Part shown: positions 1-64,000 of the stretch, one piece after another
Position numbering within the stretch: the stretch's first letter is position 1
How the letters are laid out: every line of letters starts with the position of its first letter
Assembly (NCBI GenBank): GCA_016874005.1
Contig: VGVQ01000002.1
Coordinates: 124,001 to 188,000, forward strand
DNA: 64,000 bases
Direction of reading: 5' to 3'
From: Gemmatimonadota bacterium
GTDB taxonomy: Bacteria > Gemmatimonadota > Gemmatimonadetes > Gemmatimonadales > GWC2-71-9
The notes under the pieces: model-generated
Told to the model about the DNA's origin: nothing
The model's database searches: none
The model's input: the letters and a program-made list of their open reading frames with translations, nothing else
Position numbers and translations under genes: made by a program

Positions 1-645
1 GACGTGTTGCTGATCGCCGACGAGGTGGTCACCGGGTTCGGTCGGACCGGCCGCTGGTTCGCGATGGAGCACTTCGGTGTCGAACCGGACATCATGGTGA
101 CCGGCAAGGGGATCTCCAGCGTCTACTTCCCGATGGCTGCGGTGACGGTAAGTGACAAGATCAACGAGCCGTTTACCAAAGGGACCTATTTCATCCACGG
201 CCACACCCACATGGGCCATCCGGTCGGTTGCGCCACGACCCTCGCGGTGCTCGACGTCATCGAACAGGACAAGCTGGTCGCGAACGCGGCCTCGGTGGGC
301 CCGTATCTGCACCGCCTGCTACGGGAGCGGATCCTGCCCCACCGCCCGGTCGCCGACGTCCGCGGACTCGGCCTCTTGGCGATACTGGAGTTGGTTCGGG
401 ACAAGGAGACGATGGATTTTCCGCCCGTCGAGGCGGACCCGGAGCACCTCTTCCAGGCGATCGCCTACAAGCACGGGCTGTCGTTCTACATGTCGCTGTA
501 CGGACCGCGACGGCCAGGCGCCTTGAAACGCGGCGTTCCGATCTTCATCACCCCGGCGCTGTGCATCACCGAGGCCCAAGTTGACGACCTGGTCGAACGA
601 CTCGACCGGGTGGTTCAGGAATGGGATCAGACGATCGGCGAGTAA
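1..645 (+). CDS. Class-III PLP-dependent aminotransferase, 3' part (5' end outside window)
   Basis: C-terminal ~214 residues of a fold-type I aminotransferase that transfers an amino group using pyridoxal phosphate. The reading frame is open at base 1, so the true start lies upstream. Visible family motifs are ADEVVTGFGRTG, whose Asp contacts the PLP pyridine nitrogen, and VTGKGISS, whose Lys should form the Schiff base. The C-terminal small domain (VRGLGLLAILELV, then FITPALCITEAQ) is complete and ends at a TAA. Substrate cannot be told from this fragment; omega-amino acid or diamine transaminases look most similar. No clear terminator follows in the 174 bases before the next gene. Confidence 0.9.
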   Translation, partial: DVLLIADEVVTGFGRTGRWFAMEHFGVEPDIMVTGKGISSVYFPMAAVTVSDKINEPFTKGTYFIHGHTHMGHPVGCATTLAVLDVIEQDKLVANAASVGPYLHRLLRERILPHRPVADVRGLGLLAILELVRDKETMDFPPVEADPEHLFQAIAYKHGLSFYMSLYGPRRPGALKRGVPIFITPALCITEAQVDDLVERLDRVVQEWDQTIGE

Positions 646-819
646 ACGTCTCACCTGCATCGTTTTGTTAGTCGCTGTACCGAATCGGCCCACTGTGATT
701 CGGCTCACCGCGAGGTAAGTCGTTGTCGCTGCTGGCCCAAATACCCGGCATCCAAACTGCCTTCCCCAAACTGGCGGACCCACACCGAGTCCGCCATCCA
801 CAACACGGGGAAGGAACCA

Positions 820-1263
820 ATGAAACAGTCCGTTGCATTCGCCGCGATCATCGCCGCCCTGAGCGGTTGCCAGTCGGGCTCATTGACCAGTCCGAGCGCC
901 GATCAGGCGGCCAACGACGTGTCGCTCGCCAGCGGTGGCGGCGGCACGGCAGCCACCGTCAGGGTCCGGTGCGAGGTCCGAAGCAACCGGTCCAAGATCT
1001 CGATCGACGGGAACAATTTGACGCCGCTGGGCGGCACCTTCTCGGCCCGGGCGATCAGCGGAGCGAATACCGCTTCCGCCCCGGCAAAGCAGGCCATCGG
1101 AGACGAGGCGGAGTTCGACTTCGACTCGGCGCCGAACGACATTGCCGCCGGCGCGGTCGCGATTGCGCCGGGGTTCATCACGGCAGGCAAAGTGACCGGC
1201 GAGATTCGCAATGGGGCCGGCGCGGTCGTTGCCTCCGCGACGGCAACCTGTCAGACCCGCTGA
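820..1263 (+). CDS. Small predicted lipoprotein of unknown function
   Basis: 147 aa. The N-terminus MKQSVAFAAIIAALSGC is a type II signal peptide with lipobox LSGC, so Cys17 should be lipidated. The mature part is low in complexity at first (Ser/Gly/Ala rich) and then has about 90 residues rich in beta-type alternation with one Cys pair (RVRCEV and ATCQTR), which could form a disulfide. A purine-rich GGGGAAGGAACC lies just before the ATG. I do not recognise the family. It stands alone between the aminotransferase and a convergent dehydrogenase gene. Confidence 0.7.
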   Translation: MKQSVAFAAIIAALSGCQSGSLTSPSADQAANDVSLASGGGGTAATVRVRCEVRSNRSKISIDGNNLTPLGGTFSARAISGANTASAPAKQAIGDEAEFDFDSAPNDIAAGAVAIAPGFITAGKVTGEIRNGAGAVVASATATCQTR

Positions 1264-1287
1264 CGACCGGATACCCGGCGCGGGGAG

Positions 1288-2445
1288 CTACCGCGCCGGG
1301 CGCCCCACCCTGCGGACGTGACTCGGCCCGATTTCGCCCACCGACCGGCACCCGAGCAGCGCCATGGTCCGTTCCACTTCGGCCGTCAGGAGGCCCAGCA
1401 CCCGTTCGACCCCGGCTTGACCCCCGGCCGCCAGGCCGTAGAGGTAGGCCTTGCCGATCGACACCGCGTTGGCGCCGAGCGCGAGTGCCTTCACGACGTG
1501 ATTGCCGCGGCGGACTCCGCCATCCACGATCAGCTCGAGTCGATCCCCCACGGCGTCCCGAATCTCCGCCACGCAATCGATCGGCGCCGGAGCGCCATCG
1601 AGCTGGCGGCCGCCGTGATTGGAAATCATGATCGCGGTTGCCCCCGCCTCGGCGGCCCGTTTGGCATCGGCCACGGACTGAATCCCCTTGAGGACAAAGG
1701 GCCCATCCCACTGACCGCGGAGCCAGGCGACGTCGTCCCAGTTGAGGGTTCGGTCGAACTGCTTGTTGACCCAATCGATCAGCGAGATCGACGACAAGGA
1801 CCCCATCCGGTGGGCGACGTTGGCGAGCTGGAAATCCGGATTCAAGAGCAGGTTGATCGCCCAGCGAGGGTGGGCGGCGAAGCTCGCGAAGCTCTTCAAG
1901 GTGAACCGGGGGGGCATTACCATGCCGTGGATCCGGTCTCGCTCGCGGTTACCGGCGAGGGCCGTGTCCACGGTGAGACAGAGGGCGTGGTACTTGGCCG
2001 CCTTGCAACGCTCCACGAACTCGGTGGTGAGCGACCGATCCTTGAGAATGTAGATCTGGTACATCCACGGTCCGGTCCCGAGCCCGCCGATGTCTTCGAT
2101 GGTGGTGGTGCCCATCGTCGACAGGGTGTAGTAGAGTCCGTACTTCTGAGCGGCTCGCGCGACGGCCGGTTCCGCCTCGTGGTGGAAGAGCCGGGACATC
2201 CCGGTCGGGGCCAGGAACAGCGGCGAGGCGACCTTTCTGCCGAGAATGGTCGTAGCGGTGTCGATCGAGCTGATGTCGCGAAGGTAGTTGGGAAGGAACT
2301 CGTACTCGTCGAACGCCGAGGTGTTCCGGCGCATCGTCCATTCGTCGTCCGCGCCCCCGTCGATGTAGTGAAACATCGGAGCGGGAAGCCGGCGCTCGGC
2401 CTCACGGCGGAGTTGGGCGACGTTGAAGCAGCGGTTCAGAGCCAT
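1288..2445 (-). CDS. FMN-dependent alpha-hydroxy-acid dehydrogenase (L-lactate dehydrogenase / glycolate oxidase family)
   Basis: 385 aa TIM-barrel flavoprotein oxidising an L-2-hydroxy acid to the 2-oxo acid. Family features are visible in order: MFHYIDGGADDEW near the N-terminus (active-site Tyr and glycine-rich loop), LFLAPTGMSRLFHHEAE, the catalytic-base motif SNHGGRQLDG with its His and Arg, and the FMN phosphate site IVDGGVRRGNHVVKAL followed by GANAVSIGKAYLYGL. The length is normal for LldD. No membrane segment or signal peptide is seen, so it is probably cytoplasmic or peripheral. Substrate (lactate, glycolate, mandelate) is not resolved. Divergent from the ICL/PEPM gene across 151 bases. 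Confidence 0.9.
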   Translation of the reverse strand: MALNRCFNVAQLRREAERRLPAPMFHYIDGGADDEWTMRRNTSAFDEYEFLPNYLRDISSIDTATTILGRKVASPLFLAPTGMSRLFHHEAEPAVARAAQKYGLYYTLSTMGTTTIEDIGGLGTGPWMYQIYILKDRSLTTEFVERCKAAKYHALCLTVDTALAGNRERDRIHGMVMPPRFTLKSFASFAAHPRWAINLLLNPDFQLANVAHRMGSLSSISLIDWVNKQFDRTLNWDDVAWLRGQWDGPFVLKGIQSVADAKRAAEAGATAIMISNHGGRQLDGAPAPIDCVAEIRDAVGDRLELIVDGGVRRGNHVVKALALGANAVSIGKAYLYGLAAGGQAGVERVLGLLTAEVERTMALLGCRSVGEIGPSHVRRVGRPAR

Positions 2446-2596
2446 GGCGCGGAACCTACCGCGCCGGCGGGTCCGGCGGAATCCCGCCTCGGGCTCGCCT
2501 CACCGGCCGCCAACATCGGGTCGCTCGCCAGCCGTTGGTACCTCAGGTAGAATAACCGGTACCGAAGTCTTGCCCCGCCTTCCGTGAGGTCTGCTC

Positions 2597-3418
2597 ATGT
2601 CCCCGTCCGCGCGCCTCGACCGTATCCGCCGCGATTTCCGCGATCTCCATCGAGCCGGCTGCTTCTTGATCCCCAATCCCTGGGACGTGGGGAGCGCCAG
2701 GTATCTCGCCGCCCGGGGAGTCAAGGCGCTCGCCACGACCAGCAGCGGATTCGCCTGGACCCTTGGCAAGGCCGACACCCAGGTCACCGTGGACCAGGCG
2801 TTGGCCCATTTCGCCGCCGTGGCCGAGGCGGTGGAGATCGGGGTGAACGGCGACTTCGAGGGGGCCTACGCCGTCGACCCTGACGCGGTGGCGCGCAAGG
2901 TGACCCGGGCGGTGGCCACCGGGGTGGCCGGCCTCTCGGTGGAGGACTCGACCGGCCGGGCCGACGATCCGTTGTTCGGGTTCGATTTGGCCGTCGCCCG
3001 GGTCAAGGCCGCCCGTGAGGCGATCGACCGTTCCGGCACCGGTGTCCTGCTCACCGGCCGATCCGAGGGTTTCATCGCGGGGCGGCCCGACCTGACCGAA
3101 ACGATTCGGCGACTCCAGGCCTATCGGGCCGCCGGCGCGGAATGCCTCTATGCGCCCGGGATCCGGACCGCGGAGGAGATCGCCGCCGTGGTTCGGGCGG
3201 TGGCGCCGGCGCCGGTCAACGTCCTGGTGGGCGGGAATTTCACCACCGTCGCGGCGTTAGGGGCGCTGGGCGTGCGCCGAATCAGCGTCGGGGGTGCTTT
3301 GGCGCGGGCCGCTTGGCACGGATTCATGGGTGCGGTCGACGAGATCCTGACCGAGGGCACCTTCAATCGACTCACCGAGGCCCGGCCGTTCTCGGAGATC
3401 GACGGTCTCTTCCACTAA
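2597..3418 (+). CDS. Isocitrate lyase / phosphoenolpyruvate mutase family protein
   Basis: 273 aa (beta/alpha)8 protein of the ICL/PEPM superfamily, which cleaves or rearranges C-C or C-P bonds of 2-oxo-acid-like substrates with Mg2+. Seen: IPNPWDVGSARYLAARG at the first strands, NGDFEGAY (metal-binding Asp), SVEDSTG (Glu/Asp pair) and TGRSEGF. The KKCGH catalytic loop of true isocitrate lyase is absent, so it belongs to the small stand-alone group (oxaloacetate decarboxylase or carboxyvinyl-phosphonate mutase-like). The actual reaction cannot be named. Near the middle the frame reads GCG TTA GGG, one of the rare TTA codons of this region. Confidence 0.85.
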   Translation: MSPSARLDRIRRDFRDLHRAGCFLIPNPWDVGSARYLAARGVKALATTSSGFAWTLGKADTQVTVDQALAHFAAVAEAVEIGVNGDFEGAYAVDPDAVARKVTRAVATGVAGLSVEDSTGRADDPLFGFDLAVARVKAAREAIDRSGTGVLLTGRSEGFIAGRPDLTETIRRLQAYRAAGAECLYAPGIRTAEEIAAVVRAVAPAPVNVLVGGNFTTVAALGALGVRRISVGGALARAAWHGFMGAVDEILTEGTFNRLTEARPFSEIDGLFH

Positions 3419-3485
3419 CGCCCCGAGCCGCACTCGAAGCCCGGTCGCGGCCCAGCCATGATCGATCGCCTTGCCGGCCTCGCGG

Positions 3486-5024
3486 CTACCAATCGGTCGG
3501 CCGGTAGTCCTTGAGGAACTTCCCCCAGAGGTGCTCGCCGGTGTTGAATCCGGCGATGATCGGATCGACGATCCGGGCCGCGCCGTCGACGATGTCGAGC
3601 GGCGGGTGGAATCCGTGATTGGCGGTCTTCCGAGCGGCGATCACTTCGACATCCTCGTCGGTCACCCAGCCCGTATCCACCGCGTTCATGTGGATCCCGT
3701 CGCCGTGATAGTCGGTCGCGGAGGTACGGGTCATCATGTTGAGGGCGGCCTTGGCCATGTTGGTGTGCGGATGCCGAGTCGTCTTGAAACGGCGATAGAA
3801 CTGCCCCTCGACCGCCGACACGTTGACGATGTGTTTGTCCCGTTCCGGGGTCCGGACGAGCAGGGGTTTGAGCCGAGCGCAGAGGACGAACGGTGCGACG
3901 GCGTTGACGAGTTGCACCTCGAGCAGCTCGACCGTGCTCACCTCGGCGAGAAGGAGGCGCCAGGAGTTGCGATCGCGAAGGTCGAGCTGCTGGAGGTCCT
4001 GGTCGAGCCGGCCAATCGGGAATAGGGCCTGCTGTCCGGCGACCTCGTCGGGCAGCAGTCGTGCCTGGGAGAGGAGCGCGGCGTGGGTCAGGCCGACCGC
4101 TTCGGCCGAAGCCTCGGCTCCAGAACCCTCGGTAGGCCCCTCGGGAAGAAGGTGATAGCCGCGCAACCCCTGGTACGGTCCGAGGAGACGCCGGAGATCG
4201 GCCGGCAGCTGCGCTTGTGAAGCGGTCTCGCGCTCCAGCATGTGCTGGTAATATTCGGGCGGGCGCCTGACCGTCTGACAGGCGTTGTTGACGATGAAGT
4301 CGAGCCGCGTCTTGGTGGAGAGCAGGTGCTGGCAGAAGGCCTCGACGCTCGGGGTGTGGCGGAGGTCGAGACCGAAGATCTCGAGGCGGTCGGCCCAATC
4401 GCCAAAGTCCGCCTCGTTGGCGTATCGGGCCGCCGCGTCCCGCGGAAACCGCGTCGTGACGATGAGCCGCGCCCCGCTCCGAAGCAACTTGATACCGGCC
4501 TGGTAGCCGATCTTCACCCGCCCGCCGGTCAGCAGCGCCACTCGGCCGCGGAGGTCGGCCAACTCGGTTCGCTTCCGGAAATTGAACCCGGCGCACGAGG
4601 GGCAGAGCTGATCGTAGAAGTGGTGGATCGCGTCGTAGTGTTCCTTGCAGACGTAGCAATGCTTCGGCTCGATCGCCTCGCGGAAATCGGGATCGTCGAC
4701 GTCATCAGGATCGCCGGAGCCCGGGGCAAACACGTTCGGAGTGGTGTAGACGGTCTGGCGGCGAAGCCTGCGGATCCCGGTCTCCGACAGATGGGTCTCG
4801 ATCCGCCGAGCGCGGGCGGCCTTGCGTTCGACCCGGGCCGCCTTGACCACCTGGCGCCGCGCCAGTGCATCGGGTCGGGACACCTCGCCGGCCAAACGAA
4901 GCAATCGGACCCGCTCCGGCTCGGGCAGATCGGCGAGCAGGGCCCGGTCGGCGGCGATCGCTTCGAGCAGATCGGCGGCGCGAGCGGCGCGGGCGCGCAG
5001 GTCGTCGGGGGATTCGGTTGCCAT
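3486..5024 (-). CDS. Large SDR-family protein with an N-terminal CxxC...CxxC zinc motif
   Basis: 512 aa from the ATG at 5024; the open frame extends 33 codons upstream, but that stretch is Pro/Arg-rich and looks non-coding. Residues 1-100 are Arg/Ala-rich helix. C123-x2-C126 and C141-x2-C144, with several His between them, resemble a structural zinc site. A Rossmann fold begins at residue 166 (TGGRVKIG, in place of TGxxxGxG) and VNNACQT matches the NNAG position. At the usual YxxxK site the sequence reads HTNMAKAAL, so the Lys is kept but the catalytic Tyr is replaced. It is therefore an SDR-fold protein of uncertain chemistry, twice the usual SDR length. Confidence 0.85.
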
Positions 5025-5126
5025 GGGCGGGGACAAATTAGCGGGGCGGTCACCGCCCGGCGAGGCCGGTCGGCGAGGGTTGGGCGAATCGCCGCCCAAA
5101 GGCCGCCCACTTGGCCGGCCCACGTC

Positions 5127-6221
5127 TCAGCGCAGCCGGAGCCCGAGTCGCTCGGCCTCGCGAGCCAGGGCGGCCCGATCCGCCCGGACCAGGCGGCCGA
5201 AGGTCGCCACCTCCACGGTCGGCGGCCCCTTCCCGGTGGTCCGCTCCCAGACCCCGGCGATTCGGCCATCGAGGAGCACCACCGGAGCGATCCACCCTTG
5301 GGGCCGATAGACCCTGGTTCGCAGGTGAGCGGGAAAGAGCCGGCTGGCCTGCCTCGACATCGCCACGGTATAGGGGTCGAAGAACGGCAACAGCCGGGCT
5401 CCACGCGGGGTTTTGACCGCGTCGAGGGGGCGCCGATCGCGAGCGAGGAGCCAGGCCCGCCAGCCGTCCACCGTCACCGGGATCAACTCGTCGGCCAGCT
5501 CCCGGAAAACCCGTTTGGCCGCGGCCCCCTCGGCACCGAGCCAGCGGGCGAACTCCTCGGGCGTCGAAGGACCGTAGCTCGCCAGGAACTTGCGGGCCAC
5601 GGCCCGGAGCGCGGGGGCGGATTGGGTCGGCGTTAGGCGCCCCAGCCACCGATCCGGCCGCACGAAGGTCACCTTCTGCGCCTCGCTGGGCCCGAAGCAG
5701 AGCCCCCCTCGGAAGGCGAGCGGTTTGAGGAGCGTGCCCCAGCCCGACTGGAGAAAGGTGCCGAGCTTGGGGTTTCCGGTGCGGCGCGCGACCCGTTGGG
5801 CCAGGGCCTGACGACTGACGCCACGTTCCGACAGCTCCGCCAGGCAGGCCGACAGGAGCCGATCGAGTCCCACCTGGGTGACCCCGAAATAGCGAAGCCA
5901 CGACGGGCGGAGGAAATGTCGCAGGGTGCTCATCGCCCCGATCAGGTCGGGATAGTCGGCCCGGGCGATCAGATGGAGCGTCCCGCGCATCGCCCAGGTC
6001 TTGACCAGCGACCGGTCGTCCCAGAGGGCGCGGCGAACCCGGTCGGATGCCGGCCGGTCGATCCGGACGGCCAAGGCGTGCTCGGCCGCGGACATGAGCT
6101 GGGCGTGGAGCCCGCCGATCGCGGAGACGACGGAGAGCCAGCGGCGTGCCGGTGCCGGCTCGACCAAATGATGCCGAGTCAGCCGCCAGGCGGTGACTTG
6201 GGCCATCTCGGCCTGGAGCAT
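5127..6221 (-). CDS. Winged-helix DNA-binding protein of the AlkZ/YcaQ family (HTH_42)
   Basis: 364 aa. It resembles the HTH_42 proteins that include the DNA glycosylases AlkZ and YcaQ, which excise alkylated or crosslinked bases. Seen: GLHAQLMSAAEHALAVRI near residue 28, in the place where AlkZ has its QxQ motif, then KTWAMRGTLHL and near the C-terminus FFDPYTVAMSRQ and YRPQGWIAPVVLLDGRIAG. The start ATG at 6221 overlaps the upstream stop by one base (TGATG), which fixes the start and suggests translational coupling. Open frame continues far upstream in the shadow of the next gene. Glycosylase activity is inferred from the family only. Confidence 0.82.
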   Translation of the reverse strand: MLQAEMAQVTAWRLTRHHLVEPAPARRWLSVVSAIGGLHAQLMSAAEHALAVRIDRPASDRVRRALWDDRSLVKTWAMRGTLHLIARADYPDLIGAMSTLRHFLRPSWLRYFGVTQVGLDRLLSACLAELSERGVSRQALAQRVARRTGNPKLGTFLQSGWGTLLKPLAFRGGLCFGPSEAQKVTFVRPDRWLGRLTPTQSAPALRAVARKFLASYGPSTPEEFARWLGAEGAAAKRVFRELADELIPVTVDGWRAWLLARDRRPLDAVKTPRGARLLPFFDPYTVAMSRQASRLFPAHLRTRVYRPQGWIAPVVLLDGRIAGVWERTTGKGPPTVEVATFGRLVRADRAALAREAERLGLRLR

Positions 6222-7417
6222 CAGGGGGCGGCGAGGGTCGCGGCGGGGAGGGTGTTCCAGCCTGGCCAGGCGACCGGGGCGCGAACCACCCGTACTGCCG
6301 GGCGGCCGTCGAGCGGCGCCGCGGTGACCTCGGTCCGGTAGCCGGTTCGCTGCCGGTTGGCGAATCGGGTGGCGGGCCCCGCGAGAAATCGCCGAGCCGA
6401 CGCGCTGTCGTCCCAGACGGTGTAGAGCACGATGGCGGGCCCGCCATCGGTCCGATAGACCCGGTAACGATCGCCGCCCCAACCTAACGGCAACTCCTGG
6501 AGCACCTCGCCGCCGCCCCGCATCTCGGTTGCCCAGATCTTGAGCTCGAGCTCGCCCATGGTGTCCTCGTGGATCACCGAGTCGGCGGCCGCCACGAAGC
6601 GGACCGGGCGGGGACGGTCGCCGGACTGGTACCGTTCGGGGTGGAGGATCTGCTCGGTCGACTCCGGAAGGGTCTCCCGGCTCGGCAGGGCTCCTCGCCC
6701 CTGGCTTCCCCACCACCGCATGAATTCCGCGCCGCCCAAGTACGGGAACACCAGTCCCTCTCTGAGGATGAGCGGCGCTCGGCTGAACACGGGCATCGAG
6801 GTCTGCGCGGTCTTGACCTGGTCCCGGTACAGGTCCCAGAAGTCCGGTGAGGCGAGCATCGACTTGTCCGGCATCACGACGCCCATCATCGCGATGGTGG
6901 CGTGCCCCTCGAGGACGGCCTGGGAGGCCGCCAGCCGGTCGCCGTTGGTGACGTCCTTGAGCATCGACTCGAGCGGAAGCTGTTCGTGCTGCAGGGCGTG
7001 GACCAGCTCGTGGGCCAACACCAGGCGGAGTTGATCGGCCTTGGAGCCCTCGACCGCGTAGAGGGTGGTCGAATCGGGGTCGTAGTAGCCCACCACCTGT
7101 TCGGCGTAGAGCGGGAGCAGCAGCGCTTTCAGGTCGATCGAATCCGGCAACAGCCCGAGGAGGCCGTATCCGGCGGTGATCCCCCGGACCTTGGCGTCGG
7201 GAAACCCCTGGGCCAGCTTGGCGAGGAGATACCCACGGGCTTCGGCCTTGGTGCGCATGGCGAACTTGGGCTTGGCCCGAAAGCGCAGACCCACGGCTTC
7301 TTCGACCATCGGGACCAGGCTATCGACGGTGGCCTGGACGGAACCGCCGCTGCCGGGGGCGGGCCCCCGGCAGGCCGCGCCGAGGAAGGCCAGGATCGCG
7401 ACGGTCCGAGGACCCAC
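6221..7417 (-). CDS. Exported HExxH metalloprotease-like protein
   Basis: 398 aa. The start is taken as the GTG at 7417, one base after the TAA of the prepilin peptidase gene (TAA-C-GTG); an in-frame TTG lies at 7432. A short hydrophobic leader (AILAFLGAAC) may be a degenerate lipobox or an ordinary signal peptide. The catalytic signature HELVHALQHEQ with a downstream EGHA matches gluzincin-type zinc sites: two His in HExxH plus a later Glu. Family and substrate are not recognised. It lies in a four-gene leftward run with RNA methyltransferase, prepilin peptidase and the AlkZ-like gene. Confidence 0.75.
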   Translation of the reverse strand: MGPRTVAILAFLGAACRGPAPGSGGSVQATVDSLVPMVEEAVGLRFRAKPKFAMRTKAEARGYLLAKLAQGFPDAKVRGITAGYGLLGLLPDSIDLKALLLPLYAEQVVGYYDPDSTTLYAVEGSKADQLRLVLAHELVHALQHEQLPLESMLKDVTNGDRLAASQAVLEGHATIAMMGVVMPDKSMLASPDFWDLYRDQVKTAQTSMPVFSRAPLILREGLVFPYLGGAEFMRWWGSQGRGALPSRETLPESTEQILHPERYQSGDRPRPVRFVAAADSVIHEDTMGELELKIWATEMRGGGEVLQELPLGWGGDRYRVYRTDGGPAIVLYTVWDDSASARRFLAGPATRFANRQRTGYRTEVTAAPLDGRPAVRVVRAPVAWPGWNTLPAATLAAP

Positions 7418-7418
7418 G

Positions 7419-8192
7419 TTAGGCGGCCCCAACGAAGCCGCGATACCACTCGATCAGCGCCGGGCCGACCAGGTAGCTCAGCATCGCGCCGATGGCGAGG
7501 AACACCCCGAAGGGGACCAGCTTCTTCTTGCCCCGCAGCGCCATCGGGAGGAAGATCAGGGTACCGGAGAGGGCGCCGAGGAAGATCGTCAGGAGGACCC
7601 CCTGCCACCCGACGAACGCGCCCACCATGGCCATCATCTTGATGTCCCCCCCGCCCATGGCCTCCTCCTTGAAGGCCAGGGTGCCTAACCACCCGACCAA
7701 CCAGAGGAGCCCGAAGCCGACCGCTCCCCCGATCAACGCTGCCACGAGGGCCCCGGCTCCACCGGCCGCGGCAAGGCCGAGGCCGACCACCAGCCCACCC
7801 AGGGTGAATTCGTCCGGGATGAGGTATTTGCGGGCATCGGTCATCGCGATGCCGAGGAGGACGGTGAGGAAGAAGGCGCCCTGGGCGGCCTCGAGCGAGA
7901 GGCCGTGACGCCAGGCCATGAACGCGAAGATCGCGGCAGTGGCGAGTTCGACCAACGGATAGAGCCTGCCGATGGCGGCCTGGCAGCCGCGGCACCGGCC
8001 CCGAAGCACGAGCCACGACAGGATCGGGATAATGTCGAACCAGGCGAGCTGGTAGCCGCACGAAGGACACCTGGACCGGGGCGAGACCACCGATTGCTCG
8101 GCCGGCCACCGCACAATGCAGACATTGAGGAAGCTCCCGATGACGGCGCCGAACACCGCGGCGATGCCCGCCAGGAGCGCGTTATGCGCCAC
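7419..8192 (-). CDS. pilD: Type IV prepilin peptidase / N-methyltransferase (A24 family)
   Basis: 257 aa polytopic membrane protein that cleaves the leader of type IV pilin-like proteins and methylates the new N-terminus. Seen: FGAVIGSFLNVCIVRWP at the N-terminus, the zinc-binding pairs CPSC and CRGC of the cytoplasmic methyltransferase domain, and the catalytic aspartates in TDARKYLIPDE and GGGDIKMMA. Seven or eight hydrophobic segments follow the family plan. It starts at a GTG at 8192 and overlaps the end of the SpoU gene by 11 bases. No pilin genes are nearby, so its substrates are encoded elsewhere. Confidence 0.93.
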   Translation of the reverse strand: MAHNALLAGIAAVFGAVIGSFLNVCIVRWPAEQSVVSPRSRCPSCGYQLAWFDIIPILSWLVLRGRCRGCQAAIGRLYPLVELATAAIFAFMAWRHGLSLEAAQGAFFLTVLLGIAMTDARKYLIPDEFTLGGLVVGLGLAAAGGAGALVAALIGGAVGFGLLWLVGWLGTLAFKEEAMGGGDIKMMAMVGAFVGWQGVLLTIFLGALSGTLIFLPMALRGKKKLVPFGVFLAIGAMLSYLVGPALIEWYRGFVGAA

Positions 8193-8982
8193 GCAGCACC
8201 TCGTAGAGGAGAATCCCGCCCGCCACCGCCACGTTGAGCGACTCCGCGGCCGGAATCATCGGTATGGTGACCCGCTGACTCGCCGCCACCGCGACCGCCG
8301 ACCGTCCCCCATGTCCCTCGTTGCCCAGCACCAGGGCAAGGGGCTTGCCACGATCGTGGCGGGGCAACGGAGTCCCCCCAGTTCCGGCGGCCACCACCCG
8401 GACATGGCGGGCCCTGAGCCACTCGAGTACGGTCTCGGGGTCGGCCGCGACGACCGGGAATCGGAACGCCGCCCCCATGGTCGACCGGAGCGTCTTCGGG
8501 TTGCCGATCTCGGCCGTCCCTGGCAGGGTCACCACGCCACGGGCTCCCAGCGCCCACGCGGTCCGCACCAGGGTGCCGACGTTGCCGGGATCCTGGACCG
8601 CGTCGAGCACCACGATGACGGCCTCTTTGTCCGTGGGGATGTCGTCGAGGCTCCAATGGCGAAGCGCCACGACCGCGAGGACGCCTTGGGGGTGCTCGGT
8701 CGCCGCGAGTTCGGTCAACTCGGCATCGGAGGCATCGACCACCGGGCCATGTCGAGTCAAGGTCGCGTGGAGGGCCCGGCCCCGGTCACTGGTGTCGAGG
8801 GTGGGGCTCACCACGACACCGCGGATCTCGATCCTGGCGGCGAGGGCTTCCTCGACCAAGCGGACACCCTCGGCAAGGCAGAGCCCTCGCCGCTCTCGGC
8901 CTCGGCGCCGGTGGAGATCGCGGATCGTGGTGTGCAGCGGATGCCCCAATCGGCCTCGGTGTTGGGCGATCGACGCCCGCAT
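8182..8982 (-). CDS. TrmH/SpoU-family RNA 2'-O-methyltransferase
   Basis: 266 aa. Transfers a methyl group from S-adenosylmethionine to a ribose 2'-OH of rRNA or tRNA. The three knotted-fold motifs are present in order: DPGNVGTLVRTA (motif 1), LALVLGNEGHG (motif 2) and IPMIPAAESLNVAVAGGILLYE-like motif 3 at the C-terminus. The first ~95 residues form the substrate-binding domain of the L30e-like type (LCLAEGVRLVEEAL). Target nucleotide is not deducible. First gene of a leftward overlapping run. A perfect 11-bp hairpin lies 13 bases upstream of its ATG. Confidence 0.92.
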   Translation of the reverse strand: MRASIAQHRGRLGHPLHTTIRDLHRRRGRERRGLCLAEGVRLVEEALAARIEIRGVVVSPTLDTSDRGRALHATLTRHGPVVDASDAELTELAATEHPQGVLAVVALRHWSLDDIPTDKEAVIVVLDAVQDPGNVGTLVRTAWALGARGVVTLPGTAEIGNPKTLRSTMGAAFRFPVVAADPETVLEWLRARHVRVVAAGTGGTPLPRHDRGKPLALVLGNEGHGGRSAVAVAASQRVTIPMIPAAESLNVAVAGGILLYEVLRGA

Positions 8983-8994
8983 GGTCGCCGGGCG

Positions 8995-9023
8995 ACCGGC
9001 CGGCCGTCAAGGGGCCGGCCGGT
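8995..9023 (-). other. Perfect 11-bp GC hairpin in the 5' leader of the SpoU gene
   Basis: ACCGGCCGGCC and GGCCGGCCGGT flank a 7-base loop. On the transcript of the leftward gene it would end 13 bases before the start codon, close to the ribosome site. There is no T tract, so a simple terminator is unlikely. Attenuator or protein-binding roles are possible but unproven, and GC-rich arms arise more easily by chance here. Confidence 0.45.
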
Positions 9024-9400
9024 GGCCGGGCGCCAGCATCGGGATTACCGAGGCAGCCGACGTCATCGGACCCTGGCGTTCGCGGGGCGCCCGCTCGATG
9101 CGCCCGGGGGACCCGCCGAGCTGCCCCACAGCGGCAACCAGGACGTGGCTGCCGCCCTTTGAAGTGTCAATCAGCAGCCGGATCGGAGCTGGGCGGTTGG
9201 TCCCTCCACTTCCCGACCGCGGTGGCCTCGCTGGACCAATCGTGGTGCTAGCTCAGCACTTCCGCGTTCAGGCCGCTTGATGTCCACCAACCCCGGCAGC
9301 GCCTCGAGCCGGGGCCCACAGGCCCCTCACTACGCGTGACACCGTCATCGCCGCCCCTTCACCGTGCCTTCACGGCTGGCCCGTTAGCTTCGCTTCCTGT

Positions 9401-9420
9401 ACCCATACGTGACTATGGGT
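9401..9420 (+). promoter_or_regulatory. Inverted repeat ACCCATA-N6-TATGGGT upstream of the beta-barrel gene
   Basis: Perfect 7-bp arms with a 6-base spacer, ending two bases before the Shine-Dalgarno sequence GGGGAGG and 13 bases before the ATG at 9434. AT-richer than its surroundings. It could be an operator or an RNA hairpin near the ribosome site. Confidence 0.4.
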
Positions 9421-9433
9421 CAGGGGAGGCGTT

Positions 9434-9976
9434 ATGACAGGCAGATCGGTGGGATGGATCGCTGCAGTTGCACTGTTGGGGGCGACGCCCGTCGTTGCCC
9501 AGCCCTCTGGCATCGAATTGGGGTTGGATGCCGGACTATCAGCCCGATTAAACGACCCCAAAGTGACGACCGTCGCGATCCCGGCGCAACGGTTTCGGAT
9601 TGGTATCGGGGCGGGTGAGCGAGTTGCGGTGGAGCCGGCAATCGCATTCAACTGGATCAAACCAAGCGGTGATGACGGCTTGACCACGGCCCAGGCAGAG
9701 TTGGGTTTGGTCTTCCACCTCGCCACCGATCCGGCGAAGGCGCGACCGTACCTGCGGCCGGCCGCGGGCTTGACCCGGCTGAGTGCTGGGGGCGATGGGA
9801 CGACGACGTTCGACGCGGGCGTGGGACTCGGGGTCAAGGTGCCGGTTCGCTCGGTTACCAAGTTCGCCATTCGCCTCGAGGCCGGATACCGCCACGGGTT
9901 CAAGAAAGAAGCTGACCTGATCCCGGCCAGTGACAACTTGGTCCTTTTGGTCGGCTTCTCTTTCAACACCCGGTAA
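9434..9976 (+). CDS. Small outer-membrane-type beta-barrel protein
   Basis: 180 aa. Signal peptide MTGRSVGWIAAVALLGATPVVAQ with likely cleavage after AQ. The mature chain alternates hydrophobic and polar residues in short strands (IELGLDAGLSARL, RFRIGIGAGERVAVEPAIA, VGLGVKVPV, FAIRLEAGYRHGF) and ends in LVLLVGFSFNTR, a beta-signal-like last strand. This fits an eight-strand OmpA/OmpW-like barrel. No specific function can be given. It has a strong GGGGAGG ribosome site. Contains a TTA codon (R-L-N), uncommon in this region. The lipoprotein gene follows 15 bases later. Confidence 0.75.
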   Translation: MTGRSVGWIAAVALLGATPVVAQPSGIELGLDAGLSARLNDPKVTTVAIPAQRFRIGIGAGERVAVEPAIAFNWIKPSGDDGLTTAQAELGLVFHLATDPAKARPYLRPAAGLTRLSAGGDGTTTFDAGVGLGVKVPVRSVTKFAIRLEAGYRHGFKKEADLIPASDNLVLLVGFSFNTR

Positions 9977-9991
9977 CGGGGGGAGGAACAT

Positions 9992-11080
9992 ATGAACCGC
10001 AATCTGGTGTTACTCTGCGCGCTGGGTCTTGCTGCTTGTTCCGCGGAGGGAGTGCCAGGCCCCTCGGACGCCCCGTTGCACTCCACCGCAGCGGTGACCC
10101 CGGCGCCGCTAGTTGTCATGACGAGGAACCTATATCCCGGCGCCGATCTCGACGCGGTGATCGCGGCGCTCGCCAATGGGGATCCGTCGGATGATCAGGC
10201 CGCCTTGTTCACGGCGATCCAGACGTTCACCGCCACGGACTACCAGGCCCGAATGCGAGCGATCGCAGCCGAGATCGACGCGGCCCGCCCCCACGTGGTT
10301 GGCCTTCAAGAGGTCGCGAAGATCGACATCGACCTGACCGGCCTCGGGCTGCCGGTCGTGATCCACGCGGACTTCCTGGCGAGCCTCGAGGCGGCCTTGG
10401 CTGCCCGGGGGCTCAAGTACCGCGTGGCAGCGCGCAACCACAATTTCACGGTGGCGCCCTTTGGCGGGGCGGTGAGCTTGCGGGACGACGATGCCATGCT
10501 GGTCGCGCAGGGCCGGGTCAACGTGCACGAGGCCATGGGTGGGACGTTCGCGGCCAACATTGGGGTCGTCGCGCCCGGCATCGACATCCGCCGCGGATGG
10601 GTTGGCATCCGGGCCCGGATCGACGGCCTGACCTACCGGATCGCCAGCGCTCACCCGGAATCCGGCGGCTCACCCGGCCTCGACCTGCTTCGGGCCGCGC
10701 AACTCACCGAGTTGGTCAATGTCGTCGGCCAAGAAGGTCGCCGAGTCATCATCGGCGACCTGAACGACGACCGCGGCTCCGCCATGTATCAGGTGCTCGA
10801 AGCGGCGGGGTATCGCGATGCCTGGCCGGCACTGCGACCGGCGGACCCTGGGTTCACCTGCTGCCACGCGGCCGATCTCGCCAATCCGGTCGCCGTGCTG
10901 ACGCAGCACCGGGACTACGTCTTCGCGGCTGGGCTCGATCGGAGTGACGGTGGCTTGGCCGGTGAGATTCGCCTGGTCGGCAACGCCCCCGGTGATCGGG
11001 TGGAGGGGCCGTATTATCCGATCTGGCCCTCCGACCATGCCGGGGTGGTCGCCAGGCTCGGAGTACGACCACCGCGGTGA
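9992..11080 (+). CDS. Endonuclease/exonuclease/phosphatase-family lipoprotein
   Basis: 362 aa. The signal peptide ends with lipobox LAAC, so the protein should be membrane anchored outside the cytoplasm. The EEP fold motifs are present: VMTRNLYPGAD at the first strand, HVVGLQEVAK with the metal-binding Glu, HPESGG, IIGDLNDDRG (Asp and Asn pair) and the terminal SDHAGVVARL with catalytic Asp-His. The family hydrolyses phosphodiester or phosphomonoester bonds in nucleic acids, lipids or inositol phosphates with Mg2+. The export signal argues for an extracellular substrate. Probably co-transcribed with the beta-barrel gene. Confidence 0.85.
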   Translation: MNRNLVLLCALGLAACSAEGVPGPSDAPLHSTAAVTPAPLVVMTRNLYPGADLDAVIAALANGDPSDDQAALFTAIQTFTATDYQARMRAIAAEIDAARPHVVGLQEVAKIDIDLTGLGLPVVIHADFLASLEAALAARGLKYRVAARNHNFTVAPFGGAVSLRDDDAMLVAQGRVNVHEAMGGTFAANIGVVAPGIDIRRGWVGIRARIDGLTYRIASAHPESGGSPGLDLLRAAQLTELVNVVGQEGRRVIIGDLNDDRGSAMYQVLEAAGYRDAWPALRPADPGFTCCHAADLANPVAVLTQHRDYVFAAGLDRSDGGLAGEIRLVGNAPGDRVEGPYYPIWPSDHAGVVARLGVRPPR

Positions 11081-11125
11081 ACCGGAGAGGATTAGGGGTG
11101 GAGTTCGAATTCAGGCTTGGAGGTG

Positions 11126-11157
11126 ACTCCCCGACCGAATGGCCACGGTCGGGGAGT
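11126..11157 (+). terminator. Strong 12-bp hairpin between convergent genes
   Basis: ACTCCCCGACCG and CGGTCGGGGAGT pair perfectly around an 8-base loop. It lies 45 bases after the stop of the EEP lipoprotein gene and 77 bases after the convergent CPBP gene's stop, so it could end transcripts from both sides. No U-run follows. Confidence 0.65.
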
Positions 11158-11234
11158 GGGCATTCCCACTTGCTCTGATCTTGCCAAGCTGTCCGACGCC
11201 TGCCCGGCTTCAATGCGAGCGAGCCGGCGTCGGC

Positions 11235-11999
11235 TCAGGCCAAGAGGCGGCTCAGCATCAGCAACGGGATCCCGAGGTTCGAGACCATGTGAGCGATGAT
11301 CCCCGGCCAGGTGTTCCGGGTTCGCTGCGCCACGAACGAGGTCGCGAGGGTGATCGGGAGGTATGAGAGGAAGATCCCCAGGGTGTAGTGATAGAAGATG
11401 TGGAACAGGGCCCACCCGAACCCGTGGATCAGCCAGGCCTTCGCACCGAAGGCCAATTCCTGACGAGGGAGGATATATCCCCGCCACCACAGTTCCTCGC
11501 CCAAGATGTTGAACACGAACAGCCCGGAGACGAAATAGACGAAGAGACCCCAGGTGAAGGGACGTCCGAAGATGTGGGTCTGCCCATCGCTCAGTCCACG
11601 CATGAACGAGGAATAACCCTGGGGAGGGTCGTAGAACGGGACGTTGGCCAGCAGACCCTGGATCCATGCGGTGACCGGAAACACCGGCAGGAGCACAACC
11701 GCCAAGGCTACCAGGGCAGCGGTCCAGGCCCAGGTTCGACCGTCCGGCCGCTCCAGTCGGAACCGTTCGCGGATGCCGGCCCAGGTCCAGGGCCGGCCCT
11801 CGAGCCGGTAGGCCACGAATGCCGCGATCAGCATCAGTGCGAGCGGCGCCACGAAACCGGCATGGAAGGTCAGAAGCGGATCGGTGCCGGCCGCGGCCAC
11901 CGCCGGCAGGACCCAGAACAGGAACAAGGTGAAGACGGCAGCCGGGATCCCGAACAGCAGCAGCGATCCGGTCCAGCCGAGGGGCTTCAAGTTCGTCAT
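11235..11999 (-). CDS. CPBP-family intramembrane metalloprotease
   Basis: 254 aa with about seven hydrophobic segments. The CPBP (Abi/Rce1-like) catalytic motifs are present: EELWWRGYILPRQE (EExxxR) and HGFGWALFHIFYH with the metal/active-site histidines. Members cleave prenylated proteins or peptides inside the membrane, and many bacterial members have unknown substrates. The start ATG overlaps the stop of the upstream permease gene (ATGA), so the two are translationally coupled. Confidence 0.87.
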   Translation of the reverse strand: MTNLKPLGWTGSLLLFGIPAAVFTLFLFWVLPAVAAAGTDPLLTFHAGFVAPLALMLIAAFVAYRLEGRPWTWAGIRERFRLERPDGRTWAWTAALVALAVVLLPVFPVTAWIQGLLANVPFYDPPQGYSSFMRGLSDGQTHIFGRPFTWGLFVYFVSGLFVFNILGEELWWRGYILPRQELAFGAKAWLIHGFGWALFHIFYHYTLGIFLSYLPITLATSFVAQRTRNTWPGIIAHMVSNLGIPLLMLSRLLA

Positions 12000-13327
12000 T
12001 GTTCGCTCGGGTTGGGATTCGATTGGTCGGCGAAACGGTTGGGAACGTTGCGGGTGAGCCGATAGCTGACCGCCGCGACGGCCACCGCGATGGCCAGAGC
12101 GAGCACCTCGCGGCGGGTGAGGGTCGCCATCAACCCGACGACTACCGCGATCGCCAGCACCGGTATCAACGGCCCGCCGGGAATCCGGAGCTGGACGCGC
12201 TCGTCGCCGGTTCGGCGGCGTTGCAGTACCAGCGTGGCCGCGCAGGCGACCAGGTAAATCGACAGGATGGCGCTCGAGGCCAACGCGGTCAGGGTGTCGA
12301 AGTCGCCGATGATGGCGAGAGTGCAGGCCAACGTGGCGTGGATCGAGATCGCGACGGCGGGGGATTGGAATCGTGAGTGAACCGTCGCGACGACCCCGGG
12401 CAGTCGGCCGGCCTCGGCCATCGCGAACAGCATCCGAGGCGAGGCCAGCATGTCGGCGCTCAAGAAACCCAGCGTCGAGATCATCGCGCCGGCCAGCAAC
12501 AGCCCCCGTCCGAAGGGTCCCACCGCTCGAGCCGCCGCGTCGGCGAGGGGCGCGGTCGTGGCCTCCGGCAGCTGTGGCCCGAGGATTCCCTGGGCAGCGA
12601 ATTGAACGCCGAGATAGATCGCGGTACAGATGGCGAGTCCGGCGAAGACACCCCTCGGGATGGTCCGGGCCGGGTCGCGTAGCTCACCGCTGACCGCCAA
12701 CACCGCCTCGATCCCGGCAAACAGGTAGATGAGCCGCATGGCCATCCGACCGACGTCGCCCAGGGCCGGCGCCGCGTCCCATCGAACGAACTCGGGCCGA
12801 AACGCCACCAGCCCGACCAGCACCAGGAAGACCAGGGGGGCCAGCTTGGCGAGGGTCACTCCTTCGACCACCCGGACCCCGAGCCTGGCCCCTCCTCGAA
12901 TGTTGATCCAGGCGAACCCGGCGTAGATCGCCAGCAGCAGCCCCACCCGGGCCGGGCCGTCGGCGAACGCCGGCGCCACCGACGACAGCGAGCGAACGAA
13001 TACCGAGCCGACCACCGCCGAGGCAATCAGCTGGATCCCGCAATAGATCAGCAGCCCGACCAGCCAGGCCGCGAACGGCCCAAAAGCGTTCCCGACGAAG
13101 GCATAGGCGCCGCCGGTCCCGGTGACCCTGCTGGTCGACTCGGCGAAGCAGAGGGCGATCAATCCCATCAGGCCGGCCGCGATCAGATAGGGCAGCATCC
13201 CCGCAGCGCCTAACGCCGCCGCGACGGTGGCGGGGAACACGAACACGCTCGAGCCGATGATCGTGTTGATCACCGCCGCCGCGAGTCCGCTCGCGCCGAT
13301 GGTCTTACCCAGTTCGATCCGTGCCAT
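11996..13327 (-). CDS. APC-family amino acid permease
   Basis: 443 aa with about 12 hydrophobic segments. Start chosen at the ATG at 13327 (MARIELGKTIGASGLAAAVI), which begins directly at the first conserved helix; the open frame upstream is Arg/Pro/Gly-rich and not protein-like. The helix-1 motif GSSVFVFPATVA and SGELRDPARTIPRGVF (loop 6-7) match the amino acid-polyamine-organocation superfamily of H+-coupled importers or exchangers. Substrate unknown. Contains the octamer CGTTAGGC (reverse copy at 13208). Coupled to the CPBP protease gene by a 4-base overlap. Confidence 0.9.
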   Translation of the reverse strand: MARIELGKTIGASGLAAAVINTIIGSSVFVFPATVAAALGAAGMLPYLIAAGLMGLIALCFAESTSRVTGTGGAYAFVGNAFGPFAAWLVGLLIYCGIQLIASAVVGSVFVRSLSSVAPAFADGPARVGLLLAIYAGFAWINIRGGARLGVRVVEGVTLAKLAPLVFLVLVGLVAFRPEFVRWDAAPALGDVGRMAMRLIYLFAGIEAVLAVSGELRDPARTIPRGVFAGLAICTAIYLGVQFAAQGILGPQLPEATTAPLADAAARAVGPFGRGLLLAGAMISTLGFLSADMLASPRMLFAMAEAGRLPGVVATVHSRFQSPAVAISIHATLACTLAIIGDFDTLTALASSAILSIYLVACAATLVLQRRRTGDERVQLRIPGGPLIPVLAIAVVVGLMATLTRREVLALAIAVAVAAVSYRLTRNVPNRFADQSNPNPSEQ

Positions 13328-13461
13328 CAGGCCTCCCCACCGCCAACCTCCGCCCAAACCCGCGATCCGGCAACCCCCTGCCCGACCGCCACCCGGTCCC
13401 TCCGGGGCTCTCGACTCGGACCTCCCTTCCCGACCGGACCGGGGCCGGGTATTCTCGCCCG

Positions 13462-14346
13462 ATGCAGGTTCACTTGGTCGACGGCACCTACGAGCTATAC
13501 CGCCACTACTTCGCGGTGCCCAAGGCCACCGACGCGGCCGGCCAGGAAGTCGGGGCCCTGATCGGCGTCCTCCAGTCGATGCTGGCCTTGATCGAGAGCG
13601 GAGCAACCCACCTGGGCGTGGCCACCGATCACATCATCGAGTCGTTTCGCAACGACTTGTGGCCCGGATACAAGACTGGAGACGGGATCGAGCCAGACCT
13701 GCACCGCCAGTTCCACCCGCTCGAGCGGGCCCTTGGCGCCATGGGAGTGGTCGTCTGGCCAATGGTCGAGTTCGAGGCCGACGACGCCTTGGCCTCCGCT
13801 GCCCGGCAGGCGGCCGCCGACCCCCGGGTGACCCGAGTCCTGATCTGCACCCCGGACAAGGATCTGGCGCAATCGGTCGTCGGCGACCGGGTGGTCCAAT
13901 TCGACCGTCGCCACCGCACGATTCGCGACGAAGCCGCCGTGATCGAGAAGTTCGGTGTCCCGCCGGCGTCGATTCCGGATTGGCTGGCCCTCGTCGGCGA
14001 TTCGGCGGACGGCTACCCCGGCATCGGCGGTTGGGGCCCGAAATCGGCCGCGGCGCTGCTGGCGCGCTATCGGAGAATCGACGCCATTCCGCTCGACGCC
14101 GGCCAGTGGGACGTCCAGGTCCGCGGAGCGAGCCGACTGGCCGACTCGCTCCGCTCGTCCTTGGACGAGGCTCGACTGTTCCAGCAATTGGCGACCCTCC
14201 GAACCGATGCCCCAACCTTCGACCTGGTCGAGGAACTGCGCTGGCTCGGCCCCTCATCGGGGTTTGCCGCGCTCGCGGCCGATCTGGGGGCGCCGGATCT
14301 CGGCGCCAGGGCCGAACGGCTCGCGCCGCCTAGTCCTTCTTTTTGA
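13462..14346 (+). CDS. Stand-alone 5'-3' exonuclease / FEN-like nuclease
   Basis: 294 aa from the ATG at 13462. This is the 5'-nuclease domain of DNA polymerase I without the polymerase. Seen: LVDGTYELYRHYFA with the first metal Asp, ESFRNDLWPGYKTG (helical arch Arg/Lys), EFEADDALA and CTPDKDLAQ (acidic metal sites), then the helix-3-turn-helix DNA-binding element DSADGYPGIGGWGPKSAAALL. Likely removes RNA primers or 5' flaps during replication and repair. Its last 17 bases overlap the 3' end of the convergent small gene. Confidence 0.9.
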   Translation: MQVHLVDGTYELYRHYFAVPKATDAAGQEVGALIGVLQSMLALIESGATHLGVATDHIIESFRNDLWPGYKTGDGIEPDLHRQFHPLERALGAMGVVVWPMVEFEADDALASAARQAAADPRVTRVLICTPDKDLAQSVVGDRVVQFDRRHRTIRDEAAVIEKFGVPPASIPDWLALVGDSADGYPGIGGWGPKSAAALLARYRRIDAIPLDAGQWDVQVRGASRLADSLRSSLDEARLFQQLATLRTDAPTFDLVEELRWLGPSSGFAALAADLGAPDLGARAERLAPPSPSF

Positions 14347-14572
14347 GCTGGCCTTTGTTGGCTTCGATGAAATCCCGGATCTGGCTGGAAAGCTCGAGGA
14401 GCTTGAGCCATTGCTCCTGATAGAGCGTGATCGGGAAACGGCCGAGGCCGTACACCGAGACCCCTCCCTTTTCGCTGACTTTGATGGAGACGCCCCGAGA
14501 CGCCCCTTGCTTGAGCGCCGCGTTCTCCCGGCGGAGCCGCTCGAGTTCGGCTTGGAGATCGTCCTGCGACAT
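14330..14572 (-). CDS. Small conserved-looking protein with N-terminal coiled coil
   Basis: 80 aa. Residues 2-22 (DLQAELERLRRENAALK) have heptad-like Leu/Ala spacing and should form a short coiled coil. The rest (VSIKVSEKGGVSVYGLGRFP, then a helix ending in KKKD) looks like a small beta-alpha unit. I have no function for it. Length, composition and phase support a real gene despite its size. It overlaps the exonuclease gene tail to tail and is divergent from the ATP-grasp ligase gene 102 bases away. Confidence 0.75.
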   Translation of the reverse strand: MSQDDLQAELERLRRENAALKQGASRGVSIKVSEKGGVSVYGLGRFPITLYQEQWLKLLELSSQIRDFIEANKGQLKKKD

Positions 14573-14674
14573 GCTGTCCTCGGCGTGAAGTGACGAATGA
14601 AGTGAACGATGAATTTAACCTCATGATCGGCCCGGGAACCCGGCCAAGCCATAGATTGCCGGCAAGGACCCTCG

Positions 14675-16219
14675 ATGATTCCCAAGCCCCCGTTTGCCGC
14701 GACTCTCTCGCTCGAAGACGAGCTGAGCCGCTTCGAGGCCCTCAAGCCCCGGTTGGCGTCGGTGTGGCATCGGCTGACCGCGAGCGAGGAGGCCGATTAT
14801 ACCTCGGTCGTGGTTCCTTCGCTCACACTCGACCAAGGCGAGCTGGCGAAACTGGATGGGGCCGCTCACTATGAGGAGCGGCTCCTCTCGCTCTTGATCC
14901 GGCTCCGGAATCCCCGAGCCCACATGGTGTACGTGACCTCGCAGCCGCTCCATCCGCAAGTGCTCGAGCTCTACCTCCAACTCCTGGTGGGCATTCCGGC
15001 GAGTCATGCCCGGCAGCGACTGACGATGATCTGCGCCCACGACACCTCGCCTCGGTCGCTCACCGAGAAGATCCTCGAACGCCCCCGGCTGATCGAGCGG
15101 ATTCGCTGCGCCATTCGCGACCCGAGCAAAGCCTATCTCACCGTGTTCAACGCCACCCCACTGGAGCGCAAGCTGGCGGTGCTGCTGGACATCCCGATGA
15201 ACGGGTGCGATCCGAGCCTGGGCTACCTCGGCACCAAGTCCGGCGGGCGGAAAGTGCTCCGGGAGGCCGGAGTGCCGGTTCCAGCCGGCTTTGAGGATCT
15301 GAGCAGCGTCGACGACGTCGCCCGGGCCATCGCCGAACTGGGTAGTCAGAACCCCCTGGCAGGCAGAGTGGTCATCAAGTTGAACGAGGGGTTTTCGGGC
15401 GAAGGAAACGCCATTCTTCGGTTGCCCGACGAACGGAGCCTCGGGGCGGTCCGGGATGCCCTGACGAGCGACCTCGCCTTTGTCGGACCAGGCGAAACGC
15501 CCGACGGGTTCTTCACCAAGTTTGCCCGCATGGGGGGGATCGTCGAGGAGTTCATCGAGGCACCCCGGAAGGCCTCGCCGAGCGTCCAGGTCCGAACCAG
15601 CCCTGACGGCGAGGTCGTGCTGATCTCGACCCATGACCAGATTCTCGGGGGCGAAAGCGGTCAGGTGTTCCTGGGGGCGCGCTTCCCCGCCGACGCCGCC
15701 TATCGCGGGACGATCCAAGACGCCGGACTCCGAGTGGGCGAGGTCCTGGCCCGTCGGGGCGTGGTCAGCCGCTTCGCGGTGGATTTCATCGCCGCGCAGC
15801 GGGCCCGGCGCGGTCCGTGGCAGGTCTCCGGCATCGAGAGCAATCTGCGAATGGGGGGTACGACCCACCCGTTCCTCGCGCTCCAGTTCCTCACGGGTGG
15901 GCAACTCGATCCAGTCTCCGGCCTGTTCAAGAGCCAGAGCGGCCGTCAGAAGTGCTATCGGGCCACCGACAACCTCCGGTCGCCCGCCTATCGAGGACTC
16001 TTGCCGGAAGACCTGATCGACATTCTCACCGTGAACAAGCTCCACTACAGCGAGCGGACCGAATCCGGGGTGCTCTTCCACATGATCGGCGCGCTGAGCG
16101 AGTTCGGAAAGCTCGGCCTGACCGCCATCGCGAACTCACCCGAGGAAGCCGATCGCCTCTACGACCGGGTGCTCGAGGTGCTCGCGGACGAGACCCGTTA
16201 CGGCCGTGAGGCGGGTTGA
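14675..16219 (+). CDS. PGM1-related ATP-grasp peptide ligase
   Basis: 514 aa. Resembles the peptide ligase PGM1 of pheganomycin synthesis, an ATP-grasp enzyme that joins a carboxylate to an amine through an acyl phosphate. The first ~190 residues are a PGM1-type pre-ATP-grasp region (AHMVYVTSQPLHPQVLELYL). ATP-grasp elements follow: GYLGTKSGGRKVLREAGVPVPAG, VVIKLNEGFSGEGNAIL (Lys and Gly-rich loop), VEEFIEAPRKASPSVQV and the metal site RFAVDFIAA...IESNLRMGGTTHP. The C-terminal ~130 residues (YRATDNLRSPAYRGLLPEDL) match the PGM1 C-terminal part. Substrates are unknown and no precursor-peptide gene is apparent nearby. Confidence 0.85.
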   Translation: MIPKPPFAATLSLEDELSRFEALKPRLASVWHRLTASEEADYTSVVVPSLTLDQGELAKLDGAAHYEERLLSLLIRLRNPRAHMVYVTSQPLHPQVLELYLQLLVGIPASHARQRLTMICAHDTSPRSLTEKILERPRLIERIRCAIRDPSKAYLTVFNATPLERKLAVLLDIPMNGCDPSLGYLGTKSGGRKVLREAGVPVPAGFEDLSSVDDVARAIAELGSQNPLAGRVVIKLNEGFSGEGNAILRLPDERSLGAVRDALTSDLAFVGPGETPDGFFTKFARMGGIVEEFIEAPRKASPSVQVRTSPDGEVVLISTHDQILGGESGQVFLGARFPADAAYRGTIQDAGLRVGEVLARRGVVSRFAVDFIAAQRARRGPWQVSGIESNLRMGGTTHPFLALQFLTGGQLDPVSGLFKSQSGRQKCYRATDNLRSPAYRGLLPEDLIDILTVNKLHYSERTESGVLFHMIGALSEFGKLGLTAIANSPEEADRLYDRVLEVLADETRYGREAG

Positions 16220-16893
16220 GGCTCGGCGGGATCTCGCCGGGTTCGATTGAGGTAGCGGAGGAAGAACCGGTCGATCGGGGTATCTGGCGAGTAGCGCCGC
16301 AGCAGCGTCAGGCGATCCTGATCCGAGCGGCCGCCCCCCGCCGTCCAGCCCCGCGGGAAGCCGAGACTGTCTTCGATGTCGTCGACCGTGACGCCGAGTC
16401 GCGCCAGGGCCGGCACGGACCAGAGCGCGGCGGGGGCCCGGATCCGGAACCGCTCGTAGGACTCGATGACCATTTCCGCGATGAGGGTGAGATACTCGGT
16501 ACAGGTCTCGAGGACGTCGAGGTCCGGAACGTCGCCGTCATCGGCGGCCGTGAAGTGATGCTTGGTCTCCCAAAGTCCGAACCGGACCCAGCGGGAGCGG
16601 TCGAGGTGTACCGGGGTGTGGCCGATCGGTTGCCACTCCGGCCGCACCGTTCGGAAGAACCGGGCCACCCGATTGGCATCGCAGCGTGCCTCCCAGGTTG
16701 CCCGCCAGGCGGGGTAGCCCTCCCGATCGCCGAGGGCCGCTTCGGTGGCCGCGAAGACGCCGGTGACCGCCGAGACGAAGGCGCTGAAGTAGCACCGGAA
16801 CTCGAACAGGTCGGCGCTGGCGGCGTGCATCTTCCAAAGGAAGAAGTCCGCCTCCAGCGCTTTGGCGCCGATCTGTTCGGGAGGAACCCGCAC
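16198..16893 (-). CDS. Hypothetical protein, function unknown
   Basis: 231 aa from a GTG at 16893 that lies 4 bases after the fasciclin gene's TAG; the open frame extends back into that gene but not plausibly as protein. Mostly helical and rich in aromatic residues: ADFFLWKMHAASADLFEFR, CYFSAFVSAVTGVF, then SRWVRFGLWETKHHF and TCTEYLTLIAEMVIESYERF. No signal peptide. No motif I can name. Its last 22 bases overlap the convergent ATP-grasp ligase gene. Composition and coupling to the upstream gene make it a likely real gene. Confidence 0.7.
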   Translation of the reverse strand: MRVPPEQIGAKALEADFFLWKMHAASADLFEFRCYFSAFVSAVTGVFAATEAALGDREGYPAWRATWEARCDANRVARFFRTVRPEWQPIGHTPVHLDRSRWVRFGLWETKHHFTAADDGDVPDLDVLETCTEYLTLIAEMVIESYERFRIRAPAALWSVPALARLGVTVDDIEDSLGFPRGWTAGGGRSDQDRLTLLRRYSPDTPIDRFFLRYLNRTRRDPAEPQPASRP

Positions 16894-16897
16894 GGCC

Positions 16898-17446
16898 CTA
16901 CCGACTGGGCGGGAGGACGATGGCGTCGACGATGTGCACCATCCCGTTGCTGCCCCGAGCCGACCCAATGATCTTGGCGTCACCGAGATAGGTATCGGCA
17001 CCCTTCTTGGCGATGGTGGCCGACGAGCCGTCCGCCATCCCGAGGACCATCCCGTCCTTGAGTTCCTCGAGCAGGTAGACCGACGTGGTCACATGATGAC
17101 GGAGGATGGCCTGGAGCTTGGACTTGTTCTCCGGCTTGAGGAGATCGTCGACGGTGCCCTTGGGAAGTTTGTCGAACGCGGCGTTGGTGGGCGCAAACAC
17201 CGTGTAGGGCCCGGAACTGGCGAGCACGTCGGTCAGGCCGGCGGCCCCGACCGCGGCGACCAGGGTCGTGTGGTCCGGCGACCCGGCGGCAATCTTCACG
17301 ACGTCCTTGGCGGAGGCGTCGTCCTTGACACCCGCCAGCCCGGCGGCCGGCGCGCCGCCCGCGGGAGCGGCATCCTGGGTTTGCGGCGCGGGGGTGCACC
17401 CCAGTGCCAGTGCTCCGATCGCGACAGCCCAACGCTTGGCGAACAT
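16898..17446 (-). CDS. Fasciclin (FAS1) domain lipoprotein
   Basis: 182 aa starting MFAKRWAVAIGALALGC; eight further upstream codons include another ATG, but this start gives a clean lipoprotein signal with lipobox ALGC. After an Ala/Gly/Pro-rich linker comes one FAS1 domain: TLVAAVGAAGLTDVLASSGPYTVFAPTNAAF (H1 region), ILRHHVTTSVY, and the terminal NGMVHIVDAIVLPP (H2 region). FAS1 domains mediate adhesion or ligand binding at the cell surface. Next to an aminopeptidase P gene in the same direction and followed immediately by the unknown gene at 16893. Confidence 0.92.
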   Translation of the reverse strand: MFAKRWAVAIGALALGCTPAPQTQDAAPAGGAPAAGLAGVKDDASAKDVVKIAAGSPDHTTLVAAVGAAGLTDVLASSGPYTVFAPTNAAFDKLPKGTVDDLLKPENKSKLQAILRHHVTTSVYLLEELKDGMVLGMADGSSATIAKKGADTYLGDAKIIGSARGSNGMVHIVDAIVLPPSR

Positions 17447-17476
17447 CCGAGAACCTCTGTATGGGGACATCCGATC

Positions 17477-17506
17477 GTATCACCCGGCCCCTGAGGATTT
17501 CATCAA
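17477..17506 (-). promoter_or_regulatory. Possible sigma70-type promoter of the fasciclin gene
   Basis: On the minus strand, TTGATG (17506-17501) and TGATAC (17482-17477) are separated by 18 bases, about 30 bases upstream of the start codon. Both boxes deviate from consensus but sit in one of the few AT-richer stretches here. Confidence 0.35.
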
Positions 17507-17536
17507 GTGATCATGAAGGCGTGTTGCCATGACCCT

Positions 17537-18982
17537 TCATGGTACCGGACGCCGCCGGGTCAGCGCCTCCACCTCGTCGATCTCGCGCGGGGCGAGACTG
17601 ATCCGCTCCAGGCCCCGCGGGGTGATCAGGTAGGAGTCCTCGATCCGCACCCCGGTCCCCTGGTATCTCTCCACCACCGGTCCCACCCGTTTGATGAAGG
17701 CTCGGTTCTTGGGGGTATCCGGCAGGATGTCGAGCAGTTGCTTGTGGATGTAGAGGCCGGGCTCGATCACGAATGCGTCGCCCACCGCGAAGTTGCCGTA
17801 GTAGGCCTGGGCCGGATCGTGGACCTCGAGGCCGAGCCCATGGCTAATCCCGTGGATCATGAAGAGGCTGGCCTGGGTGCACCCGCCGGGGTTCGCGTTG
17901 CAGTCGACCGGCCAGGCCGGGTCGTAGCTGGCATCGGCCGACTCGATCAGACCCAGCGCGGCGAGCCCACGGGCACGGACCGCCACCGAGCTGTCAGCAG
18001 CCAGCCTGAACGACATCCCGGGTTTGGAATTCCGTTCGGCCGCGGCTTGGGCGTCGCGGACCAGCTGGTAGATGGCTCGCTGCTCGGCCGTGAAGGTCCC
18101 ACTCACCGGCAGGGTCCTGGTCACGTCCGCCGTGTACCCCTGGAACTCGGCGCCGGCGTCGATGACGACCACGTCGCCCGGCTCCATCTTCCGGCGGTTC
18201 TTCATGTAGTGGAGTTGGAGGGTCAGTGGACCCGAGCCGACGATGGCCCCATAGGCCGGCCGTTCCGAGCCGAGCCGGCGGAAGGTGTAGTCGATGATGG
18301 CCTGGAGGTCATACTCGTGCATGCCGGGATCGATCCGCCGCATCAGCTCGGTATGACCCTCGGCCGAGATCTCAGCCGCCCGTCGGATCAGCGCCATTTC
18401 GGTCTCCGACTTCCTGGCGCGGAGGCGGTCGACGATCGGGTGGCCGTTCTTGACCTCGAGCCCGCCGTGACGCGCCGCCAGGCCCCGAACGAACTGTCCG
18501 CCTCGGGTCAGGGAATCCTGTGCCGCGAAGTCGGCCGCGGCGAAATCTCGGAGGTCGTAGACGGTCCGGTTCCCGGCGCCGACCAGCGAGTCGACGAAGG
18601 AAGCCAGCGCTTCGATCGGCCGCGCGGTGAGACCGTACTCGGTGGCCAGCGCCAGGGAGTCAGGCTCGGCGCCGTAGTAGATGGCCCGGCGGGCCGGCGA
18701 CCGCGCCACGAAGAGCGTCGCGGTGCCGCGGCCGCCCCGAACGGGCATCACCAGCGCGGCGTTAGGGTAGAGATAGCCGGTGAGGTACCGGAAGGCCGGC
18801 AGTTGATAGAATGGGCCGAAATCGGTGGTCGGGGTCACCCCGCCAAAAGCCAGGACGACTCCGCTGCCGACTCGTTCGGCCAGGGCCGCTCGCCGAGCCT
18901 GGTACTCGCCTGGATCGATGGCGCGGCTCGGGACCGCGGCCGGAGCCGCCTGGAGGATCAAGGACGCGAGCAACGCACTCAC
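17537..18982 (-). CDS. Exported aminopeptidase P / Xaa-Pro aminopeptidase (M24B)
   Basis: 481 aa from the GTG at 18982, which begins a signal-peptide-like stretch (SALLASLILQAAPAAVPS); an in-frame GTG at 19036 would add 18 residues. The family removes an N-terminal residue preceding proline using two metal ions. The pita-bread metal ligands are visible in order: VIDAGAEFQGY (Asp), TADVTRT (Asp), HGISHGLGLEVHD (His), FVIEPGLY (Glu) and RIEDSYL (Glu). An AMP_N-type domain precedes. A Cys pair (PVDCNANPGGCTQ) inserted before the His motif suggests a disulfide, which fits export. Confidence 0.9.
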   Translation of the reverse strand: MSALLASLILQAAPAAVPSRAIDPGEYQARRAALAERVGSGVVLAFGGVTPTTDFGPFYQLPAFRYLTGYLYPNAALVMPVRGGRGTATLFVARSPARRAIYYGAEPDSLALATEYGLTARPIEALASFVDSLVGAGNRTVYDLRDFAAADFAAQDSLTRGGQFVRGLAARHGGLEVKNGHPIVDRLRARKSETEMALIRRAAEISAEGHTELMRRIDPGMHEYDLQAIIDYTFRRLGSERPAYGAIVGSGPLTLQLHYMKNRRKMEPGDVVVIDAGAEFQGYTADVTRTLPVSGTFTAEQRAIYQLVRDAQAAAERNSKPGMSFRLAADSSVAVRARGLAALGLIESADASYDPAWPVDCNANPGGCTQASLFMIHGISHGLGLEVHDPAQAYYGNFAVGDAFVIEPGLYIHKQLLDILPDTPKNRAFIKRVGPVVERYQGTGVRIEDSYLITPRGLERISLAPREIDEVEALTRRRPVP

Positions 18983-19106
18983 CGAATGGCTCCGGTCATT
19001 GGGATGTCTCAACGCTACCGAGGCGGCGACCTTCACGCCATCGGGCGATCCGCGGGCGGTCCCCGCTCCCGTCGGGTCGCGCGGCGTCCTTCACCGTCCC
19101 AGCGCC

Positions 19107-19739
19107 ATGTCGTATCTTGCAACCATGGTCCCCAATCGGCGCGGCGCGCCGTCGCTGGGGCGGTTCCTCCTGGGTGCCGCCATGCCGTTCCTCCTCGAGC
19201 CTGCGGTCGGATCGGCCCAGGCAGTCCCCCGGCCGCCGGTCGCGGCACCGGACGCGGAGTTCATGGCCGGGATGATCCCGCACCACGCCCAGGCGGTGAA
19301 GATCGCCCGCTGGGCGGCGACCCACGGCGCCCGGCCCGACATCCGGGTCCTGTCGGAGCGGATCGTGGTGGCGCAGCAAGATGAGATCGGGCTGATCCAG
19401 ACCTGGCTCGCCGATCGCGGCCTCCCGGTTCCTCAGGCCGACGCGACCCACCATCGGATGACGATGAACGGGGCCGAGCACTCGATGTTGATGCCCGGCA
19501 TGCTCACGGACGAGGAACTGGCTCAATTGGAGCGCAGTCGCGGGTCGGCGTTCGACCGGTTGTTTCTCTCCTTCATGATCCAACACCACGAAGGCGCCTT
19601 GACCATGGTCGATCGCCTGTTCGCGGCCGACGGCGCCGGGCAGGATGAGGTGGTGTTTCGGTTCGCGTCGGATGTCTACGCCGACCAGAGCACGGAAATC
19701 GACCGGATGCAGAAGATGTTGGCTACCCTTCCCCAGTGA
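19107..19739 (+). CDS. DUF305 family exported protein
   Basis: 210 aa (205 if the second ATG at 19125 is used). The N-terminus has a hydrophobic leader (FLLGAAMPFLLEPAVGSAQA) predicting export. The DUF305 signature occurs twice, as usual: MAGMIPHHAQAVKIARWAA and LFLSFMIQHHEGALTMVDRL, each with paired His in a four-helix, ferritin-like arrangement. Met/His-rich DUF305 proteins are often linked to copper handling, but no copper genes are adjacent. Eleven bases before the LVIVD lipoprotein gene, so probably one transcript. Confidence 0.88.
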   Translation: MSYLATMVPNRRGAPSLGRFLLGAAMPFLLEPAVGSAQAVPRPPVAAPDAEFMAGMIPHHAQAVKIARWAATHGARPDIRVLSERIVVAQQDEIGLIQTWLADRGLPVPQADATHHRMTMNGAEHSMLMPGMLTDEELAQLERSRGSAFDRLFLSFMIQHHEGALTMVDRLFAADGAGQDEVVFRFASDVYADQSTEIDRMQKMLATLPQ

Positions 19740-19749
19740 CGAGGTTCCC

Positions 19750-21570
19750 ATGATCCCCGCGGCTCGGCCTCTGCTCGGAACCCTCGTCGTGACCGCGCTC
19801 ACGGCGTGTTTTTCGGCGACCTCCTCGGGACCCAACGGCTCACCGGCGCCCGCGCCCGACCTTTCGGCCGCGCCGCCGGGCCCGGACCCCCGGGTCGGGC
19901 TCAAGGCGGGGAAAGCGGATGCGGGCGTGGCTCGGTGGAACATGCGCCTGGTGTCCAACACCCCGTCGCCCGCGGCCTTCGACGGGGTGAGCAACTCGGA
20001 CCTGGCGTTCCGGGGGAACTACGTCTTCCAGGGCAACTATAACGGCTTCATGGTTTGGGACATGGCCGACGCGGCCCGGCCACGGCTGGTGAAGCCGTTC
20101 GTCTGTCCCGCCTCGCAGAGCGACGTGTCGGTCTACGGCAACCTGCTCTTCGTATCGGGAGAAGGTCTCACCGGTCGCCTCGACTGCGGGAGCCAAGGAG
20201 TTGCCGAGGCGGTGAGTCACCACCGGCTGCGGGGGATCCGGATCTTCGAGGCGACCGACGTCACCAACCCCAAGTACATCGCCAACGTGCAGACCTGCCG
20301 CGGGTCGCACACCCACACCGTGGTCACGGACCCGAAGGACAAGGACCACGTGTACATCTACGTCTCGGGTTCGGCTGGGGTCCGGCCGGCGGAGGAGCTT
20401 CCGGGATGCTCGGAGCTGATGCCCGAGAAAGATCCCAACAGCGCCCTCTTCCGGATCGAAGTGATCAAGGTGCCTCTGGCCAACCCATCCGCCGCGGCGA
20501 TCGTGAGTTCACCGCGGATCTTCCAGGATCTCGTGGCGGCCCCTCGACACGCCGCGGCCGCGGTCGACTCGGCCGAGCGGGCCCGAGCGGCGGCGGCCGG
20601 CCAGCCCCGAGCGACGCGGCCGCCCCGCCCAGGCCAGGGCCGGGGGCCGACCCAATGTCACGACATCACCGTGTATCCTGCCATCGGGCTGGCCGGCGGT
20701 GCCTGTGGCGGCTACGGGCTCCTCCTCGACATCAGCGACGCGGCGAACCCGGTGCGGATCGGCGCCGCGGCGGACTCCAACTTCTCTTTCTGGCATTCGG
20801 CGACGTTCAGCAACGACGGCTCGAAGATCCTCTTCACCGACGAGTGGGGCGGCGGCTCGGCGCCGCGATGCCGGGTCACCGACAAGTACGAGTGGGGTGC
20901 CAACGCGATCTTCACGCTCGAGAACCGGGAGATGAAGTTCAAGAGCTACTACAAGATGCCGGCCCCGCAGACGACGCTGGAAAACTGCGTCGCCCACAAC
21001 GGCTCCCTGATTCCGATTCCCGGCCGCGACGTGATGGTCCAGGGGTGGTACCAGGGAGGGATCTCGGTGTTCGACTGGACCGACCCCGCCAAGCCGTTCG
21101 AGATCGCCTTCTACGACCGCGGGCCGGTCGACTCGACCCGGCTGGTGAGCGGCGGCTCGTGGTCGGTGTACTGGTACAACGGGTACATGGTCAGTTCGGA
21201 GATCGCCCGCGGGCTCGACATCTTCGAGTTGCAGCCGAGCGGCTTCCTGACCCAGAACGAAATCGACGCGGCCAGGACCGTCCGGTTCGAGTACCTCAAC
21301 GCTCAAGAGCAGCCGCGGATCGTGTGGCCCGCCAGCTTCGCGTTGTCGCGGGCGTATCTCGATCAGCTCGACCGGGGGCGCGGCCTTCCGGCCGACAAGA
21401 TCGCGGCGGCCCGCTCCGAGTTGACCAGGGCGGAGCGCCTAACGGGCACCGCTCGGCGCGACGCGCTCAACGCGCTGGCCGGGAGGCTCCATCAAGACGC
21501 CCGGGGAGCGGCGATGGAACCGAAGGTGCATCTGGCGGCGTCATCGGTCGGAGATCTGGCCAGCCGGTAA
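19750..21570 (+). CDS. LVIVD-repeat beta-propeller lipoprotein
   Basis: 606 aa. Signal peptide with lipobox LTAC. The body holds LVIVD-like propeller blades, each with a 'V.D.s.p..P....' rhythm: GFMVWDMADAARPRLVKPF, GIRIFEATDVTNPKYIANV, GLLLDISDAANPVRIGAA, GISVFDWTDPAKPFEIAFY. A low-complexity Ala/Arg/Pro insert (about residues 265-300) interrupts the propeller. A C-terminal ~100-residue helical tail follows. Such proteins sit on the cell surface; function is not known. Downstream of DUF305 by ten bases. Confidence 0.85.
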   Translation: MIPAARPLLGTLVVTALTACFSATSSGPNGSPAPAPDLSAAPPGPDPRVGLKAGKADAGVARWNMRLVSNTPSPAAFDGVSNSDLAFRGNYVFQGNYNGFMVWDMADAARPRLVKPFVCPASQSDVSVYGNLLFVSGEGLTGRLDCGSQGVAEAVSHHRLRGIRIFEATDVTNPKYIANVQTCRGSHTHTVVTDPKDKDHVYIYVSGSAGVRPAEELPGCSELMPEKDPNSALFRIEVIKVPLANPSAAAIVSSPRIFQDLVAAPRHAAAAVDSAERARAAAAGQPRATRPPRPGQGRGPTQCHDITVYPAIGLAGGACGGYGLLLDISDAANPVRIGAAADSNFSFWHSATFSNDGSKILFTDEWGGGSAPRCRVTDKYEWGANAIFTLENREMKFKSYYKMPAPQTTLENCVAHNGSLIPIPGRDVMVQGWYQGGISVFDWTDPAKPFEIAFYDRGPVDSTRLVSGGSWSVYWYNGYMVSSEIARGLDIFELQPSGFLTQNEIDAARTVRFEYLNAQEQPRIVWPASFALSRAYLDQLDRGRGLPADKIAAARSELTRAERLTGTARRDALNALAGRLHQDARGAAMEPKVHLAASSVGDLASR

Positions 21571-21586
21571 CGGCCGCAACGAGCGA

Positions 21587-22168
21587 ATGACCTCCCGAGG
21601 ACGTCGACCGGCCGAGCCGACCTTCTTTGCCACGCCCGCCAGGTTTCGGGCCTGGCTCGAACGGCACCACGGCTCGGCGCGGGAGCTGACCGTCGGCTTC
21701 TACAAGGTCGGCTCGGGCCAGCCCAGCATCACCTGGCCGGAATCGGTCGATCAGGCGCTCTGCTTCGGCTGGATCGACGGGATCCGGCGAGCCCGCGACG
21801 AGGAGAGTTACACCATCCGGTTTTCACCACGACGGCCAACCAGCAACTGGAGCGACATCAACATCGCCAAGGTCGCGGAGTTGGAGAGGCAGGGCCTGAT
21901 GCGACCCGCCGGCCGCCTGGCGTTCGACCAACGGCGACCGGGGGAGCGGGCGCCTTACTCCTATCAGCATCGATACCGAACCCGCCTCGAGCCCGGCCAG
22001 CGACGGCGATTCCGACGCAACACCGCTGCCTGGGCGTTCTTCCAGCGCCAGCCGGTCTCCTATCGGCAGAGCATGGTGTTCTGGATCACCGGCGCCAAGC
22101 GGCCGGAGACGAAGGCGGCCCGGCTCGAGCGGCTCATCGCGGCTTGCGGGATGGAGCGTCGGGTGTGA
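21587..22168 (+). CDS. YdeI/OmpD-associated family protein
   Basis: 193 aa. Matches the YdeI/OmpD-associated family: FFATPARFRAWLERHHGSARELTVGF at the N-terminus, then WPESVDQALCFGWIDGIRR, the most conserved core, followed by the FSPRRPTSNWSDINIAKVAEL segment. Soluble, no signal peptide. Function is poorly defined in the family, with links to envelope stress and antimicrobial tolerance. Starts 16 bases after the LVIVD lipoprotein gene, so could be co-transcribed. Confidence 0.9.
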   Translation: MTSRGRRPAEPTFFATPARFRAWLERHHGSARELTVGFYKVGSGQPSITWPESVDQALCFGWIDGIRRARDEESYTIRFSPRRPTSNWSDINIAKVAELERQGLMRPAGRLAFDQRRPGERAPYSYQHRYRTRLEPGQRRRFRRNTAAWAFFQRQPVSYRQSMVFWITGAKRPETKAARLERLIAACGMERRV

Positions 22169-22221
22169 CGGAGGGGGCGGTAGCCGAGTATCAGGACGGA
22201 TCAATCGGGCATCGGGGACGG

Positions 22222-22632
22222 ATGGTTCGGACTCTACTCACAGCAGTCATGGGTCTCGGGATGGCGGCCTGCAACACGAGCCCGAGCGAGGCATTGCTCG
22301 GGCCCTGGCGTTCCGACGGATTCAACATGCTGGTGACCGCCGACAGCACCGCGGTCTGGGGCAATTGCTCGACCGGGACCATACCGGGTCGGTTGGCGGT
22401 CGATGCCGTCGGGAGGTTCCAGGCCACCTTCGACTACCGTTTTACCCCAGGGATCCCCGGCGGCGCCCGGGTCGATCGGCTCCTCCTGACCGGTCAACTG
22501 CACGGCAACGAACTCGAGGTATCCCTCGACGCCATGGGCGGGGCCCCGCCCCTCAACTACCGGCTGGAGCGGGGCCCCGGAATGCCCTACCTGCCCTGCC
22601 CGACGTTCTCACCGGGCTCCCCGACACCCTAG
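22222..22632 (+). CDS. Small predicted lipoprotein, unknown function
   Basis: 136 aa from the ATG at 22222; an in-frame ATG 78 bases earlier lies inside the YdeI-family gene and would add a polar stretch before the signal peptide. The leader MVRTLLTAVMGLGMAAC resembles a lipobox signal with Met at -3. The mature chain is beta-rich (LLGPWRSDGFNMLVTAD, then RVDRLLLTGQLHGNELEVSL), like small lipocalin-type proteins, but I do not recognise a family. The last four bases overlap the convergent DinB gene. Confidence 0.65.
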   Translation: MVRTLLTAVMGLGMAACNTSPSEALLGPWRSDGFNMLVTADSTAVWGNCSTGTIPGRLAVDAVGRFQATFDYRFTPGIPGGARVDRLLLTGQLHGNELEVSLDAMGGAPPLNYRLERGPGMPYLPCPTFSPGSPTP

Positions 22633-23165
22633 CGCGACCAGGGCGGCACGATCCCGTTCATCCGGGCATAGGCGATCGATTGGCCAAGGTGCTCGTTCAT
22701 GTGGGTCACCAGCTGGAGCAGCACCGACCACTGCGGCACCTGTCGGCCATACTGCCTGGTCGTCGCCGACGGGTCGGCGAGTCGGGCCACCACCGACCGG
22801 ACGTGATCACGCGACTCTTTGAGCCGGGCTACCAGGTGGGCTTTGTCGCCGAGGTCCTCGGCGGCGTCGCCGTCGCGTCCGTCGGGGGCCGGCGCGCCCA
22901 AACTGGTCGCCGGGTAGAGATAGTTGTACCGGGCCACGTGGCCGAACACCTTGGCCACGGTCATGACGCCCGGGCCCGGGCTCCAGGCGTACTTGTCCGC
23001 CGGCATCGCCTCGGCGAGGGCGATGAACTTCTCCATCGATTCGTCGAAGTGTCGGATCACTTCCGACACGAAACCCGGTGCCGTGCTCGGCGCGGCCGGC
23101 GCCTGGGCCGCCACCGGGCAGACCAAGGTCAGCAGGACCGTTGCCGTCGTTAGCGCAGTTCTCAT
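22629..23165 (-). CDS. Exported DinB-like four-helix protein
   Basis: 178 aa. Signal peptide MRTALTTATVLLTLVCPVAAQA. The mature part is a DinB-type helical bundle with the three likely metal-binding histidines in VFGHVARYN and HMNEHLGQSIAYAR. DinB-fold proteins include thiol transferases and damage-induced proteins, but the exported ones have no known role. Its ATG overlaps the TGA of the M14 peptidase gene (ATGA), so the two are co-translated. Confidence 0.87.
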   Translation of the reverse strand: MRTALTTATVLLTLVCPVAAQAPAAPSTAPGFVSEVIRHFDESMEKFIALAEAMPADKYAWSPGPGVMTVAKVFGHVARYNYLYPATSLGAPAPDGRDGDAAEDLGDKAHLVARLKESRDHVRSVVARLADPSATTRQYGRQVPQWSVLLQLVTHMNEHLGQSIAYARMNGIVPPWSR

Positions 23166-26104
23166 TGTCCGGACCTCCCGGTGACTGATGGGGTGGTAGT
23201 TGGGCGCGCCCCACTGTCGTTCCAGTTGAGCAGCGCGTTGAAGATCATCCCGAACTCGCCGTGGTTCTGCCACCGGTAGATCGGGTTGTTGGCGAACAGA
23301 ATCACCCGCCCCTGACCGTGCCGAGCCCGCTGGACATCGATCGCAAACGGTCGGTGGCGGAGCGAGTCGGCGCCGGTCATCAGCCCGGAGAGCACCGAGG
23401 ACGCACCGCCGACATACCGCGCCAGGACGTCGTCCTCGTTGGCGGTCCCGACCTTGAGCGGCTGGCCGCCGACGTATTTGATCGGCAGGATCCGGTCCTT
23501 GAAGCCGTAGAACACGGGGTGTTCGGGCTTGAGGATCTGGCCCTGCACCAACGGGCGCTGCGCCACCAGGCCAGGGACCGCCACCCTCTCGACGGTGCCG
23601 GCCCAACCGAAGTCGATCGGCAACCGGGCGGCTTCACCGACGGCAAGCAGGGTTCCGCCGCGCTCGAGGAATTCGGCGAACGCGTCGACGCCCCGCTGGC
23701 CGAACCCGCCGGTGACATCGTCGCTCTCGCCGTACATCCCGAGGAACTGGTACTTGTCGGTCTTCCGGTACGGGACCGGCTTGTCGCTGGGCGGCTGGAG
23801 CGCCACCGGGCGGCTCAGGTTCTGCTCGGCGATGAGGATGACGTCGTACTTGTCCCGGAGCCCGCCCTGGGCCAGTTGTTCCTTGTAGATGAGATCGAAC
23901 GGCACCCCGAATTTGTCGAAGGTGAGTCGATACCAGCCGAGGTTCTGGGTGCCGGCCCACTGCGAGTAGACCGCGATCCGGGGCGGGTCGGCGTCGTGGC
24001 TGGCGACGGCGGGCGGCGCGCCTAACGCCGCGCTCGTCAGCCCCAGATCCGTGGCCACCGCCCGCGCCGCGGCCACCTGGCCCGGATCGGTGACGATCAG
24101 GGAGCCGGCCGGAAACTCGACGCCTTCGGCGGTGAAGCTCCGCTGGGCCACCCGCATCGGCACCGACCGGAGCCGATACCGAAAGCTGATCATGTTGTTC
24201 GAGCCGTGATGAGCGACCGCCAGCGCCGCGGTGCCGGCCCCGACCGACCGGCCGACCGCGCTCGCCTTGTCGACCGGTGCCACCGGGACGGCGAGAATCG
24301 CCGAATCCGCCACCTCGACGACCTCGACGTTCATGGCCAGACCCATCGTCCAGCCGCTGTCGTCGTACGTGGTCAATCGGGCATCCGGAAATTGCTGCTT
24401 CTCGAGCAGGTTCTTGGCGAGCCGGCCGTAAGGCTGGTTCCGCTTGATCAGATAGGAGCCGGCCGGATAGGTCACGGTGTCGATCTTGAAGGCCTTGCCG
24501 GCGACGCCCACCTCGATCCGCTGGGTCCGGAGAATGTTGACCAACTCGGTCACCCGGGTCATGTCCCGCTGGACCGGAATCACGAATCCGAACGGCGCCT
24601 TGGTCCGACCTTCCTCGATCGAGTTCCTGGTCTTGACGAGGAAGTTCTCCAGAATGGTCGCCGGGAACATCGAGGCGAGCTGCAACGCCGAGAGCACGCC
24701 GGTCTGCATGTAATTGGCATTGGCGCGCCGGGTGAACTTGGCCGAGTCGTCCTTATCGATCGGGATTCCTCGGTACCATTCCCGCTCTTGGGCCCCGCCT
24801 CGGCCGGTCGGAATCGGCGACTGGGGTCGCGGCGGCGGCGTCGCGCGGGCGACGGTATCGCCCTTGGCCTTCGCGGAATCCGCTTTGGCCTTGGCCGAGT
24901 CCGCCTTGGCTTTGGCGGTGGCGGGGTCGTCGAGGTCCCGGCCCGACTGGGTCTCGTACATCCTCATGAGGCCGTTGTGGTTGTAGGCGATCGACCCCAA
25001 ATACCCCGGCGACCAGCCATCCATGAAGGCGTGGGTGTACACCCCCGGCATCCCGAACTTCGTCATCTGGGCCAGCTCGAAGTTGGCGAACCAGGGCAAC
25101 TCGGCGAACAGGAGCGGGTCGAGGTTGGGGTTCTGGGGCGCCGCGCCGCTGTAGCTGTAGAGGAGTGGAAGCGACTCGTGGAGATCGTGCATGATCGGCG
25201 GGTAAGCCGTGAAGTACCAATCGGCCAGGGCCCGCATCTGGACCAGCACCAGGTTGATATCGCGATTGTTGTCGTGGTAGGCGTAGCGGCCCCAATAGGG
25301 GACCGGCGGGGTGCTCTTGCTCGGCGGCAACGGCGGCGGCGGGCCGATCCGGGCCGTGTCGCGAGGGGGAGGCGGCGGCGGCTGGAAGGTCACCGGCAGC
25401 CCCAACTCCAGGTTGCGATGGAACCAATCGACGTTGCGATCCCGCCCGTCGGCATCGGCCGCCGGGGTCACCGACACGATGAGGTTCTCGCGGATCTGCG
25501 CCACGATCGACGAGGTCTCCGTCGCAAGCCGATAGACCAGCTCCATGACCATCTCGGACGGCCCGGTCTCGCCGCTGTGGAGCCCCGCCATCAGGTGATA
25601 GTGCGGTTTGCTGGTTCGGATCAACTCGGCCAACTCCGCTTCCGAGCGCCCCCGCGGATCGGCGAGCTTGGCCAGGTTTTGCCGGTTCTGGGCCAGTCGG
25701 GCCAAGTTCGCCTCGGAACTCACCCAGACCACGACCAGCTCCCGCCCTTCGTCCGACCGACCGATGGTCTCGACCTGGACCCGGGGAGTGGCCGCGGCGA
25801 GCGCCCGGTAGTACCGCAGCTGGTCGGCGTAGTAGGTCAGCCGTTTTGGGATGCCGATGTGGTAGCCCAGCACGTCCCGCGGCGTCGGTATCCCGTCGAC
25901 CAGCGGCAGGTGATCGACCAAGGGGCTCCCGAGTCGTGGATTCGGGAGCCACTCCCGATAGGCCTTCTCGAAGGTGGGATCCTGCTTCTGGGCAGGGTCA
26001 CGGGTTTGCACCGAGGCCTGGCCCGCTCCCCACGACGGCATGGCGAGGATGAGCAACCCGGTGGCGATGGTGGCGCGGATCGGTGCACGGCGTGGTATGG
26101 GCAC
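23162..26104 (-). CDS. Large exported M14-family metallopeptidase (zinc carboxypeptidase-like)
   Basis: 980 aa from a GTG at 26104 that opens a signal peptide (PIRATIATGLLILAMPSWGAGQA). The N-terminal third is a zinc carboxypeptidase domain: RSDEGRELVVVWVSSE, then LMAGLHSGETGPSEMVMEL (HxxE zinc ligands) and MHDLHESLPLLYSYSG with the third His. A Lys/Ala/Asp repeat insert (21-bp DNA repeats) and Pro-rich linker interrupt the middle. The last ~400 residues contain a glutamine-amidotransferase-like segment (DRILPIKYVGGQPLKVG, GQGRVILFANNPIYRW) often seen in such giants. Coupled to the DinB-like gene. Probably degrades peptides outside the cell. Confidence 0.87.
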   Translation of the reverse strand: MPIPRRAPIRATIATGLLILAMPSWGAGQASVQTRDPAQKQDPTFEKAYREWLPNPRLGSPLVDHLPLVDGIPTPRDVLGYHIGIPKRLTYYADQLRYYRALAAATPRVQVETIGRSDEGRELVVVWVSSEANLARLAQNRQNLAKLADPRGRSEAELAELIRTSKPHYHLMAGLHSGETGPSEMVMELVYRLATETSSIVAQIRENLIVSVTPAADADGRDRNVDWFHRNLELGLPVTFQPPPPPPRDTARIGPPPPLPPSKSTPPVPYWGRYAYHDNNRDINLVLVQMRALADWYFTAYPPIMHDLHESLPLLYSYSGAAPQNPNLDPLLFAELPWFANFELAQMTKFGMPGVYTHAFMDGWSPGYLGSIAYNHNGLMRMYETQSGRDLDDPATAKAKADSAKAKADSAKAKGDTVARATPPPRPQSPIPTGRGGAQEREWYRGIPIDKDDSAKFTRRANANYMQTGVLSALQLASMFPATILENFLVKTRNSIEEGRTKAPFGFVIPVQRDMTRVTELVNILRTQRIEVGVAGKAFKIDTVTYPAGSYLIKRNQPYGRLAKNLLEKQQFPDARLTTYDDSGWTMGLAMNVEVVEVADSAILAVPVAPVDKASAVGRSVGAGTAALAVAHHGSNNMISFRYRLRSVPMRVAQRSFTAEGVEFPAGSLIVTDPGQVAAARAVATDLGLTSAALGAPPAVASHDADPPRIAVYSQWAGTQNLGWYRLTFDKFGVPFDLIYKEQLAQGGLRDKYDVILIAEQNLSRPVALQPPSDKPVPYRKTDKYQFLGMYGESDDVTGGFGQRGVDAFAEFLERGGTLLAVGEAARLPIDFGWAGTVERVAVPGLVAQRPLVQGQILKPEHPVFYGFKDRILPIKYVGGQPLKVGTANEDDVLARYVGGASSVLSGLMTGADSLRHRPFAIDVQRARHGQGRVILFANNPIYRWQNHGEFGMIFNALLNWNDSGARPTTTPSVTGRSGQ
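24864..24926 (-). repeat. Three tandem 21-bp repeats inside the M14 peptidase gene
   Basis: Units start at 24864, 24885 and 24906 with near-identical sequence on the plus strand (TTGGCCTT-GC-GA-TCCGC). They encode KAKADSA heptads in the linker of the M14 protein. The exact 21-base period suggests recent slippage expansion; the heptads are likely a flexible or helical spacer. Confidence 0.75.
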
Positions 26105-26180
26105 GTTGGTCGGTTCCCGTCGGGCGACTTTGGATCTCGAAATATACCCGCCGCCAGGCCGCGGCAGGCCTAACGGCGAG

Positions 26181-26639
26181 TCATCCCCCGAACTGGCGGA
26201 GGTGATGGTCGGCATGGCGGTATGCCCACCGACCCCAGTCGGTCCGGGTCATCGGCCCGAAGCCCATGTGAGCGGGCGCCAACCGGTCCTCGGTCGCGCT
26301 TGAGAGACCAACCAAGCTGTCGATGCAGCGACGCCGGTCGCGCTCCAGGTCGCCCGGCTTGGTTCCCTCGAGCTTCGGATCGAACCCGGGCTTGGTCGGA
26401 TAGCCCTTGGGCCAGGGAAAGGGCAGGTAGAGCGCGATCCACTTTACCCATTGCACCGTCGCGGGATACTCGATGCCGGGAGGCACCCGGATGCCCTGAG
26501 CCCAATCGGTGGCGTCGGCGAGATGACAGAACATCTCCCCCACGGTCAGGGTGCCCCATCGCCGGGTCGCGGTGGCGGGAAGTGTTCGCAGCCGTTCGGC
26601 CAGCCGCTCAAGCGGGGCGGCTTCGAAGATGGTACTCAG
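26181..26639 (-). CDS. DinB-like (DUF1569-type) protein, possible CTG start
   Basis: About 152 aa of convincing protein: LSTIFEAAPLERLAERLRTL, then LTVGEMFCHLADATDWA and at the C-terminus RWAYRHADHHLRQFGG, giving the three His of a DinB-fold metal site. No ATG, GTG or TTG was found near the beginning of homology-like sequence. A GGAGG lies five bases before a CTG at 26639, so CTG is proposed as start. The alternative is the ATG at 26777, which adds 46 Arg/Gly-rich residues unlike the rest. Family role unknown. Divergent from the formate dehydrogenase operon. Confidence 0.72.
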   Translation of the reverse strand: MSTIFEAAPLERLAERLRTLPATATRRWGTLTVGEMFCHLADATDWAQGIRVPPGIEYPATVQWVKWIALYLPFPWPKGYPTKPGFDPKLEGTKPGDLERDRRRCIDSLVGLSSATEDRLAPAHMGFGPMTRTDWGRWAYRHADHHLRQFGG

Positions 26640-26788
26640 CGCGGCCTCCGGGTTTGGGCCTGGAAAGGGGCGAAGTCTATCGTGCCCCTTCGGACTCGTC
26701 CACCAGCCGCCGCCGGGTATCCCGGATCGCTTGCGTCGGCGCCCGGGTCGTCGGCATCTTTGGATCGTCGAAGCCACAAGGTATCTCC

Positions 26789-28693
26789 ATGCGTCTCAAT
26801 CGGTTGACCCAACCGCTCGTCCGCGACAACGGGATCTTGCGCCCGGCCAGCTGGGACCACGCGCTCGACCGCGCCGCCGAGGGCTTCCAGCGGATCAAAG
26901 CCGCCCACGGAGCCGATGCCCTCGCGACGATGAGCTGTTCGAAAGCCAGCAACGAGATGAACTTCCTGGCGTCGAAGCTGACCCGAGTCGCGTTCGGGAC
27001 CCATAACATCGACAGCTGCAACCGGACCTGACACGCCCCTAGCGTCGTCGGTCTGGCGACGGTGTTTGGTGCCGGGGGCGGCACCAGTTCCTATCGAGAG
27101 GTGGAGGAGACGGACGTCATCTTCCTGTGGGGAGCGAACGCCCGCGACAACCACCCGATCTTTTTTCACCACGTCCTCAAGGCGATCCGGCGGGGCGCCC
27201 GGATGTTCGCCTGCGATCCCCGCCGGACCTCGACCGCCCAGTGGGCCGATGCCTGGCTCGGGCTCCACGTCGGCACCGACATCGCCCTGGCCAACGCGAT
27301 GGCCCGGGTGATCATCCACGCCGGATTGGCCAATCAGGCCTTCATCGCCAACGCCACCTCCGGCTTCGAGGCCTACCGCGCGGCCGTGGAGCAATACACC
27401 CTGGCCCGTGCGGAGCGGATCACCGGGGTTCCCGGTGAGGTGATCGAACGGGCCGCGCTGGCCTACGCCCGAGCCGATCGGGCGGTCATCTGCTGGACGT
27501 TAGGCATCACCGAGCACCACAACGCGGTCGACAACGTGCTCTCCCTGATCAACCTCGCCCTCTTGACCGGCCACGTCGGACGGTACGGTTCCGGCCTCAA
27601 TCCGCTCAGGGGTCAGAACAACGTCCAAGGCGGCGGCGACATGGGCGCGATTCCTAACCGGCTCGCCGGGTTCCAGGACTGGACCAAGGACGCGGCCGTC
27701 AAGGCCAAGTTCGACGCGGCCTGGGGCATCGACATGAAAGCTCAGTACGGTCGCAACCTCTCCCAGATGTTCGAAGGCATGGAGCACGGCGAAGTCCGGG
27801 CCGTCTACGCCATTGGCGAGAACCCGGCTCAGTCCGAAGCCGACCAGAATCGGGCCGAGCGCCTTCTCACCGGCCTCGACCACCTGGTGGTTCAGGACAT
27901 CTTCCTGACCCGGACCGCCGAACTCGCCACCGTCGTGCTGCCCGCCAGCGCGAGCTGGTGCGAGTCCGAAGGCACCGTCACCAACAGCGAACGCCGGGTC
28001 CAGCGGGTTCGCAAGGCGCTGGAGCCGCCGCCCGGGGCGAGGGACGACATGTGGATCATCGCCGAGATCGCCAAACGACTCGGCCACGATTGGGGACAGC
28101 CCTCGGCCGAGGCGGTCTGGAACGAGGTCCGCTCGCTCGCCCCGATGGTGGCGGGGATGAGTTACCCGAGGCTCGAACGCGAGGGCGGCCTCCATTGGCC
28201 CTGCTACGACGAGACCCACCCGGGCGAACAATTCCTTCACGGCCGCCTGTGGCAGCAGCCTCGCGGTGGCCCGGCGGCTCCCTTCAGCGTGGTGGAACAT
28301 GACCCGCCAGTGGAGATGCCGGATGCCGAATACCCCTTCCAGCTCACCACCGGCCGGCGGCTCGATTCCTACAACACCGGGGTGCAGACCGGGGGATTCA
28401 CCTCCCCACTGCGACGCGGTGAGACGGTGGACATCTCGCCCGAGGATGCCGCCAGCCTGGGAGTCGGCGAGGGCGATCGGGTTCGGGTGAGCTCGCGGCG
28501 CGGCAGCGTCGTGGCACCGGTGCGGGTCGATTCCTCGCTCCGGGCCGGACTGGTGTTCATGACGTTTCACCACCAGGACCAGGTCAAGACCAACGTGCTC
28601 ACCATCGACGCCACCGATCCCAAGTCGGGCACCGCCGAATTCAAGGCCTGCGCCGTGAGGATCGAGCCGGTGGCCGCCGCGGTGACCACCTAA
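26789..28693 (+). CDS. fdhA: Formate dehydrogenase catalytic subunit, selenocysteine-containing, lacking its N-terminal Fe-S domain
   Basis: 634 aa if the TGA at 27029-27031 is read as selenocysteine (residue 81). Oxidises formate to CO2 at a Mo/W-bis-MGD centre. Around the TGA the protein reads IDSCNRT-U-HAPSVVGLA, the exact place and context of the Sec/Cys ligand followed by the conserved His in FdhF-type enzymes. Downstream: VIFLWGANARDNHP, GLNPLRGQNNVQGGGDMG, VVLPASASWCESEGTVTNSERR, and the C-terminal MopB domain (FQLTTGRRLDSYNTG ... FKACAVRIEPV). It starts MRLNRLTQPLVRDNG, exactly after the point where normal enzymes end their [4Fe-4S] domain; that domain is at the end of the gene at 30586. 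First gene of a three-gene operon. Confidence 0.93.
27029..27061 (+). promoter_or_regulatory. Selenocysteine TGA codon and bacterial SECIS hairpin of fdhA
   Basis: TGA at 27029-27031. Eighteen bases later an apical loop GGTCT (27050-27054) sits on a 7-bp stem, CGTCGTC (27043-27049) with GGCGACG (27055-27061), including one G-U pair. The loop sequence and its distance from UGA equal those I recall for E. coli fdhF SECIS, which binds SelB. Confidence 0.9.
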
Positions 28694-28705
28694 CGAGCCG
28701 ACCCA

Positions 28706-30589
28706 GTGGACCTCCACCTTCTCGACGCCGCACCCACGCCCGCCGAACGGGCCGCCATCGACGCCTTCCTCGGCCCACCGAAGGACGGTTGGACCGGCGG
28801 CGCTCGCGAACCCCAGGACGCCCACACGGCCGCCGGCGGTCACCACAGTCGCAGCCAGCGCCATCTCCTCCTGCCGGCGTTGCTCGCGGTCCAAAGGCGA
28901 GTCGGCTGGATCAGCGCGGGCTCCCTGATGTACCTCTGCCAGCGCCTGACGATCCCGCCGGCCGACGCCTATGGCGTGGCGACGTTCTACGCCCTGTTGC
29001 CGACGGCGCCCAGGCCACCCCGGGTGGTCCACGTCTGCGACGACATCGGGTGCCGGGTCCGCGGCGCGGAAGCCGTCTGCGCCGAACTCGAGCGGACCGT
29101 GGGGCCGGCCCACCATCCGCCAACGGGCACCAGCCACGAGTTGCCGGCCATCGGGTCCGGCTGGATCCGAAGCCCCTGCCTCGGCCTATGCGAGGAGGCC
29201 CCCGCGGCGCTCCTCACCCAGGCCGGCGCCACACCAGTCGAGCGTCTGTTCGGCAATGCCACCGCGGGGCGGATCGCGGCGGTGCTCGCCGGGAACGACA
29301 GTACCGCCGATCAAACCCGGGCCCCGATCCCGCAAGCAGGCGATCCCGATCTCCTCCTGCTCCGTCGAGTCGACCGGATCGATCCGACCGACCTCGATGC
29401 CTACCGAGCCCACGGCGGCTACCAGGCCCTCCGCCTCGCGCTGGACCTCGGCCCAGACGGGGTGATTCGAGAGATTGCCGACAGCAAGCTCGCCGGACGC
29501 GGCGGCGCCGCCTTCCCGACCGGGCGAAAATGGGACGCGGTGGCCAAGCAGCCGGTCCGACCCCATTACGTGGTCTGCAACGCCGACGAATCCGAGCCCG
29601 GCACCTTCAAGGACCGGGTGATCATGGAGAAGGACCCCTACAGCGTCGTTGAAGCGATGACGGTGGCGGGATTCGCGACCGGGTCGGAGCAGGGGTTCAT
29701 CTACCTTCGCGGCGAGTATCCCCTGGCCCGGACCCGGCTTCAGCACGCCATCGATCAAGCGACCAGCCGCGGGCTACTCGGCGACAATATCATGAGCCGC
29801 CCAGTCCGGTTCACCATCGAAATAAGGGTGGGGGCGGGAGCGTACATCTGCGGCGAAGAGACCGCGATCTTCAACTCGATCGAGGGATTCCGAGGCGAAC
29901 CGCGGAACAAGCCGCCCTTTCCGGTACAGATCGGGTTGTTCGGCAAGCCCACGGTCGTGAACAACGTGGAAACCCTGGTGAACGTGCTCGAGGTGCTTCG
30001 GCTGGGCGGCCCGCAGTATGCCGCGATCGGCACTGCGGGTTCCACCGGGACTCGGCTCTTCTGCCTGTCCGGACACGTCGCCCGGCCAGGCGTCTACGAG
30101 GTGCCCTCGGGAACGACGCTCCGTCGGTTGCTCGAACTGGCCGGGGGCGTCGCGGGGGGGCGGGCGCTGAAGGCCGTGCTCCTGGGGGGCGCGGCGGGCG
30201 GGTTCGTTCGGGCCGACGAAATCGACTTGCCGCTCAGCTTCGAAGCGACCCGGGCCGCCGGCGCGACCCTGGGCTCGGGGGTCGTCATGGTCTTCGACGA
30301 TACCACCGACTTCGCCGACATCCTCCGGCGGATCGCGGCCTTCTTCCGCGACGAGTCGTGCGGCCAGTGCGTGCCGTGCCGGGTGGGCACGGTCCGTCAG
30401 GAAGAGGCGCTCCACCGGCTCCAAGCCCACCGGCCGATCGGCGGGACGGCCGCGGAGTTGGCGCTCCTCGACGAGATCGGCCTGGCGATGAAGGACGCCT
30501 CGATTTGCGGACTGGGGCAGACCGCCTACAGCGCGGTCGAGTCCGCGATCAAGCGGCTCAAACTCTTCGACGGGGTGGCCCCGCGATGA
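28706..30589 (+). CDS. fdhB: Formate dehydrogenase beta subunit, fused NuoE-NuoF (FMN/NADH module)
   Basis: 627 aa from GTG. Residues ~50-200 are NuoE-like with a thioredoxin-fold [2Fe-2S] site: C111, C116, C158, C162. Residues ~215-620 are NuoF-like: GRGGAAFPTGRKW (264-276) and NADESEPGTFKDR for FMN/NADH, then the [4Fe-4S] motif ESCGQCVPCRVGT with the last Cys in ICGLGQT. This fusion is known in two-subunit NAD-dependent enzymes such as Methylorubrum FDH1. It passes electrons from the Fe-S relay through FMN to NAD+. The first ~45 residues are variable. Its TGA overlaps the next ATG. Confidence 0.93.
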   Translation: MDLHLLDAAPTPAERAAIDAFLGPPKDGWTGGAREPQDAHTAAGGHHSRSQRHLLLPALLAVQRRVGWISAGSLMYLCQRLTIPPADAYGVATFYALLPTAPRPPRVVHVCDDIGCRVRGAEAVCAELERTVGPAHHPPTGTSHELPAIGSGWIRSPCLGLCEEAPAALLTQAGATPVERLFGNATAGRIAAVLAGNDSTADQTRAPIPQAGDPDLLLLRRVDRIDPTDLDAYRAHGGYQALRLALDLGPDGVIREIADSKLAGRGGAAFPTGRKWDAVAKQPVRPHYVVCNADESEPGTFKDRVIMEKDPYSVVEAMTVAGFATGSEQGFIYLRGEYPLARTRLQHAIDQATSRGLLGDNIMSRPVRFTIEIRVGAGAYICGEETAIFNSIEGFRGEPRNKPPFPVQIGLFGKPTVVNNVETLVNVLEVLRLGGPQYAAIGTAGSTGTRLFCLSGHVARPGVYEVPSGTTLRRLLELAGGVAGGRALKAVLLGGAAGGFVRADEIDLPLSFEATRAAGATLGSGVVMVFDDTTDFADILRRIAAFFRDESCGQCVPCRVGTVRQEEALHRLQAHRPIGGTAAELALLDEIGLAMKDASICGLGQTAYSAVESAIKRLKLFDGVAPR

Positions 30590-31545
30590 CGACCCTGGTT
30601 TCGTTGGCCCCGCCCCGGCGCCTGGTGAGCCTGACCATCGACGGCAAAGGAATCGAGGCACCGGAAGGCAGCACCATTCTCGAGGCCTGTCGGACCCAGG
30701 GTACCGAGATCCCCACGCTCTGCTACCTCGAGACGCTGCACCCGGTCAACGTGTGCCGGGTTTGCGTGGTGGAGGTGGAGGGCTCCCGGGTCCTGGTGCC
30801 GTCCTGCTCGCGAAGGGTAGAGCCGGGCATGGTGGTCAAGACCCAAAGCGAGCGGGTCGTCCACAGCCGCAAGATGGTGTTGGAGTTCCTCGCTTCCTCG
30901 GTCGATCTCTCGACCACCCCGGAGGTGGCCCGGTGGCTCGGAGAGTACGCCGCCCGCCCCGACCGTTACGGTCCCCCGGCGCCACCGGCGGCGGCCGGCG
31001 CTCGCGACGGCCTCGAGCCCGGGCATCATGACCCGGTGGAACCCGGATTTCGGGCGACCGTGGCCCAGCCGACCAAGATCGACAACGAACTCTACCTCCG
31101 CGACTACGGCAAGTGCATCCTCTGCTACAAGTGCGTCGAGGCTTGCGGCACCGACCACCAGAACACCTTCGCGCTCACGGTCGCGGGTCGCGGATTCGAT
31201 GCCCGGATCTCGACCGAGTTCGCCGTCGAACTGCCCCGGTCGGCGTGCGTCTACTGCGGCAACTGCATCGCGGTCTGCCCGACCGGCGCGCTGATGTTCA
31301 AATCGGAGTACGACCACCGGGCCGCGGGGACCTGGGACGAATCCAGGCAAACGGTCACCCAGACCATCTGCCCCTATTGCGGTGTGGGCTGCAACCTCGA
31401 GCTGCATGTCCAGGACAACGAGATCGTGAAAGTCACCTCACCCCTCGACCACGACGTGACCGAGGGGAATCTCTGCATCAAGGGCCGGTTCGGGTGGCAG
31501 TTCGTCCAGAACCGAGCGAGCGAGGAGCGGCCGCAGGGCGGCTAG
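30586..31545 (+). CDS. Separate N-terminal half of formate dehydrogenase alpha: [2Fe-2S], 2x[4Fe-4S] and molybdopterin Fe4S4 domain
   Basis: 319 aa; start ATG overlaps the fdhB stop (ATGA). Domains in order: NuoG-like [2Fe-2S] ferredoxin (C46, C57, C60, C74); bacterial ferredoxin pair (C177/180/183/187 and C221/224/227/231); and at the C-terminus the Molybdop_Fe4S4 domain (C262, C265, C269, C297) ending KGRFGWQFV plus a 12-residue tail. In full-length FdsA-type alpha subunits this same order precedes the catalytic domain; 319 + 634 residues is about the length of such a subunit. The NuoG His-Cys3 cluster motif expected near residue 100 is missing. It must dock on the product of the gene at 26789 to complete the electron path. 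Confidence 0.9.
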   Translation: MTTLVSLAPPRRLVSLTIDGKGIEAPEGSTILEACRTQGTEIPTLCYLETLHPVNVCRVCVVEVEGSRVLVPSCSRRVEPGMVVKTQSERVVHSRKMVLEFLASSVDLSTTPEVARWLGEYAARPDRYGPPAPPAAAGARDGLEPGHHDPVEPGFRATVAQPTKIDNELYLRDYGKCILCYKCVEACGTDHQNTFALTVAGRGFDARISTEFAVELPRSACVYCGNCIAVCPTGALMFKSEYDHRAAGTWDESRQTVTQTICPYCGVGCNLELHVQDNEIVKVTSPLDHDVTEGNLCIKGRFGWQFVQNRASEERPQGG

Positions 31546-31599
31546 CGACCGGGTTTCGGTGGGCCGAAGAACGGGCCCTCGAGTCGTGACCAGGTACCG

Positions 31600-32442
31600 T
31601 TAGGCGATCCGCCTCGGCCCGGCGTACGCCGTGAACCGGCCATCCCGAGCGAAGCCGATCAGTCCGATGCCGGCGGCCTCCGCGAGCGAGACCGCCAGTC
31701 CGGTGGGCCCCGACATCGCCACCAGCACCCCGGCGCCGAGAATCATGGTCTTCTGGACCATCTCGAAGCTGGCTCGGCTGGTCACCACCACGAACCCCCG
31801 AGCCGGATCGACAGCGGCCCTGGCGCACGCGCCGATCAGCTTGTCGAGGGCATTGTGTCGGCCGACGTCCTCCCGGACCAGCTCGATCCGTCCATCGGCG
31901 GCGGCCCATCCAGCGGCGTGGACCGCGCCGGATTGGGCGTTGAGAGGCTGGCGATCCCGCAGCCCGGCCACCGCGCGATTGACCGCTTCGGGGCGCACCG
32001 AGGCGAGCCCGGCGACCGGCCGGACCGGCCGCAGCACCGCGTCGATTCCCTCGGCCCCGCAGAGCCCGCAGCCGGTCCGGGCAGTCATCCGCCTGGCCCG
32101 CCGCTCGATGTTTTCCTGACAGGCCGGGTCGACCCGGATCTTGAGCTCGATCCCTTGGCTGAACCGGACCGATTCCACCGCCAGAACGTCGCTCGCGGCA
32201 TGGACCAAGTCCTCGGTGAGGCTGAATCCGAGGGCCAGGTCGTCGAGGTCGAGCGGGGTCGCCATCACCACCGCGTGGGGGATCTCGTTGTACACCAGCG
32301 CGACAGGCACCTCCTCCACCACCGTCTCGCGGTGAGCGGTCGCCGTTGGGCCGACCCACTGGGTCGCGTCGACCTGGCGGACGGGCTCGCTGTGGCCAAG
32401 CCGGGCCGTCGGGGAGGGAACATCGGAAGAAGGTGTCGGCAT
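31600..32442 (-). CDS. fdhD: Formate dehydrogenase accessory sulfurtransferase FdhD
   Basis: 280 aa from the ATG at 32442, which has GGAG eight bases upstream; the open frame begins 23 codons earlier. FdhD takes sulfur from the desulfurase IscS and delivers it to the Mo/W-bis-MGD cofactor, needed for formate dehydrogenase activity. Seen: VEEVPVALVYNEIPHAVVM, ALGFSLTEDLV, the redox pair CGLC (from RTGCGLCGAEG), EDVGRHNALDKLIG and TSRASFEMVQKTMILG. It faces the fdh operon tail to tail, 54 bases away. The stop codon lies in the octamer CGTTAGGC. Confidence 0.95.
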   Translation of the reverse strand: MPTPSSDVPSPTARLGHSEPVRQVDATQWVGPTATAHRETVVEEVPVALVYNEIPHAVVMATPLDLDDLALGFSLTEDLVHAASDVLAVESVRFSQGIELKIRVDPACQENIERRARRMTARTGCGLCGAEGIDAVLRPVRPVAGLASVRPEAVNRAVAGLRDRQPLNAQSGAVHAAGWAAADGRIELVREDVGRHNALDKLIGACARAAVDPARGFVVVTSRASFEMVQKTMILGAGVLVAMSGPTGLAVSLAEAAGIGLIGFARDGRFTAYAGPRRIA

Positions 32443-32535
32443 CGGGGCTCCAATCGACTGGGAACCTTCACTCCCGCCTTGCCGACCCGTCAAGGCCGGC
32501 CCAAACGCCACGGGCTCCGCGGCTAGATTCCGGTC

Positions 32536-33375
32536 ATGTCAGGCAACGCGCTGATTCCCCGCCCTGCCGCCACCGTGCTCCTGGTCCGCGATACCCCCGA
32601 CGGGGTCGAGGTGTTCATGGAGCGCCGGCACCATCAGTCCGGCTTCGTCGCTGGTGCCTACGTCTTCCCTGGCGGCCGGGTCGACCCGGAGGACAATATC
32701 GACCCGGCCCGTTGCGTCGGCCTCGACGACCAGGGGGCCAGCCGAACCCTGTCGGTCGCCACCGGCGGGCTCGGGTTCTTCGTGGCGGCAATTCGAGAGT
32801 GCTTCGAGGAGGCCGGTGTGCTCCTCGCCTACGACCACAACGGGGCGCTGCTCGACTTCGGCCAACCGGACGTCGAAGACAAGTACCGAGAGTACCGTCA
32901 ACGACTCAATGCCCGCCAGGTGACGTTCGCCGAGCTGGTGGATCGCGAGCGGCTCCGGCTTGCCACGGACCGCCTCGCCTACTGGTCGCATTGGATTACT
33001 CCGAACGGCGAATCTCGGCGGTTCGACACCCGGTTCTTCGTCGCGGAAGCGCCCGCCGCCCAGACCGCCGCCCACGACGACTGGGAGCTGACCGACTCCG
33101 CCTGGGTTCGGCCGGCCGAGGCGATCGACCGGGCGATCCGAAGGGAATGGGTCGTCATTCTGCCGACCGTCATGAATCTTCGCCTGCTCGCCCCTCATCG
33201 GACCGCTCGAGCGGCAGTCCAGTGGGCGGCCAGCCAACCGCTCCCGCTGCCCGCCCAGCTGCCCAAGATCCATCAGGGACTGGTGGTGTTGCCGGGCGAC
33301 CCGCACTACGAGGACGCCGAGGACAACGTGAGCGCGGCCGACCGAGCCGCGTTCGAAGCCCGGTACCTCAGGTGA
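32536..33375 (+). CDS. Nudix hydrolase with interrupted Nudix box (NUDT19/RP2-like)
   Basis: 279 aa. Nudix enzymes hydrolyse nucleoside diphosphates linked to another group X. The box begins GGRVDPE and resumes as AAIRECFEEAGVLLAY, but about 36 residues separate the halves, whereas the standard box has seven. A similar insertion is known in the NUDT19/RP2 group, some of which split coenzyme A derivatives. No signal peptide. The gene ends in TGA overlapping the GTG of the MBL-fold gene, so the two are made together. Confidence 0.87.
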   Translation: MSGNALIPRPAATVLLVRDTPDGVEVFMERRHHQSGFVAGAYVFPGGRVDPEDNIDPARCVGLDDQGASRTLSVATGGLGFFVAAIRECFEEAGVLLAYDHNGALLDFGQPDVEDKYREYRQRLNARQVTFAELVDRERLRLATDRLAYWSHWITPNGESRRFDTRFFVAEAPAAQTAAHDDWELTDSAWVRPAEAIDRAIRREWVVILPTVMNLRLLAPHRTARAAVQWAASQPLPLPAQLPKIHQGLVVLPGDPHYEDAEDNVSAADRAAFEARYLR

Positions 33376-34217
33376 CCCCGCCGATCGAATACGGGACCGT
33401 GATCCGGCTCTCGCCGCTGGTTCGCCGGATCACCCAGAACAACCCGGGCCTCTACCCCGGCCCCGGCACCAACACCCATTTGATCGGGACCGATGACCTG
33501 GTGATCCTCGACCCCGGCGAAGATCGGGACGACGGCCACCTCGACCGGATCGTGGCCGCCGTCGGCGCCGCCCGGGTCGCGGCCGTCATTCCGAGTCATG
33601 GGCACCCCGATCATTGGCCCCTGGCGACCAAGTTGGCCGCGAGGGTCGAGGCGCCGATCGGGTTCTTCGGCAACCACCCCGGGTTCCGGACCGACCTGTC
33701 GTTAGGCGACGGCGACCTGGTCACCGCTGGGCGATTGACGCTCGCGGCGGTCCATACCCCCGGCCACCTGGGCGACCACCTGTCGTTCCTGCTCGAGGAC
33801 GAGGGCGCCCTGTTCCCCGGCGACGTGGTAATGGGCTGGTCCAGTTCGATCATCGCGCCGCCCGAGGGCGACCTCGGGGACTACCTCCGGTCGCTCGATC
33901 GGCTGGAAGCGATTCCCAACTTGACCGTCGGGTACCCTGCCCACGGCCCCGCGGTGACCCAACCCTACCACCGGATTCGGGAGCTTCGGGCCCATCGGGC
34001 GATGCGGACCCGCCAAGTGCTCGAGGCCCTCGACGCCGGGCCCTCGACCATCGCGGCGATGGTCGCCACGATCTACCGGGACATCGACCCCGCGCTCCAC
34101 CCGGGCGCGGCCCTCTCGGTCCGAGCCCACTTGCTCCATCTCGAACGAGATCGGGTCGTTCGGCATTCCGGCGGGGGACCGGGGTGGGAGTCCGCCGTCT
34201 GGGAGCGGATCGGTTGA
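33372..34217 (+). CDS. MBL-fold metallo-hydrolase (LACTB2-like)
   Basis: 281 aa starting at a GTG that overlaps the Nudix stop (GTGA). The metallo-beta-lactamase signature SHGHPDHW (HxHxDH), HTPGHLGDHLSFLL (third His), LFPGDVVMGW (bridging Asp) and GYPAHGPAV (last His) give a complete two-zinc site. A C-terminal winged-helix-like region (RTRQVLEALDAGPSTIAAMV) is typical of the LACTB2/CPSF-related hydrolases, which act on thioesters or RNA. With the Nudix partner, acyl-CoA turnover is conceivable but not shown. Confidence 0.9.
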   Translation: MTPPIEYGTVIRLSPLVRRITQNNPGLYPGPGTNTHLIGTDDLVILDPGEDRDDGHLDRIVAAVGAARVAAVIPSHGHPDHWPLATKLAARVEAPIGFFGNHPGFRTDLSLGDGDLVTAGRLTLAAVHTPGHLGDHLSFLLEDEGALFPGDVVMGWSSSIIAPPEGDLGDYLRSLDRLEAIPNLTVGYPAHGPAVTQPYHRIRELRAHRAMRTRQVLEALDAGPSTIAAMVATIYRDIDPALHPGAALSVRAHLLHLERDRVVRHSGGGPGWESAVWERIG

Positions 34218-34269
34218 GGTAGCCCTCGCCGGAAACCGCCGGCCCACCGCTGGCGGGCCTCGAACCCGG

Positions 34270-34899
34270 TCAGGAACGCCGGCTTGGGCGCAGCCCTTCG
34301 ACGGCATCGAGCACGAGCGACATCCCGAACCCGAAGTCCGCTTCCCGATCGATCGACCCCGCGCCTCGCAACGCCCGCCGAAGCAGCGGATACGCCTCCG
34401 ACACCTCGGCGGCCGCGCCGGGGAGTACCGCGCTGGCCTGAAGCATCACCGCGGCCCCGATCACGTACGCCTTGGTCACCCGGAAGATCCGGTGGGCCTT
34501 GGCCGGGGAAAAGCCGGCCTGGGCGATGAGTCGGAGCATCGCCTCGGCGGCGGCGCGGCTCGCGGCCGATTCCCGGGGGGTGGCCGCCATCAGGGGGAGG
34601 ACGTTGGGGTGTCGGTTCAAGGCTCGCCAGAATCGGGTCCCGGCCACCGTGAGGTCGCGGCGCCACCGGCCGGTCGGGGCCGGCAAGGCGATCTCCCGGA
34701 GGACCCGGTCCGACAGCGCTTCGTGGAGGGCCGTTTTGCTCGGGAGATAGCGATACAGGGACATCGCCTCGACCGACAGGGCTTGGCCGAGACGCCGCAT
34801 CGTCAGGGCGCCAAGGCCGTGGCGATCGACGAGGACAAGGGCGGCGTCGATCACTCGCTCGCGGGTCAACCCGCGGCCACGCTTGATTGGGGGTCCCAT
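34270..34899 (-). CDS. TetR/AcrR-family transcriptional repressor
   Basis: 209 aa. The N-terminal helix-turn-helix is clear: RERVIDAALVLVDRHGLGALTMRRLGQALSVEAMSLYRYL, the last helix being the TetR recognition helix. The C-terminal ligand domain is of the TetR_C type that includes TetR itself. Encoded divergently from the ABC transporter genes with 98 bases between the starts; a palindrome there is the probable operator. It most likely represses both its own gene and the transporter until a toxic ligand binds. Confidence 0.92.
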   Translation of the reverse strand: MGPPIKRGRGLTRERVIDAALVLVDRHGLGALTMRRLGQALSVEAMSLYRYLPSKTALHEALSDRVLREIALPAPTGRWRRDLTVAGTRFWRALNRHPNVLPLMAATPRESAASRAAAEAMLRLIAQAGFSPAKAHRIFRVTKAYVIGAAVMLQASAVLPGAAAEVSEAYPLLRRALRGAGSIDREADFGFGMSLVLDAVEGLRPSRRS

Positions 34900-34937
34900 C
34901 TCACCGCCTGATCGAGGGGCTGGAAACTGGTAGCCAT

Positions 34938-34956
34938 TAGTTTACGTTGTAAGCTA
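34938..34956 (+). promoter_or_regulatory. Probable TetR-family operator (TAGTTTACGTTGTAAGCTA)
   Basis: Inverted repeat with arms TAGTTTACG / TTGTAAGCTA-like: eight of nine outer positions pair (tAG-TTAC...GTAA-CTa) around a GTT centre, one mismatch. It is the only AT-rich stretch between the divergent TetR and ABC genes and resembles known TTTAC-GTAA-type TetR sites. Confidence 0.7.
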
Positions 34957-34997
34957 CTTCGGGGCCAGACCGACCCCGTCTCGATCCGAGGGCCGTC

Positions 34998-35753
34998 ATG
35001 ACCGGACCGTTGCTCGAAACCCGCCGACTCAGCAAGAGCTACCAGATGGGCGCCGCGCCGGTGGCCAGCCTCCGCGAAGTCGACCTGGCCGTCGCCCCGG
35101 GCGAACTCTTGGTGTTGATGGGCAGCTCCGGATCCGGCAAGTCCACCCTGCTCTACCTCCTCTCCGGACTCGAGCGGGCCAGCGAGGGCGAGATCCACTT
35201 CGGCGGGCGCCGGGTCGACCGGATGGATGAGACCGAGCTGTCGCTCCTTCGGCGTTCGGACATCGGATTCGTGTTCCAGGCGATCAACCTGATCCCCCAC
35301 CTGACCCTGTTCGAGAACGTCGCGCTGCCAGGCTACCTGGTCACCTCGGATCGCGCCGCGGTCGATCGGCGCGCCACCGAACTGCTCGGGACCCTGGGCA
35401 TCGAACGGCTCGCCGAGCGGCTCCCCGCCCAGGTTTCGGGCGGCGAGCAGCAGCGGGCCGCCATCGCCCGGGCCCTGATCAACCAGCCGAGCGCCGTGTT
35501 GGCCGATGAACCGACCGGGGCCCTCAACTCCGCCGCCGGCGCGGCGGTCCTCGACAGCTTCCGGGCCATCAACGCGCGAGGCCAGACCATCGTCATGGCC
35601 ACCCACGAAGTCCGTTCCGCCTGCATCGGCGATCGGGTCCTGTTCCTCAAGGACGGCCAGATCAGGGCGGAGTACCGCGGCAACGCGGAGCGGTCGAGCG
35701 CCGACGATCGGGAGCAGGCGCTGCTCGCCTGGCTCGTGGCGCACGGCTGGTAG
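34998..35753 (+). CDS. ABC transporter ATP-binding protein (LolD/MacB type)
   Basis: 251 aa. Energises the FtsX-like permease encoded next. Seen: Walker A GSSGSGKST, Q-loop VFQAINLIPHLTLFENV, signature VSGGEQQRAAIARAL, Walker B VLADEPTGALNS and the H-loop MATHE. This sequence class goes with MacB/LolCE-type mechanotransmitting exporters. Five bases separate it from the permease gene. Controlled, by position, from the palindrome at 34938. Confidence 0.95.
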   Translation: MTGPLLETRRLSKSYQMGAAPVASLREVDLAVAPGELLVLMGSSGSGKSTLLYLLSGLERASEGEIHFGGRRVDRMDETELSLLRRSDIGFVFQAINLIPHLTLFENVALPGYLVTSDRAAVDRRATELLGTLGIERLAERLPAQVSGGEQQRAAIARALINQPSAVLADEPTGALNSAAGAAVLDSFRAINARGQTIVMATHEVRSACIGDRVLFLKDGQIRAEYRGNAERSSADDREQALLAWLVAHGW

Positions 35754-35758
35754 CCCCG

Positions 35759-38125
35759 ATGCGGGCCGTCGCGATCCTCGCCATCAGCAACCTCCGGCGC
35801 CGCCGAGGTCAGGCGGTCCTGGTCGGGACCATCCTCGGGCTCTCCGCGCTGCTGTTCCTGACCGGCATCGGCGTGCTGACGCAGATCGAAGCACCGGTTC
35901 ATCGAATGCTCGAGCAACAGCGCGCCTCGCAGCTCACCTTCTCGTTCGACGCCAGAATCCACGACCCGGATTCCGTCGGCAGCTGGTGGCGGAGGCAGCC
36001 GGACGTCGTGACGGTCTCCGAGCCCCTCCCGGCTCTCGAACTCCGCGAGAGCTCGTTCTTCCGGGGCAAGCAGCTGAGCCGTTTTCTGTTCGTCACCGAG
36101 CGGCCGGTCGAGGCCGCCGACCAGGACGAGCTGCGAACCGTGGCGGGCGATGACAGCGACGAGCCGGGGCCCGGCGAAGTGTGGCTCCCAACCGCGTTGG
36201 CCGCCGAGGCCGGCATCGCCGCCGGCGACACCCTGGAGCTCCCCGGCGCGGACGGCTTGGTGCCGTTCGTGGTCGGGAAGATCGTCGTCGACCCCCAGTT
36301 CAGCGGACCGTTCTTCAATCCGGTCCGGGTCTGGGTCGCCGCGGGTTCCTTGCCGATCTGGTTTCAGAGCCCGCGGCTGACTCGAGTCATGATGGCCGTC
36401 CGCCTGGCGACGGATGATTCCGCCACCGCCAGATGGAACGGGTTCGTGCGGCACTTGGGCGGCGCGTTCAGCGGGAACACGCTCGACCGCCGAGGAGTCA
36501 TCGACAGCTACACCGGCCCCTACACCCTGATGGCCGGAATGATCGTCGCGTTCTCGGCGTTGGGGTTTCTCGTGGCGCTCTTCGCCATGCAGGGCACCAT
36601 CACCAGCGCGATCCTGGCCGACTACAAGACGATCGGCATCCTCCGGGCCCAAGGCTTCCGGCCCGCCGATGTGGCCCTGAGCTATCGGATCCAGTACCTC
36701 CTGCTCGCGGCCGCGGCACTTCCCGCCGGCGCCCTGGCCGGGGTGGCGGTGGTCCGCCAGGCGATCGCCCTGCTGACGCGGACCGTGGCAACCCCGGTGG
36801 CGACGGGTCCGCTGTTCCTCCAGGCGGCGGCGGTGCTCCTCCTCTTCCTCGGCCTGGTCGCCTTGTTCGTGGCCCGGGTGACCCGCGCGGCTGCCCGGAT
36901 TCAACCCGCCGAGGCGATTCGCTACGGGGCCGCCGCGCTGCGCCCCGCGGCGGCCCGGGGCATCGGGATCGCCCGCCTGGCTCGGCTCTCGGTCCCGATG
37001 ATCGTGGCGATCAAGAACCTGGGTCTCCAGAAACGGCGGGCCGCCTTCCTCGCGGTGGCCGTCGTGTTTGCCACCGTGGCCGCCGCGCTCGCGGTGAACC
37101 TGGATTACACCTTCGGCCGGATGACGGTCAATCTCGCCGCATTCGGCTTCGACGATGCCGATGTCCGAATCACTCGCGCCGGCCGCCGACTCAGCATGCG
37201 CCACCCGGATCTGATGAGGGCGCTGACGTCGCGAGCCGAGGTGCACGCCGTGGCGACCTGGGACTTGGTCGAGGGCACCTTCCCGACCGACAGCAGCGGG
37301 GGGACCCGGATCGTCTCCGGCACCGTGGTCGACGGGGACATGGCGGGGCTCTCTTATCACAACCTGCGGGGACGCAACCCCGAGGGGGCCGGCGAGATGA
37401 GCGTCGCGATCCGCACGGCGCTCGACTTGGGCCTCGACGTCGGGAGTCGGGTCCAGATCCACGTCATGGGGGTACCGGTGGTCCTCGATGTCGTCGGGGT
37501 GTACCAGTCGGTCAACAACACCGGCCACGGATTTCGGGTCCGCCTCGAGGCGATCCGGTCGGTGAGTCCGCTGTGGTGGCCGAGCGAATACGCGGTTGCC
37601 TTGAACGAGGGCGTCGACCGGGACCGGTTCATCGCCGAGGTCGAGGGTCAATACGGCGAGGCCGTCGACGCCAAGCCCGGCGATTTGTTCATCCGCGACC
37701 AGCTCGCCTCGATCATCGGCGGCCTTCGGATGACGAACGGGTTCCTGGCGTTCATCTTCTTGGCGGCGGCCGCCGTGTTCATCGTGAACACGACGCTGCT
37801 GACGATCGCGGAGAATCGCCGGATCTTCGGGATCCTCAAGACGACGGGGATGACCCCCGCCGAGTTGCGAACCTCGGTCGTGGCGGGAGTCGGGGTGCAG
37901 TCCGCCGTGGGGATCGTGGTGGGCCTGTTGGCGTGGTTCTTCGTCGCGCCCCTGGCCCTCGCTCCGTTGTTCGGCGCCGTGGGGCTGGTTTCGTTTCCGC
38001 TCGAGCATTCGTTGGTAGGGATGGCCATCCTGACGCCGGCAGTTCTGGTCTTCTGCCTCGCGGCGGCCTGGTTGCCGTCGGGGCGGGTGCTCGACGTCCA
38101 GCCCCGGGCCCTGATCGTGGAGTGA
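35759..38125 (+). CDS. FtsX-like ABC transporter permease
   Basis: 788 aa. One N-terminal membrane helix (VLVGTILGLSALLFLTGIGVL), a large periplasmic domain (~40-240), three helices around 250-380, then a second copy of this plan (helix near 425, periplasmic domain ~450-640 and three helices at the end). The DYKTIGILRAQGF segment and its second-half partner NRRIFGILKTTGM are the cytoplasmic coupling helices of the two FtsX units, so the gene encodes a fused pair. Such permeases export lipids, lipoproteins, antibiotics or signals. Substrate unknown. Confidence 0.92.
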   Translation: MRAVAILAISNLRRRRGQAVLVGTILGLSALLFLTGIGVLTQIEAPVHRMLEQQRASQLTFSFDARIHDPDSVGSWWRRQPDVVTVSEPLPALELRESSFFRGKQLSRFLFVTERPVEAADQDELRTVAGDDSDEPGPGEVWLPTALAAEAGIAAGDTLELPGADGLVPFVVGKIVVDPQFSGPFFNPVRVWVAAGSLPIWFQSPRLTRVMMAVRLATDDSATARWNGFVRHLGGAFSGNTLDRRGVIDSYTGPYTLMAGMIVAFSALGFLVALFAMQGTITSAILADYKTIGILRAQGFRPADVALSYRIQYLLLAAAALPAGALAGVAVVRQAIALLTRTVATPVATGPLFLQAAAVLLLFLGLVALFVARVTRAAARIQPAEAIRYGAAALRPAAARGIGIARLARLSVPMIVAIKNLGLQKRRAAFLAVAVVFATVAAALAVNLDYTFGRMTVNLAAFGFDDADVRITRAGRRLSMRHPDLMRALTSRAEVHAVATWDLVEGTFPTDSSGGTRIVSGTVVDGDMAGLSYHNLRGRNPEGAGEMSVAIRTALDLGLDVGSRVQIHVMGVPVVLDVVGVYQSVNNTGHGFRVRLEAIRSVSPLWWPSEYAVALNEGVDRDRFIAEVEGQYGEAVDAKPGDLFIRDQLASIIGGLRMTNGFLAFIFLAAAAVFIVNTTLLTIAENRRIFGILKTTGMTPAELRTSVVAGVGVQSAVGIVVGLLAWFFVAPLALAPLFGAVGLVSFPLEHSLVGMAILTPAVLVFCLAAAWLPSGRVLDVQPRALIVE

Positions 38126-38130
38126 CCTCG

Positions 38131-40020
38131 GTGCGACTCTCTCTCCTGCTCGGCCCGCTCGCCGCGACACTCGGCAGCGCACTCTCGGCCCAGTCGCCGG
38201 CGGCCATCATCGATGGCTTTCTGACCCGGCACCTGGCCGAAATACCGGTCCCGGGGTTTTCGGCAGTGGTCGTCAAGGACGGCGTGGTGCTGTTCCAGAA
38301 GGGTTACGGCGTCGAGGTCGTGGGTCGCGCCAAGCCGATGACGGTCCGATCGCCGATCGCCATCGGGTCGCAGACCAAGTCGCTCACCGCCATCGCGATC
38401 ATGCGGCTGGTCGAGGCCGGCACGGTCGACCTCGATGCCCCGGTGACCCGCTACCTCCCCTGGTTTCGGACCGCCGACCAGCGGGGCGCCGAGATCACGG
38501 TGCGGATGCTCCTCCACAACACCTCGGGACTGCCGAGCGCGGACCACGGGCTCTACAGCCAGGACACCGACGAGGGCGCCATCGAGCGAGAGGTTCGAGG
38601 TCTCTCCGCCGTCCCGTTGGTCCGGGCGCCCGGGGCGTCGTTCGAGTACGCCAACGAAAACTGGACGGTGGCCGGCGCGATCATCGCCGCGGTCTCGGGC
38701 ATGCCGTACAGCCGGTTCCTCGATCGCGAAGTCCTCGCACCGTTAGGCATGACCCGGTCGACCACGGCCCTGGCCCGGTTCCCGGAGATCGGGGCGTTGT
38801 GGGGCCACCACCCCGAACCGGATGGGGTGACTCCGGCCGGGCCCCGGTTCCTGGCCAGCGCGATTCCCGCCGGGAGCGAGCTGCGGGCGAGCGCCGAAGA
38901 CATGGGTCGCTTCCTCGCCATGCTGCTGCGGAAGGGCGCCACCCCGACCGGCCGGTTCCTGAGCGAGCAATCGATCGCCACCCTGTTCGCGCCGGGCAGC
39001 GTCACCACCGTATCGATGCCGGACCTCGGCCTGCTCAGCGGCTCCACGGGGTACGGAATGGGCTGGGTCATCAACGAAGCCGAAGGAAGGACCCTGATCC
39101 ACCACGGGGGCGACGCGATCGTGATGGGATCCTGGACCGCGATCGACACCGCCTCGAGGACCGCCGCCAGCGTCCTCTACGGCGGCCCCAACCTCGACCC
39201 CTATCGCTACCCCACTCGGATCTGGGTCGTCAACAACCTGCTGCGACTCGCGAACGGCGAGCCCCCTTCCGACTTCGGCCGCCCCAAGGAGGCCGATCCC
39301 ACCAGCAACAGGTTCGAATTGCCGCCGGATCGGTTGGATCGTTACCAGGGGACATACCTGTCTAGCGAGGGTCATCGTCTCGTCATCGGGCCGGGCGCCA
39401 GAGGTACGAGGCTCGAGTTGGCGATGAACGCGGGCCCGATTCGGTATCGCTACCAACTCGACTTCGCGAGCGAGGCGAGCGCGGTGCTGCGGAACATCAC
39501 GGGCTCCGCGGTGATCAGCTTCTTGATCACACCGGGCGGGCAGGTCACCGGCATCGCCGGGGGCCTGCCCGGCGGCACCTTCCGCCGGCGGTCCGCCGAG
39601 GAGTTGGCCCGGGTCCGCGAGGCCGCCGCGCCGGATGGCTCGGTTCGGTTTCCTTTGCCCAGGGCGTGGAGCGTGCACCGGCGATCCGGGCGGCTGATCG
39701 GACAGAGCCCCGCGGACTCGGCGACCTTCGTCGAGGTGCTGACCGGACTGGGCCCGCCGCCGCGGCCCGCTGGGTCGGTCGAGCGGCTCGAGACCATCGG
39801 TCGATCCCAGTGGACCCGGCTGACCTGGGCGGAGGGGATTGGCGAGAACGCCCGCCAACGGGTGGCGCTGACCGCGACGATCGCGGGCCAACCGGTTACC
39901 GTGCTGGCCGCGACCCGGGCGGGCCGGCTCACCGCCCTGCTGCGGGAGGTGGTCGTCCCGCTGGTAGAAGGGATCGAGGTCGCTCCCGCGACGAACCTCC
40001 TCGGAACGACCCGTCGCTGA
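38131..40020 (+). CDS. Exported serine hydrolase of the beta-lactamase / class C PBP family
   Basis: 629 aa starting at a GTG six bases after the permease stop. Signal peptide with cleavage near SALSAQS. The serine beta-lactamase-like catalytic set is present: S80-Q-T-K83 (SxxK), Y173-A-N175 (YxN) and HHGGD in place of KTG. Residues ~30-370 form the domain; about 260 further residues include beta-rich lipocalin-like sequence (YQGTYLSSEGHRLVI) and a C-terminal region. These enzymes act on D-amino-acid peptides or esters. Its place behind the ABC genes suggests a shared role in envelope or antibiotic defence. Confidence 0.9.
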   Translation: MRLSLLLGPLAATLGSALSAQSPAAIIDGFLTRHLAEIPVPGFSAVVVKDGVVLFQKGYGVEVVGRAKPMTVRSPIAIGSQTKSLTAIAIMRLVEAGTVDLDAPVTRYLPWFRTADQRGAEITVRMLLHNTSGLPSADHGLYSQDTDEGAIEREVRGLSAVPLVRAPGASFEYANENWTVAGAIIAAVSGMPYSRFLDREVLAPLGMTRSTTALARFPEIGALWGHHPEPDGVTPAGPRFLASAIPAGSELRASAEDMGRFLAMLLRKGATPTGRFLSEQSIATLFAPGSVTTVSMPDLGLLSGSTGYGMGWVINEAEGRTLIHHGGDAIVMGSWTAIDTASRTAASVLYGGPNLDPYRYPTRIWVVNNLLRLANGEPPSDFGRPKEADPTSNRFELPPDRLDRYQGTYLSSEGHRLVIGPGARGTRLELAMNAGPIRYRYQLDFASEASAVLRNITGSAVISFLITPGGQVTGIAGGLPGGTFRRRSAEELARVREAAAPDGSVRFPLPRAWSVHRRSGRLIGQSPADSATFVEVLTGLGPPPRPAGSVERLETIGRSQWTRLTWAEGIGENARQRVALTATIAGQPVTVLAATRAGRLTALLREVVVPLVEGIEVAPATNLLGTTRR

Positions 40021-40038
40021 CCCCCGAGAGCACCCCGC

Positions 40039-40806
40039 CTACCGCACGGCCAGGTCAGGCAGGCCGCGGACGATGATGGTTTTCCGGGCGGCCACCGAGC
40101 GGTCCCCGGCTTCGAAGCCAGCCATCGACCGGCGGGCCGTGAGGTAGCGGTGCCAGTCGCCTAACGACCGAACGCCGAAGATCCGAAGAACGTCCCACCC
40201 GTCGCTCACCAGCATCCGGCCCGTTTCCGACCAGACGATCCCGGGAAGCGCCGCCGGTGACGATCGCTCGGCTCGAACGGAGGCCAGCAATCGACCCTCG
40301 CCGCCGGGCACCAGGCGGAGGTACTCGAACACCACCAACTCGCCCCCAGGTTCAATCTGACGATCCGGCGGGTCGCTCAGCGCCGGCAGCATTTCGGCGA
40401 ACTGGTCGTGGTGCCACTGGGTCATGGCGGCCAAGGTGCCATAGAGCGCCAACGCCGAGACACCGGCCGGCCCAGGTTGCCGCAGCAACTCGTTGGCCCG
40501 GTCCATGCCGGCCATCCCCCGATAGCCGCTGACGACGATCAGATCGAGCGGCTCGGGACTCTCGGCCTCGCGGAATGCCCGGAACCGAACCAGATCGGTC
40601 AGGCCGCGGTAGATCGGAACCAGCTGGCTACGGTAGATATCCTGCGCCTGCTGGGCTCGGCCAGGCTGGAACAGGAACGTCACGATCTGACGGACTTCCC
40701 CCGCGGGCGGGTCGCCGACCTGGCCCGACGCCGGTGTCCATTGGGCGGCCATCCCCAGGCCGGTGGCCGCAACCACCCGCATCGCCAGCAGTTTCCGTCC
40801 GCTCAT
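40039..40806 (-). CDS. Exported protein of unknown function
   Basis: 255 aa. Starts MSGRKLLAMRVVAATGLGMAAQ, a signal peptide with cleavage probably after SGQ. The mature part has a ferredoxin-like dimeric alpha/beta barrel feel: IVTFLFQPGRAQQAQDIYRSQL resembles the first strand and helix of NIPSNAP- or EthD-like domains, and a second unit follows (VVFEYLRLVPGGEGRLLASVRAE). I cannot name the family. Contains a reverse CGTTAGGC octamer at 40159 coding for Leu-Gly. It lies tail to tail with the serine hydrolase gene, 18 bases away. Confidence 0.75.
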   Translation of the reverse strand: MSGRKLLAMRVVAATGLGMAAQWTPASGQVGDPPAGEVRQIVTFLFQPGRAQQAQDIYRSQLVPIYRGLTDLVRFRAFREAESPEPLDLIVVSGYRGMAGMDRANELLRQPGPAGVSALALYGTLAAMTQWHHDQFAEMLPALSDPPDRQIEPGGELVVFEYLRLVPGGEGRLLASVRAERSSPAALPGIVWSETGRMLVSDGWDVLRIFGVRSLGDWHRYLTARRSMAGFEAGDRSVAARKTIIVRGLPDLAVR

Positions 40807-40847
40807 TGGCGTCCTCGAGGTCGGTGGTGGGACACGAACCAGGCCCT

Positions 40848-42218
40848 TCACGCCTTGGTCGAGCTGCTGGAAGAAACGGCCATCCGGGAAGGGCGCGCCG
40901 ACCAGCGATAGCCCAGCCAGAGTACCGCGAGCCATGGCAGCGCGACGATGACCGTGACGCGGAGCGACGGGATCCAGGCCGTCGACGCCACGACGGCAAC
41001 GACCGCGGCGAGCCCGAGCCAGGACATGGCGACCGATCCCGGAATCGGTCGCTCGATTCGACCACCGCTCCGGCGCATAGCGGCGCGGAATCGGAGGTGG
41101 GTGACGAAGATGCTGAGCCACACCAGCATCGCCCCGAACAGGGCCACGCCGAAGAACCAAGTGTAGGCGACGGTGTTGCCCCACCCCGCCTGGAGGACCA
41201 CCGCGAGCCCGAGTCCGGCCGAACTGGCCGCGGCGGCAACAACCGGCACCCCCCTGGCGTTCAGCCGGCCGAGCGGCGCCGGGGCCTGTCCCGCCTTCGC
41301 CAACGAGTACAGCATCCGCGAGCAGAGATACAGATTGGCGTTGGCGCTCGAGAGTGCCGCCGTCAGGACCACGAAGTTCATGACGCCGGCGGCCAAAGGA
41401 ACCGCCGAAGCGGCCAGCACCGTCACGAACGGGCTCTCGCCGACGCCGAGTGTTCGCCACGAGGCGACTCCAACGACCAGCCCGATCGTGGTCAGGTAGA
41501 GGAGACTCAGCCCGACGATCATCCGACCCATTGCCCGGGGGACTTCGCGGGCCGGATCGCGCGATTCCCCGGCGGTGACGGCCACGATCTCGACGCCGAT
41601 GAAGGAGTAGATCGCGAACACGGTACCGGCCCAAATCCCTCGCCACCCGTTTGGCGCGAACCCGCCATCGCCGAGGTAGTTGGTCAGCCCTGGCGACGGG
41701 ACTCCGAGCCACCCGGCCAACAGCGCGATCCCGAGCACCACGAAGACGGCGATCGCCACGACCTTGATCATCGCGAACCAGTACTCGAACCGGCCGAAGG
41801 CGCCGACCGACCGGGTGTTGAGCCAGAGGAGAGCCGCGGCGAACCCCAGGATCCAGATCACCCCCGGGACCGCCGGGAACCAGAAACGGAGATAGGTGGC
41901 GATCGCGATCAGGTGACCGCCGGTGGCGATGACCTGCATCAGCCAGTAGCTCGACCGAACCGAGTAGCCCGCAAAGGGCGAGAGGTACCGATCGGCGTAG
42001 ACCCCGAACGCGCCGGCCTCGGGGTGGGCCACCGCCAGCTCCGTCAACCCCGCGCACAACAGGGCCGAGATCAGCGCGGCCGCGAGGTAGGAGACGATCA
42101 CGGCCGGACCGGCGGCGCTGGTGGTGAGCCCGGCTCCAAGGAACAGCCCGGTCCCGATGGCGCCGCCGATCGCCATCATCGCCTGCTGCCCCGCGGTGAG
42201 TTGCCGAGCCAGCTCCAT
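40848..42218 (-). CDS. Amino acid permease (AAT subfamily of the APC superfamily)
   Basis: 456 aa from the ATG at 42218. About 12 hydrophobic helices. AAT hallmarks: ARQLTAGQQAMMAIGGAIGTGLFLGAG at helix 1, PEAGAFGVYADRYLSPFAGY between helices 2 and 3, GVEIVAVTAGESRDPAREVP, and SSANANLYLCSRMLYSLAKAG. Members import amino acids with protons (LysP, GabP, CycA group). Substrate not resolved. Distinct from the shorter APC protein at 11996, which lacks these AAT motifs. Upstream open frame is Gly/Arg-rich and non-coding. Confidence 0.92.
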   Translation of the reverse strand: MELARQLTAGQQAMMAIGGAIGTGLFLGAGLTTSAAGPAVIVSYLAAALISALLCAGLTELAVAHPEAGAFGVYADRYLSPFAGYSVRSSYWLMQVIATGGHLIAIATYLRFWFPAVPGVIWILGFAAALLWLNTRSVGAFGRFEYWFAMIKVVAIAVFVVLGIALLAGWLGVPSPGLTNYLGDGGFAPNGWRGIWAGTVFAIYSFIGVEIVAVTAGESRDPAREVPRAMGRMIVGLSLLYLTTIGLVVGVASWRTLGVGESPFVTVLAASAVPLAAGVMNFVVLTAALSSANANLYLCSRMLYSLAKAGQAPAPLGRLNARGVPVVAAAASSAGLGLAVVLQAGWGNTVAYTWFFGVALFGAMLVWLSIFVTHLRFRAAMRRSGGRIERPIPGSVAMSWLGLAAVVAVVASTAWIPSLRVTVIVALPWLAVLWLGYRWSARPSRMAVSSSSSTKA

Positions 42219-42404
42219 GGTGCCCCCGGGCCTGAGTCGCGGCCCAACGTACCCCCGTTCGGGGAGGCCGGCAACGAATCGGGGCCGACCGGGCACAGCC
42301 GTCGCCCGCCCGTGGCCCACCCCGCGGAAACCCAGCGCCCGGGGTGCAACGTATTGGCGGTGCCCGCGATCTAAACCAGGCCACCCCCAAGAGGAGTTCC
42401 GGTC

Positions 42405-43316
42405 ATGGCCCGTCGTTGGACCCCTACCGTCATCGCGCTCGCGACCGCCTTGTCGACCGCGTCCGCGCAGGAGATCGTTGGCCGGGACGAATCGATCTTT
42501 TCCCTTGCCGAACGAGTCGGAGCGGGCCAATGGGTCCGAATTGCCTCCCCGAACGGAGCCGTCAGAATCACCCGGGGCACCTCCAGCCAGGTCGAGATCC
42601 GGGCCGAAAAGACCGTTCGGAGGGGCTCGATCGAGGATGTCGGCTTCATCGTGCACCGAAGCGAAGGCGGGGTGACTATTTGCGCCGTGTATGACGACGA
42701 CGATTGCGGCCAAGATGGCAGCTATCGGTCGGCGGACCGGCCCCGTGGCTGGTGGGATCGCCATCAGATCCGGATCGATTTCACGGTCCAGGTGCCGGCC
42801 GGGGTCCGGGTGAGGGGCACCAGCGGTAATGGCGACGTCAGCATCTCAGGGGCCGGCGCGGAGGTCGTCGCCAGTACCGGCAACGGCCGGGTCGATGTCA
42901 GCGAGACCACCGGAGAGGTTCGGGCGACCTCGGGGAATGGACGGGTGACGGTCGATGGAGCCCGGGGGCCGGTCGAGGTCAGCACCGGCAACGGCGACAT
43001 TCGGGTGGCAACCTCGCGCGGTCCGGTCTCGGCAAGGTCCGGCAACGGGGACATCGACGTCGCCATGGACGAGCTGGACGGATCGCCTGACATGGAGTTC
43101 ACCACCGGAAACGGCCGGATAACGTTGACCGTGCCGGATGGATTCGGGGCGGAACTCCAATCGAATACCGGCAACGGCCGAGTCGAGGTGGATCTCCCGC
43201 TCACGGTCCGGGGCCGAATCACCCCGCGCCGAGTGAACGGGACCCTTGGGAATGGCGGCGGCCGATTGGAGCTGCGCACCGGGAACGGCGACCTCGAGAT
43301 CCGCCGGAAGTCGTAG
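42405..43316 (+). CDS. Exported [ST]GNG[DR]-repeat protein (DUF4097-like beta-helix)
   Basis: 303 aa. Signal peptide ends ATALSTASAQ. From about residue 135 there are eight copies of [ST]GNG[DR][VIL] spaced 15-25 residues apart (for example SGNGDVSISG, TGNGRVDVSE, SGNGRVTVDG), plus a degenerate LGNGGG. This is the pattern of DUF4097-type adhesin-like beta-solenoids, each rung closing with an Asn-Gly turn. The N-terminal third contains a Cys pair (TICAVYDDDDCG) and an acidic patch. Good ribosome site AAGAGGAG. Role unknown; probably periplasmic or surface. Confidence 0.87.
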   Translation: MARRWTPTVIALATALSTASAQEIVGRDESIFSLAERVGAGQWVRIASPNGAVRITRGTSSQVEIRAEKTVRRGSIEDVGFIVHRSEGGVTICAVYDDDDCGQDGSYRSADRPRGWWDRHQIRIDFTVQVPAGVRVRGTSGNGDVSISGAGAEVVASTGNGRVDVSETTGEVRATSGNGRVTVDGARGPVEVSTGNGDIRVATSRGPVSARSGNGDIDVAMDELDGSPDMEFTTGNGRITLTVPDGFGAELQSNTGNGRVEVDLPLTVRGRITPRRVNGTLGNGGGRLELRTGNGDLEIRRKS

Positions 43317-43413
43317 CCCGCCCGCCCCAGGCCGACCGGTCGCCGCGGCCGGTCGGCCATTGCCTTCCGGCCCACCTGGCTGCATTCTCGGGAATCTCCT
43401 CTGCGAGTTCCCG

Positions 43414-46400
43414 ATGATTCGTTCCGTCCTCGCCGCCGCGGCCATCGCGGTCGCGGGTCTGGTAACGCCCGACCTCACGGCTCAGTCGGCTGGCTGGAGC
43501 GTCGAGACCCATACCGGGCCGACTCGGTCCCTCGGGTTTACCGCCACCCGGGGCACCTGGATGAGCCTGTCGGTCTCGCCCGATGGGCGCCACCTCGCCT
43601 TCGACTTGCTGGGCGCGATCTACGAGATGCCGATCGGCGGTGGCACGGCCAGACGGCTGACCGACGGCCGGTCCTGGAACCTGTTCCCGCGCTATAGCCC
43701 GGACGGACGGCGAATCGCCTTCTCGTCGGACCGTTCCGGCAGCTACAACGTCTGGGTCATGGACCGCGATGGCGGCAATCTGCGGCGGTTCCCGGGACCC
43801 GACGTCGAGAACGCCTATAAGCCGGGCTGGGCCGCCGACGGCCAGCGGATCTATGCCGGCGTCTTGGGGGATGGGGTCGCCCCGCAGCTGGTGGCGTTCC
43901 ACTTGGGAGGCGGCCGGCAGACGTTGGTCCAAGGCGGCGGGCCGACCAGTCCGATCGGGGATCCCGCTGGCGGCGGGGTCTGGTACGAGCGCAGCGACCG
44001 GCCGGTCTACCCGTTCGGTTTCAATCCCTACGTCATCCCGTTAGGCGGATCCCGGATCGAGCGGTACGACGAGCGGACCGGCGAGATCCGGATCATCGTC
44101 GAGCGAACCGGCGGGGCGTTCTCGCCGGCGCTGTCGCCCAAGGGAGACCGGCTCGCCTATTTGAACCGGGCGCTCGACGAAACCGTTCTGATCGTCCACG
44201 ACCTGGCAACCCGCGCCGAGCGGATCCTCCTTCGCGGGGTCGACCGGGACCGCCAGGAGAGCTTCGGCGAATACGGCCCCCACCCCAACATCGCCTGGCA
44301 TCCCGACGGGCGGACCGTGTTCATCGCGACCGGGGGCGAGATCCTCGCCATCGACGAGGCGACCGGGCGGGCCAACCCGATTCCCTTCTCGGCACCGGTC
44401 GCCCGGGAGATGTCGGCCACGCTCCGGTTTCCGACCGCCGAACCCCGGGACCGGGCCCGGACCCGGGTTCACCGCTTCGGGATCGAGACGCCCCGCGGAG
44501 TCGTCGCCGAGGCGTTAGGCGACCTCTGGCTCGCCCCGGCCCAGGGCGTCCCGACCCGGCTGACCAACACCCAAAGCCACGAAACCTCCCCGACCTTCGA
44601 TCCCCTGACCGGGGCCCTCTACTACGCGGCCTGGCGCGACGACAGCCTTGGCGCAGTCTACCGGATGGCGACGATCGGTGGGCCCGCCGAGCGGCTGACC
44701 AGGGTCCCGGCCCAGTATGGCGCCATCGCGGTGGCACCGGCCGGGGGCCTGATCGCCTACGCGAGAGGAGCCGGCGGCGTCGAGCGCGGCGTCCTGCTAT
44801 CCAACGAGTATCGGTTCGACTTGATCGTCAGAATGCCCAACGGGACCGAACGCCGGGTGACCGGGCTGGATGGCCAACCGCTCGAATACGCCAACATCGC
44901 CGGGAAACACCCGCCCAGCATCCGATTCGCGACGTCGGGCGATCGTCTCTACTTCACCGAATTCGACCGCGACACCTTGACGCTCAAGCGGATCGACCTC
45001 GACGGCCGGAACGAATCGGCGCTGATCAAGTTCCCCCATGCGGTCTCGGCGGTGACCTCGCCGGATGCCGCCTGGGTGGTCTATCGGGAATACAACCGCA
45101 GCTTCCTGGTGCCGCTCACCGACGCCGGCCGGCCCGCCCTGATCTCGGCCTTCGACGGCGCGGGAACGAGCCATCGGGTCGACCCGGAGGATGGCGGCTA
45201 CCTCGGCTGGTCGGCCGATGGCCGCTCGGTGACCTGGACCCGGGCCAGCGGCTTCTACTCGAAGCCGGTCGAGGCGATTCTCGCGGAGTCGGGTCGCCCG
45301 AGGGTCTCGGCGCCGCCAGCCGACTGGAATGGGCCACGGGTTCCGGGGTCGACCGCGGCCAGAGTCGAACTCGCCGTGGACTACCCGGTCGCCCGACCGA
45401 ATGGCACGATCGCGTTCACCAATGCCCGAGTGGTCACCATGAACCCTGGCCGGGAGGTCATCGACCGGGGCACGGTGGTTGTCTCGGACGGGCGGATCGC
45501 CGCCCTCGGTGCCGGCGTGCCCGTCCCTCAGGGGGCCACGACGATGGATCTGGCTGGCAAGACCATCATCCCTGGGTTGATCGACGCCCACGCCCACCCG
45601 CACATCGAGCACTCCGCCCTCCATGTCATCGAGCAGCAGCCGACCTACCTGAGTGGGCCGTTGGCGTACGGAGTGACCACGGTTTTCGAGGTCTATGGCA
45701 ACGAGTATCGCGATGGCTGGTTGTCCGACATGCTCCGAGCCGGCACCATCGTGGGGCCCAGGTTCTTCACGACGGGCTCGGTGATCTACGGGCAACGGCG
45801 CGGGGCCCGCCTCCGGATGTACCGGCCGATGGAGACCCTCGACGACGCGCTGGAGCAGCTCCGCTGGAACAAGGACCACGGCGCGACCGCGGTCAAGGAC
45901 TACGCCCAAGAGGTCCGGAAGCGACGCCACCTGACGATCACCGCGGCTCGAATCCTCGGCCTCAACGTGATATCGGAGTCGTCGAGCGACCCCCAAATGA
46001 ATTTCACCCAGCTGCTCGACGGGGTGACCGGAATCGAGCACACGATGGGCCTGGTGCCGTTCCATGATGACGTCGTCAAGTACTGGGGTGGCACCGGCGC
46101 CGGCATGACGCCGACCCTGTTGGTGGTCTACAACGGCAAGATGGGCGAAGGGTGGTACCACCAAGGCCGGAAGCTCTGGGAAGACCCCAAGCTCACCCAA
46201 TTCGTCACGCCCGAGCAACTGATGCGGGTCCGAAATCCAACCCACCTGTGGCCGGAAGACATGACAGCCTGGCGGATGGCCGGCGAGCTGCGGAAACTCT
46301 ACGCCAACGGCACCTCGCTCCAAGTCGGCGCCCATGGTCAGATGTTCGGCCTCGATACCCACTGGGAACTCGACCTCCTCGTCAGGGGCGGCTTCAGTCC

Positions 46401-46653
46401 GGCGCAGGCCCTGGAGATGGCGACCATCCGGGGCGCCCGATACCACGGGATCGACGGCGACGTCGGCTCGCTCGAGGTCGGCAAGGCGGCCGATCTGGTG
46501 ATCCTCGACGCCGATCCGCTCGCCGACATCGCCAACGCCCAGCGGGTCCATCGGGTGATGAAGAACGGCTTGCTGTTCGACGGCACCACGGCCGCTCGGA
46601 TCTGGCCGGATGCCGCGCCCAGCCCGCGGCCCTATTTCTCGCGGCCCCCTTGA
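43414..46653 (+). CDS. TolB-like beta-propeller fused to amidohydrolase, exported
   Basis: 1079 aa. Signal peptide MIRSVLAAAAIAVAGLVTPDLTAQS. Residues ~30-640 are a WD40-like (PD40) propeller with repeated xSPDGRxIAFxSDR blades (FPRYSPDGRRIAFSSDRSG). Residues ~670-1070 are an amidohydrolase: metal site GLIDAHAHPHIEH, KDYAQ (carboxylated-Lys candidate), GIEHTMG, SLQVGAHGQMFGLD, and the tail SLEVGKAADLVILDADP. Such fusions hydrolyse cyclic amides or peptides outside the cytoplasm. Two copies of CGTTAGGC (44039, 44513) fall on Leu-Gly codons. The open frame upstream is not protein-like. Confidence 0.92.
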   Translation: MIRSVLAAAAIAVAGLVTPDLTAQSAGWSVETHTGPTRSLGFTATRGTWMSLSVSPDGRHLAFDLLGAIYEMPIGGGTARRLTDGRSWNLFPRYSPDGRRIAFSSDRSGSYNVWVMDRDGGNLRRFPGPDVENAYKPGWAADGQRIYAGVLGDGVAPQLVAFHLGGGRQTLVQGGGPTSPIGDPAGGGVWYERSDRPVYPFGFNPYVIPLGGSRIERYDERTGEIRIIVERTGGAFSPALSPKGDRLAYLNRALDETVLIVHDLATRAERILLRGVDRDRQESFGEYGPHPNIAWHPDGRTVFIATGGEILAIDEATGRANPIPFSAPVAREMSATLRFPTAEPRDRARTRVHRFGIETPRGVVAEALGDLWLAPAQGVPTRLTNTQSHETSPTFDPLTGALYYAAWRDDSLGAVYRMATIGGPAERLTRVPAQYGAIAVAPAGGLIAYARGAGGVERGVLLSNEYRFDLIVRMPNGTERRVTGLDGQPLEYANIAGKHPPSIRFATSGDRLYFTEFDRDTLTLKRIDLDGRNESALIKFPHAVSAVTSPDAAWVVYREYNRSFLVPLTDAGRPALISAFDGAGTSHRVDPEDGGYLGWSADGRSVTWTRASGFYSKPVEAILAESGRPRVSAPPADWNGPRVPGSTAARVELAVDYPVARPNGTIAFTNARVVTMNPGREVIDRGTVVVSDGRIAALGAGVPVPQGATTMDLAGKTIIPGLIDAHAHPHIEHSALHVIEQQPTYLSGPLAYGVTTVFEVYGNEYRDGWLSDMLRAGTIVGPRFFTTGSVIYGQRRGARLRMYRPMETLDDALEQLRWNKDHGATAVKDYAQEVRKRRHLTITAARILGLNVISESSSDPQMNFTQLLDGVTGIEHTMGLVPFHDDVVKYWGGTGAGMTPTLLVVYNGKMGEGWYHQGRKLWEDPKLTQFVTPEQLMRVRNPTHLWPEDMTAWRMAGELRKLYANGTSLQVGAHGQMFGLDTHWELDLLVRGGFSPAQALEMATIRGARYHGIDGDVGSLEVGKAADLVILDADPLADIANAQRVHRVMKNGLLFDGTTAARIWPDAAPSPRPYFSRPP

Positions 46654-46696
46654 TCCACGTCGGCGCGCCGATCCGGGATCGAAGAGAACCGATCGG

Positions 46697-46721
46697 CCCT
46701 CGGGGGCGTTTCTTCCGAGGG
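46697..46721 (+). terminator. Possible hairpin terminator after the propeller-amidohydrolase gene
   Basis: CCCTCGG (46697-46703) and CCGAGGG (46715-46721) form a 7-bp stem with an 11-base loop containing TTTCTT. It lies 44 bases after the stop and 17 before the next start codon, so it could also act on translation of the next gene. Confidence 0.4.
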
Positions 46722-46738
46722 AGAACGGGTCGGGGATC

Positions 46739-47389
46739 ATGGAGCACGGTTTGGGACAGCTGATCGCCTCGTTGATGGACCTGCTTCTCCTCGGAGCCGG
46801 GCTCGAATCGGGCCTGCCCCCGGGATGGAAGGTGCGGGCGGTGGGCGACCTGGCGCCGCCGGCCGTGGCGATCGAGCAGGTCAACCGGGAACCCGCGCTC
46901 CGATTGTCGAGCAGCGGCCAAGCCGCGTGGTTCTACAAGCAGTTGGCCCGGCCCCAGACCGCTGGGCGGTTGCGGTGGGAGTGGCTGGTCGACCGGGCGC
47001 CGGCCGGCGCGACACTGTCCGATAAGGATCGCGACGACTCCCCGATCCGAGTCTTCGTGATCTTCGGGAAGCAAGGCGGCTTGCTCAGGAAGGCCCCCCG
47101 CATTCTCTTCTACAGCTTCGGGGGGGCTGGCGAAGAAGGGCACTCGGCTCCGAGCCACGTCAGCGATCGATTCCACATCATCGCGCGAGACGGAGCGGAT
47201 GCCGTGGGTGAATGGCGGGAACACGAGGTCGATCCCCAGGCCGATTTCCGGCGGGTCTTCGGCCGGGAACCGCAGCCCATCACCGCGATCGGCGTGATGC
47301 AGGACACCGACCAGACCGGGGCCGCCGCGGTGGCGTTCCTCAAGAGGCTGGAGTGGATTGGGGCCATCGCGCCGGCGCCCGACCGCTGA
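46739..47389 (+). CDS. DUF3047 domain protein
   Basis: 216 aa. Matches the DUF3047 pattern: LRLSSSGQAAWFYKQL, RLRWEWLVDRAPAGATLSDKDRDD (W.W.V...DD signature), RVFVIFG, ILFYSFGG, then GEWREHEVDPQADFRRVFG and ITAIGVMQDTDQTGAAAVAF near the C-terminus. Beta-sandwich fold is expected, similar to carbohydrate-binding modules. The N-terminus has a moderately hydrophobic stretch (LIASLMDLLLLGAGLESG) that may be a signal or anchor. No function is established for the family. The selenoprotein gene follows 37 bases later. Confidence 0.85.
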   Translation: MEHGLGQLIASLMDLLLLGAGLESGLPPGWKVRAVGDLAPPAVAIEQVNREPALRLSSSGQAAWFYKQLARPQTAGRLRWEWLVDRAPAGATLSDKDRDDSPIRVFVIFGKQGGLLRKAPRILFYSFGGAGEEGHSAPSHVSDRFHIIARDGADAVGEWREHEVDPQADFRRVFGREPQPITAIGVMQDTDQTGAAAVAFLKRLEWIGAIAPAPDR

Positions 47390-47426
47390 GTCGACCCCTC
47401 GTTTCACCCTGTCCCTCGGGACCATT

Positions 47427-48155
47427 GTGGCCAGCTTCGCGGAACTCCCCCTCAGGTACCGCCTTGCCCTTGGCGCCTATCCGTGGCGGCGAGTGCAAAG
47501 AGGGGCGGTGACCCCGCTCGAAATGCCCCTCGAGAAGGCCCGCGTTGCTTTGATCTCGAGCGCCGGTCTCTACGACCCCGCCCGGGATCCGCCGTTTGCC
47601 GCCGTCCGGGGCGGGGATAGCTCGAATCGTTGGCTGGCGACGAGCCAACCGATCAACCAGCTGGTCGTCGGGCAGCGAAGCCGGCTCTTCGATCGCGGGC
47701 CAATGCTCCGGGACCGCAACGAGGCCTTTCCGCTCGACCGCCTGCGAGAGTTGGTTTCCGCCGGGCGCCTCGGCTCGGTCGCCGCACGACATCCGAGCAT
47801 CAATGGATCGATCACCGCGCCGGGGCGACTGGTCCGCGATACCGCGCCGGCCATCGCCGAGGTGTTGCGGCAGGATCGGGTCGACGCCGCGCTGCTCGTT
47901 CCGGTGTGACCGATGTGCACGCAGTCGGTCGGACTGCTTGCGGGTGTGCTGGAGCAGGCCGGTGTCCGGACCGTGGCGATCGCGCTGGTCCGAGACGTCG
48001 CCGAGCGAATCGGGATTCCCCGGGCCCTCGCGGTGCCCTTCCCGTTCGGGCGTCCACTCGGCGGCGAGGGACCGGAACTCCAGCGGCGGGTGATCGCCCA
48101 GGCTTTGGCATTGCTGGCAGTCGGCGGTCCCGTCGTGGCGGACTTCACGCCATAG
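47427..48155 (+). CDS. GrdB/PrdB-family selenoprotein (glycine/sarcosine/betaine/D-proline reductase selenoprotein B type)
   Basis: 242 aa when TGA at 47907-47909 is read as selenocysteine (residue 161); GTG start at 47427. N-terminal signature FAELPLRYRLALGAYPWRR, then RVALISSAGLYDP and AARHPSINGSITAPGRLVRDTAP. The Sec site is ALLVPV-U-PMCTQSVGLLAG, giving a U161-x-x-C164 redox pair as in this family. Sequence continues in frame to FPFGRPLGGEGPELQRRVIAQAL, a conserved ending. True GrdB takes part in amino acid reductases; this short stand-alone soil-type member lacks neighbouring grd or prd genes, so its substrate is unknown. Automatic calling would truncate it at the TGA. Confidence 0.88.
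47907..47937 (+). promoter_or_regulatory. Selenocysteine TGA codon and SECIS hairpin of the GrdB-family gene
   Basis: TGA at 47907-47909; 17 bases later a loop GGTCG (47927-47931) tops a perfect 6-bp stem GCAGTC (47921-47926) / GACTGC (47932-47937), with two further pairs beyond a C-T mismatch. Loop type and distance nearly equal those in fdhA. Confidence 0.83.
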
Positions 48156-48306
48156 CCAGCGGGCGCGGCTCGGAGTTCGCCTTCGCCGATGCGAGCAGCG
48201 GTTCGGCGTCGGGGTCCTGGGTCGTGGGTCGGCGGGCTGCCGACTCCGGGCGTTGACATCGGTATCGGCCGTCGCCCTCTTTCAACGTCCTCAACGATCT
48301 CAAATC

Positions 48307-49743
48307 ATGCTCCGCCCGCCGATCGCCAGTCTCCTGTTCCTCCCCGCCGTCGCGTTTCCGGTGTCGGCTCAGCGGGCGACGGGCTTCGGCCCCGACGTTC
48401 GGGCCGTCGTCAGCTACGACGCGCCGGTCATCGCGATCACCAACGTTACGGTTCTCGACGGAACCGGCAGCCCGGCGCGGCGGAGCCACACCGTCGTCAT
48501 CTCCGGCGAGAGAATCCAGGCCGTGGGTCCGGCGGGATCGGTGGCGGTGCCGGCCGGCGCCCGAATCGTCGATGGCTCGGGGCACACCCTGATCCCTGGG
48601 CTGATCGGGATGCACGACCACATGTTCTACACCACCCCCGCGGGCACCAGTGTACAGTCCAACTACTCCTTCCCGCGGCTTTATCTCGGGAGCGGGGTCA
48701 CCACGGTCCGCACCACCGGGAGCAACGCCCCGTATACCGAATTGACCCTCAAGGCGGGGATCGAGCGGGGCGAGGTGCCGGGGCCCCGGATGCACATCAC
48801 CGGCCCCTATCTCATCTCCGCCGGGCCAGTGCGGTACGAAGGGATGTACGAGTTGGCCGACGAGGCCGCGGCCCGCCGGGTGGTCCGCCACTGGGCCGAA
48901 GAGGGCGCCGAGTGGATCAAGGTCTATACCCAGATCAGCCGCGCGATTTTCGCGGCGGTCGTCGACGAGGCCCATCGGCACCGACTCAAGGTGACCGGCC
49001 ACCTCTGCTCGATCAGTTTCTCCGAGGCAGTTGAGCTCGGGATCGACAACATCGAGCACGGCTTACGGACCAACTCCGACTACGACCCCCGCAAAGAGCC
49101 GGACAAGTGCCCGGCCGGGAACTTCGCCGCGCTGGCGGCACTCGACATGAAGGACCCCCGGGTCGCCGAGACAATCGCCAGGATGGTCAAGCGGGGGGTC
49201 CCGATGACCACGACCGCGGTGAACGAGCAATTGACGCCGGGCCGGCCCGGCCCCGACGCCCGAACCGTCGAGGCGATGGCACCCTGGATCGCCGCGCAGG
49301 AGATCAAGCGTCGGACCAACCTCGATCTCCCCACCCCGATCGGGGAGATCTACCCCAAGATGCGGGAGATCTACCCCAAGAGCCTCCAGTACGAGCGGGC
49401 GTTCGTGAGCGCCGGCGGGGTGCTCGGCGCCGGGATCGATCCGGCCTTCGGGGCGCTGCCGGGATTCGGCAACCAGCGCGCCCTCGAGCTATTGGTCGAG
49501 GCCGGCTTCTCGATTCCCGAAGCGGTTCAGGTGGTGACGGCCAACGGCGCGAAGATTCTCGGCCGGCTCCCGGAACGGGGGACCGTGGAACCCGGGAAGC
49601 TGGCCGACTTGGTCCTGCTCCGGGGCGACCTGGCCACCGATCCGTCGGCGATTCGCAACCCGGTCACCGTCTTCAAAGGCGGAATCGGGTACGACTCCGC
49701 CAAGCTGATCGGGTCGGTCAAGGGACAGGTCGGCATTCGTTAG
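48307..49743 (+). CDS. Exported amidohydrolase family protein
   Basis: 478 aa from the ATG at 48307, which begins the signal peptide (MLRPPIASLLFLPAVAFPVSAQ). Amidohydrolase superfamily metal site: GLIGMHDHMFYT (HxH), EWIKVYTQ (Lys), KVTGHLCS (His), NIEHGLR (His) and GAGIDPAFGAL (Asp). The closing strand is GTVEPGKLADLVLLRGD. Close to the imidazolonepropionase-like exported amidohydrolases common in this region. Its TAG and the TAA of the convergent gene both lie in one CGTTAGGC octamer at 49738. Confidence 0.9.
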   Translation: MLRPPIASLLFLPAVAFPVSAQRATGFGPDVRAVVSYDAPVIAITNVTVLDGTGSPARRSHTVVISGERIQAVGPAGSVAVPAGARIVDGSGHTLIPGLIGMHDHMFYTTPAGTSVQSNYSFPRLYLGSGVTTVRTTGSNAPYTELTLKAGIERGEVPGPRMHITGPYLISAGPVRYEGMYELADEAAARRVVRHWAEEGAEWIKVYTQISRAIFAAVVDEAHRHRLKVTGHLCSISFSEAVELGIDNIEHGLRTNSDYDPRKEPDKCPAGNFAALAALDMKDPRVAETIARMVKRGVPMTTTAVNEQLTPGRPGPDARTVEAMAPWIAAQEIKRRTNLDLPTPIGEIYPKMREIYPKSLQYERAFVSAGGVLGAGIDPAFGALPGFGNQRALELLVEAGFSIPEAVQVVTANGAKILGRLPERGTVEPGKLADLVLLRGDLATDPSAIRNPVTVFKGGIGYDSAKLIGSVKGQVGIR

Positions 49744-51476
49744 GCGCCGGTCGTCCGGTCGCCGCGCCGGTACACGACTTTGCCGTTGAAGATGGTCAAC
49801 TCGCAGGTGAGGTCGCGGAGCGCCGCCGTCTCGACCGAGAGCAGGTCGCGGTCCCAGACCGCCAAGTCGGCGTACTTGCCGACCTCGATCGACCCGATCT
49901 CGTTCTCGAGGAACATCTGCCGCGCCACCCAGATCGTCTGGGCCCGGAGCGCGGTCCTTACGTCGATCGCCTCGGCCATGCCCCAGGGGTGCGCCCCGTA
50001 GACACCGAGCAACGTCTCCCGCGCCACCGATGCCCAGATGCCGTAGCGGGCCGGAAACGGCGTGACGTTGTAGTCCGATCCGTTGGCCCACCGGATTCCA
50101 CGATCGAGGTAGGTCTTGAACGGATTGAGCCGGAGGGAGCGTTCGGGCCCGAAGTTGCCGGCGTAGGTATCGCCGATCCACCAGAGAAAACCACTCGAAG
50201 GTTCCGGATAGCCGGCGTCGAAATCCCGTTGGAGCCTCGCGATCCCGTCGAGAGCCCGGTCGGATGGGATGTTGGCGTGAATGATCCCGTGGCGAAGCCC
50301 CGGCTTGGGATTGGCGGCAAAGGCGGCGAGGTACTGATCGACGGTCCAGTCGATGGCTCGGTCGCCGATCGAGTGCACCGAGATGTGCCAGCCGGCATCG
50401 TGGAACATTCGGAGGACGACGCCTAACGTATCGGGGTCGGAGGCCGGGTACCCGGTGTTGCCGCCATCGACCTCGGAGCGGTTCCGGTTCCATGGTCGGT
50501 TGACCCACGCGGTGCGGGCCCCGCCGCTGCCGTCGATGAACAGCTTGACGCCGCCCGAGATCAGGCGATCGTCGCCCGGGGCCGCCCCTCGAGCGGTCGT
50601 CGCGCCGACCCGGTCGAGCAGCGCTCGCGCGGCAGCCGGAGTGGGTTCCGGCCGCCAGAGCGCGAACACCCGGACCGTGAGCTGGCTGTCGGCAAGGGCC
50701 CCCCGATAGGCGGTCCACATCGCGTCGCTGATGCCGGGATCCTTGAGACCGGTCATCCCCTCGGCATTGAACGCCCGGGCCAGGTCGGCGATGGCCTCCT
50801 GGGTCTGCTCGACGGTGTAGTCCGGCACCAACCGGGTGACGAGTTCCTGGGCCGACTCTTTCAGCACGCCACTCGGCGCTCCGTTCGGCAGCTTGTCGAT
50901 GGTCCCACCGGCCGGATCCGGGGTGGCCTTGCCCACCCCGGCCAACCGCAGCGCGGCGGAGTTGGCGGTGCCGTAATGGCCCATGGTGTGGGTGAGCCAG
51001 ACCGGGTTGTCCGGGGCCACCCGGTCGAGGTCGGCGGCGGTGACATAACGCAGTTCGGCCAGCTTGCCCTCGTCCCAGCCGCGCCCAACGACCCACTCGC
51101 CGGCTCGATGCTTCGCCACCTCGGCGGCGACCTTGGCAACGATCTCGGCCACGCTCTTGACATTGGGATAGCTCAGATCGGCCACGAATCGGCGGTCGAC
51201 CGCGCCCATGGCGAAGTGGGCGTGTCCGTCGAGGAGCCCCGGCGTCACCGCCTTGCCGCCGAGATCGATGACCTCGGTCGCGGGGCCGACCCACCGCATG
51301 ATGGCCTCTCGCGTCCCGACCGCCGCGATCCGGTTGCCGGCGATCGCGACGGCCTCGGCGACCCGATCGGCCGAGTCGACGGTGATGACTCGGCCGTTGA
51401 CGAGGACCAGATCGGCTTTCGGACCGGAGCAGGCCGCGAGCCCCATCAGCAACAACGCCCCTGTTCGGACCGCCAT
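49740..51476 (-). CDS. Amidohydrolase_3 lipoprotein (YtcJ / formamide deformylase type)
   Basis: 578 aa from the ATG at 51476 with lipobox LAAC (MAVRTGALLLMGLAAC). Amidohydrolase_3 features: LVLVNGRVITVDSADRVAEAVAI, TPGLLDGHAHFAMGA (HxH), GLKDPGISDAMW, HSIGDRAIDWTVDQYL, GSDYNVTPFPARYGIWASV and the terminal IEVGKYADLAVWDRDL. Family members deformylate or hydrolyse N-substituted amides; anchoring outside the cytoplasm is implied by the lipobox. Four-base tail-to-tail overlap with the other amidohydrolase gene. Reverse CGTTAGGC at 50421 encodes Leu-Gly. Confidence 0.9.
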   Translation of the reverse strand: MAVRTGALLLMGLAACSGPKADLVLVNGRVITVDSADRVAEAVAIAGNRIAAVGTREAIMRWVGPATEVIDLGGKAVTPGLLDGHAHFAMGAVDRRFVADLSYPNVKSVAEIVAKVAAEVAKHRAGEWVVGRGWDEGKLAELRYVTAADLDRVAPDNPVWLTHTMGHYGTANSAALRLAGVGKATPDPAGGTIDKLPNGAPSGVLKESAQELVTRLVPDYTVEQTQEAIADLARAFNAEGMTGLKDPGISDAMWTAYRGALADSQLTVRVFALWRPEPTPAAARALLDRVGATTARGAAPGDDRLISGGVKLFIDGSGGARTAWVNRPWNRNRSEVDGGNTGYPASDPDTLGVVLRMFHDAGWHISVHSIGDRAIDWTVDQYLAAFAANPKPGLRHGIIHANIPSDRALDGIARLQRDFDAGYPEPSSGFLWWIGDTYAGNFGPERSLRLNPFKTYLDRGIRWANGSDYNVTPFPARYGIWASVARETLLGVYGAHPWGMAEAIDVRTALRAQTIWVARQMFLENEIGSIEVGKYADLAVWDRDLLSVETAALRDLTCELTIFNGKVVYRRGDRTTGA

Positions 51477-51622
51477 GACCCCTCGGCTGGCACTGGGTTG
51501 CGGCGAAGCTAGCTCCCGGGCCGCGACGACACCAGCGACGCCGTTATGTTTGGAACCCGCGGCAGGGTCGGGATGGTCCGGACGAGTGCTGCTTCGAATC
51601 CGCTTCAACTCGAGGGAATGCC

Positions 51623-54256
51623 GTGCAAGGTCCGGTTCGTTTGGCCGCCGCTCTGATCCTCGTCGTGCCCGGTGCACTCGGGGCTCAATCGGACCCGCCG
51701 AAACGCGCGACCGCCACCCGGATCGAAGGCGCCGGCCCCCGAATCGACGCCGACCTGTCGGACCAAGCCTGGACCCGGGCAACCCCGATCTCGGACTTCG
51801 TCACCAAACTCCCGGTGGAAGGCGAGACCCCGAAGGTCGGCACCGAGATCCGTCTCCTCTTCGACCGCGATGCTCTCTACGTCGGCGCCCGGATGTTCCG
51901 GCCCGACCCCGAGAACATCCCGACCACGGTCACCCGGCGGGACGGCACCAGCAACGCCGAGGAGCTGGTGCTGACCTTCGACACCTACCTCGACCGGCGC
52001 ACCGGCTACAGCTTTTCGATCAGCTCCGGCGGGGGCCGCAGCGACTACTATCATGGCCAGGACTCCCAGACCGATCGCCAGTACGAGTTCGACCCGGTCT
52101 GGACCGGCAAAGCTCGGGTGGACAGCCTCGGCTGGGTCGCGGAGGCCAGGATTCCCTTTTCGCAGCTGCGCTTCGGCGCGCGGGATCAAGCCTGGGGCTT
52201 CCAGATTCAGCGCCGAATCCCCGACCTCGATGCCGACATCTACTGGGTTTTGATCCCGCGATCCAAGGACCAGTCGGGGTTCGTTTCGTTTTTCGGCCTG
52301 CTCGAGGGGATTCGAGGCATCAACACGGCGCGGGGCATCGAGCTCGTCCCGTACGCCGCGGCCGACGTGACGCGAGAAGGGGCGCGGGACCCGCGCGACC
52401 CGTTCGGCCGGGATCTCGTCGGACGCGCCGGGCTCGACCTCAAGGCGGGGCTGGGAAACAACCTCACCCTCGACGCGACCATCAACCCCGATTTCGGTCA
52501 AGTCGAGGCCGACCCGGCCGAAGTCAATCTGACCCAGTTCGAAACCGTCTTCGAGGAAAAGCGGCCGTTCTTCACCGAGGGGAACGAGATCCTCACCGGC
52601 CGCGCCCAGAGCTTCCTCGGGCGGCCGACCTACTTCTATACTCGACGGATCGGGGCGAGCCCTCGGGGCGGAGTTGCCGGCGATTTCGTCGACCAGCCGC
52701 GGAACACCACGATCCTTGGCGCCGCGAAGGTCACCGGGCGGTTGCCGTCACGCTTGTCGGTCGGGGTGCTCGCCTCGATCACCGGGCGCGAATACGGACG
52801 CGGGTTCGACTCGACGGCGGGCGAGTTCTCCCGAGCCGCGGTCGAGCCGGCTTCGGGCTTCGGAGTGGTTCGGCTCCAGCAGGAGGTCGGCCGATCGCAG
52901 TCGACCGTCGGGATGGTCCTGACCGGAGTGCATCGCGGATTCGGCGGGGTCGACGCCCTGGAGCGGTTGCTGGTGCGCGACGCGGTCAGCGGCGGAGTGG
53001 ACTGGCGGGCGAGGATCGAGAACGGTAAGTACGAGGTCACCGGATGGGCCGGCTTCAGCCACCTCGGCGGCGACCCGGCGGCGATCGACCGGGTCCAGCG
53101 CTCGAGCGCTCGCTACTACCACCGGCCCGACGCCGATTATCTCGACTACGACCCGAACCGAACCTCGTTGTCCGGCTTCACCGCCTCGATCCGAGGCGAC
53201 AAGAACGCCGGCCGCTACACGCTCTGGGGAATCCAGGCCAGCGTGAAGACCCCCGGTTTCGAGATCAACGACATCGGGCAGATGAACCGAGCCGATGCGA
53301 TCGAGTTCAACGCCGACCTCCAGCTGCGAGACACCGAGCCGGGAAAGTTGTTTCGGTATTTCCAGTTTGGCCATGCGGTCTTCGGGCACTACGACTTCGG
53401 GTTCGAGCGACAGTCGCTCCGGCTCTCCCACAGCACTCTGCTCAGCTTCCACAACTTCTGGAATCTCAGCTTCCGAGCGATGCATTCCACCCGAGCGATG
53501 AGCAACAGCCAGACCCGGGGCGGCCCGTACATGGGGACACCGAGCGGGTGGAACTACAACGTCGGCCTGTCGGGCAACCCTTTCCGCGCGACCACCTGGT
53601 CGGTGGGCGCCGGGTGGGCGAACGACCGGCTCGGCGGCACCGGCTACGGTTTCAGCGTGTCCGTCTCGACCCGTCCGGGTCCCCAATGGGAAGCGTCCAT
53701 CACTCCGCGGCTGACCAACACCACGAACCCGCGACAGTTCATCGGCGCCCTCGGGGACGGTCCCACGGCGACCTTCGGCCGACGGTATCTGTTCGCCTTC
53801 GTCGACCAGCGCACCGTCTCGACCCAAGTGCGGCTCAATTACGCCTTTACCCCCAACCTCACGGTCCAAGGATACGCCGAGCCTTTCGCGTCGAGCGGCC
53901 GGTTCTATCGCTTCGGTGAGTTGGCCCAGCCCCGCACCCACCGGCTCAAGGAATACGGCATCGCGGCCAGCACCGTCCTGACGCCTCGCGGCGGAGGCCG
54001 CTACGACGTCACCGACGGCGCGACGGCATTCAGTTTCGAGAGTCCCGACTTCAACGTGTTCTCGTTTCGGTCCAATCTGGTGGTGCGGTGGGAGTGGCTT
54101 CCGGGGAGCACCCTGTTCGCCATCTGGCAGCAAAACCGCGGAGCGGCCCTGCTGACCGGCACCCGGGTCGGGATTGGATCGCTCTGGGATGCCGTCGAGG
54201 CGCCGGGTGACAACTTCTTCGCCTTGAAGGCGAGCTACTGGCTCAAGGCCCGTTAG
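51623..54256 (+). CDS. DUF5916 protein: CBM9-like domain plus outer-membrane-type beta-barrel
   Basis: 877 aa from a GTG opening the signal peptide (RLAAALILVVPGALGAQ). Residues ~30-230 form a family 9 carbohydrate-binding-like domain (RIDADLSDQAWTRATPISDF). The remainder is DUF5916: LTLDATINPDFGQVEADPAEVNLTQFETVFEEKRPFF and SRRIGASP-type motif (YFYTRRIGASPRG), followed by alternating beta strands and a C-terminal end FFALKASYWLKAR. This predicts an outer-membrane barrel of ~600 residues. Ligand unknown; carbohydrate or peptide uptake is possible. Stop TAG lies in an octamer CGTTAGGC at 54251. Confidence 0.9.
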   Translation: MQGPVRLAAALILVVPGALGAQSDPPKRATATRIEGAGPRIDADLSDQAWTRATPISDFVTKLPVEGETPKVGTEIRLLFDRDALYVGARMFRPDPENIPTTVTRRDGTSNAEELVLTFDTYLDRRTGYSFSISSGGGRSDYYHGQDSQTDRQYEFDPVWTGKARVDSLGWVAEARIPFSQLRFGARDQAWGFQIQRRIPDLDADIYWVLIPRSKDQSGFVSFFGLLEGIRGINTARGIELVPYAAADVTREGARDPRDPFGRDLVGRAGLDLKAGLGNNLTLDATINPDFGQVEADPAEVNLTQFETVFEEKRPFFTEGNEILTGRAQSFLGRPTYFYTRRIGASPRGGVAGDFVDQPRNTTILGAAKVTGRLPSRLSVGVLASITGREYGRGFDSTAGEFSRAAVEPASGFGVVRLQQEVGRSQSTVGMVLTGVHRGFGGVDALERLLVRDAVSGGVDWRARIENGKYEVTGWAGFSHLGGDPAAIDRVQRSSARYYHRPDADYLDYDPNRTSLSGFTASIRGDKNAGRYTLWGIQASVKTPGFEINDIGQMNRADAIEFNADLQLRDTEPGKLFRYFQFGHAVFGHYDFGFERQSLRLSHSTLLSFHNFWNLSFRAMHSTRAMSNSQTRGGPYMGTPSGWNYNVGLSGNPFRATTWSVGAGWANDRLGGTGYGFSVSVSTRPGPQWEASITPRLTNTTNPRQFIGALGDGPTATFGRRYLFAFVDQRTVSTQVRLNYAFTPNLTVQGYAEPFASSGRFYRFGELAQPRTHRLKEYGIAASTVLTPRGGGRYDVTDGATAFSFESPDFNVFSFRSNLVVRWEWLPGSTLFAIWQQNRGAALLTGTRVGIGSLWDAVEAPGDNFFALKASYWLKAR

Positions 54257-54284
54257 GCTGGCGGCCCTGGGCCGCGACCGGTCA

Positions 54285-56237
54285 TCAGGGAACGAGCGCC
54301 GCCTTCTTCGGGTCGATCCGGACGATGAAGAGGCCCCCGTTCACGTCGTTCACGTAGGCGAGGTTGTTCTTGACCACCACGCCCCAGGTGAAGGTGAAGT
54401 TGGGAACGAATCCGTCCGGCGACGAGACCTGGAGGTGGGCGATCTCCCTCCCTTGGGCCCTGAGATCGCCCCGAAGCTCCCCGGAAATGTCGAAGGCCCG
54501 AAATCCCGCGTTGTAGGCACCCAGGTAGAGGGTGTCGCCCGCCACCCAGACGTTGTGGACCCCACCGTACTCGGGTTCGTACCACGCCACCGATTTTGGC
54601 TTGGCGATATCCGACACGTCGACCACCTGGAGCCGCCCGTAGGCCCGGCCGGTCTTGGACCGGAGTTCTTCCAATCCGAAGACCTCGTCGGCGATGAAGA
54701 CGTAATTCTTGTGGCGCCAGGCGGTGTGGGTGCCTCGGATGTAGCCGGTGCCGCCGGTGATTTCGGCGTCCCGGTACAACGACGGCAAGTCGTATTTGAA
54801 CTGCGACACCAGCTGCGGGCGGCTCGGCGTCCCGCCTTTGATCCCGTTGCCGACGTCGAGGATGATCAGACCATCGTTCCAATAGCTCCCGTAGAGCAGA
54901 CCGTCCTGAACGTCGATGTCGTGGATGTAGCGACCCGCCTCGACCGGTGTGCTCGTGCTCCACGACCCAGCCCGCCGTGGTCGTGCCGGATCATTGATGT
55001 CGACGACGTCGATCGCGCCGGTGCCGTCGTTGGTGAGGAACACATGGGTACCATGCTTGGGATCGGTGTAGACGAAGGCCGAATGGACCCCCGCGGTCAC
55101 CCCGTCCGTGAAGTCGGCCACCTTCTTGGGTCGGAGGGGGTCTTCGAGAGTCGCGATCACGATTCCATTCTTCCGACTCGAGGCCCCCTCGCGGGTGAAT
55201 ACCAGCACCTTCCCGTCGGCCGTCGTCATCACGTCGTTGAGGACCCGGAGGTCGTCGATCAGCGAATCGACGACAACCGGCTTACTCGGGTCCGAGATGT
55301 CGATGGTGTAGAGACGATCGCCACCGCCGGTGGTGCCGAGATACGCCACCTTGCCGTTGGGATGAACCCACACCTCGGATGTTTCGAACTTGGAACGAAC
55401 CAAGCTCCCGACCACGGTTGCGTTCCGGCGGACCTCCCGGGGCGTTACGGTCACCACCGCCACGGCGCTGGCATTGCCGAGATTGGCGGTGACCGTATAC
55501 TCGCCGGGTTGGTATCCGACAAACCGACCGTCCGCGGTGAGCTCGCCGCGGCCCGGTGAGAAGGACCAGGTCGGGGTCAGGCCGTCCACGGGCCGGCCGT
55601 TCCGGGCGGCGGCAACCGCGGCAAAGCGGGTCACGTCACCCTGCCGCACCGTGATGGTGGCGGGGGAGATCGCGACGGCTTGAACCCCGGCCACCACCAC
55701 CACCGGGAACGACTGCCTCGCCCGGCCGGCCTGACCGGTGATCGTGGCGCTACCCGGGCCTACCCCCACGACCACACCCCCAACGTCCACCCGGGCGACG
55801 GCCGGTGCGCTGCTCGTCCAAGCGACCGGGTCGCCGGCCGAATCCCCTCGGGCCGTCCGGACGAACGCTCGGAGCTTGAATCGCTGCCCGAGCGCGATTC
55901 TCGCCGGAACGTCGGCCACCTCGATCGAGGCGGGCGCTCCCGGAACGACCCGGATCTCCACTCGGGCAAACACCGGCCGGCCGCCCCCGGCTGGACTGGC
56001 CAACGCGACCACCGGCAGGATGCCGGGCGATGCGGTCCTGACCAAGCCGGTCGAGTCCACGTTACCCGCGTTGGCGTAGCCGGCGTTGGTGAACCGGATC
56101 TTGGCGCCCGGCACCACGTTGCCGGCAGCGTCGATCAGCTCGGCGCGCAGCCGGAGCGAGTCGTGGGCGGCAACAATGGGATTGGCGGGTGTGACTCGAA
56201 CCACCTGGAGCAGTGTCAGGACGAGCACGGGATGCAC
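54285..56237 (-). CDS. LVIVD-repeat protein with N-terminal Ig-like domains
   Basis: 650 aa from the GTG at 56237, preceded by AAAGGA. A short hydrophobic N-terminus (HPVLVLTLLQVV) may be a signal peptide. Residues ~10-270 hold three Ig/BIG-like beta sandwiches (VVRVTPANPIVAAHDSLRL; IEVADVPARIALGQRFKL; AISPATITVRQGDVTRFA). Residues ~280-650 form an LVIVD propeller with blades such as LYTIDISDPSKPVVVDSL, DVVDINDPARPRRAGSW, LQVVDVSDIAKPKSVAWY and FRAFDISGELRG. Expected at the cell surface; function unknown. Second LVIVD protein of the window besides 19750. Confidence 0.88.
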   Translation of the reverse strand: MHPVLVLTLLQVVRVTPANPIVAAHDSLRLRAELIDAAGNVVPGAKIRFTNAGYANAGNVDSTGLVRTASPGILPVVALASPAGGGRPVFARVEIRVVPGAPASIEVADVPARIALGQRFKLRAFVRTARGDSAGDPVAWTSSAPAVARVDVGGVVVGVGPGSATITGQAGRARQSFPVVVVAGVQAVAISPATITVRQGDVTRFAAVAAARNGRPVDGLTPTWSFSPGRGELTADGRFVGYQPGEYTVTANLGNASAVAVVTVTPREVRRNATVVGSLVRSKFETSEVWVHPNGKVAYLGTTGGGDRLYTIDISDPSKPVVVDSLIDDLRVLNDVMTTADGKVLVFTREGASSRKNGIVIATLEDPLRPKKVADFTDGVTAGVHSAFVYTDPKHGTHVFLTNDGTGAIDVVDINDPARPRRAGSWSTSTPVEAGRYIHDIDVQDGLLYGSYWNDGLIILDVGNGIKGGTPSRPQLVSQFKYDLPSLYRDAEITGGTGYIRGTHTAWRHKNYVFIADEVFGLEELRSKTGRAYGRLQVVDVSDIAKPKSVAWYEPEYGGVHNVWVAGDTLYLGAYNAGFRAFDISGELRGDLRAQGREIAHLQVSSPDGFVPNFTFTWGVVVKNNLAYVNDVNGGLFIVRIDPKKAALVP

Positions 56238-56332
56238 GGGAGTTCCTTTCGGACGGCACCTCAAAGATTGCCGGCGCCGCCGGTTTCGCAACCGCCGATC
56301 AGCCAGCCTGGTCGAAGGACTGCCCGGCGGCC

Positions 56333-56356
56333 GGCCTCTAGCAGCGGGCCTCTAGC
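56333..56356 (-). repeat. 10-bp direct repeat GGCCTCTAGC around the rhlE stop codon
   Basis: Copies at 56333-56342 and 56347-56356 (plus-strand reading), 14 bases apart start to start. The second includes the TAG stop of the helicase gene. Probably a small tandem duplication; it contains CTAG, a tetramer rare in GC-rich genomes. Confidence 0.5.
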
Positions 56357-57695
56357 CGCGGGGCGGGCGACGACGATGCCAATCTGCCCTGGGACCTCGG
56401 GGTGGGTGAGAGGGCCTGACGTTGGAGCAGGGATCCGGCCGCTTGGTGGCGGCCGCCGCGGCCTCCTTGCGAGCCGCTTTCGCGCGGGCCCGCTCTCGAT
56501 CCTCGGCCTTCTTGGCCCGAATCGCCGCAATCCGCTCGCCCAAGGGAATCTCGAGCGGGGTGGCGTCGTGCCCGGCGGCATCGAAATCGGGTACCGTCAC
56601 CCTCGGCAGGCGCCGGCCGATGGCGCGTTCGATTCGGGCCAAATCGGCGGCCTCGTCGGGCGCCACGAAGGTGAACGCCTCGCCAGTCGCCTCCGCCCGC
56701 CCGGTCCTCCCCACCCGGTGTATGTAGTCTTCGGGAACCTCGGGCACGTCGAAGTTGAGCACGTGACCGAGGGCCTCGACGTCGATACCGCGCGCCGCGA
56801 TATCGGTGGCAACCAAGACCCGGTGGAGGCCGCTCTTGAAGCCGGCCAGGGCGGCGGTGCGCTGCGCTTGCGACCGGTTGCCGTGAATCCGCTCCGCCTT
56901 GATCCCCTGCTTCACCAGGTATTTGGCCAGGCGGTCCGCCCGGTGCTTGGTCCGGGTGAACACCAAGGCCTGGTTCATCTCGCCGCGATTGAGCAGGGTA
57001 AGCAGGAGGGCCGCCTTCTGGTCCCGGCCAATCGGGTAGACGGCCTGGGTGATCCCCACCGCCGGGGCCGCCGCCCGCTGGACGTTGATCGACACCGGAT
57101 CGCGGAGCAGTTCGCCGGCGAGCTTGGCGATTTCGGGAGGCATCGTCGCGCTGAACAACAGAGTCTGGCGCTTGCCGGGCAGGTGTTTCAGGATCCTCCG
57201 GATGTCCGGCAGAAACCCCATGTCGAGCATTCGGTCCGCCTCATCCAGGACGAGATACTCGAGGTGATCGAGCTTGGCATAGGGAAACCGGAAGTGGTCC
57301 AGCAACCGGCCGGGTGTGGCAACCAGGACATCGACGCCCGCCCGAAAGGCATGCTCTTGAGGTCCCATCCCGACCCCGCCGAAGACGGCGGCGGCGGTGA
57401 TCGGGGTGTGGACCGCGAGCTCGTCGTGGCTCTGAACGATCTGGGCAGCCAGTTCGCGCGTGGGAGCCAGGACCAAGGCCCGAGTCGTTCGCCGGGAGCG
57501 GCCGATCAGTCGATGAATGATCGGGAGGAGGAACGCGGCCGTCTTGCCGCTCCCCGTCATGGCGCAGGCCAGCACGTCCCGGCCGGCCAGACCGGCGGGG
57601 ATCGCGTCCTGTTGGATCGGGGTGGGCCGGGCGAAGCCAAGTTCCCGCAGCGCTCGGTGGAGATCCTGATGCAGCGACAAACCGGAGAATGGCAC
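56352..57695 (-). CDS. rhlE: DEAD-box RNA helicase, RhlE-like
   Basis: 447 aa from a GTG (PFSGLSLHQDLHRALRELGF, the normal RhlE beginning). All helicase motifs present: Q motif PTPIQQDAIP, AMTGSGKT (I), PTRELAAQ (Ia), VATPGR (Ib), VLDEADRML (II), FSATMPPE (III), VFTRTKHRAD (IV), VATDIAARGID (V) and YIHRVGRTGRA (VI). The tail is Arg/Ala/Pro-rich, as usual for RhlE. Unwinds structured RNA in ribosome assembly or mRNA decay. Confidence 0.95.
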   Translation of the reverse strand: MPFSGLSLHQDLHRALRELGFARPTPIQQDAIPAGLAGRDVLACAMTGSGKTAAFLLPIIHRLIGRSRRTTRALVLAPTRELAAQIVQSHDELAVHTPITAAAVFGGVGMGPQEHAFRAGVDVLVATPGRLLDHFRFPYAKLDHLEYLVLDEADRMLDMGFLPDIRRILKHLPGKRQTLLFSATMPPEIAKLAGELLRDPVSINVQRAAAPAVGITQAVYPIGRDQKAALLLTLLNRGEMNQALVFTRTKHRADRLAKYLVKQGIKAERIHGNRSQAQRTAALAGFKSGLHRVLVATDIAARGIDVEALGHVLNFDVPEVPEDYIHRVGRTGRAEATGEAFTFVAPDEAADLARIERAIGRRLPRVTVPDFDAAGHDATPLEIPLGERIAAIRAKKAEDRERARAKAARKEAAAAATKRPDPCSNVRPSHPPRGPRADWHRRRPPRG

Positions 57696-57757
57696 GCCAC
57701 GCCTTTGGGTGAGAATGGCCGCAATGTAGACGGAGCCCCAACCGGTGGCGAATCCGA

Positions 57758-57786
57758 TTGACTGCGCCGGCCGGCGCGGCTAGAGT
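57758..57786 (+). promoter_or_regulatory. Probable sigma70 promoter with palindromic spacer for the ankyrin gene
   Basis: TTGACT (57758-57763), 17-base spacer, TAGAGT (57781-57786). The spacer begins with the perfect 14-bp palindrome GCGCCGGCCGGCGC, a possible repressor site. The predicted leader to the ATG at 57925 is about 130 bases. Best promoter-like match noticed in the window. Confidence 0.5.
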
Positions 57787-57805
57787 GAGGCGGGCGCGTC
57801 AGGGC

Positions 57806-57918
57806 GCCTCCCGTCCGCGGGAAGGACCGAGTCCACCTGGGTTCGTTCGTGCTGCTCTGGGCTTCAGCGAACCTCCTTACTGCCCGTCCACGCGGACGCC
57901 GGGCGCCTAAAGGGAGGC
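57806..57918 (+). promoter_or_regulatory. Leader with possible Shine-Dalgarno sequestering pair
   Basis: In the ~130-base leader of the ankyrin gene, GCCTCCC at 57806-57812 is exactly complementary to GGGAGGC at 57912-57918, which is the Shine-Dalgarno sequence. Between them GGTTCG and CGAACC could form a competing stem. A regulated RNA switch is possible but unproven. Confidence 0.3.
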
Positions 57919-57924
57919 TCGGGT

Positions 57925-59214
57925 ATGCCCGTTCGCCGATTGCCGGTTCGTCCCAGCCTCGACCAACTCCGCCATCAAGCCAAGGACCTGCTCCGAGCGA
58001 TTCGGGCCGAAGATCCCGCCGCGCTCGCGGAACTCGGTGAATTCCACCCCAGACCACCGAACCCAACCGCCGCCAGGCTGAGCGACGCGCAACTGGTGCT
58101 GGCGCGAAGCTACCAGGCGCCCGGCTGGGCTCGCCTCGCCTCCGCTTGCAAGATGGTCGATGCGATCTGGCACGATGAGCCCGAGGCGGTCCGCGCGTTG
58201 GCGGCCGCCGAGCCCCGGCTCCTGGTCGAGCCGGTGCTGATCCGCGAGAGCAACTGGGGTCCGCCCCTCACCTACGCCGCGAACCTCGGTCGCGATCGGA
58301 TCATCCAGGTCCTCTATCAGCTCGGCGCCCGCGACCTTCCCTCGGCCATCGACCGGGCTACCCTGCAGGGCCAGGTCGGCACCGCCCGACTGCTCTACGA
58401 CCTGATGGGCCGACCGACGCTGCCCGTCGAGGCGTTAGGCGGGCCCGGCTACACCCTCAATGTCGCCGGGACCGAGCTGCTGCTCGAGTACGGCGTGCCG
58501 GTGGTCGATCGGGGCGGGACGATGCTGGCGCCAGTGGCGGTCGTGCTGGAAACCGACAGCCGCGATCCGGCGGCCAAGCACCGGATCTTGAGCCTCTATG
58601 GCGAGCGCGGGGTTCGCTACCCGAGGACCGCGCCGATGGCCGTCCACTTGGGGCGCATCGACCTGCTGGAACGACACCTGGCAGACGACCCGGGGCTGCT
58701 CGCTCGACGGTTCCGCCACGACGACTACTACCCGCCCGAGCTAGGCTGCCACGACGAGATCCAAGCCACCCACGGCACGCCGCTCGACGGGACGACCCTG
58801 CTCCACCTGGCCATCGATTTCGACGAGATCGCCATCCTTCGATGGCTCCTGACCCACGGAGGGGACCCCAACCTCCCCGCCACGGTCGACCGCCACGGCT
58901 TCGGCGGGCATACCGCGCTCTTCGCCACCGTCGTGTCGCAGCCCGCCTTCTGGATGAATCGAGGCAGCCAGCCGGTCAGCGACGAAGCCACCCGGCTCCT
59001 CCTCGACCATGGGGCCGATCCCACCGTTCGTGCCTCGCTCCGAAAACAGCTCCATCCCGGCTACGGGGAGACTCGTGCCTACGAGTATCGCGACCTCACC
59101 GCATACCAGTGGGGCGCTCGGTTCCACCGGCGGGAATTCGTCAATCGAGCCGCGATGGCGCTGGTCGCGCCACCCGGCTACGCTTCGGAATCCCTACCCC
59201 CGATCGATTCATGA
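57925..59214 (+). CDS. Ankyrin-repeat protein
   Basis: 429 aa, no signal peptide. Starts with a family-specific N-terminus (VRPSLDQLRHQAKDLLRAIRAEDPAAL) seen in bacterial ankyrin proteins. Ankyrin-like units: DEPEAVRALAAAEPRLL, GPPLTYAANLGRDRIIQVLYQLGA, GTTLLHLAIDFDEIAILRWLLTHGGDPN, GHTALFATVV and DEATRLLLDHGADPTVRA. Ankyrin repeats bind other proteins. Ends in ATGA overlapping the DUF6065 gene, so the two are likely partners. Contains CGTTAGGC at 58433 (Ala-Leu-Gly). Confidence 0.9.
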   Translation: MPVRRLPVRPSLDQLRHQAKDLLRAIRAEDPAALAELGEFHPRPPNPTAARLSDAQLVLARSYQAPGWARLASACKMVDAIWHDEPEAVRALAAAEPRLLVEPVLIRESNWGPPLTYAANLGRDRIIQVLYQLGARDLPSAIDRATLQGQVGTARLLYDLMGRPTLPVEALGGPGYTLNVAGTELLLEYGVPVVDRGGTMLAPVAVVLETDSRDPAAKHRILSLYGERGVRYPRTAPMAVHLGRIDLLERHLADDPGLLARRFRHDDYYPPELGCHDEIQATHGTPLDGTTLLHLAIDFDEIAILRWLLTHGGDPNLPATVDRHGFGGHTALFATVVSQPAFWMNRGSQPVSDEATRLLLDHGADPTVRASLRKQLHPGYGETRAYEYRDLTAYQWGARFHRREFVNRAAMALVAPPGYASESLPPIDS

Positions 59215-59975
59215 AGACCGGCGGCAATTCCAAGCGACTGATCGCCTATCGGCTCGCGGCCAACCCACCCGCCATCCGTCCCGGCATCACCCGACGGGCC
59301 TGGATGGACGAATCGCCGAACCGTTTTGCCTATCGGTGCCTCCCGCTGACCATCGCGAACAGCTTTGGCTGGGAGTTGCTCTGCCCGACGACGTTCGAGG
59401 CGACCTGGAACGGCGGGATGAAGCAGCAGGACATCGAGATCGTCATCCACGAGGGCGACCCGGACATCGTCACCAGCCACTTCGGGACCGGGGTGATCAC
59501 CTTCCACACCGGCTATCTGTTTCGGACCGAGGCCGGGATCTCGCTCATGGCCATGGGCCCGCCCAACGCGCCGAAAGACGCGATCGCCGCGTTGGCCGGG
59601 GTGATCGAAACGTCGTGGGCGCCCTACTCCTTCACCATGAACTGGCGTTTCACCCGCCCCAACACCACGATCCGGTTCGAGAAAGGCGAGCCGTTCTGCT
59701 TCATCATGCCGGTATCGATCGGGCTCCTCGAAGGGACCCGACCGGAGCTTGCCGCGCTATCCTCGGACCCCAAGACCCAGGCCAAGTATGACGAGTGGGT
59801 CGCGTCGCGGAGCAGCTTCATCACCGACCTCAAGGTCGAGGGGAGCGACGCCAGGGCCGAGAAATGGCAGAAGATGTATTCGCGGGGGCTCCAGCCGGAC
59901 GGCGCCGCCACGCCCTACGAGCATAGTTCGGCCGTGACCGTCCGGGAGTTCGTCGAGGCAAAGAAGGGCCGTTAG
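59211..59975 (+). CDS. DUF6065 family protein
   Basis: 254 aa, start ATG overlapping the ankyrin gene's TGA. Matches DUF6065: LIAYRLAANPPAIRPG, RCLPLTIANSFGWELLCPTTFEATWNGG, VITFHTGYLFRTEAGISLMAMGPPN, APYSFTMNWRFTRPNTTIRFEKGEPFCFI, and a C-terminal helix with KWQKMYSRG. No known function; members occur near secondary-metabolite or hydroxylase genes. Cytoplasmic by sequence. Last four bases overlap the convergent SDR gene. Confidence 0.88.
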   Translation: MKTGGNSKRLIAYRLAANPPAIRPGITRRAWMDESPNRFAYRCLPLTIANSFGWELLCPTTFEATWNGGMKQQDIEIVIHEGDPDIVTSHFGTGVITFHTGYLFRTEAGISLMAMGPPNAPKDAIAALAGVIETSWAPYSFTMNWRFTRPNTTIRFEKGEPFCFIMPVSIGLLEGTRPELAALSSDPKTQAKYDEWVASRSSFITDLKVEGSDARAEKWQKMYSRGLQPDGAATPYEHSSAVTVREFVEAKKGR

Positions 59976-60865
59976 AACCGAGCGATCAGCTCGTCGCTCA
60001 GCTTCTTGAGCTTGGCTCGCGCCTCGGGATCGTAGGCCTGGGCATGCGCCTTGGCCGGGTTCATGCTGTCGAAGAACCCGCCATGACCCACGTTGGGATC
60101 GAGGATCAGCCGCAGTAGGGCCTTCGCCCCATCATCGATCGTCGACCGAACCGGAAGGCCGGCTTCCTTGACCATCTTGGTCGGCATCAAGGTCGCCGGA
60201 TGGAGCGCATTGACCGTGATCCCCTTCCCGGCCAACTCGGCCGCCAGGTCGAACGTGAACATGACTTGGGCGAGCTTGCTCTGACCGTAGGCCCGCATCG
60301 GACTGAAGTTCTTGGTCATCTGGACGTCGGCAAAATCGATCGGGCTAGCCGACAGCGATGAGACGTTGACGATCCGGGCGGGCGTGCTGGCGAGAAGTCT
60401 CGGGAGCAGCAGGCGGGTCAACAGCACCCCCGAGAGATAATTCACCTGCATCCGGTACTCGACACCTTGCTCGGTCGGCGATCGATCGGGCGGGTTGAGC
60501 GCGACGCCCGCGTTGTTCACCAAGACGTTGAGTCGAGGATAGTCGCGGAGGACCGCCTCCGCGAACCGGCGCACCTCCGCATTCGAGGCAAAGTCGGCGG
60601 TGTAGAACCGGGCGCTACCCTTGCCCGTGCTGGCAATCTCCGTTACGACCTCGGCGGCTCGCGCCGAGTCGCGTCCGTGGACGATGACGTGGGCGCCTCC
60701 GGCCGCCAGCCGGATCGCCACTTCGCGACCGAGCCCGCTCGTGGCACCGGTGATCAGGATGACCTGCTGGTCGGGTCGGGGACGGTCCGGCTGGCCGGCC
60801 AGGTCAACTGCCGACAAGGCGAGGGCGGCCACCGCGGCGGTCGCCACTGAGATGGGGGGCGTCAT
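59972..60865 (-). CDS. SDR-family oxidoreductase with N-terminal signal/anchor
   Basis: 297 aa. Rossmann and catalytic motifs are complete: ILITGATSGLGREVA (TGxxxGxG), HGRDSARAAEV, VLVNNAGVALN, IVNVSSLSASPI and YGQSK (YxxxK). Resembles retinol dehydrogenase/WW-oxidoreductase-like SDRs that reduce carbonyls with NAD(P)H. Unusual is the N-terminal stretch ISVATAAVAALALSAVDLAG before the fold, which looks like a signal peptide or membrane anchor; NAD(P)-dependent enzymes are rarely exported. Anchoring facing the cytoplasm is the simpler reading. Confidence 0.88.
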   Translation of the reverse strand: MTPPISVATAAVAALALSAVDLAGQPDRPRPDQQVILITGATSGLGREVAIRLAAGGAHVIVHGRDSARAAEVVTEIASTGKGSARFYTADFASNAEVRRFAEAVLRDYPRLNVLVNNAGVALNPPDRSPTEQGVEYRMQVNYLSGVLLTRLLLPRLLASTPARIVNVSSLSASPIDFADVQMTKNFSPMRAYGQSKLAQVMFTFDLAAELAGKGITVNALHPATLMPTKMVKEAGLPVRSTIDDGAKALLRLILDPNVGHGGFFDSMNPAKAHAQAYDPEARAKLKKLSDELIARF

Positions 60866-60943
60866 GCTGGCAAGCTAGCCCGCAGTCGCGGCAGCGACAA
60901 TCCGACCGGTCCCCGACGCGACGAAGTCCCTCCCTGGACTTGC

Positions 60944-60967
60944 GAATCGGCGATCCGCGGCCGATTC
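60944..60967 (+). promoter_or_regulatory. Inverted repeat GAATCGGC-N8-GCCGATTC in a divergent promoter region
   Basis: Perfect 8-bp arms with an 8-base spacer, 79 bases upstream of the SDR start and 136 bases upstream of the SGNH hydrolase start. Its position between divergent genes suits an operator. Confidence 0.45.
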
Positions 60968-61002
60968 TCTCAGGCATTCGCCCCGTTCAGTCCCCCTTGC
61001 TC

Positions 61003-61022
61003 GGCTGCCCTTGGGAGCAGCC
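61003..61022 (+). other. Hairpin GGCTGC-N8-GCAGCC
   Basis: Perfect 6-bp arms, 8-base loop, in the leader region of the SGNH hydrolase gene. May be a chance GC repeat. Confidence 0.3.
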
Positions 61023-61102
61023 CTGCCCGGCCCCAACCCGGCCGGCGCCCGTCCCGATGGAACCTCGCGAGCCCGGCGACTTCACCGGGCGAAGTGACAA
61101 CG

Positions 61103-62359
61103 ATGACCGCGCCGCCGCCCCCGCCGCCTGACGCCAGGAGGGTCCGCCCCAGCCCGCTGCTGGTGCGGGCCATGGCCATTGTCGTGGCCATTGTGGCCAT
61201 CGAGTTCGCGTCGGGGACCGGCCTCTTCCTTCTCGGCCGGTTTCGCGACATCCGCTACCGCCCGACCCAGTTCGACTCCCTCTCCAGCCGGCACCGCGAC
61301 ATCCTCGAACGGATCATCGGGGACAGCACCCGCTACACCACCTTCAGCCCATCGCTCGGCTGGACGATCAAGCCGTACGGGGAGGAGCCACCGCTCTACC
61401 GAGCCAATCGTGATGGGCTCCGCGGCCGGCGAGACTACGACCGGGTTCCACCCGCCGGCGTCGTTCGGCTGGCCGCGTTCGGCGACTCCTTCACCCACGG
61501 CGACGGGGTGACCGATGAGGAGACCTGGGCTAGCGTGCTGGAACGGTCAACGGACGGGGTCGAGGTGCTCAATTTCGGCGTGGGCGGGTACGGCCTCGAC
61601 CAGGCGCTGCTGCGGTGGCGGGCCGAGGGTAGACCATTTCGGCCCGATGTGGTCCTGATCGGTCTGATGTCCGAGAACCCGATGCGTCACGTCAACGTCT
61701 ACCGGCCTTTCTATCTCCCCAACACCGGGGTACCGCTCGCCAAGCCCCGATTCGTTCTCTCCGCTGACAGCCTGGTGCTCATCCCCAATCCGGCTCGAGG
61801 CATCGATGACTATCGGATCCTGCTCACCGACACCAAGACGACCCTCAAACGGTTCGGGCGGCGTGACTCCCACGTCCACTGGTATCATCGTGGCTCTCCA
61901 CTCGACTGGTCGCCGACCGTTCGGTTGGTGAAGGCGGGGCTTGAATCCGTGCTGTCGCCGAGCCGCCTAGTTGCCTTGGACCGTGCCTATCGACCGAATG
62001 CTGAGCCCTTCCGACTGACGCTCGCGTTGATCGACCGTTTTGCGCGCGAGGTTCGAACGGCGGGTGCCAACCCGGTAGTGCTGCTCTTCCCGTCTCGCGC
62101 CGACCTGACCCGCCTCGCCACCGGCAGACTCGTCTACCGAGACCTCGCCGATTCGCTCCGGGCCCACGGCCTGGCAGTCATCGACCTCGCCGACGGCTTC
62201 GAGCCCTGCCGCCGAGGCTGCGACGTGGATCGGTTGGCGCCGGGACACTACTCGGCGGAGGGGAACCGGTTGGTCGCCACCGTGATCGGGCGCCGGCTCC
62301 GTGAACTCAACCTACTGGGGCAGCCGCGAAACGATTCCGTTGCGGCGGCGCAAGAATGA
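61103..62359 (+). CDS. Membrane-anchored SGNH/GDSL-type hydrolase
   Basis: 418 aa from the ATG at 61103 (a GTG nine bases earlier is also possible). Pro-rich start, then one membrane helix (LLVRAMAIVVAIVAIEFASG), so the enzyme domain should lie outside the cytoplasm. SGNH blocks: AAFGDSFTHGDGV (block I Ser), NFGVGGYGLDQAL (block II Gly), LIGLMSENP (block III Asn candidate) and DRLAPGHYSAEGN (block V Asp-His). Such enzymes esterify or deacetylate polysaccharides or lipids. Similar anchored proteins act in exopolysaccharide acetylation. Divergent from the SDR gene. Confidence 0.88.
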   Translation: MTAPPPPPPDARRVRPSPLLVRAMAIVVAIVAIEFASGTGLFLLGRFRDIRYRPTQFDSLSSRHRDILERIIGDSTRYTTFSPSLGWTIKPYGEEPPLYRANRDGLRGRRDYDRVPPAGVVRLAAFGDSFTHGDGVTDEETWASVLERSTDGVEVLNFGVGGYGLDQALLRWRAEGRPFRPDVVLIGLMSENPMRHVNVYRPFYLPNTGVPLAKPRFVLSADSLVLIPNPARGIDDYRILLTDTKTTLKRFGRRDSHVHWYHRGSPLDWSPTVRLVKAGLESVLSPSRLVALDRAYRPNAEPFRLTLALIDRFAREVRTAGANPVVLLFPSRADLTRLATGRLVYRDLADSLRAHGLAVIDLADGFEPCRRGCDVDRLAPGHYSAEGNRLVATVIGRRLRELNLLGQPRNDSVAAAQE

Positions 62360-62420
62360 CGGGCCCGCCGGCGTCCCGCGGGCTGGCTTGGCTCTTGCCC
62401 CCGTCGACCTGACAGCCACC

Positions 62421-62963
62421 TCACCTCTGGCCAGGACCGAAGTGACTCAGGGCGGCCGGGGAGGCCCCCGAAGGGATGGCGGGTTCGACCGCCTGCTCGC
62501 CCTTCTGATAGGTCGTGTAGACGAATACCGGGATCCGAAGTCCGCCCAGATGCTGCTGCACCAGGGGCTCGACCTCCGCCCACGTCAGACCCCCCACCCC
62601 GGTTGCCAACCTCGGCAGCGCCAGGCTCGAGATCCCGCCCTGCTCCACCTCGTGATGCAGTCGGCGGAGGCAGTGATGAACGTTGGCTATTGTTGCTCGT
62701 CCGGGCCGAGCCCCGTGGGCTTGATCCCCTTCCTGGGTCAGCAGGTTCGCGATCCGCACGCCGCCGACCGCCCCCCACATCCACAGTTCCCCCGGCCGGG
62801 GATGGACTTGGTGGGTGTAGTGACGGAAGTCCTTGACCATCGCCGGCCAACGCTCCCGCAGCGCCAGGGCCAAGCCGCTGTCGAAATGGTCGTTTGGGGC
62901 AATGCCGTGGGCGATGCATTGGGCCTTCGACAGCATGATGTCGCCGGTGACGGCGTGGATCAC
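62421..62963 (-). CDS. Macro-domain protein
   Basis: 180 aa starting at GTG (GGAG 7 bases upstream). Macro-domain (Appr-1''-p/ADP-ribose binding) sequence: IHAVTGDIMLSKAQCIAHGIAPNDHFDSGLA at the N-terminus, LWMWGAVGGVRIANLLTQEG, and ISSLALPRLATGVGGLTWAEV, the phosphate-binding loop. Members remove or bind ADP-ribose on proteins or nucleic acids, including antitoxins such as DarG. No ADP-ribosyltransferase gene is next to it. The last 25 residues are Pro/Ser-rich and probably disordered. Confidence 0.87.
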   Translation of the reverse strand: MIHAVTGDIMLSKAQCIAHGIAPNDHFDSGLALALRERWPAMVKDFRHYTHQVHPRPGELWMWGAVGGVRIANLLTQEGDQAHGARPGRATIANVHHCLRRLHHEVEQGGISSLALPRLATGVGGLTWAEVEPLVQQHLGGLRIPVFVYTTYQKGEQAVEPAIPSGASPAALSHFGPGQR

Positions 62964-63098
62964 GAGGGGCTCCGGTCGGTTACCTCCGGCAATGTGACCG
63001 ACCGGTCATGAAGGAGGCGTGAGACTGGCGGTAAGGCCGTTCGCGGAGCGCCCCGGCGCGGCCCGGTGGCCTCCGCCGGGCCGGCGCCAGGTTCAACC

Positions 63099-64000
63099 CT
63101 ATCGAGCGGTCATCGACCCCCGAAGCCGGTGCCGGGAGGCCTCCACCTTCACGTAGTGAAGCACCGGCGGAGCCAGGATCATGCCCGGAATCCCCATCAA
63201 CTTCTCGCCGATGATCAGGCCGAGCAGGGTGAGCCACATCGGATTCTTGATCCGGTCGCCGATGATCTTGCTGTTGAGGAAGTACTCGAGCTTGTGGATG
63301 ATCACCAGGTAGGCCAGCGCCAGAAACGCCATCCGGGGCGAGATCGTGAACCCGACACTGACGATCAGGGTGTTGCTCATCAGATTGCCGACGATCGGCA
63401 AGAGCCCGAGCAAGAAGGTCACCCCAGCCAACAAGGCCGCAAACGGGAACCCGTTCCAGAACAGGAAGACGGCGGTGATGCTGGCGTTGATCAGCGAAAT
63501 GACGATCTGGGCCCCCATCACGGTCTTGAAGCTCTGGTAGAAGGTCCTGAACCGGGCGACCACCTCCAGAAAGGTCTGGGAGTAGAGATTGTCCTGGCCG
63601 GTGATCGGATCCGCGTCCGGCTCGACCTTGGTATTGAGGAACAAGCTCACCGACACGACCGCGCCGATGACGAACGCGGCAACCGCGAGGAGGAGATCCC
63701 CGGCGTATTTCCCGGCGTTGCCGAGCTTGCCCCGCACGTAGGCCAGGAGATCAGCCTTCATGGTCTCGAAGGTGTAGTCCTGGGGCAGCTCGACCCAGCC
63801 CTTGCTGTCGATGAAGGCCAGCATCCGGGGGATCGATTCCTCGGCAATCCTCGGCAGCGCCGTCACCGCCGTCCGGGCGAACACGAAGGCACCGTAGCCG
63901 GCCGCCGCGAGCAACAGGAAGAAGAACACAACCGCGAGGACCTTGTTGCCTCGAAAGGTCAATTTCTCGAGGGCGAAGTAGCCGAACAGCCCGGTCAGAA
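63099..64000 (-). CDS. AI-2E family membrane transporter, 3' part (5' end outside window)
   Basis: C-terminal ~300 residues. The frame stays open to the window edge (LTGLFGYFALEKLTFRGNK in frame before the first TTG at 63962), so the start lies beyond base 64000. At least six membrane helices: VLAVVFFFLLLAAAGYGAF, DLLLAVAAFVIGAVVSVSLF, IVISLINASITAVFLFWNG, FAALLAGVTFLLGLLPIVGN, and the conserved GEKLMGIPGMILAPPVLHYV at the end. The family includes autoinducer-2 exporters and Na+/H+ antiporters. Substrate unknown. Confidence 0.88.
   Translation of the reverse strand, partial: LTGLFGYFALEKLTFRGNKVLAVVFFFLLLAAAGYGAFVFARTAVTALPRIAEESIPRMLAFIDSKGWVELPQDYTFETMKADLLAYVRGKLGNAGKYAGDLLLAVAAFVIGAVVSVSLFLNTKVEPDADPITGQDNLYSQTFLEVVARFRTFYQSFKTVMGAQIVISLINASITAVFLFWNGFPFAALLAGVTFLLGLLPIVGNLMSNTLIVSVGFTISPRMAFLALAYLVIIHKLEYFLNSKIIGDRIKNPMWLTLLGLIIGEKLMGIPGMILAPPVLHYVKVEASRHRLRGSMTAR

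Follow-up and report, generated by a model that had tools for sequence, protein, structure and literature searches.

Introduction

In all formate dehydrogenases (FDHs), bis-MGD and the proximal [4Fe-4S] cluster are stated to be bound by one and the same subunit (PMC7171172). In the enzyme from Rhodobacter capsulatus, the direct electron path runs A1-A2-A3-A5-B6-FMN, and cluster A4 lies off this path at the dimer interface (PMC7171172). Selenocysteine (Sec) enzymes encoded beside components of an NAD module have also been recorded. A Sec fdhA is found in an operon with nuoEF in the planctomycete P1 and in Plesiocystis, with 65% identity between the two (PMC4807772), a Sec-FDH adjoins NuoEFG homologues in Sulfobacillus (PMC4378227), and a Sec-FDH is mentioned for Amycolatopsis mediterranei (PMC4048454). 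The enzymes of these three papers probably belong to the class described here, and such an operon has thus probably been seen in passing already; the main-text passages on them contain no mention of a domain split. The openly available literature searched contained no description of a split alpha subunit, in line with the sequence-only reading of this DNA, which knew of none.

Here, we describe an operon in which the FDH alpha subunit is encoded as two reordered proteins. We put a probability of roughly 0.87 on the reading that the operon encodes a cytoplasmic, NAD+-linked Sec Mo/W-FDH whose alpha subunit is made as two proteins, with the Fe4S4 domain docked in trans and the split of single origin. 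The stretch of DNA analyzed (the window, 64,000 nucleotides) comprises positions 124001-188000 on the forward strand of contig VGVQ01000002.1, from a 3.88 Mb draft genome of a Gemmatimonadota bacterium that is 97% complete and consists of 49 contigs.

Organization of the Operon

The operon consists of three genes on the forward strand. The first, cat (26789..28693), encodes the Mo-bisMGD domains of an FDH alpha subunit in 634 residues including Sec81. Its ATG start has AAGG 7 nt upstream, and Pfam identifies Molybdopterin PF00384 (1-353/353) and Molydop_binding PF01568 in its product and nothing else. The second gene (28706..30589, 627 residues) encodes a NuoE-NuoF fusion with PF01257, PF01512, SLBB, and PF10589, so that an NAD+/FMN diaphorase subunit of the FdsABG type is present as a fusion between cat and the third gene. 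The third gene, g3 (30586..31545, 319 residues), has a start codon that overlaps the stop of the NuoEF gene (ATGA) and encodes the FeS half of the enzyme, namely a [2Fe-2S] domain, two [4Fe-4S] domains, and a C-terminal Mo-proximal Fe4S4 domain. The gene for the accessory sulfurtransferase, fdhD (31600..32511, reverse strand; TIGR00129, 183 bits above the cut-off, and PF02634), is convergent with the operon at this locus; in relatives with fdhD nearby, it is mostly downstream on the same strand. The genes flanking the operon and fdhD, weakly DinB-like and weakly NUDIX-like, appear unrelated. The FDH operon runs divergently from the DinB-like gene, and their short common upstream region (26700-26800) may contain a regulatory site.

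Position of the Break in the Alpha Subunit

The two halves of the alpha subunit are complementary without gap or overlap. In the NCBIfam model of FDH alpha (TIGR01591), positions 1-51 correspond to residues 260-310 of g3 and positions 52-672 to residues 4-625 of cat, and in the PDB FDH alpha chain 9wxb_B, residues 24-307 are matched by g3 and residues 307-933 by cat. The complete Molybdop_Fe4S4 domain (PF04879, 2-55/55) lies at residues 256-309 of g3 (31351..31512, forward strand), behind matches to Fer2_4 and Fer4_7. It contains Cys262, Cys265, Cys269, Cys297, and Lys299, all of which are invariant in the aligned relatives. In all fused homologues, the catalytic domain has this domain as its N-terminal part. 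Across the break, the fused homologues read ...CVKG[RQ]F..-HxDR[LIV]..P.[VI]R, while in the window g3 has CIKGRFGWQFVQ followed by a tail, and cat has MRLNRLTQPLVR.

These comparisons with full-length FDH alpha sequences, which the sequence-only reading had proposed, bear out what it had noticed: the catalytic gene starts just past the [4Fe-4S] domain of FDH alpha, the missing domain with its four cysteines is the C-terminus of g3, fused behind one [2Fe-2S] and two [4Fe-4S] domains, and the halves are swapped around the NuoE-NuoF gene, both in the window and at 114 homologous loci. The Mo-proximal cluster and the active site would, as that reading also held, be on separate chains, with the Fe4S4 domain on g3 and absent from cat. 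From these complementary sequences, we infer that cat and g3 assemble into one enzyme. The TIGR01591 score is 659.7 bits for cat alone, below the cut-off of 666.25 bits, and 57.8 bits for the g3 part. We suggest that the split has been overlooked because cat falls just under this FDH-alpha cut-off and the Sec versions seem to be cut at UGA.

In every member the break falls at a precise point, as might be expected if the halves were joined after translation, by trans-splicing, a split intein, or ligation, into a conventional alpha subunit. However, the g3 tail past FVQ varies but is short (3-65 residues, median 14), the cat leader has a median of 8 residues, and no intein domain is detected by Pfam, which makes such joining highly improbable; protein trans-splicing in particular is rejected for its lack of an intein and for the short variable tails.

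Selenocysteine at Residue 81

The reading frame from 26789 had been reported as the catalytic gene, which holds, but it is not an ordinary open frame, as it contains an in-frame TGA at 27029..27031 (forward strand; NIDSCNRT-U-HAPSV), which the sequence-only reading overlooked. This codon specifies residue 81 of cat, the position of the Sec/Cys metal ligand in FDHs. Residue 81 is encoded by TGA in every Sec-type relative and by a Cys codon (TGC/TGT) in an actinobacterial subset, and every locus that covers this residue has one or the other. A bacterial-type SECIS hairpin is located at 27043..27061 (forward strand), with a C/G-rich stem and an apical GGUCU loop 18 nt past the UGA. Because Rfam at the gathering threshold gave no match within the 64-kb window, the hairpin was tested by comparison. 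Single-sequence folding of the region is not exceptional (z 0.35); the case for the hairpin is based on comparative evidence. Among 86 distinct Sec-type relatives, the six pairs formed between 15-20 and 26-31 nt past the U of UGA each show pairing of 98% or more, and 83 of these relatives have GGTCT as the apical loop. Twelve Cys-type relatives have lost the hairpin. T occupies the third position of the loop Gly codon in 84/86 Sec sequences versus 0/12 Cys sequences (Fisher p = 1e-13, indicative only, as related sequences are counted as independent). The source genome encodes SelA, SelB, and tRNA-Sec, and the three features by which bacterial selenoproteins are recognized, an in-frame UGA, a SECIS, and this machinery in the genome, are all present. 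The conserved single-site TGA, the comparative SECIS evidence, and the Sec machinery indicate that cat is read through as a selenoprotein, with UGA serving as a selenocysteine codon and not as a stop.

Conservation and Distribution

The search of genomes for the same split that had been recommended recovered it from several phyla, a wide conservation that the sequence-only reading missed. At 114 of the 114 loci that have all three genes (a few are counted twice, and distinct genomes are somewhat fewer), cat, NuoEF, and g3 follow each other in this order on one strand, and an in-frame upstream cluster motif occurs in none of the 103 cat genes whose N-terminus is complete. Homologues in the same taxonomic order as the window have 63-85% identity and an identical layout. 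When GTDB representative genomes were scanned with an alignment of g3, at least 583 relatives were detected. Among the best 80 of these, the order is the same wherever the retrieved contig includes the catalytic gene; they represent Gemmatimonadota, Actinomycetota, Chloroflexota, Acidobacteriota, Planctomycetota, Eremiobacterota, Rokuibacteriota, and Dormibacterota, with the cultured Actinomycetota Saccharopolyspora, Amycolatopsis, Lentzea, Nocardiopsis, and Actinoallomurus among them. In the family of Actinoallomurus, a cat gene, mostly of the Cys type, is present in 78 of 251 genomes. Among the full-length matches listed for 395 genomes of the window's phylum, split sequences have at least 63% identity and fused ones at most 47%, with none between. 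On plasmids, no close relative was found, all matches being below 60% identity. Two genomes labelled Chloroflexi and Thermomicrobiales (L147:3961-9887 and L186:351-6198) contain ~2 to 4 kb extra between cat and NuoEF.

The source genome is a draft and the cat frame contains a TGA, so the locus might be viewed as an assembly artefact of an intact fused gene or as a pseudogene killed by that TGA. Against this stand the common order at 114 loci from many separate assemblies and several phyla, the retention of TGA or a Cys codon at residue 81, the retention of the SECIS in Sec sequences, the Sec machinery of the genome, and the lack of a second alpha subunit. The split layout is also seen in large single-contig assemblies (L255 and L256). 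Apart from cat, a PF00384 search of the genome yielded only two partial matches, one spanning 74 positions and one NuoG-like, and cat is the only FDH-catalytic match at E<=1e-100; a second intact alpha subunit elsewhere, which the sequence-only reading had named as a possible objection, is thereby ruled out. Its other concern, a misassembly joining 31500 to 26789, is dismissed by the same order at 114 loci. Conservation of the order, of the residue 81 codon, and of the SECIS thus refutes the misassembly and pseudogene readings, to which we attach a negligible probability. The recurrence of one layout across many unrelated phyla marks the split FDH, as judged from its genes, as a real and under-described class.

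Structure and Proposed Electron Transfer

An AF2 model of cat alone (pLDDT 82, pTM 0.84) predicts a fold with the full catalytic domains, and it superimposes on both 7vw6 (MeFDH1) and 1fdi (FDH-H) with a TM of 0.92; the AF2 model of g3 is poor (pLDDT 56). In 35 aligned cat members, U81, H82, and R274 are invariant, with Cys at position 81 in the Cys type. Sequence and model together show the metal ligand, the active-site residues, and the fold of cat, from which we infer that it oxidizes formate. The lysine equivalent to Lys299 in E. coli FDH-H is held to be an electron carrier. In the split FDH, this invariant Lys, which follows the last Fe4S4 Cys, also sits on g3 and not on cat. No split member with a complete N-terminus has bis-MGD and the proximal [4Fe-4S] on one subunit, and by its predicted cofactor sites, the split FDH is an exception to the one-subunit rule (PMC7171172).

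Each of 127 g3 sequences retains the [2Fe-2S] motif, both CxxCxxCxxxC motifs, and the motif of the Fe4S4 domain. The His-Cys3 motif of cluster A4 is found in none of the 127 and is present in the FdsA controls (L195, L196, L205, and L206). Since A4 is off the path in R. capsulatus FDH, the electron wire of the split FDH would be complete without it. In the proposed mechanism, the three proteins would make up a single complex, with the Fe4S4 domain of g3 docked in trans into cat. Cat would bind bis-MGD, and formate would be oxidized at Sec81/His82/Arg274. Electrons would pass from the Mo site via the invariant Lys299 to the proximal [4Fe-4S] of the g3 C-terminal domain, and from there through the two ferredoxin-type [4Fe-4S] clusters and the [2Fe-2S]. 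The NuoE-NuoF protein would take up these electrons through its [4Fe-4S] and FMN and, by analogy with RcFDH/FdsABG, reduce NAD+. The whole would act as a soluble formate:NAD+ oxidoreductase.

Cluster-less Mo-bisMGD enzymes such as the DMSO reductases exist, and cat might likewise be cluster-free, with its electrons taking another route. The Fe4S4 domain of g3 would then be vestigial, like N7 of many complex I enzymes, which is described as a remnant in that of T. thermophilus (PMC7171172). Nevertheless, the domain is invariant at its four Cys and its Lys, the motif of the linking cluster A2 is kept in 127/127 g3, and g3 lies in the operon at every locus of sufficient length, and we consider a vestigial domain improbable. 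The NuoF homologue and the many FeS domains also recall an electron-bifurcating FDH of the Bfu type, with ferredoxin as a third partner, and HydB-type chains are among the best PDB matches of the NuoF part. The NuoF-type subunit HydB has a C-terminal 2x[4Fe-4S], but the NuoF part of the fusion is without this bifurcating-type extension of HydB/BfuB, which leaves bifurcation with a small chance.

Origin of the Split

A tree built from 78 catalytic sequences places the split members in a single clade (support 100, stem 1.04). Nearest to it are the fused Sec-FDHs of the same taxonomic order (support 89), then FdsA, with FdhF/HDCR and FDH1 branching further out; only the monophyly of the split clade is firm, because of a long-branch attraction warning at the sister join. 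Because the FDH outgroups carry the Mo and Fe4S4 domains on a single chain, the simplest view is that the split is derived, with a single origin from a fused FDH. A fused FDH would have been cut once at the short H-x-D linker, with its C-terminal half relocated ahead of the NAD module. The permuted order could have arisen by tandem duplication of NuoEF-alpha and complementary losses. By pairwise-distance correlations among the parts (r 0.40-0.72), the Fe4S4 domain does not stand out as cat's partner. A second recoding, by in-frame TAG, was considered for the fused relatives, and only a terminal stop was seen in those examined.

Sec and Cys Forms of the Catalytic Protein

Methanococcus is known to switch between Sec and Cys isoenzymes in the case of other enzymes (PMC11097638). 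In Actinoallomurus iriomotensis (L161:4144-8052 and L258), a Sec and a Cys cat that are 81% identical lie in tandem before one NuoEF, g3, and fdhD, and the SECIS is intact in the Sec copy and lost in the Cys copy. That genome has no g3 besides the operon copy. In another genome (G388), Sec and Cys cat are on different contigs (L253 and L252), and the Cys copy is followed by a piece of a second NuoEF, so the FeS/NAD module may also be duplicated there. One tentative and rather doubtful interpretation is that cat is an exchangeable cartridge, with the FeS/NAD module taking up a Sec or Cys cat according to selenium supply. If this were true, the first electron step of a Mo enzyme would occur across a regulated protein-protein interface.

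A split class spread over several phyla, cultured actinomycetes included, breaks the description of FDHs and related Mo/W-bisMGD enzymes in which the Mo site and the proximal cluster share one chain. Mo-to-FeS electron transfer, cofactor insertion, and Sec/Cys exchange could all be studied in this natural two-piece system, which may also be of use in the engineering of CO2/formate catalysts.

Comparison with Known Formate Dehydrogenases

FdsABG(D) of Rhodobacter capsulatus and Cupriavidus has in common with the split FDH the domains, the predicted path A1-A2-A3-A5-B6-FMN, FdhD, and a NAD module of the NuoE/NuoF type. It differs in that its alpha subunit is one chain of ~950 residues, NuoE and NuoF are separate genes, and the gene order is GBA. 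It also has the His-Cys3 cluster A4 and a Cys ligand, whereas the split FDH is without A4 (127/127) and has a predicted Sec in the cat of the window. The fused Sec-FDHs of the same taxonomic order (L096-L104) resemble the split FDH in their upstream NuoEF, their Sec UGA at the same site, and their lack of the A4 motif. Unlike it, they have the FeS and catalytic halves in one frame and in canonical order, with ~42-46% identity. These fused alpha subunits with an in-frame TGA form a separate class that is common in the window's phylum, apparently without the His-Cys3 cluster.

The beta subunit of Methylorubrum extorquens FDH1 is a NuoE-NuoF fusion, and this enzyme (7vw6) is the best structural match of cat (TM 0.92), but it has a fused alpha subunit, a Cys ligand, and tungsten. 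E. coli FDH-H employs Sec in catalysis, with a SECIS spacing like that of the split FDH. Both FDH-H (FdhF) and the FdhF of HDCR have the catalytic fold and active-site residues in common with cat, but they carry the proximal Fe4S4 domain on the same chain and have no NAD module. In the FDH of a Natrinema plasmid (L202), NuoF, a 2Fe-2S/4Fe-4S protein, and FdhF are encoded by separate genes, as in the split FDH, but the break lies at the usual domain boundary, and the FdhF of 744 aa keeps its N-terminal region.
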